The translations under genes were made by a program, and so were the position numbers. A stretch of 64,000 nt of DNA, taken from NCBI RefSeq assembly GCF_033115175.1, contig NC_084827.1:178127401-178191400 (forward strand). The letters are read 5' to 3'. Origin of the DNA: Lepus europaeus. Its lineage: Eukaryota; Chordata; Mammalia; Lagomorpha; Leporidae. A model generated the notes under the pieces. The model was not told where the DNA came from and made no database searches. It saw only the letters and a program-made list of their open reading frames with translations. Shown here one piece after another: positions 1 through 64,000 of the stretch (within the stretch, counting starts at the first letter, position 1; the number at the start of each line of letters is the position of its first letter).

Positions 1-545
1 CTATGTAGTAGTGGGAGTGTGAAGTAAGAGGAATTGTGAATTCTGTTTTCCATTTTCCTGGAATATCTTTCTCCTTTCCTTACCTTTCAGTGTGTGCATG
101 TCTTCACTGGTTAAATGGGTTGCTTGTAGGCAGCATATGCTTGAGTCTTAATTTTTCCATCTAGTTAGCCAGTCCATGTGTTTTAATTGGACATTTCGTC
201 TATTTACATTAGGTTATTATGGATTTGTAAGACATGTCACTTTACTAATTTTCTCCAGTTGTTTTGAAGATGTGTTGTTTCCTGTTTGTGTTTGTGGTTG
301 TTTGGTTCTCTGTATTGATAAAGTTGGATCCTCTGACCTGTGATGTAGTTATTCTTGTGGGCTTTATGTTTTTGCATGTTGTATGATAGTGGTGAGCTCA
401 CTTTTGCTTTTAGGTGTAGGATTCCCATAAGAGACTCATAAGGCAGGTCTAGTGGTGATGATTGCCCTCATTTTTACTATCTTGGAAAGTTTCTCTTTTC
501 TTCCTTTATGAAACATAATTTTGTTGATTATAGTATTTTTGGTTG
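1..545 (-). mobile_element. L1 ORF2 remnant, antisense
   Basis: Read in reverse, this matches L1 ORF2: the plus strand shows stretches such as 'tttcctt acctttcagtgtgtgcatgtcttc' and 'cttgtaggcagcatatgcttgagtctt', which are typical of L1 ORF2 read on the opposite strand. It is truncated by the window start and has no long ORF. Confidence 0.7.
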
Positions 546-1607
546 ACAATTCTTTTTTTGGGGGGAAGGAACAAGTATCACATTTAACTCTCATAATACA
601 GCTCATTGAAGATAGCGGTCTTGCATGAGGAGTTAGTGCATAGTGACTCCTATTGTTAATTTAGCAATTAACACTCTTATGTATGATTTCGGTGACCACC
701 TGAGGCTCTTGACATGAGCTGCCTAGGCTATGGAAGCATTTTGAATCCATAAACTTTATCAATATTTAGATCAGGCCATTAGGAAATTGGAAGTTCTTGC
801 CTCCCTTTAGAGAAAAGAACATCTTTCTTTGATGGCCACTTCTTTCTGTTGGGATCTCACTCACAGAGATCAATCATGTAGAATATTATTTTGCCACAAT
901 GCCTTGGCTTTCCATGCCTGAAATGCTCTCACGGGCTTTTCAGCAGGACCAGGAAGCCTTAAGGGCTGATTCTGAGATCAGAGTGTTACTTAAAGCAATT
1001 GTCATTCTGCGTCTGCTCTGTGGACTGCTTCCCATGTTAGAACATTCTCTCCTTTTTAATTCTATCTACTATAATTACTCCATACTTAATTCTATGTATA
1101 TGGTCATTTTAACTCTTAATCTTGTCTATATGTTCACTTTAACACTTAATATCACTTTAACAGTTAAGATGACATTTTTATCACCCTACTCAATAGGATT
1201 TGGGGTCCCATGACAAGTTTTTGAACTGTACCCTTAGAAGTTAGTCCTTAGGAATATATGCAGAAATATATAGCTTTAAGTTACAAACTTCTTCCTCCCT
1301 CTCATATTCCCACTCTTATTTCTCACTGGATGACGTTGTGCAGGTATCCTAACCACTCTGACTTTGATGCTGTCATCATGAGCTCCTGATAAATGTTATG
1401 TATTATCATTATGTATTATTATTATGTATTATCATTACCATTTCTATAGCTTAACAGGAGACCAGAAGAACAGTGTGTATCACCTGGAAATCTGTTAGTT
1501 CCACTGAATTTTCTGAATAAAAGATCATTTACCCTTAAGTCTCTACCATGTAGAGACTATGTGATAGGAAAACCATTATCATTTTTGTCTAGTTAAATTC
1601 TTTTTTT
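546..1607. other. Unassigned intronic DNA
   Basis: AT-rich sequence with no recognised gene. The part from about 1250 belongs to the segmental duplication. A short ORF at 899-1213 has no recognisable domain and AT-rich composition. Confidence 0.4.
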
Positions 1608-1905
1608 TTTTGAAAAAATTTATTTATTTATTTGAAAGGCAGAGTTAGGGCCAGTGCCACGGCTCACTAGGCTAATCCTCCACCTGCGGCACTGGTACTC
1701 CGGGTTCTAGTCCCGGTTGGGGCGCTGGTTCTGTCCCGGTTGTTCCTCTTCCAGTCCAGCTCTCTGCTGTGGCCCAGGAAGGCAGTGCTTGGTCCCTTGA
1801 ACCCACTTGGGAGACCAGGAGGAAGCACCTGGCTCCTGGCTTTGGATCGGCGCAGCACGCCGGCCGTAGCAGCCATTTGGGGGGTGAACCAACAGAAGGA
1901 GGACC

Positions 1906-1952
<47 letters not shown>

Positions 1953-2014
1953 AATTCTGCCTGTCAAAAAAAAGGGAAAAAAAAGAAAAGCACAATTATA
2001 GAGAAAAGGAGGGG

Positions 2015-2051
<37 letters not shown>

Positions 2052-2277
2052 ATCCATCCACTAGTTTACTCCCCAAATATATGCAATGGTTGACGCTAGG
2101 CCACACTGCATTCAGGAGCCAGAAGCTCTATCCGGGTCTACCAAGCACTTGGACCATCTTCTGCTGCCTTCCCAAGTGCATTGGGAGGAAGCTGGATCAG
2201 AAGTGGTGCAGCTGGGACAACTGTAGCCGGTGTTGCAAGTGGCAGCTTAACCCATTATGCTACAATGCCAGCCCATG
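1608..2277 (-). mobile_element. Older C-repeat SINE interrupted by a younger one
   Basis: An antisense SINE starts at 'aaaaaatttatttatttatttgaaaggcagagtta' (1608-1646). It resumes after the inner insertion with a GA-repeat and 'tttactcccc...atgctacaatgccagccc' (about 1990-2277). It is split by the sense SINE at 1649-1989. Confidence 0.88.
1649..1989 (+). mobile_element. C-repeat SINE, sense, nested
   Basis: A full-length younger SINE from 'ggccagtgccacggctcactaggct' through a (CT)n tract (1908-1949) to 'ctgcctgtcaaaaaaaaggg'. It sits inside the older antisense SINE. Confidence 0.93.
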
Positions 2278-2282
2278 TCTAC

Positions 2283-3282
2283 TTAAATTATTTAAAAATA
2301 TTTTATTTATTAGATTGTCATTTAATAATTATACATACTTATGGAGTAGCCTCTGATGTTTTGATTCATGTATACATGGTATCATATTCAAATCATGATG
2401 CTCATATCTATTTCAAACTTTTATCATCTTCTGTGGCTATAAGATTCCAAATCCTTTATTTTTTTAATATCTAATGCACAATCATTACCTGGCAACAGAA
2501 CCCAGGAATTATTTCTCCTGTCACTTCCTTCCCACAGACCAACCTTTTCTTGTCTTTTCCTCCCCACTTCACGCTCAGCCTTTGGTAACCACTGTCTACT
2601 CCCCATCTCAATGCAATCAGCTTTTTCACATTTAACATATGAGGGCTATCATGGGATTTTGTCTTTCTGTGGATGGCTTATTTCACTTAACACAATGTCC
2701 TCCAGTTCCATCCACGTTGTTACAAATTAGGGACTTCTCCCATTTTTTTTGTAGCTGAGTATGAGATATGTTCAAAAAGTCCATGGGGAAAAGCTATGCA
2801 TGAATTTCACTTTTTTTTTGGGTGGAGGACAGATTAACCAATTTTTTCATTATGCTCTCTATAAACTGTTTGAAGTATTCCTGTAGTGTTCCATTATTTG
2901 CACCACGTTTTCTTTATCCATCCATACATTAAAACATAGTTGGCTGATTTCATTTCTTGGTTATCGAGTAGAGCCACAAAAATCACGGGAGTGCTGATGC
3001 CTCTTCCTCGGACTGATTTCCTCCCAGAAGCAGGATTGCTAGATTATATGGTAGTTCTATTTTTAATTTTTGAGAATCCTCCATACAGTTTTCCACAATG
3101 GCTATAATAATTTGCATTCTGATGAACGGTGTGTAAGTGTACCTTGTTCTCCACATCTTCACCAGCGTATGTCGTGTTTTGGATAATGATCTTTCTAACT
3201 TGAGTGGTGTGATATCTCATGGTGATTTGGACTTGCATTTTCCCAATGTTTAGTGATGTCAAGACTTTTTTCTTTCTTTTTT
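2283..3282 (-). mobile_element. L1 3' end and ORF2 remnant, antisense
   Basis: The plus strand reads from an AT-rich L1 3' region through 'gtgctgatgcctcttcc', 'gcaggattgctagattatatggtagttct' and 'ggtgatttggacttgcattttccc', the usual order for an antisense L1. It is paired with the L1 at 11440-13300 in the other duplicate. Confidence 0.85.
2767..2886. mobile_element. Short palindromic MITE-like element
   Basis: This begins 'tatgttcaaaaagtccatgg' and ends 'ctgtttgaagtattcctgta', giving imperfect inverted ends of the same kind as at 26448-26645 and 53036-53238. The family is not assigned; a mariner-type nonautonomous element is plausible. Confidence 0.5.
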
Positions 3283-3598
3283 AAAAAGATTTCATTTATT
3301 TATTTGAGAGGTAAAGTTACAGACAATGAGAGGGAGAGACAGAGAGAAAGGTCTTCTGTCCACTGGTTCACTCCCCAGTTGGCCACAACGGCTGGAGCTG
3401 TGCAGATCTGAAGCCAGGAGCCAGGAGCTTCCCATGTGAGTGCAGGGGCCCAAGGAGCTGAGCCATCCTCCACTGCTTTCCCAAGCCACAGCAGAGAGCT
3501 GGATTGGAAGAGGAGCAGTCAGGACTAGAACTGGCACCCATATGGGGTGCTGGCACCACAGGCGGAGGATTAACCTACTGCGCCACAGCACCAGGCCC
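3283..3598 (-). mobile_element. C-repeat SINE, antisense
   Basis: Runs from 'taaaaagatttcatttatttatttgagagg' through 'gtccactggttcactcccca' and 'aagccaggagccaggagctt' to 'tgcgccacagcaccaggccc'. It is inserted in the L1 remnant. Confidence 0.92.
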
Positions 3599-3645
3599 AA
3601 TACTTTTTTCACATCACTGTTTACTTTTAGTGTATCATCTCCTTT

Positions 3646-3930
3646 TTTATAATATCTTTAATAAATTTATTTACTTTTTAGGGGGATAGACAGAGAGAGA
3701 GAGAGGAATATCTTCCATCCAGTATTTTACTCTGCAAAATGCCTGCAATAGTCAGAGCTGGTCCTAGATTGGAACTCAATCTAGGTCACTGATGTTGGTG
3801 ACACCTCTACCTCCCATTGTACACATTAGCAGGAAATTGGATTAGAAGCCAAGGAGTCAGGACTCAAAATAGATACTCTGATATGGAATGTGAACATTTT
3901 AAGTGGTGTTTTAAGTGATGTGCCAGATGC
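3646..3930 (-). mobile_element. Old diverged C-repeat SINE, antisense
   Basis: The sequence 'tttaataaatttatttacttttta', a GA-rich stretch, 'gtattttactctgcaaaatgcc' and 'agcaggaaattggattagaagc' follow the SINE order at lower identity. Confidence 0.75.
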
Positions 3931-4370
3931 GTCTATGTCTTCTTTTGAAAAATATCCACTCAATCTCTTGCATTTCTTTTAATAAGGTTATTAGTTTCCT
4001 TATCATCCCGTTGCTGTAGTTCCTTATATCTTCTGGGTGTTATCCTCTTGGCAGATGATAGTCCCATTCTGTGGCTTGTCTCCTCACTGTTTTGATTGTT
4101 ATCCTTGATGCTGTTGGCTTTGGCATAATCCCATTTGTCTACTTTTGCTTTTGTGTTCTGTGCTTTTGTGGTTTCAATGAAAAAATTCTTTGCCTAGTCC
4201 ATTATGAAAAATTTCACCTATGTTCTCTTTTAATAGTTTGGGGTCTTACTTTTAAGTCTCTTAACAAATTTTGAGTTGATTTTTGTATATGTTGAGAAGT
4301 AGGGGGTCTATTTTCATCCTCCTGCATGTCAGTGTCCAATTTTACCAGCACCAGTATTTAAAGAGATTGT
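3931..4370 (-). mobile_element. L1 ORF2 remnant, antisense
   Basis: The plus strand has 'tgtcttcttttgaaaaatatccactcaatc', 'cccatttgtctacttttgctttt' and 'ttttgtatatgttgagaagtagggg', classic L1 ORF2 complement. Many stop codons are present. Confidence 0.85.
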
Positions 4371-4860
4371 CCTTGAGAGATCCAAGATGGCAGAATAGGG
4401 AGGGAGTGTTCTGCACTAGTATGGGGGTAGATAATTTTTTAAAAAAGAGGAAAGAGTACAGTCTTCAGGAAGAGTTAGGGAGAAAATAGCAGAAGAAACT
4501 CCACACAGATTAGAGGAACACTGTGGTCCTACGTGGAGGGTGTGGGTGTGCACAACACAGGACCCCAGCAGCCAAGAGCCTCAGCACCAGCGCTGGAGAG
4601 TGAGGTGAGACCAGACTGCAGCAGCCCAAGCCACTGGGGATAGAGCTGTGGGCAGAGCCTGGCACGTGTCTGGCTTAGAGCCCTGTGGGGGACAGCGTAC
4701 CTGCCAACCTAGAAGAAGACTCCACTTAGAGACTCTTGGAACTCATAGAAGAGTTTGATAAAGTGGCAGCATATAAAATCAACACACAAAAATCAACAGC
4801 CTTTGGATATACAGACCATGCCATGGCTAAGAAAGAACTTCTAAGATCATCACATTTACA
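4371..4860 (+). mobile_element. L1-derived fragments in sense orientation (5' inversion-like)
   Basis: The sequence 'agatccaagatggcagaatagggagggag' resembles an L1 5' untranslated region. It is followed at about 4740-4860 by sense ORF2-like DNA ('gataaagtggcagcatataaaatcaacacacaaaaatcaaca'). Its orientation is opposite to the surrounding antisense L1, so this is either an inverted segment or a separate insertion. Confidence 0.6.
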
Positions 4861-4906
4861 ATCTAAAGATTGTTTTGGGTAGTATGGGCATTTTAAGAGT
4901 ATTTAT

Positions 4907-5237
4907 GGCCGGCGCCGCGGCTCACTAGGCTAATCCTCCACCTTGCAGCGCCGGCACACCGGGTTCTAGTCCCAGTCAAGGAGCTGGATCCTGTCCCGGT
5001 TGCTCCTCTTCCAGTCCAGCTCTCTGCTGTGGCCCAGGAGTGCAGTGGAGGAGGGCCCAAGTGCTTGGGCCCTGCACCCCATGGGAGACCAGCAGAAGCA
5101 CCTGGCTCCTGGCTTCAGATCAGCGAGATATGCCGGCCGCAGCAGCCATTGGAGGGTGAACCAACGGCAAAAAGGAAGACCTTCCTCTCTGTCTCTCTCT
5201 CTTTCACTGTCCACTCTGCCTGTCAAAAATAAAAAAA
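4907..5237 (+). mobile_element. C-repeat SINE, young, with target-site duplication
   Basis: Full-length SINE from 'ggccggcgccgcggctcactaggc' to 'ctgcctgtcaaaaataaaaaaaaa'. It is flanked by a direct repeat AAGAGTATTTAT (4895-4906, repeated just after the tail), typical of L1-driven retroposition. Confidence 0.95.
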
Positions 5238-6084
5238 AAGAGTATTTATTCTTCCAAACAATGAATACATAATGTATTTCTATAAACATGGGGTATCTTT
5301 TTGATTTTTGATTCCTCTTCAGTTTCTTCCCTCAATATTTTGTAATTTTTACTGTAATGATTTTTATCTATTTGGTTGTTTATTCTTGTTTTTTTTTAGT
5401 AGCTATTATAAATGACACTTCTTTCTTGGCCTGTTTTTCAAATAATGCCCTATTGCTGTGATAGGTGTAGGTTGCTTTTGTATCCTGCAATATGACTAAA
5501 CTCATCTATTAAATCTGATAGTTTTTGGTGGTTTCTTTGGGATTTTCTATATATAAGAACATATCACATGCAAATAGTTACAATTTGACTTTATCCTTTC
5601 CAACTTAATGTCTCATATTTCTTTTTCTTGATTAATTTCTCTAGCTAGGACTTCTCATTATGAAAGTTGGCATCTTTGTCTCAATCCAAAACTTTGAGAG
5701 AAAAAATTTATCTTTTCCCCATTCTCTGTGCTGTTAGCTTTGGACTTATTATATTATGATCTTTCTTTTCCTTGGTGTTTTTTCTTTGGCTAATTTTTAA
5801 GAATTTTCATCACAAAGAGGTGTTTGAGATTTTATTGAAAACTTTTTCTGCATCAGTGGAGGTGATTATTTGGTTTTGAATTTCATTCTGTTTTGCTGCT
5901 GTATCATGTTTATTGATTTGTGTATGTTGAGCCATCCTTCTATCCCTGGGATGAATATCACTTGATTATGGTGAATAATCTTTTTTATGTGAAGTTGGAT
6001 TAACATTGTTTGTATGTCTTTTGTTCAAAATTTTTGCTTCTCTGTGCTTTCTTCAAGTGCATTGAGTTTCCTTAAAATATCTGT
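5238..6084 (-). mobile_element. L1 ORF2 remnant, antisense (continued)
   Basis: Continues the L1 split by the SINE: 'ttgcttttgtatcctgcaatatgactaaact', 'tatccctgggatgaatatcacttgat' and 'gtttgtatgtcttttgttc'. No intact ORF. Confidence 0.85.
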
Positions 6085-6385
6085 TTTGGGACTGGTACTG
6101 TGGCTCAGGGTGCTAACCATTGCTTGTGATCCTGGTATTCCATATTTAAGTGCTAACTTCACTTCCAATCCAGCTCCCTGTTAATGCTCTTGGGAAGGCC
6201 ACAGAAGATGGTCCCTACCGCCCATGGTGGGAGACCCAAATGGCGTTCCTGGCTTCTGGCCCCCAGCTGTTTCAGCCATTGGGGAGTGAACTAGAGGAAG
6301 AAAGATCTCTTGCTCTCTTTTATCCCTCCCTCTCTCTGACATACTGTTTTCCAGATAAGTAAATAAATAAAAATTTCAAAAAACC
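6085..6385 (+). mobile_element. Old C-repeat SINE, sense
   Basis: The head 'gggactggtactgtggctcagggtgc', middle 'aatccagctccctgttaatgctcttgggaagg' and tail 'taaataaataaaaatttcaaaaaa' give a complete but diverged SINE. Confidence 0.88.
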
Positions 6386-7559
6386 AGCTGTTTGAATTCT
6401 GAGACCACACATAGCCATCACTTTATGATTGGTTTCTAAAGCTATGTGTTGAGACCATATTTCTTGAAAGTTACCGGTGCTTATTAAGAAATGACAGTGT
6501 CTGTCTACTGCTGTGGAAAGCTTTGCTAATTTTGTGGTCTTTGCAGTCTGGCTTCATTTTTGCCTGACCTTCCAGAAATCCTAAGCAGGCTGTTCATGAT
6601 GTCCTGTGCACTAGATGACACCCAAGTCCATCTTTGCTGCAAGTTGGCCATCTCTGTGTTTTCATGGTTTTGGCACTAGAGTGTGCCCCAAGCCCAGAAT
6701 TGTTGCAAATCTATGGCTTTGTGGGTTTGTATGCCCTTTAGGATGGACACTTGGTGAGTAGGTTACTAAAGAGGGTAATACTTCTCCACTGGCTCTATGA
6801 GATAATAACTAGGTGTGGGGAGGTTCCCAGCTCATCCACAGTCATTGGCCTGGGGTCAGGTACTGTGGATTCTGCCTGACATTGGGCCTCATCATGGTAG
6901 ATCTCACCCTTAGCTCCACAGCAACAACTAATGTCTGCCTCCTTCTTCCTCCAACTGGACAATGACCCTCTTCTCTCTGTTGTTTTGTTTGGTGTTGGGA
7001 GGATACGGTAGGAAGTCCTGTGGCTACTGAAGCTGCTGCCATGCTGGGTTGCAAAGCCCACCACCCATCAAATCCACGCAGCCCAGAGGCATTTCCAAGG
7101 CCCAGACAGCTATGGCCTGCCTGCTTGTATGATCCATTCATGGCCGGAGACTACTGCATACAGCTGGGTGATATAGGGCTGGAGAACAAGTCCTTCCACG
7201 TGCAGCCAAGGGCCTGTGTCTGCTGCTTGGGCATGTCCAGAGGCTATGTGTTCTCCATCAAAGGAAAGAGTTGATAAAGACTTACCAGTGGTGTCAAATC
7301 CAGCAGAGAAACAAAATTGGGGGCCAGAGCCTTGATGACTCTTCAGAGCTCAACTGCTAAATGGTAGTTAAAGGACAGATAGCCCGTGATAAAATGAGGA
7401 TCCAACGTCTTGTTTTGCGACTTAAAAGAAAAAGAAGAACATGAACTAGTGTGCTCCCCAAAGAGAGCTGCAGGGTCAGATGAGTTCCTCCAGGATACAG
7501 TCGTCACATCGGTCTCTCCTGGGTGAAGGCAGAGGGTAGGGCAGTTATGAAGGACAGGG
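6386..7559. other. Unique intronic DNA in duplicated block A
   Basis: No gene is seen. Much of this stretch is recognisably similar to 14430-17210 in the other duplicate. ORFs at 6795-7274 lack any known domain. Confidence 0.5.
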
Positions 7560-7707
7560 TAGATTCATTCCATGATGATTAACTTAACACGAGCACTGTG
7601 CCTTCCAATGACATACTGTTTTGCAACGTGGCCTGGTGATAACCAAATAACAGGAGGTGCAAACTGGTGTTAAAACCAAGGTAATGTGGGCTTCTGCAGA
7701 GATGGCC
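7560..7707 (+). promoter_or_regulatory. Decayed UGT1A first-exon promoter, HNF1-like half-site
   Basis: The block upstream of the pseudogene matches the block upstream of the intact exon at 17405. Both contain GATGATTAAC or ATGATTAACT (7575-7584 here), which resembles an HNF1 half-site, followed by a shared 'ccttccaatgacat' stretch. HNF1 control of UGT1A first exons is established in other mammals; the site assignment here is by eye. Confidence 0.45.
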
Positions 7708-8552
7708 ATGGGGCTCCAGGCTCCCCTGCTGGGGCTGGCTGGGGCTGCTGCTCCTTCTCTGTGTCTTACCCTGGGCTCAGAGTGGCAAGGTACTGGTCCT
7801 GTTCATGGAGGGCAGCTACTGGCTCAGCGTGCAGAAGGCCATGCAGGAGCTCCATGCCCGAGGCCACCAAGCTGTGGTCATCACTCCAGAGGTGAATATG
7901 CACGTCAAAGGAGAGGGCTTTTTCACCCTGCAAACCTACACCACTTCTTATACCCAGGATTAATTTAATTACCTCATCCTAGGCCAGAGTGGGAGGCTCT
8001 TTGAAACAAAACATTTTCAGAAGACATTTTTCAAAATTCCTATAGTTTTGAAAAATGTATATGTGTTCTGTCAGAGCTTTTGCATAATAAACCCCTAATC
8101 AGGCACCTGAATGGCAGCTCCCTTGATGTGGTTTTAATGGTCCCCATTCACCCCTGTGGTGCACTGCTGGCTAAGTACCTGTCGGTTCCTACTGTGCTTT
8201 TTCTGTGTTCTTTTGCATATGACCTAGACAATGAGGGCGCACAGTGCCCAAACCCTTCCTCATATATTCCCAGGCTGCTAACAATGAATTCAGACCACAT
8301 GAGCTTCCTGCAAAGGGTCAAGAACGTGCTCTACCCTCTGACCCTGAAGTACATTTGCCACATTTCTTATGATCCATATGCGAGCCTCGCGTCTGAGCCT
8401 TTTCAGAGAGAGGTGTCGTTGGTGGATATTCTCATTATGCGTCCGTGTGGCTGTTTCGAGGAGACTTTGTGCTGGACTACCCCAGGCCCATCATGCTCAA
8501 CATGGTGTTCACTGGGGGCATCAACTGTGCCAACAGGAAGCCTCTCTCTCAG
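7708..8552 (+). pseudogene. UGT1A first-exon pseudogene (UGT1A3/4/5 type)
   Basis: This is a decayed copy of a UGT1A variable first exon, closely similar to the intact exon at 17405-18262. The aligned start codon is at 7708. An extra G in the signal-peptide region shifts the frame. In the restored alignment frame the text remains recognisably UGT ([15 protein letters not shown], then HARGHQAVV) until a TAA stop just after YTQD, where the intact exon reads QEEF. The catalytic His of the GSHWLS motif is Tyr here. About 17 nt are missing near 8065-8085, and one base is lost near 8435 in the segment corresponding to [11 protein letters not shown]. The 3' end keeps the NRKPLSQ-like end and a GTCTGT donor at 8553. 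The region upstream also resembles the intact copy's promoter, so this arose by segmental duplication and not by retroposition. It cannot encode a working enzyme, though a spliced noncoding transcript is possible. Confidence 0.93.
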
Positions 8553-8909
8553 GTCTGTATTGCTGCCTTCATATCAATGTGCAGAACATTTTAAAAGAAA
8601 ACTTGGTTATGAGTGTTTACTTATCTCCCCCTGTTTCCAAATGTCTCTACCTCTCATTGTCCTGATAGTCTTCAGCAATGGATCATAGTATTGTTGCTAA
8701 GGGTTTCAGTGGTCCTTGACAGGAATGGGAAGCTGGGAAGATGGTGGGTAATAGGATTGACAAGCGATGGTGTTACTCCACCAAGACTGTCCATTTGCCA
8801 AGGCACCATCTTCTGGTAGCGCGATATCCTTTACCTGTGCTGGAGAAGAGAAACTGAGTTGTGAACTGATCCTTAAGAGTATCTTGCTTGTAGATTTTCA
8901 GAACAAAGC

Positions 8910-9120
8910 TGTATTAGCTTTTTGTTATTATAATGAAACACCTGACACAGGCAACTTACAAAAGAGAGTGGTTTTTCAGCTTATAGTCTGGGTAGATTCA
9001 AGTCCAAGGTGAGCCCATGGTTTTTTAGCTTATAGTCTGGGTAGATTCAGGTCCAAGATCAGGTGAGTCCATGGGTTTGATCTCTGATGAAGTGAGCAGA
9101 AGGCAATGGTGTGAACACTT
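8910..9120 (-). mobile_element. MaLR-like LTR remnant, antisense, with local tandem duplication
   Basis: The stretch 'gtattagctttttgttattataatgaaacacctgacac' resembles the reverse complement of a THE1/MST/MLT1 LTR end. A stretch of about 45 bp containing 'agcttatagtctgggtagat' is present twice (about 8977 and 9024). The partner copy is at 18550. The family assignment is from memory of the consensus. Confidence 0.5.
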
Positions 9121-10146
9121 ATTAGAATGAGTTGTCATGTCTCACGCCAGAAACAGAATGATTGATAGACAGAGAGCGAGAGCAAGAGAGACAGACATAG
9201 AGATGGAGAGAGATAAAGAAGGAGGGAGACCAAACTCAGGTATAATGGCAATCCTTGTGCGACACCTGTCAAGGAGCCCCATGAGAGCTACCTTCTGAGG
9301 GCATGTTATCAATGATCTAAGGACATCCTTCTAGCCCTCACTTCCTAGTTATTCTACTACCTCTCAATAGCTCCACTCCAGAGACCAAGCCTTTAATACA
9401 TGAGCCTTGGGGGGACCATAGCAAAGGATAAAGGAATTAGCAAATTGCAGTTGTGGACATAGCAGTTTTTATTGGCCCTGTCTTGGAAGGGTTTAGATGC
9501 GATCAAAGGTGACCTAAGCTCTCAGAGGAAGTGAAAGTTCCAAGAGGTCAGTAGGCTAAGAGGAAGCCGGATGATGAAGGTGTGATCTCAGTGATTAGAG
9601 AATGGCATCGTTGAGTCCTACTCTCCAGTGCTGGAGCTGTGCTGACGGGGGACTCTCTGTCCAGGAGTTGGTGTCCAGTGGCGAGGTGAGGACATTTCCT
9701 GAGTTGGGAGACATTATCCTGGCTGCATGTCAAGTGGGTTCTACTTGGGACACTGACATGATCAAGGAATGGTGGAAGGGGCTAGGAAGGAGACAAAACT
9801 GTGAGCCTAGGAATCCGTTAAAGGTGTGGTCAGTGTTGAGGAGACATGAGTGTAAAGACGGAAGGGTTTCTAGGGAGAGACCACACCACCAAACCCCCAG
9901 CACTTCACGCTGTGCCTCCCAAGTGCAATCTTGTCCTATAGCAAGAGTTCCAGAAGAGTCTTACCTTGATCCTGAATATTTGAGTTTAATTGAAATAGGA
10001 CCCTTGAAAGCTGGAGCATATTTCTTAAAATATTGGGAAAACTGCCTTTTTAGGGGAAGGAGAGTCTTCCCATTTATGGCATATTCACTTCATTTATATC
10101 AACTTCCATGAATTCAGCTATTGTATTGGTTTTGTATTCTTCTGTA
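9121..10146. other. Unassigned intronic DNA
   Basis: No gene recognised. A 169-codon ORF at 9602-10111 has no known domain or splice context and is likely random. Confidence 0.4.
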
Positions 10147-10457
10147 CTTTTTTTAGATTTATTTTTATTTGAAAGAGTTACAGAGAAAGAGAAAGGTCTT
10201 CCATTCACTGGTTCACTCCCCCAAATGATCACAACAACCAGAGCTGAGCTGATCCGAAGGCAGGAACCAGGAGCTTCTTCCTGGTCTCCCACATGGGTGC
10301 AGGGGTCCAAGGACCTGGGCCATCTTCTACTGTTTTCTTAGGCCATAGCAGAGAGCTGGTTTGGAAGAGGAGCAGCTGGGACTCGAACCAGCGCCCATTT
10401 GGGTTACCAACACTGCAGGCCGGGCCTTTAACTCACTGTACCACAGCACTAGCCCCT
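10147..10457 (-). mobile_element. C-repeat SINE, antisense
   Basis: 'ttttttagatttatttttatttgaaagagtt' through 'ttcactcccccaaatgatcac' to 'ctgtaccacagcactagcccc'. Confidence 0.92.
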
Positions 10458-10469
10458 CTTCTGTACCTT

Positions 10470-10829
10470 TTAAAAAAGATTTATCTATTCATTTATTTAT
10501 TAATTTATTATTAATTTGAAAGGCAGAGTTACAGATATAGAGAGAGAGATGGAGAGACAGAAACAGAGAGATCTTCCCATCTGCTGGTTCACTCCCCAAG
10601 TGGCCACAATGGCTGGAGTTGGGCTGATCCCAAGACAGGAGCCAGGAGCTTCTGGGTCTTCTAAATGGGTACAGGGGCCCAAGCACTTGGACCATCCTCT
10701 GCTGCCTTCCCAGATGCATTAGCAGGGAGCTGGATTGGAAGTAGAACAGCCAGGACTTGCACCAGTGCCCATATAGGATGTTGGCACCAGAGATGGCCAC
10801 ATTACCCACTTTGCCACAGCACCAGCCCT
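10470..10829 (-). mobile_element. C-repeat SINE, antisense
   Basis: A second antisense SINE directly after the previous one, from 'aaaaaagatttatctattc' to 'ctttgccacagcaccagccc', with an expanded TTTA/TTAT-rich tail. Confidence 0.92.
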
Positions 10830-11164
10830 CTTGTATACTTCTTAATAATACAACTATCATTACAAAGGACTCTAAGTTTCATTTTGGTTTTCTCAGAGCA
10901 ATGTAGTCATTCAGTTATGGATGTGTATGTCTTTATTATGTTTCTAAAATTTTGAAAAGGAAGAAAGGATTTACAAGGTAACTTTTTTAAAAGTTTCACT
11001 ATATGGTTATATTCTGTAGAGATGGCGAGATGGCTGTGTTGTCTCAAACCCTCACTCCCATTTTTTCTAGCTAGATGACCATGGGCAAGTGACTAACCAT
11101 TCTGGATTTGATGATGTCATAATGAGTATCCACTAAGTATGAGATTTTATCATTATTATTATTT

Positions 11165-11290
11165 TTTATTTTTTTGACAGGCAGAGTGGACAGTGAGAGA
11201 GAGACAGAGAGAAAGGTCTTCCTTTGCCGTTGGTTCACCCTCCAATGGCTGCCGTGGCCGGCGCACCATGCTGATCTGAAGGCAGGAGCT
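11165..11290 (-). mobile_element. Truncated C-repeat SINE, antisense
   Basis: Only the 3' third of the SINE is present: 'tttttttgacaggcagagtggacag' to 'gctgatctgaaggcaggagctt'. The short flanking repeat 'tatcattattatta' is seen on both sides. Confidence 0.88.
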
Positions 11291-11439
11291 TATCATTATT
11301 ATTAATACTGCCTAAAAGTTGCCAGTAGGACAAGGTGTGTGCATGACCCAAGGACCTATGTTAGTTCCACTTTATCTGCTGCATGAAAGATCGTTTACGC
11401 TGACATCTTGACCATGTATAAGTGATAGGCATGCATAAG

Positions 11440-13300
11440 CATTTTTTGTCTTATTAAATTATTTTATAGTTTTTATTTGACCCTTAATTATTATACATAT
11501 GATAGCATAGATGTTTTGATATTTATATATATAATATATATGTATAAATATATAGTGTCAAATCAAGGTAAGCATATCTCCTCAACCATTTATCATTTCT
11601 TTGTGATGAGAACATGCTAAATCTTTTCTTCTAGGTCTTTTGAGATATATAAAACATCATTATTATCAACAACCACCCAAGTGTGCAATAGAACACCAGA
11701 GCGTATTTCTCCGTTGAACATGTAGTTTATTATCTGCTGACCAACGCTCTCCTATCCTGTCCTCCCTTTTATCCCAACCTCCAGGCAACCACTACTCTAC
11801 TCTGAATTTCTATAAGACGAATTCTTTTAGATTCCTGTATGAATGAGATCATGGGGCATTTGTCATTCTGCATCTGCTTAATTTGCTTAGCACAGTGCCC
11901 TTGCGTTGCACTGATGTTGTAAACCACAGCATTTGACTGAAGAGTGTTGTTTTGTGGATACAAACCACCTTGAAACAAATCTGTTCATCAGTTGATGGAC
12001 GGTTAGGTTGATTCCTTTCCTAGTCTCTTGTGGATAAATAGTCCTACAGTAAACACAGGAGTGAAGATGTCTCTTTAATATCCTATTTTCCTTTCCTTTG
12101 GATATACACCCAGTGGTGAGATTGCCAGATTTTTTGTTGTTGTTGTTGTTGTTACATTTTAGGCTTTTATTTAGTGTGAAAGATGCATAGGAGAGGCCAG
12201 ATATTTTGGTAATCCTTTTAAAAATTTTTTGAGGAGGGGCTGGTACTGTGGCACAGCAGGTTAAAGCCCTGGCCTGAAGCACCAGTATCCCATATGGGCA
12301 CTGGTTCGAGTTCTGGCTGCTCCACTTCAAATCCAGTTCTCTGCTATGGCCTGGGAAAGCAGTAGAAGATGGCTCAGGTCCTTGGGCCCCTGTACCCATG
12401 TAGGAGACCTGGAAGAAGCTCCTGGCTCCCAGCTTCAGATTGGCACAGCTCCGGCCATTGTGGCCAATTGGGGAGTGAACCATCAGACGGATGACCTCCC
12501 TCTCTCTCTGCCTCTCCTCTCTCTGTGTAACCCTGACTTTTGAATAAAATAAATAAATCTTTAAAAAATATTTTTTGAGGAAGCTTCACATTGATTTCTG
12601 TAATGGCTATGCTAGTTTACATTGCTACAATTAGTGTGTAGGTTTTCCTCTTCTTTGTATTCCTGACATTGTTATCTTTTGTCTTTTTATAACAGCCATT
12701 CTAACTGGGGTGAGGTGATATAGCATGATTTCGATTTGCATTTCTCCAATGTAGAAATGTTGAGCATTTTTTCATTTACATCATAATATTTTGTATGTCT
12801 TCTTTTAAGAAATGCCTACTTAGTTCTGTTGCCAATATTTCAATCCAATTGTTTGGATTTTCATTATGAGTCCCTTGAATTCTGTATATATTCTGGATGT
12901 TAACACTTCATCAGACACAGTTTGCAAACATTTCCTCCTATAGATCGTCTCTTCATTCTGTTGATTGTTTCTTTAGCTGTGCAGAAGCTTTGAGTTCAGT
13001 ACTCTCCCTTTGGTCTATCGTTGCTTTTGTTTTCGGTACTTTTGTAATCTCATCTAAAAAAACTCTCATCTTTGTCTTGTCAAATGCTGTGTTTTCCCTA
13101 GATTTTTTTCCTAATAATTTCATGTCTTATACTTAAATCTTTAACCCATTTTTTAATATACAGTGAGCAATAAGGGTCTACTCCAACTCTTCTGCATGTT
13201 TATACCCAGTTTCCCCAGTACAATTTTTTGAAAAGACTGCCATTTCCCCAATGTATATTCTTAGCACCTTAGTAAAAAATCAGTTGGCTTGAGGTTGGGT
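11440..13300 (-). mobile_element. L1 3' end and ORF2 remnant, antisense
   Basis: The plus strand shows 'tcagttgatggacggttaggttgattcctt', 'cctttggatatacacccagtggtgagattgc', 'ccattctaactggggtgaggtgatatagc' and 'gctgtgcagaagctttgagttcag', the standard antisense L1 series. A SINE interrupts it at 12235-12575. Confidence 0.9.
12235..12575 (+). mobile_element. C-repeat SINE, sense
   Basis: 'ggggctggtactgtggcacagcaggtt' through a CT-rich stretch to 'aataaaataaataaatctttaaaaaat', inserted in the L1. Confidence 0.93.
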
Positions 13301-13317
13301 CAGGAGAGAGGACATGG

Positions 13318-13928
13318 ATATTTGGCACAGTGACTTAATTCACTATACTGAGATGCCTGGTTTGAGTCTTGCCTCCTCCACTTTTTTTTTTTTTTTTTTT
13401 TGACAGGCAGAGTGGATAGTGAGAGAGAAGACAGAGAGACAGGTCTTCCTTTTTTCATTGGTTCACCCCCTAATGGCCGCTGCGGCCAGTGCACCACACT
13501 GATTCGAAGCCAGGAGCCAGGTGCCTCCCCTGGTCTCCCATGCAGGTGCAGGGCCCAAGCACTTGGGCCATCCTCCACTGCACTCCCGGGCCACAGCAGA
13601 GAGCTGGCCTGGAAGAGGGGCAACCGGGACAGAATCCAGCGCCCCGACCGGGACTAGAACCTGGGGTGCCGGCGCTGCAGGTGGAGGATTAGCCTATTGA
13701 GCCGCGGCGCCAGCCTCCTCCACTTCTGATCCAGCTTCCTGCTAATGTGCAACTTGGGAGGCAACAGGTGATGGTCAGGTACTTGGATCCTTGTCACTCA
13801 TGTGGGAGATCCAGATGGAGCTCTTGGCTCCTGGCTTCAACTTGGCCTTGCCTCCCATGAACCAGTGGATGGAAGATCTCTGTCTCTTTCAAATAAAGTA
13901 AAAATAAACAAATAAAATTTTAAAAATC
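13318..13928 (+). mobile_element. Older sense C-repeat SINE split by a younger one
   Basis: The head at 13318-13379 and the body at 13716-13928 ('cttctgatccagcttcctgctaatg' to 'caaataaagtaaaaataaac') form one older sense SINE. It is interrupted by the antisense SINE at 13380-13715. Confidence 0.85.
13380..13715 (-). mobile_element. C-repeat SINE, antisense, nested, with target-site duplication
   Basis: Runs from a T-run and 'gacaggcagagtggatagtgag' to 'gcctattgagccgcggcgccag'. The direct repeat GCCTCCTCCACTT occurs on both sides (about 13371-13383 and 13714-13726). Confidence 0.95.
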
Positions 13929-14137
13929 AGTTGGCTGTAGAGGAATGGATTTACTTCTAAGTTCTCTATTCGGTTAAATTGGGCTATTTTGCTATTTGCT
14001 ATTGCTATTGCTATTTGCGATTGCTATTTGCTGTTTTCATAGCAATACATCAGTATTTTGATTTCTATAATTTTGTAGTATATTGCAAAGTCAGGTAGTG
14101 TAATCCATTATGCTTCGTATTTTTTCTCAAGACCACT

Positions 14138-14193
<56 letters not shown>

Positions 14194-14425
14194 TTGTATA
14201 TATGTTATTCCATGTGAATTTTACAATTGTTTTCTTTTGGTTCTGTGAGGAATGTCATTAGCATTTTGACAGGGATTATCTTGAATCTGTAGGGTTCTTT
14301 GGGTAGTATAGACATTTTAACAATATTGATTCTTCCAATCCATGAACATAGGATATCTTTCCAATTTTTTGAGGACTCTTCAATTTCTTTCCTCCATATT
14401 TTATAGTTTCCTGTTTTCTTAAAAC
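13929..14425 (-). mobile_element. L1 ORF2 remnant, antisense, with TA/CA microsatellite
   Basis: Typical L1 complement such as 'gaatctgtagggttctttgggtagtatagac' and 'tccaatccatgaacataggatatctttcc'. A compound (TA)n(CA)n(TA)n tract lies at 14137-14198. Confidence 0.88.
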
Positions 14426-17224
14426 AGTTATTTTGAATTCTCTAAGAGATCACACATAGGCATCACTTTATGATCAATATTTAGTGACTTATTTTTTCTA
14501 CTTTGTGACATCATGGTTCCCTGGACATTCTTGATGCTTATTGATGTACAACAACCCCTGTGCATTGAATAATTAGATATCTAATGCAGGTGGCACAGTA
14601 TGGCTTTGTGCCCATCCTTCTAGAAATTCTAATCAGGCTATTTGTTATGTTATCTGAACCTGTGTTCATAACTGCTATTTCAGCACTAAATTGTATCCTA
14701 AGTTCAGGTTTATTGCAAGTCTGTGATTGGTGTGTTGTCATTGTTTCAGCATTAGAGGGCACCCAAAGCCCATGTTTCAAGCACACCTACAGTGGATGTG
14801 TTGTTCAGAATAGGCTTGTGGCAAGCATAAGAGGGTAGTCATCTCCTCTGGGTCCACAAGCATCTACCCTAATCCAAAATCATGGCCCTGTAGTTAGGAA
14901 CCACAGGATTCTACCAGCACTGGGCTTCACCACAAAAGGTCTAGCCTTGGGCTCCAGAGCAACATTTTATACCCAACTCTCTGCTCTTCCTCCAAATAGA
15001 CAATGACTCTGTTCATGTTGGCTTCCTTGGGTTGGAGGAGGGATAGGATAGGAAGTCTTGTGGCCACTGTGGCCATCAATAATGAATTAGGTCACTCACG
15101 AATCCTACAACCTGAGCTGCTGAGACCCACATAATACAGGGAAATACAAGACCCAGACTGCTGTTGTTCTGTCTGGTGCTGTGGTCTATTTGTGGCTTGA
15201 GACTACTGCAATTGGTCGGGGGTATTGTGGGCCAGAAATACATCTGTCCTACCAGGACCTTAGATCTGTACCTGGTTTAGAGCAAGTCCAGAAGGTGCTT
15301 CCATGGGCCCTGGCCTGGGATCAACAGAGGCTATTGGGTTCTGCCTGGTGTTGGATTTCACCAAGGTGGAACCAGCACTGATATCCAAAGTCAAGTCCTG
15401 TGCTTACCTCCCTATCTTCCCCTCCAGTGGATGGAGTCTTTTTCTATGCAGTGCTGAGATAGGGGCAGGGATGTCGGAGGCAGTGCCTTGACCACCAAGA
15501 CTGATGCTAACTTGGGTCACACTTGAAGCTCATCATCCCTGCTTACAGATGGAATTTTTTTCCTTAATATTTTTCAAGATTTTATGTCATGACTATGGGC
15601 ACATTTGTCTGAGAGGAGCTAAACCTTCATTACAAGAAGCCAGATAAAATGTTAGGTAAATTTTAAGATTTATATTTTGTCATGATGAAAAAAATCCCAA
15701 TGAAATTTGTTTGGCCTTGAATCAGTGCTATGGCTGAATTTGGGACAAAATTATGAATGTTCTAATGTTCAATGTTTGTTTTGGGTCTCTTTGTCTATTT
15801 CAGTCCATATTTACGACTGGTTGCCAGAGCAGACTGTCTTCTGACTTGGTGTGTGATACCTGTGTGAGGTTAGGTTGTAAGCACAAGGTAGATCCTCACG
15901 ATGAGGAGAGATGGAAAGTGGCTCTGGGACTTTAAGCTGGACAGCACCGGGTGCCTTTCCATATCATCTTACCCCCCCACGGGTGCCTTTCCATATCATC
16001 TTACCTCCCCTACCTTACATACCCCCCCACCCCCCGGTGAACAAGTGAGGGAGGTGATGATAATCTGCTGAGTACATGTAGAATAACTTACTGGAGTGTG
16101 GCCAGGCTTGAGTGTGGGACCAGTGCAGTCCCATAGGGCCCTGACCCACCATAGTCCCACAGTGGGGTATCCTTGAAATATGAACACTGGACCCCATGAG
16201 TTCTGTCATCGTCCTGTTTGGGGGAACTCTGTTCTCATCAGGACTTGTGGCTGGCAATAGCTTTGAAGGAAAACCTGAAAACAGACTTCAGGATGCAGTA
16301 AGACCAGAGTCACTACACACCTTGTTCACTAAACAGAGTGCAGGAGACTGCTGAGACCACGCGAAAGAGAGGGGGATCCAAGGCCCAGGCTGCCGCTCTC
16401 CGCCTGCTGCTGTATTCCTCTCATGACCTGAGACTGCCGCGGTTGTTCAGAGATGATGTAGTTCACAAACATTTCCATCACACCAGGCCCTTGGGTCTCT
16501 CCCTGGTTTCACGTTCAGGGGAAGAGATGCAGATGAGGCCAGGTCTGAGGTCAGATTCTCTCTCCTGCCAGTATGAGCAGCCAGAGGGAGCAGGTGCTGT
16601 CTGAATGCATTGCTAGGCCTGTCTTGTCCATGCATCCTTTAGATAATGGCAACTTTTTCCTGTGGGGAGATATGGAGCCTTCAAAATCCCTTCAGTAGAA
16701 TCACATCACCATATCCTCAAGTGCAAATGCGAGATTCATTTGGTTTTCCCTCCAACAATTCTCATACTTGAAAGCTGCCCCCAGTCAACCCCTTCCTGAT
16801 TGTTACAAGAGTTACGCTGATGTGGAAAATGAACAAAACTGGAGAGCCAGTGACTTCACTCCCATTTAAGGAAATCTGGTTTATCAGTGTTCTATGATTT
16901 CTGGATCAGTTCCCTGTTCCTCATTCATGCCAGGAAAGAATTTAAGGGCTTGCCAAGTAGTATCACATCCAATAGAGAAGTGAATTTGGGAGAAAGGGTA
17001 TCAGTGCCTCTCCAAGTTCATGTGCAGCTGATAAAAGGTGATTAACAGAGAAGCAGTAGGCAATGAAATGTGTGTCCATAGCCTTTTTTAGAAATTGCAT
17101 GAAAAGCAGGACATGAACTAGGATGTTCCCCTGGAGATAGCAGCGGGTTCAGACAAGTTTTTTCCAAGATAGGGGAGAAGAGCTTATTCTCTCCTGGGTG
17201 GAGGTAGAGGGTAGGGCAGTGATT
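14426..17224. other. Unique intronic DNA in duplicated block B
   Basis: No gene is recognised. It is partly alignable to 6386-7559. A direct repeat of about 34 bp containing 'gggtgcctttccatatcatc' occurs near 15950 and 15978. C-rich runs are present at 15972 and 16020. Confidence 0.5.
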
Positions 17225-17404
17225 AAAGTAAGGGATAGATTTATTCTGCAATGATTAACTCTGCCTTCCAATGACATGCTGTTTTGATAAGGGGCCCAGT
17301 GATAGCATAGCAATGATGAGGAAAGCTAACATAGGTGGAAGCTAATAAAGGTGGCACAGCCTGGTGTAGAAAGTGAGCTGCGGACGGTTTCTGTGGAGGC
17401 GGCC
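17225..17404 (+). promoter_or_regulatory. Promoter of the UGT1A3/4/5-type first exon
   Basis: This block lies directly upstream of an intact first exon. It has an HNF1-like half-site ATGATTAACT at 17251-17260, the conserved 'ccttccaatgacatgctg' stretch shared with the duplicated copy near 7600, and an A/T-rich CTAATAAAGG at 17342-17351 that could serve as a weak TATA element. The start context GCGGCCATGG at 17399-17408 is a strong Kozak match. The transcription start cannot be fixed from sequence alone. Confidence 0.5.
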
Positions 17405-18262
17405 ATGGCAGTGCAGGTTCCCCTGCTGGGGCAGGCAGGGCTGCTGCTCCTGCTCTGTGTCCTGCCCTGGGCTGAGGGCGGCAGGGTGCTGGTGGTGCCC
17501 ATGGAGGGCAGCCACTGGCTCAGCATGCGAGAGGTCGTGCGGGAGCTCCACGCCCGAGGACACCAGGCTGTGGTCCTTGCTCCAGAGCTGAATGTGCACA
17601 TCAAAGGAGAAGACACTTTCACCCTGAAAACCTACCCCATTCCTTATACCCAGGAGGAATTTAATGAACTATTCTTCGGCAACTCTGGAAGTATCTTTGA
17701 AACGGAAAACTCTCTGAAGACATTTTTGCTAACTATAGCAACTATGAAAAATGTTTCTACATTCTTTTACAGGTCTTGCAAGGAGCTATTATACAACAAA
17801 CCTCTAATCGGGCACTTGAATGACAGCTCCTTTGATATGGTCTTAACTGACCCTGTCTTCACCTGCGGGGCACTGCTGGCTAAGTACCTGTCAGTTCCTG
17901 CTGTGTTTTTTTTGCGTGCGATTCCATGTGATCTAGACTTTGAGGGCACACAGTGCCCAAACCCTTCCTCATATATTCCCAGGCTCCTAACAATGAATTC
18001 AGACCACATGAGCTTCCTGCAAAGGGTCAAGAACGTGCTCTACCCTCTGACCCTGAAGTACATTTGCCACATTTCTTATGATCCATATGCGAGCCTCGCA
18101 TCTGAGCTTTTTCAGAGAGAGGTGTCGTTGGTGGATATTCTCAGCCATGCGTCCATGTGGCTGTTCCGAGGAGACTTTGTGCTGGACTACCCCAGGCCCA
18201 TCATGCCCAACATGGTGTTCATTGGGGGCATCAACTGTGCCAACAGGAAACCACTCTCTCAG
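17405..18262 (+). CDS. UGT1A: UGT1A variable first exon, UGT1A3/1A4/1A5 type (intact)
   Basis: This exon encodes the 286-residue N-terminal half of a UDP-glucuronosyltransferase, the ER enzyme that conjugates glucuronic acid to lipophilic substrates; this half forms the acceptor-binding domain. A hydrophobic signal peptide covers residues 1-25. [16 protein letters not shown] follows, with the putative catalytic His at residue 37; the partner Asp lies in VLTDP at residue 149. The motifs [35 protein letters not shown] and [17 protein letters not shown] are typical of the family. The exon ends in PLSQ at 18262 with donor GTCTGT and joins exon 2 (EFEAY) in phase 0, giving a predicted 531-residue protein. 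An in-frame GTG upstream at 17351 is not a credible start. The sequence is closest to human UGT1A3/4/5; human 1A4 has Pro where this exon has His. Which rabbit isoform name applies cannot be settled here. Confidence 0.93.
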
Positions 18263-18549
18263 GTCTGTACTGCTGCCTCCATCCAATCAAGTGTTTACTT
18301 TTGAACCCATCTGCACAAATATTTGTGGGTGCATCATGGTGTAGTTAAGGATTGCAATGGTCCCCAAGAGGAATGAGAGTCAGGGGAGAGACCCTGTAAT
18401 AGGGTAGACAGTGTTGGTGTGACTCCGCTAATTCTGTCTGCTTGGTCAAGGTCCTGTCTTCTTGGTTGTTTGATTTCCTTCAACTGTGTCAGAACAATTA
18501 AGTTGTGAACTACTTCATCAAGGGGTTTTGCTTGCAGATTTTTGGTAGA

Positions 18550-18900
18550 AGGATGTATTAGCTTTTTGTTACTATAAGGAAATAGTAACAGAGGCTACTG
18601 ACAAAGTAGGATAGAGAGATTTCTTTAGGTCATAGCTTTGGAGTTTCAAGTCCAAGATCAAGCAGTCCCGTTGATTAGGAGTCTGGTGAGGGTGGTAGAA
18701 GGCAGTGGCAGGAGCACTTATTGAAATGAGGAGATACATGGAGAGGGGGAGAGAGAATATCTTTCATCTGTAGGTTCACTCCCCAAAAGGCTGCAACATC
18801 CAGGACTGTGCCAGGCCAAAGCCAGGAGCCAAAACCCGATCTGGGTCTCCCATAGGGGTGGCAGGGCCCAGGCACTTGTTTTGATGTAAGATTTCAGTCA
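18550..18900 (-). mobile_element. LTR-like remnant followed by a partial antisense SINE
   Basis: 'gtattagctttttgttactataagga' (18550) matches the block at 8910. At about 18720-18880, 'ttcactccccaaaaggctgcaac' and 'agccaggagcc' mark a truncated antisense C-repeat SINE. Confidence 0.6.
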
Positions 18901-20754
18901 ATTCATAGTGTGTATGTTTAATTTTATTCCTTCTATTTATTGTAAGCATATTCTTTTCATATTACTGCTTCCTTTTGCTTTTATTTTTTAAGACTTCTCT
19001 TCAGTTTTGGAATTGTAAGGCACTTTTCCATTTACATGTGGACACAGTGAGGCATGTTGAGACTTCTGACTTGTAAGAGTGATTACACTGGGCCCATCAC
19101 CCATCCTGAAAGCCTTAATCCAATCACACCTGCAAGGTCCCTTTGCCATTTACTGTAACCTGGTCAGTTTCCAAGGATTAGAGTGTGGAGGAGTTTGTGG
19201 GGGTTATTATTCTGCCTGCCATAGACAGGAAGTCTAAAGTTATACCTAAATCTTATTCAAAACTTGAAGGTTTTCCCCCTAAATCTTATTCAAAACTTGA
19301 AGGTTTTCCCCCTCTATTATGCCTTTAAATTTTTGGTCTCTTCTTTGAGAACATGTTATCCATAGCTTTTTTATTCTGCAAGTTCCACCCCCTCTTACTC
19401 TCCAGTTTTCCTTTTTTTCTTATTTTCCTCCTGTGCCCTGGAAGAGGATCTCTGGAAGAGCACAAATGTAGCATGATTTTGTTTTCTGTGTTATCAGTTT
19501 TACTTTTTATTGCTTTCAATGTACATTTGAAAAAAGTTCTTTTTGCTTTGTTTGTGTCAGTGACTGTTCCCTTCCATTCTCCACAAATAATTTTGTTTTC
19601 ATAAAGTCCCAAGGTTAAAGAATTCCTCCTAATTTTGTCAGATGTAGATAATTCAAATGAAACATTCTCCCTCACTTCACACAAATACTTGCATTCTCTA
19701 AGTGGAGAAAAACAAGGAGCTCCCCCTAGTGGACTCCACTTCGGGTGGCATAAAGGTAGAGCACAGACTAGGAACTTCAATCTGGGCCACCACCTGCTTC
19801 TCAGAGAGGAGTCACACTAGACAGTGGGTGGAATTACACTGAAGTGGATGCCACGTGAGTGGGAGAAAAATGAATCTGCATTTGTTGAGGAAGTGGAATC
19901 AGGAATTTCTAGAAAGATAAGCAGAGTCAGGTGAATGACTTCCCAAGATGGAGGAGGTCTCTCTTTGGAGATAGAAGAGTAGAATTAGGAGAAACGAGTA
20001 GATTGATAAATGGCTCTCTGAAAAGAACACCCTCGCCTCCAAATGCTTCCCACCATGTGAAGTTAGCTGACCTAAAAGCAGCTGTGTGTGAGCTGCAGTC
20101 AGAAGTGCCTTTGGGGTTTTTGGACCAGGAGGAGATGGACTCTGGTCTCCATGTCTCCTGAGGGACTTTCCTCTCCCTGCCTGGTAAACTCACGGTGATC
20201 CTGCGGGGAAAATCCACTGCACGGGACATGAGGCAGTCACCTTTCAGCAGAGAGAAAGCCTTTTCCCGCTTGGAAAGCCTACCCAAACCACTCCACAAAG
20301 GACGAACGCCCACAGAGACCCATGTGAGTGGTTTTGTTGTTTTTATTTTTTGTAACCAAGACATTTAAAAGATATTTTCAATTTTGAAAATTCTTTAAAT
20401 GTTTTATACCTCTATAAAAAGAGAACTTTGTATTTACAACAGGATATGTCAAAGCTGAAATCTTTGCCTTCAGCTGTTACAAGAAGCCAGGGTTGTTAAT
20501 AACCCATGACCTCTGAGTGAACTTGAGCACCAAATTGCTGACCAGTGAACGGTTATCTATTTTAACCAATTCTGTAGATAAAACACACACTAGGTCTATC
20601 CTATCCAGAGTGGTGGTTTCCAACATACATACCCTATCACTTCCTCAACTTCTGCAGAAACAAACTCAGCTCAGCAAACTATTCAGTGAGTATCTTCACT
20701 GGTCTGAGCTCCCTGGAGGAAAAGAGTGAGCTGGTTCATATCCCAAATGCCTAC
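18901..20754. other. Unassigned intronic DNA with a 33 bp tandem repeat
   Basis: No gene is recognised. A perfect 33 bp tandem duplication is at 19245-19310. The stretch 19930-20330 ('cttcccaagatggaggaggtc') could be an L1 5' region, but this is not certain. Two minus-strand ORFs of 145 and 151 codons have no known domain. Confidence 0.4.
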
Positions 20755-20975
20755 AACGCTGGGCCTGAGCCAAGGCCAAAGGAGGGAGTCAGGAACTGAG
20801 TCCTGGTCTCCCACGTGGGTGGCAGAAACCTAATTACTTGAGTCATCACCACTGCCTCCCAGGGTCTGCATTAACAGGAAGCTGAAGTCAGGAGCCAGGG
20901 CTGGGGCTTGAACCCAAGCACTCCAGTGTGGGACAGAGGCATCTGAACCAGCAGGTCAAATGCTTGTCTCATTGA
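20755..20975 (-). mobile_element. Old partial C-repeat SINE, antisense
   Basis: 'ggcctgagccaaggccaaag', 'tctcccacgtgggtggcag' and 'gcttgaacccaagcactcc' follow the antisense SINE order. The A-rich end is missing. Confidence 0.75.
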
Positions 20976-21095
20976 ACTCATTTTTTAACAGCCTGGTAGT
21001 GTTTTCCTACTCTGATACTTCTTGATCCAGGAAGAAAATTCCTCTGTGGTCTGAGATCTCACAGGATAGTGCCGGCTGAATCCCAGGCTTCTGTG

Positions 21096-21385
21096 TTGGT
21101 TGCATGTCACGCCCTAAGGATGACACTCTAAGGGCACTAAAGGGCTTCTCATATCATCCTGCTTTGTTGACCATGTGTGCAGGCCACATAACCTTCTTGC
21201 AAATGGTTAAGAACTTGCTGCGTGTAGTAGCCAGTCTAGTTCAGCTGTCCTTTGGCTCTCATGACTTAATGCAAATCTCCTTCAGAAATAATCAAGGGTT
21301 GGGACACTTGGTGAGGAACGTTCTTGAGACAACTATGTCCCCATAAGAATTCATCTGGGGCACAACCCATGCCAAAATAATGCTA
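21096..21385 (+). pseudogene. Ancient UGT1A first-exon relic (3' half)
   Basis: This segment has no intact product but resembles the 3' half of a UGT1A first exon. The frame starting at 21104 reads FSYHPALLTMCAGHITFLQMVKNLL in place of the intact [25 protein letters not shown]. About 120 bp downstream, 'gtccccataagaattcatctggggcacaacccatgccaa' lines up, at low identity, with the exon region coding [17 protein letters not shown]. The 5' half is not recognisable. Its place between the intact UGT1A3/4/5-type exon and DNAJB3 is where a decayed array member would be expected; human has the pseudogene UGT1A2P in this general interval. Orthology is inferred. Confidence 0.72.
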
Positions 21386-21639
21386 TTTCCTTTCCTCCGC
21401 CATACGTATGGTGCCTAAGCCAGTCAGCATTTCAGGTGAAACCTGGTTTCCACAAACCTAATGTATGTGTCACACACGACAGTGGTATTTTGTGTAGCCT
21501 CGTGGAGATGCTTTCCTGCATTCCTAGGATCAAGTATCGTCGTAGACCAAGTCAGGGCTGAGCACAGTGTAACATGCCACTGACCACCCGTGCTATCCCG
21601 GGCAGTTACATACTTAGGTATGTTGCCCTTAGCTTTCAG

Positions 21640-21830
21640 AGGATGTGTGCGCTGGCCAACACTGATTCCAGCCCAGTGAAATGGATTTTAGACTTCTGAC
21701 TTCCAAGAGTTAATAAATGCTCGTTTATTATTTGACCTCAAGAAAGCTAATAAATGCTTATCTTACAAGTCATCAAGTTTGTGGTGATTGGTTGTGGCAA
21801 CCACAAAAAACCAATACACCTACTGCCAGG
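21640..21830 (+). mobile_element. MaLR/MLT1-like LTR 3' end
   Basis: 'gctaataaatgcttatcttacaagtcatcaagtttgtgg' followed by 'aaccaatacac' resembles the poly(A)-signal end of an MLT1-type LTR. The 5' limit is unclear. Confidence 0.5.
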
Positions 21831-22249
21831 CTCACCTGCCTTCATAAAGCCCGGTAGGTGCTGACACAGTTAAGCCCAGTCAGCTCTCCCTGCACATCAG
21901 CAGCAAGTCTGTGGCGCTCAGCCGTTCACTCTGTGCGCTGAAACAACTCAGTATAAACGGACTGAGCGAGCGACCTGGCCACGCTTCAAACCAAACCGGC
22001 AAAGCGAAGCGTCAAGGTGCCGTGGTGAACAGCTTGTCCAACTCTAGGAAAGTAATCGTTTGCCTTGGTATGCAGTTTAATAAATAGCAAAGTGCACACG
22101 GATATTTACAACAGTTTCAAAGACAGAGACCCCCGGCACGTGGTGCCAGCAATTAACAACAAACAGGCACTGCAATGATCCGTTTATGAATCCCTGGTAC
22201 AGCTGTTTTCCACGTAGAGTTTCATTTGCAATCGCAGGAAAAAAAAAAA

Positions 22250-23450
22250 GCAAAGTCGCCGCCGCCCCTCCGAGGTGCTCTGACGCCGCCGCGGGCCGCG
22301 GTCACGGGGTGCCGATGCGCAGCAGCTGCTCTTTGCCGTTTATTATCAGCGACTTTAACTCGCCGTCCTCCTCCACCTCCACCCTCTCCTGGCCGTTCTG
22401 CACCACCCGCCTGGTGGTGATCTTCTTGCCGCCCACGATCTCGGTGGAGGTCGACACGGACTTGAAGCTGCCCGCGGCCCCGCCCCCACACGACACGGAG
22501 AAGGCGGCGAGGCCTCCGGCGCCCAGGGACCCGCAGGAAGCAGAGCCCGCGTCCAGGGAGGAGAAGCCGCCCCCGAACGCCGCCGGGAAGTCGCCGACGC
22601 TGGAGAAGAGCGGCGCGGACGCCCGGCTCCGGCGGCCCCGGGAGCTCCTCCGAGCGCCGAAGAAGAACAGGTTCTCCAGCGGGTCCCCGAGGAAGTCGAA
22701 GGAGAACGGGTCCCGGCCGCCGAAGAACTCCCTGAAGACGTCGGCGGGGTCGCGGAAGGTGAAGACGCTCTCGAAGGGGTCCGCGCAGGGCTCGCCGCCG
22801 CGGTCGTAGACGTCGCGCTTCTGGGCGTCCGACAGCACCTCGTAGGCCGCGGCCACCTGCTTGAACCGCCTCTCGGCTTCCTGCTCGTTCTCGGGGTTTT
22901 TGTCCGGGTGCCACCTGAGCGCCAGCTTGCGGTACGCCTTCTTGATGGCGTCGGGCGAGGCGTGCCGGGGCACGCCCAGCACCTCGTAGTAGTCCACCAT
23001 GTCGGAGGCGGCCACGGCCCGGGGACGCGGCGAGGCGAGCAGCCCAGGGGCGCGGGCCCGGGCGTCCGCGTGCCAGGCGACGCCGGGCCGTGCGACAGCG
23101 GCGCCCTTTGTGACGTGGCCGCGTCCCATTGGCCGAGGCTGAGGCGGCCGCCGCATCCCAGAATGCCGTGCTGCCGGGCCTGCCCTGCCGGAAGCGCTGT
23201 GTGACGTCGCGCCGGGGGCGGCGGCCGCGCGGTTGTCCGCAGGTAGGGTGGACGGAGAAGAGCGGCATTATTGTGGAAATGGTTTGACTGGAAAACCCCT
23301 GGGCATCCCCAGGACTCCCTGGCCGAGCCCAGGAGCCGCTGGTCTGATGTGTCAAAGTCCGAAGCTGTGGCCGCGGTCAGGACGGGACTCCGGGCACACC
23401 TGGGGCGCAGCCGGCGTTCCCACAAAGACCGCGGCGGGACCACGACGTTC
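22250..23450. promoter_or_regulatory. CpG-rich island over DNAJB3 and its 5' flank
   Basis: This block is strikingly GC- and CpG-rich compared with the AT-rich DNA on either side. It covers the whole DNAJB3 coding region and about 450 bp upstream of its start (on the minus strand). Several long overlapping ORFs in this block reflect its low stop-codon density. No TATA box is evident near 23000-23150. Confidence 0.75.
22302..23000 (-). CDS. DNAJB3: DNAJB3, type II J-domain co-chaperone, intronless
   Basis: This single-exon ORF of 232 residues starts at ATG 23000-22998 ([15 protein letters not shown]) and ends at 22302. Residues 1-70 form a J domain with the HPD tripeptide in RWHPDKNPE, which stimulates Hsp70 ATPase. 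A Gly/Phe-rich part follows ([16 protein letters not shown], then [12 protein letters not shown]), and then a C-terminal region of the DNAJB6/DNAJB3 kind with [17 protein letters not shown]. It is a retrogene-like member, lacking introns, antisense inside the UGT1A locus as in human and mouse. The frame stays open 52 codons upstream of the chosen start, but MVDYYEVLG is the family N-terminus. From memory, the human gene encodes a product of about 145 residues and the mouse gene about 242, so this rabbit copy looks full length. Expression is mainly testicular in other mammals. Confidence 0.93.
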
Positions 23451-23469
23451 CCTTCTGACGTTTCTTGAC

Positions 23470-26447
23470 GTCTAGGTTAACTTCAGTTTGTCTTTATTCT
23501 CTGTCGGGCACTGTATTCTCTGCTTGGATAAACTGGGATGCAACCCACCAACTAAGGTCACTTAGTTCCAAGGGGGAAATGATTAACCCGTGAACCCTCT
23601 ATGACTTCACCACAAGAGATAACAGGTCTGCAGAGGCCACATTATCTCAGCGGAGCAGCCACAGAGCTTGAGTGGCTGAACTTGAAGCTTTGAACTTGAC
23701 ACTTGGTAAGGAAGCAATGAACTGTAGGAAGCCAATACGACAGCCCAGTATAAACAGAGTAATGGGGAAAGTACAGAGCACCCTTTGGGAAGGGCAAGCA
23801 ATCGAGAATGGCTGGAGGGTAAAGGGCAGAGACAGGTGGAGAGGAGAAGTGTGGACAGGTGGACTGCGGATCTTTGAAGGGAGTCCTGAGGCCAGGACCA
23901 CAGATCTGAGTTTTCCTCTGGGCCCTGTGAAGCTGCTTACCAAGGTGTCAGTGGTGTGGAGAGGGGAAGTGCAAGGGGCAGCTGTCAGAAGTGATAGCTG
24001 GAGGCTGGGGAGACAGGGAGCTGGGGCCCTGACCCTGGACCATGCACCGGGACCCGAGAGATAGTGACGAATCGTCTGGAGTCAGCACTTGCTTGCTTGG
24101 ATTTAGGACCCAGAGCACAGAGGGGGAGTGAAGTCCCCTCCACATAGAAGCTTGCTGAGTGCTTACTGTCTGGGGCCTGTGTGAGCGATTCCAGAGCCCA
24201 GACCCTGCCTGCAAGCAGTAGATGCCTCTCTCAATAGTCTAGTAGCAAGAGCGGTTTTACACACTGCTACTACCGGATACGAGGCAGAACAGGAAACAAG
24301 AGTGACAGTTCTGTTTCCACTGGAGATACCCATAGATGACCCATGGGGCAATGACTATGTCTGTGTTTCTCCTTTAGTAACAAATCCTTCCACTCTGCTG
24401 TGGTCAAAGAGCTAGGAGTGTGCTGAGTGGTGGAGGCCTCTTCTGGCTTTAGCCTAAGAGGAAAGCGCCTCTTAGTGGATTCCAGCCATGCTCCAGCCGG
24501 CACTCCACTCTCCGGTAGCCCCAGCCCCAGCCGGCACTCCACTCTCTGGGAGCCCCAGCACTGCAGCGTTGTGCATGTCCCAGGACACCTGTGCTCTCGC
24601 ACCAGAACAGAGCTCACCCTGCCCTGCAACTGCCTCGCTCTCCGTCTCTCCTCGCAGGCAGGGACTATTTCTAACCTGGTTTTCTGGCCCCAGCTCCTAG
24701 CACAGATCCTGGGGTGCAGAAGTGCTCACACGTTCCCTGCATATTTGGTGAATGAAGGGATTCACAATGGATTTTGAGTGTGGATCTGCTTAGGTTCTAG
24801 GAGGGAGGCTGTAATGGATTGCGTAGTCATGGCTGCCAGTCTGATGAGCGTGAATCTGGATTTCCTGCAGTCCAGATCAGAAGCAACGTTCCCTGCCCAG
24901 GGACAGAGTTGTGGCCCCAAACGGTCTTGGTGCACAGTCACCTCCGAAAGCCTGCAGGCTGTGTGTGATTCCAGCAAGTCGGGAGATCGTAACTGGTGAG
25001 TGTGTAGTGTAGCCTCTTTGCTCTGTGTAGTCTCCAGATGAACTCTCCTGACACTGGGGCTCCATTATTGCTCTCAGAGTTCAACCTGGACTGTGAATTT
25101 TAGATAGTGGTGTGACAGAATGAAGGCCTTGCTGCTCACTGGGAATGAAGAGTGCCTGGGCTTGGGGAGAGGCTTCCGGTTATGTGAGTGTGTGTGTGTG
25201 TGTGTGTACACTCAGGAACAAGCACACACAAGACTGGAAGTCTGTGGAGGAAGGATGTTAGCCCCAGGGAGAGGTACTTATGTACCTACCCTAAGTACTG
25301 GAATGAGAGGGCCCCACAGGACACTGAGGTGTCAACTCAGGAGTTTCTCCAAGACCCCCAAGTACTGCCCAAGCATGGGTGGCTTGTAATGTCCATGGTC
25401 ACAATGCTGAGTTCCGAGTGTATCTCCAAAGAAAAAGTGGACTTTGGGGCTGGCACTCTGGCATAGTGGGCTAAGCACCTGTGGTGTCGGAATCCCATAT
25501 GGGTGCCAGTTTGAGTCCTGGCTGCTCCACTTCTGATCCAGTTCCCAGATATGGCCTGGGAAGGCAATAGAATATGGCCCAAGTGCTTGGGCCCCTGCAC
25601 CCATGTGGGAGACTCGGAAGACTCTCCTGGCTCCTGGCTCCTGGCTTCAGATTGGTCCAGCTCTGGCCATTGCAGCCATCAGGGGAATAGACCAGTGGAT
25701 GGAAGACCTTTTTCTCTGTCTCTACCTCTCTGTAACTCTACCTCTCAAATAAATAAAAATCTTAAAAAGAAAAAAAAATGTGGACCGCTCAGTTCTGTCT
25801 GCACTCCCATTGGCCCTTTTCTTGGCGGGGGGGGGGGGGGCATTTGTGTTTAGCAGCCATGATACTTCCTGACTCTTCATCTGGTCTCCTGAGGCACAGC
25901 TGGAACTGGATAGTGGTCACCCAGTGCATTGCCCTTGGCCTTGTCGTCCTGTCTCTACCTTCTCTCCACTTACTTCCATTGGGTAATGACTGTGGGGGAT
26001 CACAGGTTTCCTTCTGACTTCTAACAGGCTGTAAGTTTCAATCAGGGGCTTGTACATCATTGTTTGGATATCACTGAGGGTGCAGGGAGCTGTTGTTAGG
26101 AGCAGGGCACTGACCCCAGGTCCTGGGCCTCGGCTCTGCCACTTGGGAAGTACAGGACTCTGACAAACCGTTGTGCACCTCTCAGCCTGTCTTCATTTAT
26201 AAAATGGGAAAGTAGATTCTGCCTCTACAGGACAGCTCTGAGGGATTACCAAGGATGCCTTGTGATGAATTTAGCACCATGTTTGGCACATAGTACACAC
26301 TCAGTATATTTAAATTCTTACTGTTTTTACCCAGCTCTCCCCTTTGCCTTCAACTCGGTCATCAGAATTTTCCTGAGGGTCTTATTTGCTCTGAACCTTG
26401 GGTTCCTATGAGGAATGCAATTTAACATGCTTTAGTGTTTGTCTTGC
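23470..26447. other. Upstream flank of UGT1A1 with one SINE and simple repeats
   Basis: In human the phenobarbital-responsive enhancer of UGT1A1 lies about 3 kb upstream of exon 1, which would be near 24,000 here. I could not identify its receptor half-sites with confidence. The interval has a short (TG)n at 25190, a 32 bp direct repeat near 24490-24560, a G-run at 25826 and a MIR-like stretch at about 26110-26310. No gene is seen. Confidence 0.4.
25445..25778 (+). mobile_element. C-repeat SINE, sense
   Basis: 'ggggctggcactctggcatagtggg' to 'caaataaataaaaatcttaaaaaga'. Confidence 0.93.
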
Positions 26448-26645
26448 GAGTACTTCAAAACATTTGTGGAAAATAGAATTGAAAGATAAGTTGTTTTTGG
26501 TGTGAAAAGTTTTGAAATTCACACATACAAGGATCTTCATAAAGTTCATGGGAAATGCATATTACAGATTCAAAAAAATTATGTACCAAAAGAAACTTAT
26601 CTTTTAATTCCGTTTTCCCACACTTTTGTTTTGAAGTTCCTTCGT
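26448..26645. mobile_element. Palindromic MITE-like element
   Basis: Begins 'cgagtacttcaaaacatttg' and ends 'tttgttttgaagttccttcg', giving inverted ends of about 15 bp. Further inward the two halves stay partly complementary ('gaattgaaagataagtt' against 'aacttatcttttaattc'). It is similar to the element at 53036-53238. TA at the flank suggests a mariner-type element, but the family is not confirmed. Confidence 0.65.
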
Positions 26646-27326
26646 ATTTTGGCTTTCTATTTAGAGAATGTTCTTTCTGAGCGCTTCCAGATCTGTCTTT
26701 GGAGAAGGCTTGCATGCACGTTGTCTCAAGTAGAGTTCCCTTTCTGGTCGTACTCTACCCGGGTGTGCCTCCAGCATAAGATTTCAGTCTTAGTAAGTAT
26801 CACAGTCTCCAGGGTGCCCATTTGTGCAGTTGGTGAGTCTGTTCCTCCCGATGGAGCACGAATTCTGGGGAAGCGAAGACTCTTGGGTGGTGGTCCCAGT
26901 GCTGTGCCAGGCTTGATAAATACTCGTTGTTGAATGAGTCAAGGACGACGCCAGGCGATGATGCGGAGCCCTGAGTGAGATACGGAGAAGGGTATTGGTG
27001 AAGGTCTCCATGACCAAGATGGGTTGCACTGCCTTGTTCTTTTCTTTCTAGAAGTCTTTCTAGAAACAGGTCATTTCTGAAAGGGAAGCCTGATTTGTCA
27101 CCACATAGTCGTTTTCTCTCTCTGGTGGCACTTTTTGGTTGAGGAAAGTACTAATGTAATGGACCCAAAGGTTCTGGAGGAAGTGTGCTTTCTGTGGCCA
27201 CTCAAGAACCTGAGTCAGTCAGTTCAACTGTGATTGCCCGTAAAAAAGCCCAGCAAACCTCCACCGTCTTCATCTCTACTTCCTGCTGCTCGAGCAGCTG
27301 GCTTTCACCATGTGACACAGTCACAC

Positions 27327-27410
27327 ATTAACTTGTTGGGTAGATTGGTTCTTGCAACATGTGAGTAGGAGAGAACAGGCGCACTCTGGCAGGAGCAGAG
27401 GCAGAGTACC
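27327..27410 (+). promoter_or_regulatory. UGT1A1 proximal promoter without a TA-repeat TATA box
   Basis: An HNF1-like CATTAACTTG lies at 27327-27336, followed by 'gattggttcttgc', which lines up with the human UGT1A1 promoter. Where human has the (TA)6-7 TAA box, this sequence has only 'aacatgtgagtagg' (about 27357-27370). The shared 'gtaggagag' follows, then 'ctctggcaggagca' (27384-27397) just before the ATG. The human comparison is from memory of a well-known polymorphic promoter (UGT1A1*28). Confidence 0.7.
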
Positions 27411-28277
27411 ATGGCCACAGGGTGCCAGGACCCACGTCGCCTGTCCGTCCTGGGCCTGCTGCTGTGTGTCCTCAGCCCCAGCGTGGCTCATGCCTCCAAG
27501 CTGCTATTGGTCCCCATTGATGGCAGCCACTGGCTGAGCATGCTTGGGCTCATCCAGCAGCTCCAGCAGAGGGGACATGAAATAGTGGTCTTAGCGCCTG
27601 ACGCCTCGGTCTTCATAAAAGAGGGAGCATCTTACACCTTGAGGAAGTACCCCGTGCCATTCCAAAGGAAGGAAGTGGAGGAAAGCTTTATCGCACTCGG
27701 CCGTAATGTTTTTGAGAACGCTCCTTTCCTGCAGCGTGTGGTGACAACATACAAGAAAGTCAAAAAGGACTCCGCTCTGCTGCTCTCTGGCTGCTCCCAC
27801 TTACTGCACAACAAGGATGTCATGGCCTCCCTGGCGGAAGCCGGCTTTGATGCCGTGTTGACTGACCCTTTCCTTCCTTGTGGCTCCATTGTGGCCCGCT
27901 ACCTGGCTCTGCCCGCCGTGTACTTCTTGAATGCACTGCCGTGCAGCATGGACTCCAAGGCTACCCAGTGCCCCAGCCCTCTGTCCTACGTGCCCAGGAT
28001 CATGACCGTTAGCTCGGATCACATGAGCTTCCTGCAGCGCGTGAAGAACGCGCTTGTGGCCTTGATGGAAAACTTCCTGTGTGATGTGGTTTATTCCCCG
28101 TATGCGTCGCTTGCCTCGGAAGTCCTCCAGAGAGACATGAGTGTCCAGGAGCTTATGAGCTCTGCGTCTGTCTGGCTGTTGAGAGGTGACTTCGTGAAGG
28201 ACTACCCCAGGCCCATCATGCCCAACATGGTTTTTGTTGGGGGGATCAACTGCCTCCACAGAAACCCACTGTCGCCG
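27411..28277 (+). CDS. UGT1A1: UGT1A1 variable first exon (bilirubin UGT), intact
   Basis: This exon encodes the 289-residue N-terminal half of UGT1A1, which glucuronidates bilirubin, oestradiol and many drugs in the ER lumen. A signal peptide covers residues 1-28. LLLVPIDGSHWLSM carries the catalytic His at residue 40, and the partner Asp is in VLTDPFLPCG at residue 152. The UGT1A1-type features [57 protein letters not shown] and GGINCLHRNPLS are all present and separate it from UGT1A3/4/5 and UGT1A6. The start context ACCATGG is strong. The exon ends at 28277 in CCG with donor GTGTGT and joins exon 2 in phase 0, giving 534 residues in total. The last codon is Pro (CCG) where other UGT1A exons have Gln (CAG), so the donor lacks the usual AG before GT. 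Confidence 0.96.
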
Positions 28278-31200
28278 GTGTGTATGTGAGTTAGCCTCTG
28301 TTCTTGCAAGCGCTTTGTATGGGTGAGCTTGCTGAGGTAGTTTAAAATGACTGTGAATTTCTGTCTTGCAAGTCTTCTGGGCCTGAGCTCCTCTGTCTCG
28401 GCATCGTCTTCTGGCTTATTTCTTTGTAGCCTCAGATACAAAGCATATTTTGATATTTTGCTGTGTGCTCCAGTGGATAGAGATCAGTTAGATGCAACAG
28501 GCATTATCTGCTGAGCACAGAAATGTGCGGCGGGCACCTTGATTGGGTCAGCTAGGCAATATTTGAGGTTGATGAAATAGTTGTTTGATATCTATAGATT
28601 CTGGCAAGGAAAGTTGTTTTGATGGTCCTGGGTACGGCTCCAGTTTCCAGATCAGGGGTGGGGAATGTCTGGCTGCAAAATCATTTGATCTGGCCCTGCC
28701 AAGGCAACTGCAGGCAGGCCTTGAAATTCAGTGATCTAGCAGAGTGATCTTTAAGTTGACAGTGTTGTACCGCTCGGAATGATGTTATTAATATCCTAAT
28801 GGCTTCTTAGAAAAAGGTCCCCCACCCTGCTTGAGATGCTCTAGTGGGTGGCTAGATCCTGCAGTTCTTTCCTTCTAATGAGTGAATTGCCTAACTCTCG
28901 GGTTGTGACACTGGGCAGAGTCACTTTCCCAGAAATGATAATATGCTAATTTCTCCCTCCCCAGATTTCGAAATGAACAAAACGTGGCATTCACACCCCC
29001 GTCTAAATCTCCTTGAATTTACTAGAAAATGAGCAGGAGAGGCATCTTCAGATGGTAGGGGAAGGACTCTCTGGAGGGGGACGTTTCAGTGGTCTGTCAT
29101 TCATTTATCCTGCGGGTATTTGCCGAGGACCTCCCAGTAGCACAGGCATTTCCCAGCTGCTGAATCTGGCTCCTACCTAGGGGCTGTTCTCGCCCGTGGA
29201 GACCACTGGGCCTTATTTCTGTTGCAGTCCTAGCCGTGTTCTAAATGATTGTGTGATTGGGGAGGAGAGACTCTGGGCACCAGCAAGAGCACCAAGTCAG
29301 GAATCAGACGCTGTGCTGATGCCTGTGCTCCACTGCCTTGTGACCAGATTCCCCTTCTGTGGGCTTTGATCCTTCATTTGTAATGTGAAGTAGGATCCGA
29401 TGGCCCTTCAGAGATCTGCCTCTGTGGCTCTGGACCTCACAGGCTGCTGCACAAGTGTGTGTTGCATGGGGTGGTCTGGTTAAGAAAGAAGGTGCTGGTT
29501 TCCTAAAAGTAAGATGAGAAAACCCAACAGTACAGAAAACCATTAATGATTCTCTTTCAAGTGGAGGGCAAGGAATGGGTGAGCTACCACCAAGCTGATG
29601 AACACCTCTCAAAACAAAGGAAAGAGATGGGGTCAACTTGTCCACATTGGAGAAGTATTCAAGGGGAGTATTTTTGACACCATCATGAAGGATCCAAGAG
29701 AAAGTCGTCGTGTTTCACATTCACTCTGGAGCTTAAGGCATTGGAGATGTGCATGCCTAATGGACATTCTAATCAAAATGGGAGAACTCATCTATAAATC
29801 TGGTGGGCATTCCCAGTTATGCTGGCCTTCTGCCTATTCCTGGAACATTTCAGAATCTTTCCCAATTCAGAACCCTTGAGCATGCTGTTCCCCGAGCTAG
29901 TTAGATGTCCGCCTTCTCATGTTCCAGGACAGCTTGAATGCCGCTTCCTCGCAGAGCTGCCCTCTCTAACCCAGCACTCTCACTTCCCTTTGTAGCACAT
30001 TCAGTGCTTCAGTCAGCGGGTCAAGACCATTGTCCACTGACCGTGTCCTGCACTCCCTGGGCCACGGTCAGGGCAGCTGTGGTTTTGTGTCAGTCACATC
30101 TGCTGTGTGCTGCACTCTCAACACCTGCACTGGGTCTACAATGCTTGGAGTCCCTTAAATGTTAGCACCCGAGGCAGTGGGCACTCAGCAAATAGTGGCT
30201 AAATGAAGGAATACAAACAGAGAAAAGAATATGAAGTTGGGACTGGTTCCTGGAGAGTTAGTAAGCCCCAACGACTCTTTAGTCTCCCCCCCCCCCCCAC
30301 ACACACACAGCATTTTTATTGTTTGGTTTACAAAATTTGGTGATAATGTAGGTCCCTATTGCTCACTTATTAATACATCATGAATATTGCTCCTGTTCAA
30401 AATATGAGTCAAATTTTTTAAGTGTTAAATAGCCTGTATGGCGTTTATGTACCACAGGTTTTTCTGCTGGCCATCTGATCTAGATCCCTCTGAAACACAC
30501 TGAGATTTCTGTTCCAGGACTTTGTCATTGTGACTTCGAAGATCATAGCGAAGATTAGTATGTTAGAGTTTTCTTCATATTTGTTGTTTCTTACTGCTTT
30601 TTTCTGGTTCTACCTTATTCTTGTTTACAGTTTTTTGGTCACTACTGTGAATGTGTCATTTCCCCCATCTCTGTCTCTAGCTGGTTTTCACTATTTTTGT
30701 TTCTAGCCAGTTCCTCAGTATTCAACTATTTCACCAGAATGTTGATTTCCATATTTTTTAAAAATTCACATGCAGTCATTTGCCGGTAAACAAATGTTGG
30801 CTCCTTCAGTGGTAAACTCCATGCTGAATGTCAGTGTTGCTTTCACTGGAACTTCTAGAAACCATTGCGTAACTCTGGTGGTAGCAAGGGTTCTTTGAAT
30901 AGAAATAATTTTTATGTTGTCATTTTGTGTTTGCCTTTTTTTTTTTTTTTTTTGGCAAGTAGCCTTTATGTATTTAAGATGTTTGCGGGAGAGACTGCTG
31001 AACTTTATGTAATGATAATACCCCCTACCCCACACATTTGTCCAAATGGTAAATTTTATTGACTACATGGTGATTGCCATCTTGTTTAGTGCAAGCAGGC
31101 TTATGTGTGAAAATATCTTTGTAAATTGCATCTGATAGTAGCCCTCTTTGTCTTGTTTAATGTTTTAATCAAGAATTCTACTTTTTTTTATATTGACATC

Positions 31201-33190
31201 AATACCCCTATATTATTTTTGTTTATAGTTCTCTATAATCCCTTTGTCTTCAAATCTTCTTTTTCTTTCTTTTTAAACAACACAGAGCAGGTATTTTTAA
31301 TCTGGCCAGAGTTCTTTACTAGGTGAATTTTATCTGTTGAATTTTCTGGCTGATTGATCTGATTGTAACCCTCCCAGGCTCTTTGAGTCTCATTGTGTTT
31401 GCCATGTTTCCTTTTCCTAGTTTTTGCTGGCTTTTCAATTTATTGTCTCTCTTTTCCCCTGTGGTCTTTAAATAACAACAACTGCTACTCTACATTTGGA
31501 TTCCCCTGGGGGCGATCTTCCAGTCTCAACAATACTCACTTTAAAAGTCTTGAACTTCAAGAATAAAGATAAAATTTCTATTTCATAAGAAATCCCATAA
31601 AGAAAGCATGGCCTACCATGAGATGAGTCTTTGATGTGTCCAGGTGACATTGGGAGAAGAGATGAAAGTGGAGGATTCCAGGATGTCGGCCCCCATCAGG
31701 GTGTGGGACCATCTCAGCTTTGAGAGCAGCCAGACCCAGCTCAGCAGGGCCAGAGATCTCAAGATGAGGAGAGGAAGCAGGTTCTGGGGAGTGTGGGGTG
31801 TGTACGGGGAACTCGAATGCATCGTGGGACAGCAACATGCTTCCAACATGTTGTCTGAGTGCTACAAAAAGATTCTGGAAAAACCACAGACATTTGCGAA
31901 GGGGAAAATCTATTAGGAAGTCTGGAACTGAAAATACTGAACTCAGGGAAGAGCTTAGGAGCTCTCTGGAAAGTCTCCCACTGGGTGGAGAAGTTCCAGC
32001 AGAACACGAGGATTGCACCACATTTGGACACAGACGAGCCAAGGGGTGGGGATCCAGGGTTATCCAGTGCTTCCTTCTTTGGCCGTTCCAGGGTCTGTAA
32101 AGTCAGGGCAAGGGGTACGAGAAGTTTTGCCAAATAGGGAATGGACCTTACCTTTACTGAGCCCCATAAAACCTGGCCCAGGTGTTGGCCATGATAATCA
32201 GTCTCCTCACGTCCCTGCCCTCCTCCCTAGATGGACTTGCGTGCCACCTCACCCTCAGCCAACTCCTGCTGTTGAACTTGGCTCTTGATGGACCTGCAGG
32301 CTCAATTTTGTCTTAGTCACATCCTGCTGGTTGCTGAGTGGGCGTGGGAGGACGCCCGTGGAGGGGAGATTAGTGTGGCCCTTTCCAAAGTAGGAGCAAA
32401 GGTCCTGGGAAGTGCAGGGGAGTCCATTACCACCACCCTGGAGAGGGAGCTTAAGGAACCCTGGAAATGAGCCACCTCTCCCAGGGGAAAGGGGGAGGCA
32501 GGAAAGCATGGGGGTGCAGATCCCAGGGAGGAAGGGCTGTGGAAGAACCAACCCCAAGTGCAGTGTGATGGCAGAGAGGACGACCCTGGCCTCCATGGCC
32601 TTCTCAGATGAGCCTGGTACAGAAAGGCCACGACCACGAGCATGGGCACTCCAGAGGTCTGGGGCTGGGGAGGGTGGGTGGCAGAGAGGACTTTTCTCGG
32701 GGGAGGTCTGGACAGCGTTTGGGCTCTTCCAGTCAGGTTCAGCACCAAGCTTGGCAGAAATGTCTGAACTGTGCAAGCTGAGCCCTGTCTGAAGTCCAGT
32801 ATCTCACATCTGGAGGTGACCAGCAGCCTACGGGTTTGCCCAGCAGCGTTGATGTTTTAGCAGTCCAAGTCCCTTGTCCCAGGGAGCCACTTGGTTCTGG
32901 ACAAGCCTTGCTGATCACACGATCTCATTAATGCCCTGGACATTCTTCAGAATCCCACAAAACCACCTGGGAGACTCCCTGGGGTTAACTAGACCAGTAA
33001 TGACCTACAACTGGGGACGACATGATGCACTTACACCTTGCTCTGTCACCTCGCAGCAGACTTGGCACACGTGCAAGTGCCTGCACATGTCTGTGTTTTT
33101 CTTTTGGGCAATTAGCACATTACCTGGGCTCTGTAATTGCAGTCAAGGGAGAACCCCAGCAATAACTAAGCAAGAAACCTTCCTCCTCTG
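28278..33190. other. UGT1A intron 1: mostly unassigned sequence with old repeats
   Basis: No exon is recognised between the UGT1A1 first exon and constant exon 2. MIR-like sequence is seen near 29280-29430 and L2-like sequence near 29930-30050. There is a C-run/(AC)n at 30286-30309 and a T-run at 30938. ORFs of 100-170 codons at 31578-32790 overlap each other on both strands and show no domain. Confidence 0.45.
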
Positions 33191-33193
33191 CTG

Positions 33194-33400
33194 GTGAAAA
33201 ATTTTTATTAATTTATTTGAAAGAGACAGAAGCACACACAGACACACACATCTCTCATCTGGTGATTCACCCCACAAATGCTCACAAGAGCTGGTGCTGG
33301 GCCAGGCTGAAGACAGGAACCAGGAACTCAACCCAGGTCTCTGAGGGTGGAGGTAGGTGCTCCTTAGTAAGACTCTGCCATGGGACGCAGATGTCCCAAG
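33194..33400 (-). mobile_element. Partial C-repeat SINE, antisense
   Basis: 'atttttattaatttatttgaaagagacag' to 'caacccaggtctctgagggtgg'. The 5' part is missing. Confidence 0.8.
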
Positions 33401-33545
33401 CGGTGGTCTCACAGTAGCATTGAATGCCCCCCCACCCAGCTTTCCTCTTCTGGAAGGGAGAAAGGGAGCAGGAGATGCTACAAACCACACACTACTAATT
33501 TTTGTTTCTCTTTTAAAAAATCATTTTTAAAAATATTAAGGTGAT

Positions 33546-33975
33546 GGCCAGCGCCGTGGCTTAACAGGCTAATCCTCCGCCTTGCGGCACCGGCACACCA
33601 GGTTCTAGTCCCGGTCGGGGCGCTGGATTCTATCCCGGTTGCCCCTCTCCCAGGCCAGCTCTCTGCTATGGCCCGGGAAGGCAGTGGAGGATGGCCCAAG
33701 TGCTTGGGCCCTGCACCCGCATGGGAGACCAGGAGAAGCACCTGGCTCCTGGCTTCGGATCAACGAGATGCGCCGGCCGCAGCGGCCATTGGAGGGTGAA
33801 CCAACGGCAAAAAGGAAGACCTTTCTCTCTCTCTCTCACTATCCACTCTGCCTGTCAAAAAAAAAAAAAAAAAAAAGTTAAAAAAAATATTAAGGTGAAA
33901 GACCTTTCTCTCTGTCTCTCTCTCTCACTGTCCACTCTGCCTGTCAAAAATAAAAAAATTAAAAAAAAATATTAA
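33546..33975 (+). mobile_element. C-repeat SINE with duplicated 3' tail
   Basis: A full SINE runs from 'ggccagcgccgtggcttaac' to 'cctgtcaaaaaaaa' (about 33879). A second copy of only its 3' end ('gacctttctctctgtctctc' to 'cctgtcaaaaataaaaaaatt') follows at 33900-33960. AAATATTAAGGTGA occurs before the SINE, between the two tails and after the second tail. Confidence 0.92.
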
Positions 33976-34092
33976 GGTGAGCACATTTCATGCGTCTCAC
34001 AGATACAGATTTAGGAACTTAGTGATACTTTCCACCTTATCCTCCCTCCCATAATGCTCCCGCCCTTCCTCCTCCTTCCTCTCTTATAATTT

Positions 34093-34097
<5 letters not shown>

Positions 34098-34140
<43 letters not shown>

Positions 34141-34150
34141 CACACACACA
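34098..34150. repeat. (CT)n / (CA)n microsatellite
   Basis: About 38 bp of CT repeats followed by a short CA run, roughly 100 bp upstream of UGT1A constant exon 2. Confidence 0.95.
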
Positions 34151-34245
34151 GAGACTTTTAATCACATTCTTAAGAGGAAGATACCTAGTTCATAGCTTAA
34201 GGTCTATGGTTCCCAAATTAACCAGGTATTTTTCTTTGCCTCTAG

Positions 34246-34416
<171 letters not shown>

Positions 34417-34449
34417 TAGGCGTTCAAACCAAACTTCCAGTATCTAAAT

Positions 34450-34760
34450 GAATTCCCTTACAGGTCAGCATCCCTGATCCAAAAATACAAGATCCAAAAT
34501 GCTCCAAAATCCCAAACTTGTTGAGCACTAACATGATGCCACAAATGGAAAATTTCATGCCTGACTTCATGTGTGAGGTCACAGTCCAGGCTCAGGTGCA
34601 CTGAAAATATTGCATAAAATCACCTTCAAACCATGTGTATCAGGTGTACACAAAACACAAGCAACTTTCACGTTCAGACCTGGGTCTCATCTCCAAGATA
34701 TCTCATTGTAGCTAGGAAAAGTATTTCAAAATCAGAAACACTTTTGTCCCCAAACATGGA
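34450..34760. mobile_element. DNA-transposon-like sequence in UGT1A intron 2
   Basis: 'tcagcatccctgatccaaaa' and 'gatccaaaatgctccaaaatccc' match a familiar mammalian interspersed repeat with such terminal sequence. I cannot name the family with certainty. Confidence 0.4.
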
Positions 34761-35014
34761 GGAGGAGCGAGCCTCACCTTGTAGTTGGAAACTTAGACTT
34801 GAGTTTTTCCTGCCTCTTCCCATCTATTAGCCCAGAGTTCTGTTTTGTTAAGATCATATTATGATTAAGGCATTTCACGATCTTACCTTTCATATTTTTT
34901 ATTTTTCCTATTTAAAAATTTTAATTTTACATATTAATAGGGTATAGAAGGTTAACACATATATTCAGTCTGTGAGGACAGATAAGGTTAGTTAACATTT
35001 ATACTTCCGTAAAA

Positions 35015-35325
35015 AATTAAAAGCATTTATTTATTTAGAAAGGCCAAGAGAGAAGGAGAGAGAAAGAGAAAGCGAGATCTCCTATCTGCCAGTTCACTCC
35101 CCAGATGGCTGCAACAGCCAGGACTGGGCCAGACTAAAGCCAAGAGCTGGGAATTTAATCCAGGTCTCCCACATGGATGGCAAGGACCCAACGACTGGAG
35201 CCATCACCTGTTGCCTTCCATTAGCAGGAAGCTGGAATGGAGAGTGGAGCCAGGTACCCTGCTGTGGGCTGTAGGCATCTCAAACAGTGGCTGAATCTCT
35301 GTGCCAAGCACTTGCCTCTTCTTAT
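35015..35325 (-). mobile_element. Old C-repeat SINE, antisense
   Basis: 'aaaagcatttatttatttagaaaggcc' through 'ctgccagttcactccccagatggctgc' to 'tgtgccaagcacttgcctc'. Confidence 0.85.
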
Positions 35326-35344
35326 GCATTTAAAAACCATTTGG

Positions 35345-35668
35345 GGGCCAGTGTTGTGGCACAGTAGGTTAAGCCACTGCCTATGGTGCTGGCTTCCCAT
35401 ACAGGAGCACCAGTTCAAGTCCTGACTGTTCTGCTTCTGTTCCAGCTCCCTGTAAATGCACCTGGGAAGGCAGAAGAAGATGGCCTGTGTGCCCGAATCC
35501 CTGCTACTCACATGGGACACCTAGACAGAGTCCCAGGCTCCTGGCTTCAGTCTGGCCCAACCAGACTGTAGTCCTCTGCAGAGTGAACCAGCAGATGAAA
35601 GATCTCTCTGTGTCTCTCCCTCTCTCTGTGTCACTCTGCCTTTCAAATAAGTAAATCTTCAAAAAATG
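35345..35668 (+). mobile_element. C-repeat SINE, sense
   Basis: 'ggggccagtgttgtggcacagtagg' to 'caaataagtaaatcttcaaaaaatg'. A (TA)n tract follows at 35706-35730. Confidence 0.92.
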
Positions 35669-35699
35669 TTATTTTGACCAATGGTAATTGTACATATTT

Positions 35700-35730
<31 letters not shown>

Positions 35731-36563
35731 ATATCTCCTTATCATATTGGGAAATTAACATTTTCTACTCCTTGTTCTTAATGATTGGCACCTTTGAACT
35801 CTCTGTCTCCTCGTAAAACCTATAATGGGTGATTACGACCTGGGGTCGCTCCTGTGCTGTGTGGCACTAGAACTTAGGCCTCTTATCTGTTTCCAGAACC
35901 CACGATCCTGCCTCCTGCATTTGCTCTCCCCACATTTGCCCTCCCCTGCACCTTTCCCAGCCTCCGATAATCACTGGTCTATGTTCAGATCAGCTGTGAG
36001 GAAGAACAGGCAGTGTTTACTTTTGGTGCCTGGCTTATTTCATGTAATGCAATGTCCTGCCATCCTGTCTGCTAGGATTTGCAACTCAGCTCTCAAGGAC
36101 TCCAGTAAGCTGTGGTCCACTTCACTTAGGAGTCTCATCCTCTCTACGAGACTCACAAGTGTATTAGGGAGAATTTATTTAAAATAAACTGACTGCCTTC
36201 CTTCATACTAAATAGAAATATTTCTTCTAAAAGTTGTTGGTTAGAAAACTGGATTTATTCCTTACATTTCAGCTTTCACAGTTCTGCTCCACCTGTTTCA
36301 TTAGGCAAACTCACCCTAGAAGTGCAGGCGTAGGGAGACCTCATAAGTACACAGCCAGATGAATTTTCACAGATTCGCCCAGCATACCCTTGAACCCAGC
36401 CCTTCAGACTAAGAATGTTGCCAGCCCGTGGAAGCCTTCCTGGTCACCAGACTGCCCGCCTTTCTGTGTTCATTCAAGGGACCCTCCTTCTAGCTACTGT
36501 AGCAATTAAAAAAAAAAAATCCTGTGTTCTTTCTTTAAGCCCTGTTCTGTTTGTCCCTGCAAG

Positions 36564-36651
36564 GTCCTGTGGCGGTACACCGGAAGTCGGCCATCGAATC
36601 TTGCCAAGAACACGATCCTTGTCAAGTGGCTACCCCAAAACGATCTGCTCG
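36564..36651 (+). CDS. UGT1A: UGT1A constant exon 3
   Basis: An 88 nt exon starting [16 protein letters not shown] and ending WLPQNDLL plus one base. The acceptor is 'gtccctgcaag' and the donor GTATGT. Its length equals that of the human exon. [10 protein letters not shown], the start of the UGT signature, spans the junction with exon 4. Confidence 0.97.
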
Positions 36652-36933
36652 GTATGTTGGCTGGATCTGGCATGCAGGTCAGACCAAGCTTAAGACACTG
36701 GGCTGGGCACAGCGGTTGTAAAGGGTGGTTTAGCCTGAAAACAGCATGGCCACTGCCTCCCCCAGGCCTTTCTGTCTGGTGGGGGTGTCTCCGCCCACAC
36801 GTTCTTTTGTGAACTTTTGCAATGGTTCCATAAGGACAGCACAGAGTCCTTGCAGTGCTTTCAAAACCTACACTGTGTCAGACTGGGAAACCGTGACGTA
36901 ACCGCTGGCATCCCTTCCTGCCTTGCTTCTCAG

Positions 36934-37153
36934 GTCACCCGAAGACGCGTGCCTTCATCACGCACTCTGGCTCCCACGGTATTTATGAAGGAATATGCAA
37001 CGGCGTTCCCATGGTGATGCTGCCCTTGTTTGGCGACCAGATGGACAACGCGAAGCGCATAGAGACCCGTGGGGCTGGGGTGACCCTGAACGTCCTTGAA
37101 ATGACCTCTGATGACCTAGCGAATGCCCTAAAAACAGTCATCAATGACAAAAG
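36934..37153 (+). CDS. UGT1A: UGT1A constant exon 4
   Basis: A 220 nt exon encoding [19 protein letters not shown], then [19 protein letters not shown] and [10 protein letters not shown]. This is the core of the UGT signature; the GDQ motif and the preceding THSGSHG are the sugar-nucleotide contacts known in the family. The acceptor is 'ccttgcttctcag' and the donor GTAAGA. It ends with two bases of a Ser codon, completed by exon 5. Confidence 0.97.
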
Positions 37154-37784
37154 GTAAGAGATATGTAAAGGGCAATGCTCCCTGTATTTTGGCCATGATT
37201 TTAATGATAAATATTCTAGGGTAAAAACAAATACATAAAAGTCTAGATTTATAAATAAGATCACATGGGTGATGTTATTATTCACTTTATGAAAGGATCC
37301 TTTAGTTCCTATGTTATTATCAGAATAGCTATATATTATCAGAATAATATCTACATATTATCAGAATGTATTTAAAATGTTATTTCCCATGATTGACTTA
37401 AAAATGTAATTTATAAAAATAATGTCACCATGATGGACATAAGGTTCTGCAAAGAGAGAAGCACTCAACTACAAGGAGCATAGAGTTCACAGGAGAAGAA
37501 CACAAAGGGGCTTAGGAGTGCAGCTTTTCCCAGGACTGGAACTCGTAAGAACTTTGTCCATGGGAGTCTATAAATGGGGCAGTCATGTGATATCACAAAG
37601 GCTTAGAGTAAGAGCAAAGACAAATTTGTTCAGATGTGGCCCTGAAAACTGTTTAAAGACAGCCGTCATCAGAGCACATTGTCCTTGCGTAAAACGTATC
37701 ACACTGCTGTCAAACTCACCGTGAACAGGCTCATCCAAACCTGAGAAGAACTGATGGCCGTTGGGGCATTTCGTCCAACAACAG

Positions 37785-39860
37785 TGTGTGTGTGCGCATA
37801 CATTTGTGCATGCCGTGTGTGTGTGCATCTGTGTGTGTCCATGCATGTGTGTGTGTACATTGTGTGGACACATAGTGGTGTGCCCATGCATGTGTGTGTG
37901 CATCTGTGTGTGTCCATGCATGGTGTGTGTCCATTGTGTGGACACATAGTGGTGAGCCCATGCATGGTGTGTGTCCATTGTGTGGACACATAGTATGTGT
38001 GCCCATGCGTGTGTGTGTGCATCTGTGTGTGTCCATGCATGGTGTGTGTCCATTGTGTGGACACATAGTGGTGTGCCCATGCGTGTGTGTGTGCATCTGT
38101 GTGTGTCCATGCATGGTGTGTGTCCATTGTGTGGACACATAGTATGTGTGCCCATGCATGTGTGTGTGCATCTGTGTGTGTCCATGCATGGTGTGTGTCC
38201 ATTGTGTGGACACATAGTGTGTGTGCCCATGCATGTGTGTGTGCATCTGTGTGTGTCCATGCATGGTGTGTGTCCATTGTGTGGACACATAGTGGTGAGC
38301 CCATGCATGGTGTGTGTACATTGTGTGGACACATAGTGGTGTGCCCATGCATGTGTGTGTGCATCTGTGTGTGTCCATGCATGGTGTGTGTCCATTGTGT
38401 GGACACATAGTGTGTGTGCCCATGCGTGTGTGTGCATCTGTGTGTGTCCATGCATGGTGTGTGTCCATTGTGTGGACACATAGTATGTGTGCCCATGCAT
38501 GTGTGTGTGCATATGTGTGTGTCCATGCATGGTGTGTGTCCATTGTGTGGACACATAGTGGTGAGCCCATGCATGTGTGTGTGCATCTGTGTGTGTCCAT
38601 GCATGGTGTGTGTCCATTGTGTGGACACATAGTGTGTGTGCCCATGCATGTGTGTGTGCATCTGTGTGTGTCCATGCATGGTGTGTGTCCATTGTGTGGA
38701 CACATAGTGGTGAGCCCATGCGTGTGTGTGTGCATCTGTGTGTGTCCATGCATGGTGTGTGTCCATTGTGTGGACACATAGTGGTGTGCCCATGCGTGTG
38801 TGTGTGCATCTGTGTGTGTCCATGCATGGTGTGTGTCCATTGTGTGGACACATAGTGGTGTGCCCATGCGTGTGTGTGTGCATCTGTGTGTGTCCATGCA
38901 TGGTGTGTGTCCATTGTGTGGACACATAGTATGTGTGCCCATGCATGTGTGTGTGCATCTGTGTGTGTCCATGCATGGTGTGTGTCCATTGTGTGGACAC
39001 ATAGTGTGTGTGCCCATGCATGTGTGTGTGCATCTGTGTGTGTCCATGCATGGTGTGTGTCCATTGTGTGGACACATAGTGGTGAGCCCATGCATGGTGT
39101 GTGTACATTGTGTGGACACATAGTGGTGTGCCCATGCATGTGTGTGTGCATCTGTGTGTGTCCATGCATGGTGTGTGTCCATTGTGTGGACACATAGTGT
39201 GTGTGCCCATGCATGTGTGTGCATCTGTGTGTGTCCATGCATGGTGTGTGTCCATTGTGTGGACACATAGTATGTGTGCCCATGCATGTGTGTGTGCATC
39301 TGTGTGTGTCCATGCATGGTGTGTGTCCATTGTGTGGACACATAGTGGTGAGCCCATGCATGTGTGTGTGCATCTGTGTGTGTCCATGCATGGTGTGTGT
39401 ACATTGTGTGGACACATAGTGTGTGTGCCCATGCGTGTGTGTGTGCATCTGTGTGTGTCCATGCATGGTGTGTGTCCATTGTGTGGACACATAGTGGTGA
39501 GCCCATGCATGTGTGTGTGCATCTGTGTGTGTCCATGCATGGTGTGTGTCCATTGTGTGGACACATAGTGTGTGTGCCCATGCGTGTGTGTGTGCATCTG
39601 TGTGTGTCCATGCATGGTGTGTGTCCATTGTGTGGACACATAGTGGTGTGCCCATGCGTGTGTGTGTGCATCTGTGTGTGTCCATGCATGGTGTGTGTCC
39701 ATTGTGTGGACACATAGTGTGTGTGCCCATGCGTGTGTGTGTGCATCTGTGTGTGTCCATGCATGGTGTGTGTACATTGTGTGGACACATAGTGGTGTGC
39801 CCATGCATGTGTGTGTGCATCTGTGTGTGTCCATGCACTTTTGTGCATGCATGTGTGTGC
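37785..39860. repeat. 74-75 bp minisatellite in UGT1A intron 4
   Basis: A tandem array of about 2.08 kb with 28 copies of the tract GGACACATAG. The unit is GTGTGTGTGCATCTGTGTGT, then GTCCATGCATGGTGTGTGTC, then CATTGTGTGGACACATAGTG and a GTGTGCCCATGCAT-like end. Variants differ at the 'tagtggtg', 'tagtatgtg', 'tagtgtgtg' and 'gtgagccc' positions, and some units are shortened. Each unit contains the palindrome CCATGCATGG and an inverted repeat TGTGTCCA-TTGTG-TGGACACA. A block of at least 695 bp from about 38087 recurs 787 bp later at 38874, so the array has a second, longer period. Long ORFs in all three minus-strand frames are a by-product of the stop-free repeat. Confidence 0.97.
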
Positions 39861-39899
39861 ATTTATCCATGTGTGTTTGTGCTTACGAGATTGCCAGGT

Positions 39900-40260
39900 G
39901 CATTGTCTGAGTCCATTTCGTTTGCTGTAACAGAAGAGCGGAGACTGGTTGATTTATAAATAGAGATTTATTAGCCAAACTGCTCTAGAGGCCGCAGTCC
40001 AAGGTTGGGGCTGTGTCTGTGAGGGCCTCGTGCTGCCTCCTCACACGGCAGAAAGGTAGGAGGGCAGGCAGCTGTGTGTGGAAGAGTAAGACGTGAGGGT
40101 CAGCTCGCTTCACAGCCACCGTGCTCATGGGGACCAGTCCAGGCCCGGGGCAGACGTCATCCCTCTTAGTGACTCAGTCCCCTCCACACCTCTCATTGCC
40201 ACTGCACTGGGGATCAAGATCAATGTGTGAGCTGTGGGGACACATTCACACCGTAGCACC
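39900..40260 (-). mobile_element. MaLR-like LTR remnant, antisense
   Basis: 'gagtccatttcgtttgctgtaacagaagag' and 'agactggttgatttataaatagagatttatt' resemble the reverse complement of a THE1/MST/MLT1 LTR 3' end. It starts directly after the minisatellite. Confidence 0.55.
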
Positions 40261-40301
40261 CTGTCACTCATCATGGCTTCCTTTGGAAAGAGACATCAGT
40301 G

Positions 40302-40705
40302 AGACTGGTGTTGTGGCATGGCAGGTGAAGCTGCCACCTGGGATGCTGGCATCCCATATGGGCACGGGTTCGAGTCCTGGCTGCTCCACTTCCAATCCAG
40401 CTCTCTGCTAATGCACCCGGGAAAAGCAACGGAAGATGGCCAAAGCACGTGGGCCCCTGCCACCTGTGTGGGAGACCCAGACCCATATGAAGCTCCAGGT
40501 TCCTGGCTTTAGCCTGTCCCAGCACTGGCCATCATGGCCAGCAGATGGAAGACCTCCCTCTCTCTCTCTCTCTCTCTCGCTCTCTCTCTCTCTTTCTCGC
40601 TCTCTATCTGGCTCGCTCTCTCTCTCTCTCTCTCTCTTCCTCGCTCTCTCTCGCTATCTCTCCCTCTCTCTTTGTAGCTCTGACTTTCAAATAAATAAAT
40701 CTTAG
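40302..40705 (+). mobile_element. C-repeat SINE with expanded CT tract
   Basis: 'agactggtgttgtggcatggcagg' to 'caaataaataaatcttaga'. The internal pyrimidine tract (40556-40672) has expanded to about 115 bp of CT with CTCG interruptions. Confidence 0.92.
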
Positions 40706-41079
40706 AGAGAGAGAGAGAGAGAGACATCAGTCAGGATGTGAAAAGTGGGACTGGGTGTGTGGTGCCATTGGGTAAGAAGGGAAAGCCCACATCAGTTCAG
40801 GGTAAGTGCCCAGGGAGGCGGTGTGAGCCTCTGCCCCTCATTCCGGTTGCGCCTTCTGCACGCCTGGCTTAGCATCGTGCAGCACTGCTCATATGGCCAG
40901 TGGGAGACCTGACCTCTGCCCGGTGCTGACAACACGTTGTTACTGTAATTCCGATCAGTTGTTCAGTGGCATAGCTGGTCACCTCAAAGTGACTTGGTAG
41001 AGGTTCTCCAGGACATTATTATTTCTTGAAAACTCTGACCAATCCGCTTAGGTCGTTGCCTAACTTCAGCAATTCATTT

Positions 41080-41440
41080 TTTTTTTTTTAAGATTTATTT
41101 ATTTGAAAGGCAGAGTTGCAGAGAGGCAGAGGGAGAGAGAGAGAGGGAGAGAGGGAGAGAGAGAGAGAGGGAGAGAGAGATCTTCCATCTTCTGGTTCAC
41201 TCCCCATTTGGCCACAATAGCCAGAGCTGCGCCAATCTGAAGCCAGGAGCCAGGAGCTCCTTCTGGGTCTCCCACATGGGTGCAGGGGCCCAAGCACTTG
41301 TCTCATCTTCTGCTGATTTCCCAGGCCATAGCAGAGAGCTGGATCAGAAGTGGAGCAGCTGGGACTTGAACCGGTGCCCATATGGGATGTTGGCATTGCA
41401 AGTGGCAGCTTTACCCGCTACACCCCAGCCCCAGTCATTC
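41080..41440 (-). mobile_element. C-repeat SINE, antisense
   Basis: 'tttttttaagatttatttatttgaaaggc', a long GA tract, and the end 'cgctacaccccagccccag'. Confidence 0.93.
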
Positions 41441-42299
41441 ATTTTTGAATCATCTTTATCTGATTGTGGATCTCCATGACCCCAACAGTCTTAACTGGAA
41501 CTGTACTTACTCAAAATGAAGAGAAAAGGAAACATTTCAAAAACACTTTACCTAGACCACCAGGCCCTAGAAGGTGCTCAATAAACCTAGAATGAATGAG
41601 CAAGAGTTCCAAGAAACTCTACCTTAAGAGAAGACTTACATAAAAGGAAGACGTGTCCAGGATGGGTGGCCAGAAGCTAACATTACATGGTAATAGTACA
41701 TCCGAATAAAAGTACAGCTGCGTGTGAGGAAGACTTGGTCTGCACCAGGCCTGCCAGCGAGAGCTCGGTCTCCTCCTCCTCTTTACCTTCCTCTCCCCTC
41801 CCCTCCCCTCCCCTCCCTCCTCCTCCTCCCCCCCTTCCCTCTCTCACTGCAGCAACACCAAGGGTGGAAGCAAATCCATCTCGGATTTAGATGTTCTTAT
41901 TCAGCTATCAGCACTCTCCAGAATAAACTGGAATCCATTTTGCATTAGCAGGCTGTGTAGACACGGCCTCCTGCTGCCTGTAGCACTGGGATGGCAACGA
42001 CTGAGCTGAGCGTCTGTTGCCGCCTTGGAGTCTAAGTCTGCAGGTCAGCTTTGGCCGTGGCCACACGGGATTGCGGGGCCACACGGGATTGCTGAGCCAC
42101 ACGGGATTGCTGGTGAGCACCAGGGAGAGCAGCCAGCATTTCGGTGGCCTTCCCCTTATTTTGAAGTGTAACCACTTATATATGTTACTATAAAACAAAT
42201 TTCCTGCACAATTCTGATTTCTTTGCTCTACTGCGAAGAAAGTATAATCTCTAATTTCTGGCAAAAAATAGGAAAGAAGTTGAAAACAAGGTTCAACTA

Positions 42300-42635
42300 C
42301 TGTTTTTTAAAAAAAAGATTTTTTTTATTTGAAAGTTAGAAGGAGAGAGAGAGAGAGAGAGATTGATTGATTCATCTGTTGGTTCGTTCCCCCAGATGGC
42401 CATAATGGTGGGGGCTGAGCCAGGCCAAAGCCAGGAGCTGGGAGCCTCACCCAGGTCTCCCCTGTAGGTGCAGGGACCCAAGTACTTGGGATATCCTCCG
42501 TTGCTTTCCCCAGGTCATTAGCAGGAAGCTGGATCAGAAGGGCAGCAGTTGGGACAATGACCCAACTCCCGCATTGGATGCTGGTGTTGCAGATGACAGC
42601 TTTGCCTGCTACGCCAAATGCCAGCCTCTCAACCA
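42300..42635 (-). mobile_element. C-repeat SINE, antisense
   Basis: 'ttttttaaaaaaaagattttttttatttgaaag' to 'cctgctacgccaaatgccagcc'. Confidence 0.9.
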
Positions 42636-42654
42636 CTTTTAAATTAGAATTTTG

Positions 42655-42997
42655 GGGGCCGACGCTATGGTGCAGCAGGTTAAAGCCCTGGCCTGAAGCA
42701 CTGGCATCCCATATGGCTGCCATTTCTGGTCCCAGCTGCTCCTCTTCCAATCCAGCTCTCTGCTGTGGCCTGGGAAAGCAGTGGAAGATTGCTCAAGTCC
42801 TTGGGCCCCTGCTCCTGCTTGGGAGACCTGGAGGAAGCTCCTGGCTCCTGGCTTCGGATTGGAGCTTTGGCCGTAGCGGCCATCTGGGGAGTGAATCATC
42901 GGATGGAAGACCTCTCTCTCTCTGTCTCTCTCTCTCTCTGGCTCTCCTCTCTCTGTAATTCTTTCAAATAAATAAATAAATCTTTTAAAAAAAGAAT
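42655..42997 (+). mobile_element. C-repeat SINE, sense
   Basis: 'ggggccgacgctatggtgcagcaggtt' to 'caaataaataaataaatctttt', about 300 bp before UGT1A exon 5. Confidence 0.93.
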
Positions 42998-43301
42998 TTT
43001 GGCTTCTAGTTTCTTTTGTTTTTTCCTTCTTGTATATGTTACCTTCCCTTTTCTTTCCTTTTTCTCTCTCTCTCTCCTTTTCCCTCTCCCTCCCCCACCT
43101 CAGCAGTCATTAAATTCATATAAATTCTATTTCTTCTCTTTGGAGATACAGAACATTTATTGTGTGTGTGTGTGTTTTTTCTGGTTGTGATAGAAACAGT
43201 TTGGAAAAATCTGGTAGCATTTCTAACTGACAGCAAGCATCCAGGGAGAGTGGATCGTTGCCATGGTGTTCGGACGCTAATGCAACCATCTCTGTGTTCA
43301 G

Positions 43302-43599
43302 CTACAAGGAAAACATCATGCGCCTCTCCAGCCTGCACAAGGACCGCCCCGTGGAGCCGCTGGACCTGGCCGTGTTCTGGGTAGAGTTTGTGATGAGGCA
43401 CAAGGGGGCGCCGCACCTGCGGCCCGCCGCCCACGACCTCACCTGGTACCAGTACCACTCCCTGGACGTGATCGGCTTCCTCCTGGCCATCGTGCTGACC
43501 GTGGCCTTCGTCACCTTTAGATGCTGTGCCTTTGCCTGGGGGAAGTGCTTCGGGAAGAAGGGGCGGGTGAAGAAAGCACACAAGTCCAAGGTGCACTGA
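43302..43599 (+). CDS. UGT1A: UGT1A constant exon 5 (terminal coding exon)
   Basis: The last coding exon, 298 nt, starts [20 protein letters not shown] after the split Ser codon and ends at TGA 43597-43599. It encodes [20 protein letters not shown] and the single membrane anchor [17 protein letters not shown]. The lysine-rich cytosolic tail ends KKAHKSKVH, the ER-retention type of tail. The acceptor is 'tctgtgttcag'. With exons 2-4 it completes the 245-residue constant half, the expected family length. Confidence 0.97.
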
Positions 43600-43965
43600 G
43601 CCGGGTGAGGCTTTGATCCATTCCGAACCTGCAGTCAGTGTTAAATTCATTTGATTCTGGTTAAACAAATACTTTGCCGTAAATCAGACATCCCCACAAC
43701 TTCTTTGTTGTTGTTTTAATTAAGTTGAGAAGATGACCTTTGTGTATTTGGGCGTACTTGGAGCGGAGGAATGGTGTGGCGCTGTGTGATTTCTGACCTT
43801 GGGGGACAATGAAGCTGTTCGAATCACTGGGTGCTGTCTGTGAGGGGATCACTGATTGTGCCAAATGGATCTGAACATGAGAAAACCCCAAACTGTAGTG
43901 CCAGGCCCATGTATTTGCACAACTAAAATTTTATTAATAAATTTGTTTAATTTCTTACATGTTTT
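43600..43965 (+). other. UGT1A: UGT1A 3' untranslated region with poly(A) signal
   Basis: Unique sequence follows the stop codon. An AATAAA hexamer is at 43936-43941, about 340 bp after the stop, followed by T-rich sequence. This is the most plausible polyadenylation site; the exact cleavage point is not visible. Confidence 0.6.
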
Positions 43966-46900
43966 TCTCTTCATTGGTGTTGTGTTTATCTACAGTTGAA
44001 TTACTTTTTCCACATAGAAAAATAATGCAAGATCATGGCAAAATCTGAAAGACACACACACACACACACACGCACACCGCGTGTGCACACCTGCACACAC
44101 AGGAAAAGAAACATTGCCAGGAATCCCCTTGCCCAGGAGAACTGCTGCTGCTGTCATAGGAAACCCCGCAGAGACACCAGATCTGCTCCGTGTTGTCTGA
44201 CATTCCTTTTCCATGGCCCTGCACTCTGTCCTCGCAGTGTTTGTGGACGGCATTTAATCCACTCTCCGTGGCCAGGGGAGGCACGCTGTTGCACGGACAG
44301 ACCAGGGCTTCCTTAGCCACAACTTCCGGTGGGTTTCCCTTTCCTTGTCTTCTGTAAAAAGGGCTGCTCCAACTGTCTTTGTAGCTGTGTCTGCACAGTG
44401 CTTGTCCTTTCCGTGGGAGGGAAAGTGTGTCACAACCTGCTGCTGGCTGTGTAGACAGGGTTCCCCTAGTGAGAGGACCCCAGGGCCAGGAGGAGTCATG
44501 TAAAGTGTGTTCATCCGCTTTCTGTCACTATACCAGCACCCGAGGCAGGCTGAGTTCGCACACAAGTTTGTTTTGCTCACAGGTTTGGAGATTCGGGAGG
44601 ACTGCATCCGCTCACGCCTGGTGAGGGCTCTCTCGCTGTCACTTCATGGCAGAGGGAGATGGCGGGACCCTGACTGAGAGGAAGAGATCCCATCACCCAC
44701 AGGAAGCCAGGCAGGCTGGGTTCCTACCACCCGAGAACCTCCCACCAGGCTCCACTTAAAGGCCTACCACTTCCCACCACCACACTGAGGACCAAGCCCC
44801 ACACAGGAGCCTTTGAGGGGTGCACCCATCCATACCCAGCTCCCAGCACCAAGGAAACACTGGTGGCGGTGGTGCCTACCTGTGCGCAACTGGAGCTCAA
44901 TCCTGCTGGGGGACTCGGAGCCGGCCGAGAACACGCAGCCTTATCCCCCCCAGGGAGCAAGGCTGTTGGGTATTTGAATGCTTGGCTCTGTCAGTGGTTG
45001 GCTGAGACCCACTCTGGGGACTGCCCATTTCCTTGCACTCCGGTTGGTCACCAAGGGGACTTTAAAAGCCAGAAAGAGCCTGCAGGAGAGAAAGGCAGGT
45101 GGGCTGGAGGAGGGTGGGCCCGTGGGCCCCAAGGTGGGAGGAACAGGGGATCTGGCTGGGGCACCCCTGGCAGCTGACAGAAGACACCCCCAGCTGCAGC
45201 CACAGAGCCCCTGTCAGTGTGTGAGAGCCAAGTTCCCACTCCCTCGTCGCTGTGAAGTGCCGTCTTGAATAAGAAAGGCCTCAGTTTGATAGGCAAGAAG
45301 TGGGATCTCATCTGAAATGAGCTGTCGTTATTCTTACAGTTGATACTCGCAAGCTTGTGAGCCAGTTGTATTTATTTTTTGGAGGATGCTCCTTGCTCAT
45401 TTTTTCTGTAGGGGTGTGTTAGCCTGAGTGCCTGTGGCATTGACGAGAATCGCTCCACACCGTCAATATTTGCCCACTTGTTTCTCTTGCCTTTAGGTAT
45501 TTTTGTTGAGTCTTGTGTTTTTGTTTTGTTTGTTTTGCTTGGTGTTTTGGAAGGAGACCAGTGTCCTGCCAACATGAGGCTCGTAGCCAAGTCCGTCCCT
45601 GTTTGCTCTGGGTGCCTGCTTGCCTCTTTCCGCCTCTCAAGGCCTTTTCTGTTCCTCAGTCCCCAGACCCCTTTTGTCCCAGCCCCCAAGACCCTGTAAG
45701 ACACTGACTGTATCCTCTACCCAGAATTCCAAATGCCTGAGAGAAAGAATCTGATTGGTCCAGCTGGATCATGTGTCCACTTCTTGTCCAATCAGGAATG
45801 TTGATGAAGGGGTAACAGAGTGAGAACATGGCTGCCAGGATCCCATTCCTGTGGCCCCGTAGGTCGGGGAAGAGGGAACCCTGTGAGATGATGGGAACCC
45901 CAAAATGTGCCCACTATGTGGAGGGTGCCTCTGAGTCAGCTTCTACACATATTCCATTTTCCCATCTGTCTTGGCCCTTTCACGGGTTTGAGTTCACAGG
46001 TTTCTACAAACTCCATCTTTTCTTACTTTCCCATTAGTTTCCACAGAGCTGAGGTGGGAAGCTCAGGAGAGTGACAGCCCCTAGGAGAGGCTAATTCCGT
46101 GGATGAATTGTGAGTCTAACATTAATGTAACAATCAGGAGGAAAAAAGTATTTTCATTTGTGAAAACCAAGCACCCCGTTCTTTGCTCCCTGGCCTCGTT
46201 ACCTTGGGCTCCTCTCTTGATAATGTGTTCAGAGGCCCCGCACTCGTCATGACTCACGTACTCACAAAAGTGGCCCCTCTCTCCGTCCCTCCTGACAGCC
46301 GTGTGGCTGTGCGCTTCCTATCAGGACAAGGAATCTATGCCCCACCCCTTGAGGGCAGCATGACCTGGGGCCTGCCTTGATGGGTGCTCTTCCCAGCGTA
46401 GGCCTCAGGAGGCCTTCATAGTCTCTCCTTGTCCTCTGGAACCTTGCCCAGCTGCTCTGAGAGCAGCGTGGGCTTGCCCTGTTGCATGGCCCCAAGCACC
46501 CTGGTCACTCCAGTCACCTGTCACCTAATAGACACACAGTCCAGGTCCACAGATCTGCGCAGCTGGCCGTATGATTCTGAATGGTGCTAACTGACTAAGC
46601 TGCGAGGTGTTTGTGACCAGGAATTGCTGCATTCCCTTCTGGCTCTAAATCTGCGATCTTTCATGAGTTGGGTCTGGAGACCCTCGGAGGACAATGGCGT
46701 GTCCTACGCCCTCTATCCACAGCCACATGGCAAGCCATGCTTAGTTACACACCGTAGGCGTGTATTTCCGGTCTGTGAAACAGAATGGCAACTGTGTGAG
46801 TTGAGTGATATTTTGAAGGCCCGTGGGGAGTGGGGGAGGTAGTGCAGAGGAGCTGTGAGAGAAGGGGCGCATGGTAACTCTGCCTGTGCCTCGTCCATGT

Positions 46901-48690
46901 TGATCCACTTGTCTGCAAAGGGCAACACCAGGAACGCTGCAGGAATATTGTGGGGAAGCCGCGTTGGGCATGGTGTGCAAGAAGGTCATTTTCTAAGCAT
47001 CCAAATCCCACCGGGTTCAAGTGGGCTGCTCCAGAGGGGGTGACCTCTCTGGCATCAGAGGCATCCAAGCAGGGGAACTCCACTTAGCACGAAGGGAAGA
47101 TTCTAAGTGGGCATTTTAACTGAGCAGCCTTCGACCCGGGTGGCTCTGAGTCCTATAATGGACAGCAAGACTTCCCCAAGTCCAGTACTTCTTGTTCAAA
47201 CTACAGATCCGAGCCTCATCTCAAAGACACGAGACAGAGAAGTCCTTTGGGACCCACTTTGGTGTAAGAAGGCAGGGTCCCTACTCTCCTGTGTGTTGTT
47301 GAGTTTATCTTCTAAGTATTCTACCATGGGAACCCGCACCCTCATCCCGCTATTGGTTCAGTCCTTGGGGAGGAAGCCCCTCCCCAGGACCTCTCTGCTG
47401 CCCCCTCCTCTTCTCTCCACTTGCCCTGACCACACCCCCCCAGCCTGGGCCTGTGATTGCAAACCCAAGACCCGGTTGTGAACCACCCACCACTTACAGC
47501 ATTTCCCTTTCCCAGATGGGCCACCGTACTCACACACACACACACACGCACACACACACGTGCATCACAAAAATGTTCAGTTGCAACAGGGGCTGGAGCT
47601 TTTGTTGCAGGGCCCTGGACAGGGAGGCAGTTGGGTCTCAAAGTTCCAAGGAGCTGGGACCTAACGGTGATGATTCTAATGACGCCTTCGCCCTGCCGGG
47701 AGAGCCAGTCCCTGAAAGGATCGTGGCTGGGCAGCCTAACGGCCACGCGTGGACAGCCAGGTCCCTGCTGTCCACATTTCCGTTGATGTGTGTTAGGCAG
47801 AGAGCAGAGCTTCCTCGTGTGGTTTGTTTCTGTTCCATGCAGAAGAAAGAGGACTCTAAGGAAAGGTCAGTGTGGAGCCCCCTGGAGAGCTCTTTAGGGG
47901 ACTCCCGGGAGGAAAGAGCACAGGATGGTGGAGTTTGAGATTAGGGGGCCTTGGGGCAGGAGGAGGAGGGATCTGGGAGCTTGGCATCCTCTGTCTTGGC
48001 TTCTGTGTTGCTGTGCGTTGGCCCTCAAGGAGCTGCTGCTACGCAGAGAGCCCCTGACAGGAACGAGCGAGCTGCTGATGTGAGAGCTCCTTAGGCATCA
48101 ACTTCCAAGGCCTAGAAAAGGAGAGAAGCTCTTCTTGGTTTAGGGTACCAGCTAGCTGTTGCCGGGGAACAAGTCATCGTGAACTCAGCGATGCCCAGGG
48201 GCCAGGGGTCTGGCCTGCCTTTGCTGGTCCTCTGCCTGGGGTCTTAGAGCGGTGACCAAGGTGTTGGCTGGACTGCAACACTCTCCGAGGCCCCAGCTCC
48301 CCTTCCACGCTCGTGAGATGGTTGACATCATCCAGTTCTTAATGGTTGCAGGACCGAGGCCCCCGGTTTCTCACACATGCTTCCTTCACGGGCAGTGTGT
48401 ATCATGGCTATTTCCGTTTCAAGGCTGGAAGAACGTGTCTCTCCAGCCCGCTGAGACAGGCTTATGTTACAACACCCGGTCAAAGGTTTCTCATCAACGG
48501 TGATGATACAATGCCACCTACTCAGGGGAGGGACTTCCCATCACCCCTGCCACATTCTGTTGGCCAGGAGCAAGCCCCAGGTTCTGCTCAGGAGCAAGCG
48601 GAAGGGCTTATGCAAAGCTGTGCTTGATGCGAGTCATCTTAGGTCAAGTGTTTTCCAAATCTCATTTCTCTCAAAGAGCTCTGGGACGAG
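43966..48690. other. UGT1A-MROH2A intergenic region
   Basis: No coding exon is recognised. A (CA)n tract is at 44053 and another at 47531-47560. An LTR-like antisense remnant is suggested at about 44508-44830 ('gttcatccgctttctgtcactatacc', then 'gagaacctcccacc'). The promoter of MROH2A presumably lies before 48691 but no element is clear. Confidence 0.45.
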
Positions 48691-48772
48691 ATGACGGAAG
48701 TAGTGACAGATTCAGAGGAAGATGTGCAGGGGGAAGTCGAGGACCTGAGCCCCCCTGACTTGGATCGCACTG
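48691..48772 (+). CDS. MROH2A: MROH2A coding exon 1
   Basis: MROH2A is a large HEAT-repeat protein of the maestro family with no known enzymatic activity. The first coding exon reads MTEVVTDSEEDVQGEVEDLS through DLDRT plus one base and resembles the acidic N-terminus of the human protein. The donor is GTGAGT. The 5' untranslated exon or exons and the promoter are not identified. Confidence 0.85.
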
Positions 48773-48964
48773 GTGAGTCCATCACTCCTTCTCCTCGTTC
48801 TCGCCCCATCCTGGTCCCAGCCTGGGCCTCGGTTCCTCCACCTGCCCAGTGGCCACCACACGACAGGGAACCAGCGCAGTGCAGGTGTAAGGGAGGCCAG
48901 AGGCCAGCAGGGCCCCTCCTGGGATGGCCCCCTCAGCTCTGTGCCTGGGCCATCTTGGTTTCAG

Positions 48965-49146
48965 GTACTTTCCAACAAGTCACGAACCTCCTGGACATCA
49001 TGGACAGTGAGCCGGCGACGACAGACACGACCGGGTCAGGTGTGGACCTGCGGAAGACCCTGGCCTCGGGGATAATCACGGAGAAGGCGGCCACCGCGCC
49101 CTCTGTGGTGATGAGCGCACTCATCCGCTGCCTGCAGGTGCCGGAG
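48965..49146 (+). CDS. MROH2A: MROH2A coding exon 2
   Basis: A 182 nt exon joining in phase 1 to give GTFQQVTNLLDIMDSEPATT, then DLRKTLASGIITEKA and ending LIRCLQVPE. The acceptor is 'cttggtttcag' and the donor GTAGGG. The N-terminal residues match the MROH2A family closely. Confidence 0.92.
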
Positions 49147-50764
49147 GTAGGGCCACCTGCACGTAGGTGCCGCCAATCCACGTGCACTCACCGGGCGTCA
49201 CGGCTGCTGGGTGCGAGACTGGGAGGGAGGTGCTTACCCCTTGAGGGCCAGTGGAGGGCTGTGGCTCTCACAGTCTGGTGGTTGGGAGTCACGGACCTAG
49301 GCACGGGAGCTGAGCTGCAAGATGGTGAGCAGTGCCAGCCAGGTGGGCATGGGCGAGTGATGTCGCACCTGCTGCTGCGGAGGGGTGCAGGGCCCATGGT
49401 AGAGCTGGAGTAGGGGTAGAGGGTGTGGGAGGGAGGGGTGGAACGGATCCCTGGAGATCCTGGTGGGCTTGGAGCGCCCCCCACAGTTTCCGCTCCCAGA
49501 GGGCCTGAGGTGGGCCCAGAGAATCAGCATTCCCGGCGAGACCCCAGGCAAGGCCTGTGCTGCTGGGCTGCAGACCACACTTTGGGAACCACAGGATTTT
49601 CGCACCCCCCGCCCCCGAGGGGGTCGGCAGAGGGTGGCGTCGGAGTTCTGGAAGCAGAGGGGCTTCTTTCTAGAAAGCTTTGTCTTCCCGAGAGATGGAC
49701 GGCAGCTGGGAGGGAGGTGGCCCAGGGCCTGGCTGCACAGACAAAGAATCTCAGCTCGGGCTGTTTCCAAACCTGGGCAAGGCCAACGGCACAGGAGACA
49801 GAGGCGGGGACATGCCACACCACACACGGCCACTTGGGGCAGGACTGAGTCTGCCCCTGGGCTGAGAGTCAGGGGAGATCCTGGCCAACAGCCTTGACTG
49901 TGCCTCACAGAGCTGGGTGAGAAGGCTCGGAATTAGCTGGTTTGAGTAATTCCGCAGGCTCTGCTGGGGCACGGGTGCTGTCCCCAGGCCTGGGTGGCTG
50001 GCCAAGGAGACTGGCAGCCCCCAAGGGTGAGGGCCCAGGAAAGGATGAGGCTGGAGTGTGGGCGCTGGTCTGCGCTGGCTGCCCTGACGGAGGACCACCC
50101 TGGGAGCCGACATGCAGAAATTTGTGCCTGCCCAGGTCCAGGTCTGGAGGTTCAAGGCCCAAGATCAAGGCTGCAGCATGAAGTTCTCAGGCCCGCCCCC
50201 TCCTCTCCTGAGGGTGCCACTCCCACTGGGTTAGGGCCCTGCCCTTGTGAGCTCCTTTAACCCCCGTGACCTACTCAAGGCTCTGCTTCCAAACACCACT
50301 CCACAGAGAGGCAGGGCTTCCACCTGGGAGCCTGGAGGGAAGGCAGTTGTGTCCCTAACAGCTGCTCTGTGTTGGAAAAGCACTTGTGGGGGCAGCTTGG
50401 GAGCCCTGGGCGGAACTGGGGCGGCCGTCTCTCCAGATGTCAAAACACCAGAAATACAGCAAATCAACAGCACAAGTAAGACACAGGCTCCAATCAGTGG
50501 CCGGTGGCAATGAACAGATAGAAAACACACGGGTGCTTTTTTTTTTCTAACGCACAAATCAAGGATTTTATGTATCCCTTAGTGAAGGAAACTGGAAGAT
50601 GTTAAAAAGCTGTTCAAGTCGGGATTTTACCTACACGGATTCATTTGCCCTGACTCATTTGCACAACGCACTAGCCCTGCCCTGAAGGGGAGTCACTTCT
50701 TCGCTGTGCAGAGAAACCTCACACCTTACTTCTCTCTCTGCAGAGCTGTGAAATAGCCTAGCAG
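49147..50764. other. MROH2A intron 2, GC-rich part
   Basis: No repeat or exon is clearly identified. ORFs of up to 203 codons on both strands overlap each other and reflect GC-rich composition. Confidence 0.4.
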
Positions 50765-51052
50765 GGGGCTGGTGCTGTGGGGCAGTGGGTTAAAGCCATA
50801 GCCTTACCATAGCCATAGCCATAGCCTTAAAGCCAGAGCCATACCATCCTGTATGGGTGCCGGTTTGAGTCCCAGCTGCTCTACTTCCTATCCAGCTCCC
50901 TGCTGATGCACCTGGGAAAACAGCAGAAGACGATCCAGGTCCTTGGGCCCCTGCACCTGTGTGGGAGACCCAGAAGAAGCTCCTGGCTCCTGGCTTTGGC
51001 CTGCCCCAGCCCCGGCCTTTGCAGCCATTTGGGGAGTGAACCAGTGCATGAA

Positions 51053-51095
<43 letters not shown>

Positions 51096-51130
51096 ACTCT
51101 GACTTTCAAATACATCTTTAAAAAAGAAAA
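50765..51130 (+). mobile_element. C-repeat SINE, sense
   Basis: 'gggggctggtgctgtggggcagtgggtt' to 'ctgactttcaaatacatctttaaaa'. It has a short internal repeat of 'ccatagcc' (50794-50845) and a (CT)n tract at 51055-51094. Confidence 0.92.
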
Positions 51131-51299
51131 AGAAATAGCCTAGGCAGCACAGATGATTGTAGAGCCCCTCAATCCCAGAGCCTCTGCCAGTCGGCCCCTG
51201 GCACTTGTCTGAAGCCACCCCGGTGGACTGTTTGTGCCAGTTTCCAAGTCTCACGGTTTGTCTCTTGTGATCTTATATTCTCTCTGAAGACTGTCCTTT

Positions 51300-51615
51300 T
51301 AAAAAATGATGAAAATGTGTTTTAGTTTCCAATTTATTGGCAAGGCAGGGGACGGGGGAGCATCCCATCCGCTGACTCACTCCCAAAACACCTGCAACAG
51401 GCAGGGCTGGGCCGGGCTGAAGCCAGGAGCCCAGAACTCAGTGTGGCTCTGCCCACATGGGTGGCAGGGACCCAGCTACGTGAGCCATCACCACTGCTCC
51501 CCTAGGGCACGTTAGCAGGCATCTGGGTCAGAAGCAGAGCTGGAATCTGAATGCAGGCGCTCTGTATGGGATGTAAGTTGCACCTTAATCACTGCACCAA
51601 ACACCCACCCTAAAA
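51300..51615 (-). mobile_element. Old C-repeat SINE, antisense
   Basis: 'gctgactcactcccaaaacacctgcaac', 'gaagccaggagcccagaactc' and 'cactgcaccaaacacccaccc' mark a diverged antisense SINE. Confidence 0.82.
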
Positions 51616-51639
51616 TATTTTTGATGGACAGGTAATAAT

Positions 51640-52240
51640 TGTAAACATGTGTGGAGTACAATGTGATATTTTGATGTATGTAAACACTGTGCATTGATCA
51701 AACGGGGCAGTTAGCGTACCCATCACCTAAAAGGTTTCTCATTTGTGTGTGCCAAGTGCATTCCGAATCCTCTCTCCCAGCTACTTTGAGATACACAGTG
51801 CGTTGTCGTTAACTGTGTCCAGCCTCCACGTGCTAGAGTGCTAGAACGGTCGGCTCCCATCCGACTGCAGCCTTGTACCCGGTGGGCAGCCTCTCCCGTC
51901 TCCCAGTGTCGGAGCCCAGCTCTGAGAAGCTCCAGGCTTTCAGACTGTGCGCACGAATGACAGCACGTGGGCTTCGTCTCCCCACGCCTGGATTATTTCA
52001 CTTAACGTGACGTCCTCCAGGTTCGTCCATGCTGTCACGGGTGATAGGACCAATCCTCTGTATAACGGAATGGGGTTCCATTGTGCATATGCACACCACA
52101 TCTTTAAAATGCATCGTCTGCTGAAGACATCTAAGCTGATTCCGTATCTCGGCAATTGTGAATCTGCCCACGTGTTATTCTGTCTCGTTAGAATTTGCCC
52201 TGCCATTTATGCTGGCTGTGGCAGGAGTATTAATTAGGCA
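51640..52240 (-). mobile_element. L1 3' end remnant, antisense
   Basis: 'gtacaatgtgatattttgatgtatgtaaac', 'cacttaacgtgacgtcctccaggttcg' and 'ggggttccattgtgcatatgcacacc' are L1 3' complement. Confidence 0.85.
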
Positions 52241-52659
52241 CACGGGCCTCTTGGAGTTTGCTTGGAAGATCTAGAACCTAAATTCACAGCAGAGTGATGA
52301 GATCCCCAAATGGGTAAAATGGCTTGGTGGGAAGGGGCATCAAAATAAAGGTTGCTTTTGGGGCCTTGTTCTACCCACAATTTATTCAACAAAAAATGTA
52401 GCACCTAAGTGCTAGACACTCCTCTAAACACTTAAAAACACTCCGGACTTATTCTCTCCACAACCAAGTGAATCATTCCAGGTGCCCGTGAAGCGGGAGA
52501 TCTCCTGCTCTCTACAAGAGAAAGCTGAGGCTCAGCCGGCACACCAGAAGCACATGCCCATGGCTGGCTTGTGTCGGAGATGGGATTCAGAGCCAAGTTG
52601 TCCAATCTGTGCTCTTGCTTTATTGCCAGTCTTAGATCCTCCTTTTCTATAACCTGCCC

Positions 52660-52990
52660 TTACAGGAAGGGTTCACTGTGGCGTAGCGGGTAAAGCTGCC
52701 ACCTGTGCGGCCGGCATCCCACATGGGCGCCAGTGTGAGTCCCGGCTGCTCCACTTGTGATCCAGCTGCCTGCTAATGCTTGGGAAAAGCAGCAGAGGAT
52801 GGATGGCCCAAGTGGTCGGGCCCTGCTACCCAAGTGTGTGACCCGGATGAAGCTCCTGGCTCCTGGATCCGCCTTGGCCATTGCAGCCACTTGGGGAATG
52901 AACCGGAAGATGGAAGATCTCTCTCTTTCTCTCTCTCTCCTTCTCTCTGTAACTCTTTGTAATAAATAAATAAATTTTTATAAATAAAAA
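52660..52990 (+). mobile_element. C-repeat SINE, sense
   Basis: 'gaagggttcactgtggcgtagcgggt' to 'gtaataaataaataaatttttat'. Confidence 0.9.
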
Positions 52991-53035
52991 AGTTAACTTT
53001 TTACGGGTATACAACACATAAACATACAGAATATA

Positions 53036-53238
53036 GAGTACTTCCAAAAGTTCATGGGAAATGGAATTAAAAGATAAGTTTATGTTGGTGCAAAAAATGT
53101 TTGAAACCCAAGCATACTAGGGGGTCTTGGGAGAGTTCATGAAAAATGAATATTAAGAAAAAAGCTATGGAAAAATTTTAATTTTTTTGCAGCAAACCAT
53201 TTATTGCATTCCATTTTCCTCAAGCTTAAGTACCCTCT
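53036..53238. mobile_element. Palindromic MITE-like element
   Basis: Begins 'gagtacttccaaaagttcatgg' and ends 'cctcaagcttaagtaccctc', a second copy of the element at 26448-26645. Inner similarity includes 'atggaattaaaagataagtt'. Confidence 0.65.
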
Positions 53239-53799
53239 TATGTCTGTGGTGTTAAAGTTCTGTTAGGGAAGCAGTTAAGAAAAGACTGTCTAAAAGCGCC
53301 AGTGAAGAGTGGGGTACACGGGTCTCGGGCAGGCAGAGCAACTACCCGGGCCCTCGCTGCCTCCTGCCCAGGAGCTCCCAGGCATCTCTGACCACAGGTT
53401 CACACACGTCTGTCATTTGCTGTCCCCAGACCAGGAGACCAAAGGCCAAGACTCCCTGCACTGGACTCTACCGGACTCACACGTCGGGTGAATTCTCCCC
53501 TCCTCAAAGTCCCCAGGCAGCGGCCGTTTCCCAGAGGGCCTTGTGAGGCAGGGGTCGATCATGAGGGCAGCCTCGCCCCTTAGCAGTGCTGGTCACCCAG
53601 TACTCCTCAAGTGTCATCCTCCAGTGTGGCTCTCCAGCTTGCTCTCGGGCACTCCACCTGCCCTGTCCCATCCTTAGCCCCGTCATGTTAACCCATGTAG
53701 GAATTGGGAATCCAAGGCAAGTGTCCTGGAATCAAATGCTGCCCCCCAGGGCAAAGGGTGGAACAGGCTATCTTCTTGGTTTGTTTGTTTGTTTGTTTG

Positions 53800-54118
53800 A
53801 TTTTTTTCAGATTTGTTTATTCATTTGAGAGGCATAGTTAGAGAGAGAGAGAGAGAGAGATCTTCCATCTGCTGGTTCACTCCCCAGATGGACACAACGG
53901 CTGGGGCTGAGTCCACCTGAAGCCAGGAGCCAGGAGCTTCTTGCAGGTCCCCCACATGGGTGCAGAGGCCCAAGCACTTGGGCCATCCTCCAGTGCTTTC
54001 CCAGGCTATTCGCAGGGAGCTGGATTGGGAGAGGAGCAGCCAGGACACGAACCAGCGCCCGTATGGGTTGCTGGGGCCACAGGTGGAGGCTTAGCCTACT
54101 GGGCTGCAGCATTGGTCC
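53800..54118 (-). mobile_element. C-repeat SINE, antisense
   Basis: 'ttttcagatttgtttattcatttgagagg', a (GA)n tract at 53841, to 'ctactgggctgcagcattggtcc'. Confidence 0.92.
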
Positions 54119-54142
54119 CTTCTTGGGCTTTAAGATGCCCAA

Positions 54143-54350
54143 TGTGGGGCAGGTATTGTGGCACAACAGGGGAAGCCACCAGTTGGGACACCTGCATCCC
54201 ATATCGGAATGCCTGGTTCAAGTTTAGTTTCCAATCCAGGTTCCTGCTGACGTGTGCCCTGCGAGGCAGCAGGTGATGGCTCGAGTACTTGACCTTTGCC
54301 GCCGTGTGGGAGACGCAGATGGAGCTCCTGGCTCCTGGCTTCTGACCCTG
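54143..54350 (+). mobile_element. Truncated C-repeat SINE, sense
   Basis: 'ggggcaggtattgtggcacaacagg' to 'gagctcctggctcctggcttctgacc'. The CT tract and A-rich tail are missing. It ends about 90 bp before MROH2A exon 3. Confidence 0.85.
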
Positions 54351-54437
54351 CCCACAGGGAGCGGCCAGACTCTGGCACTGGGACAGGCAGGATGGCTCCA
54401 GCCGCGGACGTGCCCACCCGCCCCCCTTGTGTTCCAG

Positions 54438-54569
54438 ATCTCCCCCCAGCGCAAGGTCAACATCTACAGCATCCTCCAGGAGATCATCCAGCAGCAGGGC
54501 GAGCTGGAGGAGCAGTGCGTGCAGAGGCTGGTGGCCATCGCCTCCCGCGAGATGAGGGAGAGCCCTGAG
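54438..54569 (+). CDS. MROH2A: MROH2A coding exon 3
   Basis: A 132 nt phase-0 exon encoding ISPQRKVNIYSILQEIIQQQ, then LEEQCVQRLVAIASREM. The acceptor is 'cttgtgttccag' and the donor GTAGCG. It follows a 5.3 kb intron filled with SINE and L1 remnants; a SINE fragment ends about 90 bp upstream of the acceptor. Confidence 0.94.
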
Positions 54570-54712
54570 GTAGCGGAGCCCCGGCGCTGGGTGGCTCGGA
54601 AGCCCAGGGTCCCTGTGCAGCCGTGGCTGGGGCACAGGCAGGCCAAGCCCAAGGCAGCCACGAGGGCGGGGTGGGCAGCGTTGGCCACACGTCCCTGTAC
54701 CGTCCATGGCAG

Positions 54713-54875
54713 GTGGAGGGCTATGTGAATGCAGAAGTGGCCAGTGACACCCTGGTGGCCCTGTCCCGAAACCACTTCAGCCTGGTCATGTACGAACTGC
54801 AGCACCACCTCAAGCCCCTCAGCCTCACCGACGAGTTCGTCATCGTCACCTTGGCCAAGCTGGCCAACGGCAACG
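54713..54875 (+). CDS. MROH2A: MROH2A coding exon 4
   Basis: A 163 nt exon encoding VEGYVNAEVASDTLVALSRN, then HFSLVMYELQHHLKPLSLTD and ending KLANGN with one extra base. The acceptor is 'cgtccatggcag' and the donor GTAGGG. The helical repeats are typical of HEAT-like folds. Confidence 0.94.
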
Positions 54876-55343
54876 GTAGGGACGCCGAGGGCCCTGTGCC
54901 AGCCCAGCGCTGCCGCTGGTGTCGGCCCCTCCTTGCATTGCTCTCTTCCCTCCCCTGCTGCTGGCCTTCTCTCCCACCTGCCGCCTCCCCATTGTTCATT
55001 CTTGCAAGAACGCTGTGGGGGTGGGCACTAAGGAGTGAGATGTGGGTCCATGGGGGTGGGGCACACCGAGGCCCCGCCTCTCGTCTCCCTCCCCACCTCC
55101 CAGCAGCTCTTGGGTCCCGCCCCCTCGGCTTCTCATTGGCCCCTTCTTCCTTCTCCCTCCATCCCTCACTCCTCTCCTCCCTCCTTGTCTTCCTTTACCC
55201 CTTGGCCACCTCTGGCTCACTCCTTCTTGGCTTGACTCCCACCCCACCTGTGGCTGTGGAGTGCTGGGGGCTGGAGGTGATGGGCAGTGGGGGTGCCCTC
55301 TCTCGCACCTCCTTCCTCACCCCCCCCCCGCCCCACTCCTCAG

Positions 55344-55442
55344 TGTTCGAGTTCATGCCGTACATGGGCATCACCCTGGCCACCATGTTCACAATGCTGA
55401 GGCTTGCCAATGACGCCAAGATGCGCCAGGTGATCTGTAACG
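55344..55442 (+). CDS. MROH2A: MROH2A coding exon 5
   Basis: A 99 nt exon encoding VFEFMPYMGITLATMFTMLR, then LANDAKMRQVICN. The acceptor is 'ccactcctcag' and the donor GTGCGT. It leaves one base for the next codon, as in the preceding exon. Confidence 0.94.
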
Positions 55443-56056
55443 GTGCGTGAGCCTCTTGGGCCTGCAGGTGTGGCTTGATCAGGGTGTGGGAGGAAGTGGA
55501 GTAAGGAGCGGGTAGAGGGGTTGCCGGATGAGAGGCGTGCTTTTCATTTGCTCAGTCTCCTATCTGGCGCGGCCTCTGATTGGCCCTCTGGGTGACAAGT
55601 GCCAGAGACATCAGCAGGTCATGGCTGGGGGCGGGGGCATCACTGGGACCCTCTGCAGCTCAGCTTCTCAGGAGACAAGAGGAGGGGGTTGGCATCCTCG
55701 GGAGATGGGAACGCAGGAACACGTCTTCCTTCTTGATGCTGTTGAGATCTGAAAACCCGGCTTCGAGTTTTGTGAACCAAAAGATCCAACGTGTTGGATG
55801 CCCTCTGGCCTGCAGTCCCCAGGGTGTGGGTAGAGAGTGGGCTTCCAGGCTGTGCCCTTGACCCCGTGTCCTTGAAGGGGAGGGCCTGGCACACAGGGGT
55901 GTGCTCAGCTCTCACCTGGATGCGCAGAGTGCAGATTAGGGAGCTGCGAGGGGCTGGAAGAGCAGACGGAGGGGCCCGGCCACCTGCTGGCTCTGGGGAG
56001 CGTGAGCGCCCTCTCCCGGAGAAGCCTCTCACTCTGCGCCTCCCCGCCGCCGGCAG

Positions 56057-56208
56057 CCATGGAGACCTTCTGCGAGACGGTGCAGTTCTACCTGCGGCAC
56101 CTGGAGGACAGCGGGTACCCCGTGATGACCGAGGACCAGTTCGCTCTGAAGCTGTTCCCCATGTATCGCTACTTTGTGACCGTGTGGCTGAGGCACCAGA
56201 ACCCGGAG
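56057..56208 (+). CDS. MROH2A: MROH2A coding exon 6
   Basis: A 152 nt exon encoding AMETFCETVQFYLRHLEDSG, then FALKLFPMYRYFVTVWLRHQ and NPE. The acceptor is 'ccgccggcag' and the donor GTGAGA. It ends in phase 0. Confidence 0.94.
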
Positions 56209-56659
56209 GTGAGATGGGCCCATCTCAGGGGGCCCGCAGAGGCCGGGAGGTGCTGAGGGACCCCTGGGTGCAGCCTCCTTCCCAGGATTCCCAGGGAGCC
56301 GGGACCTGCAGGAGCTGAGCGGCCTGGCTTCAGCCCCTGGGCGTGTTAAATGCGGTCGCTGTCATTCTTGGGGCACCTGTTCCACGCTGGGCTGCCCACC
56401 AGGCATCTGTGGCTCTAGCGGAGGTTTCTGCGCCACCTGTCTGATGAGACCAGGACCCTGAGACACAGAGAGGTCAGATAGCTGCCCGAGCCACCTGGCT
56501 GCCGGGGGGGGCCTCGAAACTGCCAGTCAGAGCCTGGGGCGGCCTGGTCCTGCTTGTGGGGTTCCTTTAGTCACGCAGCCTTGGATTCCATGCGTGGGGC
56601 GAGGTCCTGGCCTTGCCGGGCAGCCCAGGGCGAGTCCACGGCCCCAGTTCCTGTGGCAG

Positions 56660-56803
56660 GTAAAGCTGGGGGTCATCAAGGCCCTGAAGCCCATGCTGAA
56701 CCTGCTCCTGCCCAATGATGACCTGCGGGAACAGGTGTACGACTACATCCCCCTGCTGCTGGCCGAGTACCAGGGCAGCCTGGAGGCGCTCTTCATCACA
56801 CAG
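56660..56803 (+). CDS. MROH2A: MROH2A coding exon 7
   Basis: A 144 nt phase-0 exon encoding VKLGVIKALKPMLNLLLPND, then LREQVYDYIPLLLAEYQGSL and EALFITQ. The acceptor is 'gttcctgtggcag' and the donor GTGAGG. Confidence 0.95.
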
Positions 56804-57529
56804 GTGAGGCCCGGGGGGCTCTGGAAACCTGGGGCCCCCAAGCGTCCCGGGGCGGGGGCCGCCTGCACCCACAGGTATCTTAGTGCTATGTGAGCAGATC
56901 CAATGCTTGTGCCCTGTGAGGGGGCCATCCCGGACGGCAACAGCATTGGGGACCACAGGGAGGGCCTTTGTGTCAGTCTCTGGGGGGTGGGGGCTGCTCC
57001 AACCCATGACCACCGCAGGCCGGGCTTGCCACAGCAGACATTCAGCCTCACAACTCCAAAGTCAAGGTGCCCCAGGGCCGTGCTCCCCCTGGAGCCTGGG
57101 GGACGTCCCCTCTGCTGGCTTGTGCCGGCCACAGGTGCTCCCGCCGCTGCCCCTGTTGCCCAGGGCTGTCCCCCTCAGTCTTCCTCACTTCTTACTAGGA
57201 CACCAGTCACTAGATTGAACGTCTGCCCAAAGTCCAGTGGGATGGCGCCTCGAGCTCCGTAACCGATTACAGATCTATGCAGAGACCCTGTTTCAAAATG
57301 AGGTCGCCTTCCGAGGTCCTGGGTGGACACCAGAGGCTGGCACCAGGCTTGTGCACCGAGCTGGTGCAGGGTTCCGGGTGGGGGCGTGGCCTGGGTTGAT
57401 GGGATTAGCGGTCAGTGGCGATGTGCTAAGGGGGTCTCAGCTATAAAAGCAAGGAGCAGAAACGAGTGTGACACACTTAGAGGTCCACCTGTGCATCCTT
57501 TTTATTTTAATAGAAATATGATTTATTTG

Positions 57530-57850
57530 TAAGGCCAGCTCTGTGGCGTAATGGGTAAAACCACTGCCTGTGGCTCCGGTTTCCCATATGGGTACTGGTT
57601 CCAGTCTCAGCTGCCCTGCTTCCAATCCAGCTCCCTGCTGTGGCCTGGGAAAAGCAGTGAAAGATGGTCCAAGTCCTTGGGCCCCTGCACCATGTGGGAG
57701 ACCCAGAGGAAGCTCCCGGTTCCTGGCTTCAGATTGGCCCAGCTACGGCCATTGCAGCCATTTTTGGAGTGAACCAGCAGATGGAAGACCTCTCTCTCTG
57801 TTTCTCCCTATCTCTGTCTGTAACTCTACCTCTCAAATAAATAAATCTTT
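57530..57850 (+). mobile_element. C-repeat SINE, sense
   Basis: 'aggccagctctgtggcgtaatgggt' to 'caaataaataaatctttta', followed by a (TA)n tract at 57850-57900. Confidence 0.92.
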
Positions 57851-57899
57851 TATATATATATATATAAAATCTTTTATATATATATAATATATATATATA

Positions 57900-58140
57900 A
57901 TTGAGAGGCAGGGAGACAGAGCTCCCACCTGCTGGTGCACTCTGCCTACAACAGCTTGAGGTGGGGGTGGGGGCTGAACCCTGGACTGGGAGCTCAATCC
58001 AGGGCTCCCACGTGGGTGGAGCCATCCCTGCTGCCTCCCAGGGCCCAGTTAGTGGGAAACTGGAACTAGGGATGGAGCCCGTTCCTCTGATGTGAGACGC
58101 TGGCGTCCTCACCAACAAGGCGAACACCTGCCCTGCCTGT
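57900..58140 (-). mobile_element. Old C-repeat SINE, antisense
   Basis: 'attgagaggcagggagacagagctcccacctgctgg' to 'aaggcgaacacctgccctg', a diverged antisense SINE. Confidence 0.8.
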
Positions 58141-58204
58141 CATTCCTGCTGAAGAGTGGGATTCGTCTCCAGGAGAATAGGAGAGCGAGCTGAAAAGGCC
58201 TTGA

Positions 58205-58790
58205 GCGCCAGGCTCAGTGGTGCTGACTCAGCAGATCTGGGGGCATGGGTATCACCTGGGGCTGGTGGACAAGCAGCGCTGACTCAGCAGATCTGGGGGC
58301 ATGGGTATCACCTGGGGCTGGTGGACAAGCAGCGCTGACTCAGCAGATCTGGGTGTGGGCATCACCAGAGGCTGGTGGTCAAGCAGTGCTGACTCGGCAG
58401 ATTTGGGGGCTGGGAGCCACCTGGGGCTGGTGGACAAACAGCGCTGACTCAGCAGATTTGGGGGCTGGGAGCCACCTGGGGCTGGTGGTCAAGCAGTGCT
58501 GACTCAGCAGATCTGGGCGTGGGCATCACCAGAGGCTGGTGGACAAGCAGTGCTGACTCGGCAGATCTGGGGGCATGGGTATCACCTGGGGCTGGTGGAC
58601 AAGCAGCACTGACTCAGCAGATTTGGGGGCTGGGAGCCACCTGGGGCTGGTGGTCAAGCAGTGCTGACTCAGCAGATCTGGGCGTGGGCATCACCTGGGG
58701 CTGGTGGACAAGCAGCGCTGACTCAGCAGATTTGGGGGCTGGGAGCCACCTGGGGCTGGTGGACAAGCAGCGCCGACTCAGCAGGTCTGG
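58205..58790. repeat. 56 bp tandem array with Maf/ARE-type sites
   Basis: About 10-11 tandem units of 53-56 bp, with the pattern GCTGACTCAGCAGATCTGGG, then GGCATGGGTATCACCTGGGG, then CTGGTGGACAAGCAGC. Every unit carries a version of TGCTGACTCAGCA, the palindromic TPA-type Maf recognition element that also contains AP-1 (TGACTCA) and the ARE core (TGACNNNGC). Exact 13-mers are at 58221-58233, 58497-58509 and 58662-58674. Variants start at 58277, 58333, 58387, 58442, 58551, 58607, 58716 and 58771. The array lies in the MROH2A intron just upstream of exon 8. Binding has not been shown; the match to the motif is direct. Confidence 0.93.
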
Positions 58791-58887
58791 GGCAGGACCA
58801 GAAAAGCCACCCTTAGGGGGTGCAGGTCTAGAGTCTGACCCTGAATCAGTAGACGGCGACCTGCCTCCATTTGCCTACCTGTCGCAG

Positions 58888-58980
58888 GTCCTGAGGCAGA
58901 TCCTGGAGATGTCCGTCTCCACCAATACCCCCATCCCCCAGATGCAGCTGCACCCCCTCTTCACAGAGCTTCATGTGCAG
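58888..58980 (+). CDS. MROH2A: MROH2A coding exon 8
   Basis: A 93 nt phase-0 exon encoding VLRQILEMSVSTNTPIPQMQ, then LHPLFTELHVQ. The acceptor is 'cctacctgtcgcag' and the donor GTGGGG. It starts about 100 bp after the Maf/ARE-containing tandem array. Confidence 0.94.
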
Positions 58981-59142
58981 GTGGGGCCCGCAATCTCAGG
59001 GTGGGATCAGCAGGGGCTGGGCTTTGGGAGGGGGCCAGGGCCTGGTTCACTTGTGTGCCTGCTGCTGGCCAGGGGAGCTGTGGTGCCCAGGCGGCCTGAA
59101 GCCCTGTGAGCCCCGCCATGCTCCCTGCACGCCCCTCCCCAG

Positions 59143-59221
59143 GTGTGCACCAAGGCCCCGGCCCAGCACCAGTTCAGCAGCCAGAACCTGGTGGAGATCG
59201 TGCACTGCTTCATAGCCCTGG
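59143..59221 (+). CDS. MROH2A: MROH2A coding exon 9
   Basis: A 79 nt exon encoding VCTKAPAQHQFSSQNLVEIV, then HCFIAL plus one base. The acceptor is 'cgcccctccccag' and the donor GTGAGG. Confidence 0.94.
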
Positions 59222-59339
59222 GTGAGGCTCTGCCGGTGGGGGGGGGGGGGGGGGCGCTCCCGGGTCTGCCAGGTGGGGCGGCCTCCCCAGGAGGGCTCAC
59301 AGCGCCTGGGCGATGACAGAAGGGTCCTTCCTCCTGCAG

Positions 59340-59453
59340 CTCACTCCTACCCCAAGGAGCTGATGCGGTTCTTCTTCAGCCAGATGGAGATAAGCCAGGA
59401 GGCCGTGCGCGTGGGCACCCTGACCCTGATTAGGGCTGTGGTCAGCGCCAACG
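59340..59453 (+). CDS. MROH2A: MROH2A coding exon 10
   Basis: A 114 nt exon encoding AHSYPKELMRFFFSQMEISQ, then EAVRVGTLTLIRAVVSAN. The acceptor is 'cttcctcctgcag' and the donor GTGAGC. Confidence 0.94.
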
Positions 59454-59678
59454 GTGAGCATTCGACACTGCTGGGTGGACTACTGCAGGTGCTGGCAGGC
59501 CCTTAGGGGAGTGCGGGGCCTGCCGGGGGTGGTGCCGTGGACAGGAGAGGGGGAGCTGGGCCTGAAAGTGCCCCTGAGCTTGCGCAATGTCAGCGGAAGA
59601 AAGAACCAGACAGGATGGGACGAGCCCCACGACGTCACCCGAAGCCACGGCCCTCCAGGCCCCACTCCCCTTTTCCAG

Positions 59679-59755
59679 AGCCCAGAATGAACATCAGGAC
59701 CGTCTGCCTGGCCATCCGCGTGGTCAAGAACACACTGTCCGACACCCGCTCCAAG
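59679..59755 (+). CDS. MROH2A: MROH2A coding exon 11
   Basis: A 77 nt exon encoding EPRMNIRTVCLAIRVVKNTL, then SDTRSK. The acceptor is 'ccccttttccag' and the donor GTACCG. It ends in phase 0. Confidence 0.93.
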
Positions 59756-60409
59756 GTACCGAGGCCCTGGCAGGTGCAGGCGCCCAGGGGCCTGTGATGA
59801 GACCCTGGCTCCCTGCCCGGTCCTGAGCAGGGTGGTGAGAGAGCAAGACCCATAAGATGCTGGCGCCCCACTCTCACCCGGGACCTTAATCCTTGCCAGG
59901 AACCTGGAGTTTCTGAGTGTGGCCTCCCAGGCACCCTTGGGACAGAGGAGCAGCCAGGCTGCTCGGTGGCTTTGGCTGTTTGAGGTCCTTATCACACGTG
60001 GATGGACAGAGACTAAGGGATATGACCTCCAACCCTCTCCCCACCCAACCTCACAAAGGCTGAAAACCCCAGTCCCAGCGGTGGCCAGCCTGGGGCGGGG
60101 TGTGGAGAGGAAGGTGGCCCTGGCTCTGGCTGCTGGCTGGAGGGGTAGGCCCAGGCTAGTGAGAGCTGCATGGTGGTTTTGAGATCTTAGGGGACGGAGA
60201 ATGGCGGGGTCATAGGCTGGCGACCGAGACACAGCTGCATCTGGGGCTGTCCAAGGCACGGAAGAGGCTGGGTCTGGCGTTTTGCGTTTTGTCTCCCCCT
60301 TGTGGTGGGCCCCAGGGTTCCCGGTGAGAGAAGTTCCCCCCCACCAGCATGGGGGCTGCCAGGGCGGGAGGGGCGGGGAGGGGAGAGCAGCCAGTGTTAG
60401 AAGGGGATG

Positions 60410-60742
60410 TGTGCGCTGGTGCCCCGGTTCACTAGGCTAATCCTCCGCCTGCGGCACCGGCACCCCAGATTCTAATCCCGATCGGGGCACCAGATTCTGT
60501 CCCGGTTGCTCCTCTTCCAGTCCAGCTCTCTGCTGTGGCCCGGGAGGGCAGTGGAGGATGGCCCAGGTCCTTGGGCCCTGCACCCGCATGGGAGACCAGG
60601 AGGAAGCACCTGGCTCCTGCATTCGGATCGGCGCGCCGACCTTAGCAGCCATTTGGGGGGTGAACCAACGGCAAAAGGAAGACCTTTCTCTCTGTCTCTC
60701 TCTCACTGTCCACTCTGCCTGTCAAAAAAAAAAAAAAAAAAA

Positions 60743-60774
<32 letters not shown>

Positions 60775-60790
60775 AGAAGAAGAAGGGGAT
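60410..60790 (+). mobile_element. Young C-repeat SINE with (GAA)n tail and target-site duplication
   Basis: 'ctggtgccccggttcactaggctaatcc' to 'ctgcctgtcaaaaaa', then a long A-run and GAA repeats. AGAAGGGGATG flanks both sides. Confidence 0.95.
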
Positions 60791-60977
60791 GGGTGGACTC
60801 TGCTGAGGCTCCCACATGTGCCTGTGCACAGGGCATCCTGTGAGGCAGGGGTGGGGACCGAGTGGGCTGGAGGCTCCTTCTAGTCCCCACACTCCTGGCC
60901 GTCTCCTTCGCAGGACAGGACGTGAGGTGCCGAGCCCCTGTCCCTGAACCCACCCCAACCCCTGTCCCCCCGCCCAG

Positions 60978-61097
60978 GTGCGGATGGCCATTCTGCGGAT
61001 CATCAGCCAGCTGGCTCTGTCCGGCTACCAGGACAGGATCAAAGGCTGGGGACTGAAGTATGTGTCGGTGCAGCTGACCTTATCCACGTACAAACTG
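60978..61097 (+). CDS. MROH2A: MROH2A coding exon 12
   Basis: A 120 nt phase-0 exon encoding VRMAILRIISQLALSGYQDR, then IKGWGLKYVSVQLTLSTYKL. The acceptor is 'ccccccgcccag' and the donor GTGAGT. Confidence 0.95.
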
Positions 61098-61305
61098 GTG
61101 AGTGGCCCCAAGGCCACACCGGCAGCCACCGCATCTCAGAACTGGTTGCAAAGCCCTGGGGACACCACACACAGTCCCCCCGGCAGTACACACACACACA
61201 CACGCACACAGCTCTGAGCAGCCTGGGAACCCCGCATCAAGAACTTCACCCCCAAGACCATGACAAGCCGAGCCCTCAGGCAGGGACCACTCGCTTTGTC
61301 TTCAG

Positions 61306-61416
61306 ACGAATTGCCGGGAGAGCTTGTATCATAGGGACCTGGAGGAGAAGATGGTGCACAAAGTGACCATGGACACCGTGAAAGTCATCACATCTTCCGT
61401 CAGTGGCATGAGCAAC
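61306..61416 (+). CDS. MROH2A: MROH2A coding exon 13
   Basis: A 111 nt phase-0 exon encoding TNCRESLYHRDLEEKMVHKV, then TMDTVKVITSSVSGMSN. The acceptor is 'ctttgtcttcag' and the donor GTGAGT. Confidence 0.95.
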
Positions 61417-62985
61417 GTGAGTGAGCCCTGGCCGCGGGCTGCTCCCAGGGGCCGGGGGCTCTGGGCTGCGCTGCGCCAGGAACCAGTGTGCCCAGAACGT
61501 GTGCCGCCTCACTTCTACCAGCCCACTGCTGAGGGTCCCGGGGAGGGGGGGGGGTCTTGCACATCCCCTTGCTGCGTGCTCATCTTTTTTTTTTTTTTTT
61601 TTTTCCATCTCCGTCTCCCCTGTGCAGGCTAGGGCAGGGCCTGGCACACAGTAGGTCTAAATGCCTGAACTGCGTCTGTTGCCTCAAAACCCCTTCAGGT
61701 CACAAAGGCCGTGTGTGTGTGTGTGTGTGTGTAAGGAAGTGATTGTTTTTTTTTTTTTTTTTTCACAATCAAGGGTACAGACTAGGAGGTCCCAGGATGA
61801 CCCCAAGGAGTTCATAGGCTACAGGAGGAAAAAAATGGTCATATTTAAGTGCAATAAATGTGAGATAGCAAAAAGACAGAAAAAAAATTTATCACGAGAA
61901 CTTCATGAACAGAGTGATTGTCCAGTAAGTGGGGCCAGAGCCTGGCTGCTCCCTGTCCAGCGGCAGGTGCTCCCTGACCATTGAATGCAGAAGGACTGAG
62001 AATAATAACAGCCCAGCGCGTGGAGAACCTGCCATAGCACGTGCCGCACAGGTGCAGCCTCACTCGGCTTTGTCAGTGAACCCATCGGGCGGGCTCCTTT
62101 ACTTCCTTGATTTTGTGACACCTGATTCTGTAGGCGAAGAAACTGCAGCTCCGAGGGACCCATTACTTTTCTCAAAGCCTCACAGCTGCTAAGCAACACA
62201 GCCAGGATAAAACGCCTTTTCCTGTTCCCAGGGCCGCTTCCCTGGGGGAGCCCAGGAGCCCGGAGGTTTTAGTTCTGGTGGGGAGCACGCACGGCTCCAG
62301 CCGCTGCACCTGGTAGTTGGTAGCACAGGGTCTCACCAGGAGGGGATCACAGTTAGCTGGGGTGTCGAATGCTCAGCCAAGGAGAGGCGCAGGGACGCAG
62401 CCCCAACATTCTGTGTGGGTCCAGGCTCTCCGGAGAAGCGGGGCCAGCAGAAGTAACGAAAGTCAGGGTTAGTGAAGGCGCTGGCTCCTGCACTTGTCTG
62501 AAGCGTGTGGGGCGGGCTGGACACTGAGGCAGAGCTGCTGCTGTAGGCCAGCAGAATACCTTCTCCTCCTATCTCCATGGGAGCCCAGTGTCATGGCTCA
62601 CGGGACGACCTCCCGTGTGGGGCGTGGGCTTTTGTCACAGCTGCAGAGCTCCTTCCCGGCAACACCTAGTGTCCAATTGCATGACTGTAATCGAACCCAT
62701 AACTCCGGCCACCACGACCAGCTGGCCCTGCCGGGTCATCTGCCCAGCGTGCACCTCTTCTACGGGATTTGGGATCAGAGAGGGGTTCAGGGCGAGAGGC
62801 TGTGGTGGGTGTGGGGTTGGGACTGGCTGACAGTGTATCAGTGGGGCACCGCTTGGGCACCCCGACAAAGACCGGGGTGGGCACACAGCCAGTTCAGGGC
62901 TGCAACAGGGTCAGGGCACAGCTCTGGAGAAGCGGGGCGGGGGCCTGCCCAGTCTCACCGGCTGACCTTTGGCCCCCGCTCGCAG
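61417..62985. other. MROH2A intron 13 with old MIR/L2-like sequence
   Basis: No exon is seen. T-runs lie at 61586 and 61747, and a (GT)n tract at 61712-61733. The stretch 62010-62200 ('gaagaaactgcagctccgaggg', 'cacagctgctaagcaacacagccaggat') resembles MIR. Confidence 0.45.
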
Positions 62986-63133
62986 GAGTTCTGGGTGAGG
63001 CTGCTGTGCTACATCATGGAGACGAACTACACGGAGGCCCTGGCGCCCATCTGTATCAGCCTCACCAACCTGGCGGAGCGCCAGCTGCAAAGCCAGGACG
63101 CGGAGGCCGGCGTGGCCAGCAAGAACAAGCTCG
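62986..63133 (+). CDS. MROH2A: MROH2A coding exon 14
   Basis: A 148 nt exon encoding EFWVRLLCYIMETNYTEALA, then PICISLTNLAERQLQSQDAE and ending KNKL plus one base. The acceptor is 'cccgctcgcag' and the donor GTGGGC. Confidence 0.94.
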
Positions 63134-63986
63134 GTGGGCAGCCCTGAGCCAGCTGGTGGGAGCAGGCGGCCGCGGCCGGCTCCTCGTCACCCCCGACCCC
63201 ACCCCATCTGTGCGTTACCCTTCTCCAGGAGCCATGCAGAACCTGCCCGCCGAGGGGTAGCTACACCCCTGGCCCACACCCCACCCCAGGCAGCTCTTGG
63301 CCTGGCCTCTCTCCCCATGTGGACTCCTTGGTCCTCTGCTCTGTCCCACGTCTCTGAGCCAGCCAGGGGCACCACAGCCTCCCCACCCCATCCCCACCCC
63401 ATGGTCCACCTGCAGTGGGCACCATTAACACCAGGCTCTTGGATCGCCGCTGTGCCCACCCACCACCACCACCCATGTCTCCCTGCCTCCCTCCCAACTC
63501 TGGCTTCCAGGGGGCCGGGTGGGGCCAGGGATCAGGGCATGCAGGGAGACTCTAGGACCCAGGGATGGCAAAGGTCAGAGCCCATGCCCTGAGCTGGTCT
63601 TGGAAGCCTGGTGGGGGGAGCTGGTGTCTCCCGCACGCCCCTCCCACCCAGACTCTGCAAGGGCTCAGCACAGTGTTTGCACTCCCAGAGCTGCAGACGG
63701 GTGGGGGAGGGGCCGTCCGGTCACTGTGGCTCAGCAGAGGCCCAGGGTCACAGGAGAAGTAAGACACAGTCATGGTGCCCACGGGCACGGCCAGAAATCG
63801 CCCCGGCTAGAGCCCAGCCCTCCCCTCTTCCCAGGATGAGCCAAGGAGAAGGAAAAATCCCCTGGGTGATCCATTCTCCATTCTGGGGGCGCCATGGGAC
63901 GGTGCTGGGTGCAGCCGCCTGTGTGTGGGGGGGACGGGGTGTGGGCCAGGCAGCCCCAGTGGGCGTTGTGTCTTTTTCTTCCTCAG

Positions 63987-64000
63987 TGGACCTACCCACC
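63987..64000 (+). CDS. MROH2A: MROH2A coding exon 15 (cut by the window end)
   Basis: Only the first 14 nt are in the window. After the acceptor 'tttttcttcctcag' they complete the split Val codon and read VDLPT, which matches the family at this junction. The gene continues beyond the window. Confidence 0.8.

What the first reader, a model, noticed from the sequence alone, without database searches (positions are those of the whole stretch)
58205..58790. Array of 11 Maf/ARE-type sites in an MROH2A intron near the UGT1A locus
Each tandem unit carries a version of TGCTGACTCAGCA, the TPA-type Maf recognition element that includes AP-1 and the ARE core TGACNNNGC. Three copies match all 13 positions, and the others differ by one or two bases. 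Small Maf, NRF2 and BACH1 bind such sites, and UGT1A genes are known NRF2 targets. The array is about 15 kb downstream of the last UGT1A exon and about 100 bp before MROH2A exon 8. A tandem array of this site could act as an inducible enhancer or a sink for these factors. It could equally be neutral satellite drift.
Basis: partly seen in the sequence, partly recalled or inferred. Interest (0 to 1): 0.72.

Follow-up and report, generated by a model that had tools for sequence, protein, structure and literature searches.

The report
Intronic minisatellite carrying Maf/AP-1-like sites
A short DNA unit repeated about ten times inside an intron carries a copied binding-site-like sequence in its units; the sequence alone suggests an ordinary repeat array rather than a stress-response switch for the neighbouring detoxification genes.

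Summary
About 10 copies of a 54-56 bp unit (58220-58792) carry 11 copies of a T-MARE-like 13-mer: 3 exact, 6 with one mismatch, 2 with two. The array lies in MROH2A intron 7, 95 bp before exon 8 and 14.6 kb past the UGT1A stop codon. The sites are copies by descent, partly in 165-bp trimers, not 11 independent events. The 13-mer varies as often as the rest of the unit (3 of 13 against 11 of 43 columns, p = 0.58). Against this, the most conserved 13-column window overlaps the motif, and without CpG-type columns the motif looks quieter (p = 0.075). No copy fits the NRF2-type element [A/G]TGA[G/C]TCAGC; 7 of 11 have the MARE core, which favours small-Maf homodimers, and 8 of 11 an AP-1 core. Best reading: an ordinary intronic minisatellite. 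A weak or repressed AP-1/small-Maf cluster, like the tandem repeats restricted by MORC3, is not excluded. Orthologues and chromatin data could not be reached.

The parts
58220..58792 (+). minisatellite array, about 10.4 copies of a 54-56 bp unit, with a 165-bp trimer higher-order repeat
   Evidence: TRF rows of 109, 165 and 274 bp; spacing; units three apart most alike
58221..58233 (+). copy 1, TGCTGACTCAGCA, exact T-MARE
58277..58289 (+). copy 2, CGCTGACTCAGCA, 1 mismatch
58333..58345 (+). copy 3, CGCTGACTCAGCA, 1 mismatch
58387..58399 (+). copy 4, TGCTGACTCGGCA, 1 mismatch, AP-1 core lost
58442..58454 (+). copy 5, CGCTGACTCAGCA, 1 mismatch
58497..58509 (+). copy 6, exact T-MARE
58551..58563 (+). 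copy 7, TGCTGACTCGGCA, 1 mismatch, AP-1 core lost
58607..58619 (+). copy 8, CACTGACTCAGCA, 2 mismatches, AP-1 core kept
58662..58674 (+). copy 9, exact T-MARE
58716..58728 (+). copy 10, CGCTGACTCAGCA, 1 mismatch
58771..58783 (+). copy 11 (edge unit), CGCCGACTCAGCA, 2 mismatches, TGAC core lost
56804..58887 (+). MROH2A intron 7, which holds the array
   Evidence: splice sites; Pfam match runs across the exon 7/8 junction
56660..56803 (+). MROH2A exon 7
58888..58980 (+). MROH2A exon 8, with 95 bp between the array and its start

Best explanation
It is an ordinary intronic minisatellite. A 55-bp GC-rich unit that happened to contain a (T/C)GCTGACTCAGCA palindrome was duplicated in tandem, later partly as 165-bp trimers, by slippage or unequal exchange (inferred). 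Each duplication copied the palindrome. The exact T-MARE copies (3 of 11) differ from the commonest version, CGCTGACTCAGCA (4 of 11), by one CpG/TpG step (direction inferred). The likeliest consequence for the cell is none or a weak one: occasional small-Maf homodimer or AP-1 binding if the chromatin is open, and no dedicated NRF2-driven control of UGT1A. The array structure and motif copies are shown; neutrality and the mutation direction are inferred.
For: Units three apart are most alike (mean differences by distance 1 to 5: 8.12, 7.57, 4.33, 7.60, 5.00), and motif variants partly follow that pattern, so the sites are copies by descent. On plain counts the 13-mer is not better conserved than the rest: 3 of 13 against 11 of 43 variable columns, Fisher p = 0.58; mean diversity 0.090 against 0.124; 28 of 56 circular 13-column windows (its own included) have equal or lower diversity. 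All 3 variable motif columns in the nine full units are CpG-type, against 0 of 11 elsewhere; the further motif change, in edge unit 11, is CTG/CCG. The longest fully invariant run in the unit is GGCTGGTGG, which holds the Chi octamer, 10 copies in the array, an equally perfect match presumably without meaning in a mammal. 0 of 11 copies are CsMBE. Look-elsewhere: with 228,486 reference tandem repeats in human (PMC8096271 passages), taken for scale as 55-bp units of uniform composition, about 14 would hold the motif with at most one mismatch and 0.4 an exact one.
Against: The single most conserved 13-column window, CTGACTCAGCAGA (one variable column), overlaps 11 of the 13 motif positions. With CpG-type columns removed, the motif has 0 of 10 variable columns against 11 of 43 (p = 0.075); the longest quiet run (19 columns, CAGCGCTGACTCAGCAGAT) is centred on the motif (P = 0.096 for a run that long, P = 0.038 for this window being free). 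These are weak, uncorrected, post hoc, and probably inflated by linked columns, but they lean towards constraint. The motif is uncommon in a single unit (29 of 20,000 shuffles), and 8 of 11 copies keep a complete AP-1 core.
Confidence: 0.72

Rival explanations
1. A homotypic AP-1/small-Maf cluster in a tandem repeat that is bound and acts as a weak enhancer, or is held closed like the MORC3-restricted tandem repeats.
For: MORC3-restricted minisatellites (20-192 bp units) carry homotypic clusters of SPI-, AP-1- or SP/KLF-like motifs (the AP-1 and SP/KLF clusters as predicted by a model), and one, in a FOCAD intron, is an IFNB1 enhancer whose unit also shows a MAF motif in the paper's model attribution (PMC13373173). 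Few repeat units gave mild enhancer activity without repression. Other intronic VNTRs are said to contain enhancers (PMC8096271 passage). Here 8 of 11 copies have TGACTCA and 7 of 11 GCTGACTCAGC; weak quietness of the motif.
Against: MORC3 repression appeared only above 15 SPI motifs, and genes responded at only one repeat beside the IFNB1 one; here there are 11 sites. Plain conservation test negative. No chromatin data.
Confidence: 0.19
2. An NRF2/small-Maf-inducible enhancer of UGT1A.
For: UGT1A1 is an NRF2 target through AREs in its promoter region (PMC5395973 passages); TGACNNNGC is present in 10 of 11 copies; CNC-sMaf heterodimers and small-Maf homodimers often bind both CsMBE and MARE (PMC9756947 passages).
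Against: 0 of 11 copies fit [A/G]TGA[G/C]TCAGC or RTGACNNNGC on either strand. The paper states that Nrf2-MafG has weaker affinity for MARE than the small-Maf homodimer, which represses. The UGT1A1 AREs described are promoter-side; this lies 14.6 kb past the last coding exon.
Confidence: 0.04
3. A repeat that alters splicing of MROH2A exon 8 through RNA or G-quadruplex structure, as TERT VNTR6-1 does for TERT.
For: It ends 95 bp before exon 8; an intronic G-rich VNTR alters TERT splicing (PMC11830802 passages).
Against: No four-run G-quadruplex pattern in the array with loops up to 12 on either strand; RNA folding ordinary (z = -1.21, 15 of 100 shuffles at least as stable).
Confidence: 0.05

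Closest known systems
Intronic minisatellites / VNTRs of mammals (PMC8096271, passages)
   Same: GC-rich unit of tens of bp, about 10 copies, unit variants and higher-order duplication, inside a gene
   Different: Unit happens to contain a full T-MARE-like palindrome; polymorphism not tested
MORC3-restricted tandem repeats, e.g. the IFNB1-MRE in FOCAD (PMC13373173, abstract, passages, sections 7, 11, 13, 15)
   Same: Minisatellite with a homotypic TF motif cluster, AP-1-like among the predicted motif types, in an intron near an inducible gene family
   Different: 11 motifs here against 45 PU.1 sites in the IFNB1-MRE; no binding, accessibility or cross-species evidence
MARE / CsMBE elements bound by small Maf and CNC proteins (PMC9756947, passages)
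   Same: GC on both sides of a TGACTCA core in 7 of 11 copies, that is a MARE core
   Different: No copy is a CsMBE (NRF2-type) element; that paper prints the MARE ends as A...T, where the finding uses T...A

Membership tests
Minisatellite / VNTR | Head-to-tail copies of a unit of about 7-100 bp | tested here: met
   TRF rows at 58220-58792; motif spacing 54-56 bp
Minisatellite / VNTR | Copy number polymorphism between individuals | not testable with these tools
   One assembly only
MARE (small-Maf homodimer site) | GC on both sides of TGA(G/C)TCA | tested here: met
   GCTGA[CG]TCAGC in 7 of 11 copies; definition
CsMBE / ARE (NRF2-sMaf site) | [A/G]TGA[G/C]TCAGC (its last T not required here) or RTGACNNNGC (recalled) | tested here: not met
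   0 of 11 copies on either strand; the looser TGACNNNGC is met by 10 of 11
AP-1 (TRE) cluster | TGA(G/C)TCA cores | tested here: met
   8 of 11 copies
MORC3-restricted tandem repeat | Large homotypic cluster (repression seen above 15 motifs, measured for SPI only) | tested here: not met
   11 motifs; threshold
MORC3-restricted tandem repeat | MORC3 binding and gain of accessibility on its loss | not testable with these tools
   No chromatin data
Conserved regulatory array | Motif better conserved than the rest of the unit | tested here: inconclusive
   p = 0.58 plain, but the quietest 13-column window overlaps the motif; p = 0.075 without CpG-type columns
Conserved regulatory array | Same array or motif cluster at the orthologous intron in hare, pika and others | not testable with these tools
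   The collections named in the tool descriptions are of viruses, phages, plasmids, bacteria, archaea and metagenomes; the genome search 'own' did not complete

The most novel reading that the evidence does not exclude
The array is a homotypic MARE/AP-1 tandem-repeat element: small-Maf homodimers or BACH1 hold it closed at rest, and AP-1 or large Maf factors turn it into a synergistic enhancer of UGT1A or MROH2A, as PU.1 does at the IFNB1-MRE, with strength set by copy number. The quiet 19-bp core centred on the motif would then reflect selection.
Probability: 0.07. Interest if true: 0.6.

Novelty: new member of a known kind. Interest (0 to 1): 0.2.

Why it matters
If the array were bound and active, it would be another case of a copy-number-tunable tandem-repeat enhancer, next to a gene cluster central to drug and bilirubin metabolism. 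If not, which is likelier, it shows how tandem duplication makes one chance motif look like a cluster of eleven.

Tried and rejected
Orthologue or relative search: the pattern scan of viral contigs gave 0 hits, as expected for mammalian DNA; genome contigs, phages, plasmids and E. coli genomes were not scanned. The genome search on the window's own assembly was sent four times as the same request and never answered. A species check with three recalled C SINE heads gave 1, 0 and 1 hits and settled nothing.

Rejected: array as a coding exon (each of the three + frames has a stop in the array before 58393; the protein match runs across the exon 7/8 junction); G-quadruplex array; unusual RNA structure; a dispersed source of the unit in the window (three 13-bp matches outside the array, E = 0.12 each).

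Literature listings seen (rows listed of papers found): 15 of 41; 15 of 838; 10 of 269; 10 of 299; 10 of 136; 10 of 15; 10 of 106. None of the titles and abstract beginnings listed describes this array or a MARE-bearing minisatellite; the rows not listed were not seen.

Full report
What is there. Tandem Repeats Finder reports an array at 58220-58792, with periods of 109, 165 and 274 bp, that is 2, 3 and 5 units. A mismatch search finds the 13-mer TGCTGACTCAGCA eleven times on the + strand inside it, 3 exact, 6 with one mismatch and 2 with two, spaced 54, 55 or 56 bp. Allowing either centre base, no further match with up to two mismatches exists in the 64-kb window.

Gene context. Three UGT1A exon stretches match Pfam UDPGT (27411-28286, E = 7.7e-85; 36897-37154, E = 1.7e-40; 43231-43596, E = 2.1e-54, to the profile's last position). 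The last coding exon ends at 43599 with its stop, 14.6 kb before the array. Downstream exons with AG/GT signals at or near their ends join into a protein whose exons 3-10 match HEAT_MROH2B_1st (E = 7.7e-123) and HEAT_Maestro_2 (E = 1.7e-46). The choice of MROH2A rather than its paralogue rests on position after UGT1A, which is recalled. The Maestro_2 match (residues 199-323 to profile 1-126) runs across the exon 7/8 junction (residue 230 by my count), so the array is intronic: intron 7 is 56804-58887 and exon 8 starts at 58888, with 95 bp between the array and the exon. I counted 8 exons from the first that I could place, near 48.69 kb; a further 5' exon would shift the numbers.

Why eleven sites are not eleven events. 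Mean differences between full units 1, 2, 3, 4 and 5 apart are 8.12, 7.57, 4.33, 7.60 and 5.00 columns. So the array grew partly by copying blocks of three. Motif variants follow the blocks in part: units 4 and 7 share TGCTGACTCGGCA, and units 6 and 9 the exact T-MARE, which unit 1 has too, while unit 3 has CGCTGACTCAGCA. The relevant chance is that of one unit holding the motif: 29 of 20,000 dinucleotide shuffles of a 55-bp unit have it with at most one mismatch, 2 exactly. With 228,486 curated tandem repeats in the human genome (PMC8096271 passages), taken for scale as 55-bp units of uniform composition, about 14 arrays would carry it with at most one mismatch and 0.4 an exact copy. Motifs of other factors could have been noticed instead. 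The array also holds 10 exact Chi octamers GCTGGTGG, inside the unit's longest invariant run, a match presumably of no meaning in a mammal.

Is the motif constrained? On the nine full units (2-10 of 11; the two edge units left out because they are partial), 3 of 13 motif columns and 11 of 43 others vary (Fisher one-sided p = 0.58), mean diversity is 0.090 against 0.124, and 28 of 56 circular 13-column windows, its own included, have equal or lower diversity. All 3 variable motif columns are CpG-type changes; none of the other 11 is. In edge unit 11 the further motif change is CTG/CCG, again of that type. Two results lean the other way. The most conserved 13-column window of the unit, CTGACTCAGCAGA with one variable column, overlaps 11 of 13 motif positions. 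Setting CpG-type columns aside gives 0 of 10 against 11 of 43 (p = 0.075); the longest quiet run is 19 columns centred on the motif (P = 0.096), and the chance for this window to be free is 0.038. This is post hoc and uncorrected, and several of the 11 other columns change together as unit classes, so I count constraint as inconclusive.

Which factor could bind? CsMBEs read [A/G]TGA[G/C]TCAGCT and MAREs have GC on both sides of TGA[G/C]TCA. Small-Maf homodimers prefer MAREs and repress. Both kinds of dimer often bind both elements, but Nrf2-MafG has weaker affinity for MARE than the small-Maf homodimer (PMC9756947 passages). Here 0 of 11 copies are CsMBE (tested without its last T) or RTGACNNNGC on either strand, 7 of 11 have the MARE core and 8 of 11 the AP-1 core. 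So the NRF2-inducible reading is the least supported by the sites themselves. The UGT1A1 AREs described in PMC5395973 (passages) lie in its promoter region.

Closest precedent for function. MORC3 restricts accessibility at minisatellites with 20-192 bp units and homotypic clusters of SPI-, AP-1- or SP/KLF-like motifs, the latter two as predicted by a model. One, in a FOCAD intron, is an IFNB1 enhancer with 45 PU.1 sites, and its unit also shows a MAF motif in the paper's model attribution. Repression appeared above 15 SPI motifs; smaller numbers gave mild activity without effective repression; genes responded near only one further repeat (PMC13373173: abstract, outline, passages and sections 7, 11, 13 and 15). 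The present array has the right architecture but 11 motifs and no binding data. A splicing role, as for TERT VNTR6-1 (PMC11830802 passages), is not favoured: no four-run G-quadruplex pattern with loops up to 12 and ordinary RNA folding energy (z = -1.21; 15 of 100 shuffles at least as stable).

Verdict. A real, correctly described repeat; most likely an ordinary intronic minisatellite whose founding unit contained a MARE-like palindrome. The decisive comparisons (hare, pika, chromatin data) could not be made here, and the species itself was not established.

Noticed in passing
37816-39837: A 74-bp minisatellite (about 25 copies) in the UGT1A intron before the last exon, with 23 exact copies of a perfect inverted repeat TGTGTCCA-TTGTG-TGGACACA. 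It is a larger palindromic repeat than the one reported.
   Followed up: partly
37583-39953, - strand: The same 74-bp array yields three overlapping open frames of 727-759 aa, rich in His and Thr; most likely a by-product of the repeat.
   Followed up: no
58393-59109, + strand: One frame is open from the fourth unit of the array through the rest of the intron and MROH2A exon 8 in the exon's own frame (238 aa). Stops lie upstream in the array.
   Followed up: partly
58259-58792: Units 2 to 11 contain the exact E. coli Chi octamer GCTGGTGG (10 in the array, 14 in the window on both strands).
   Followed up: partly
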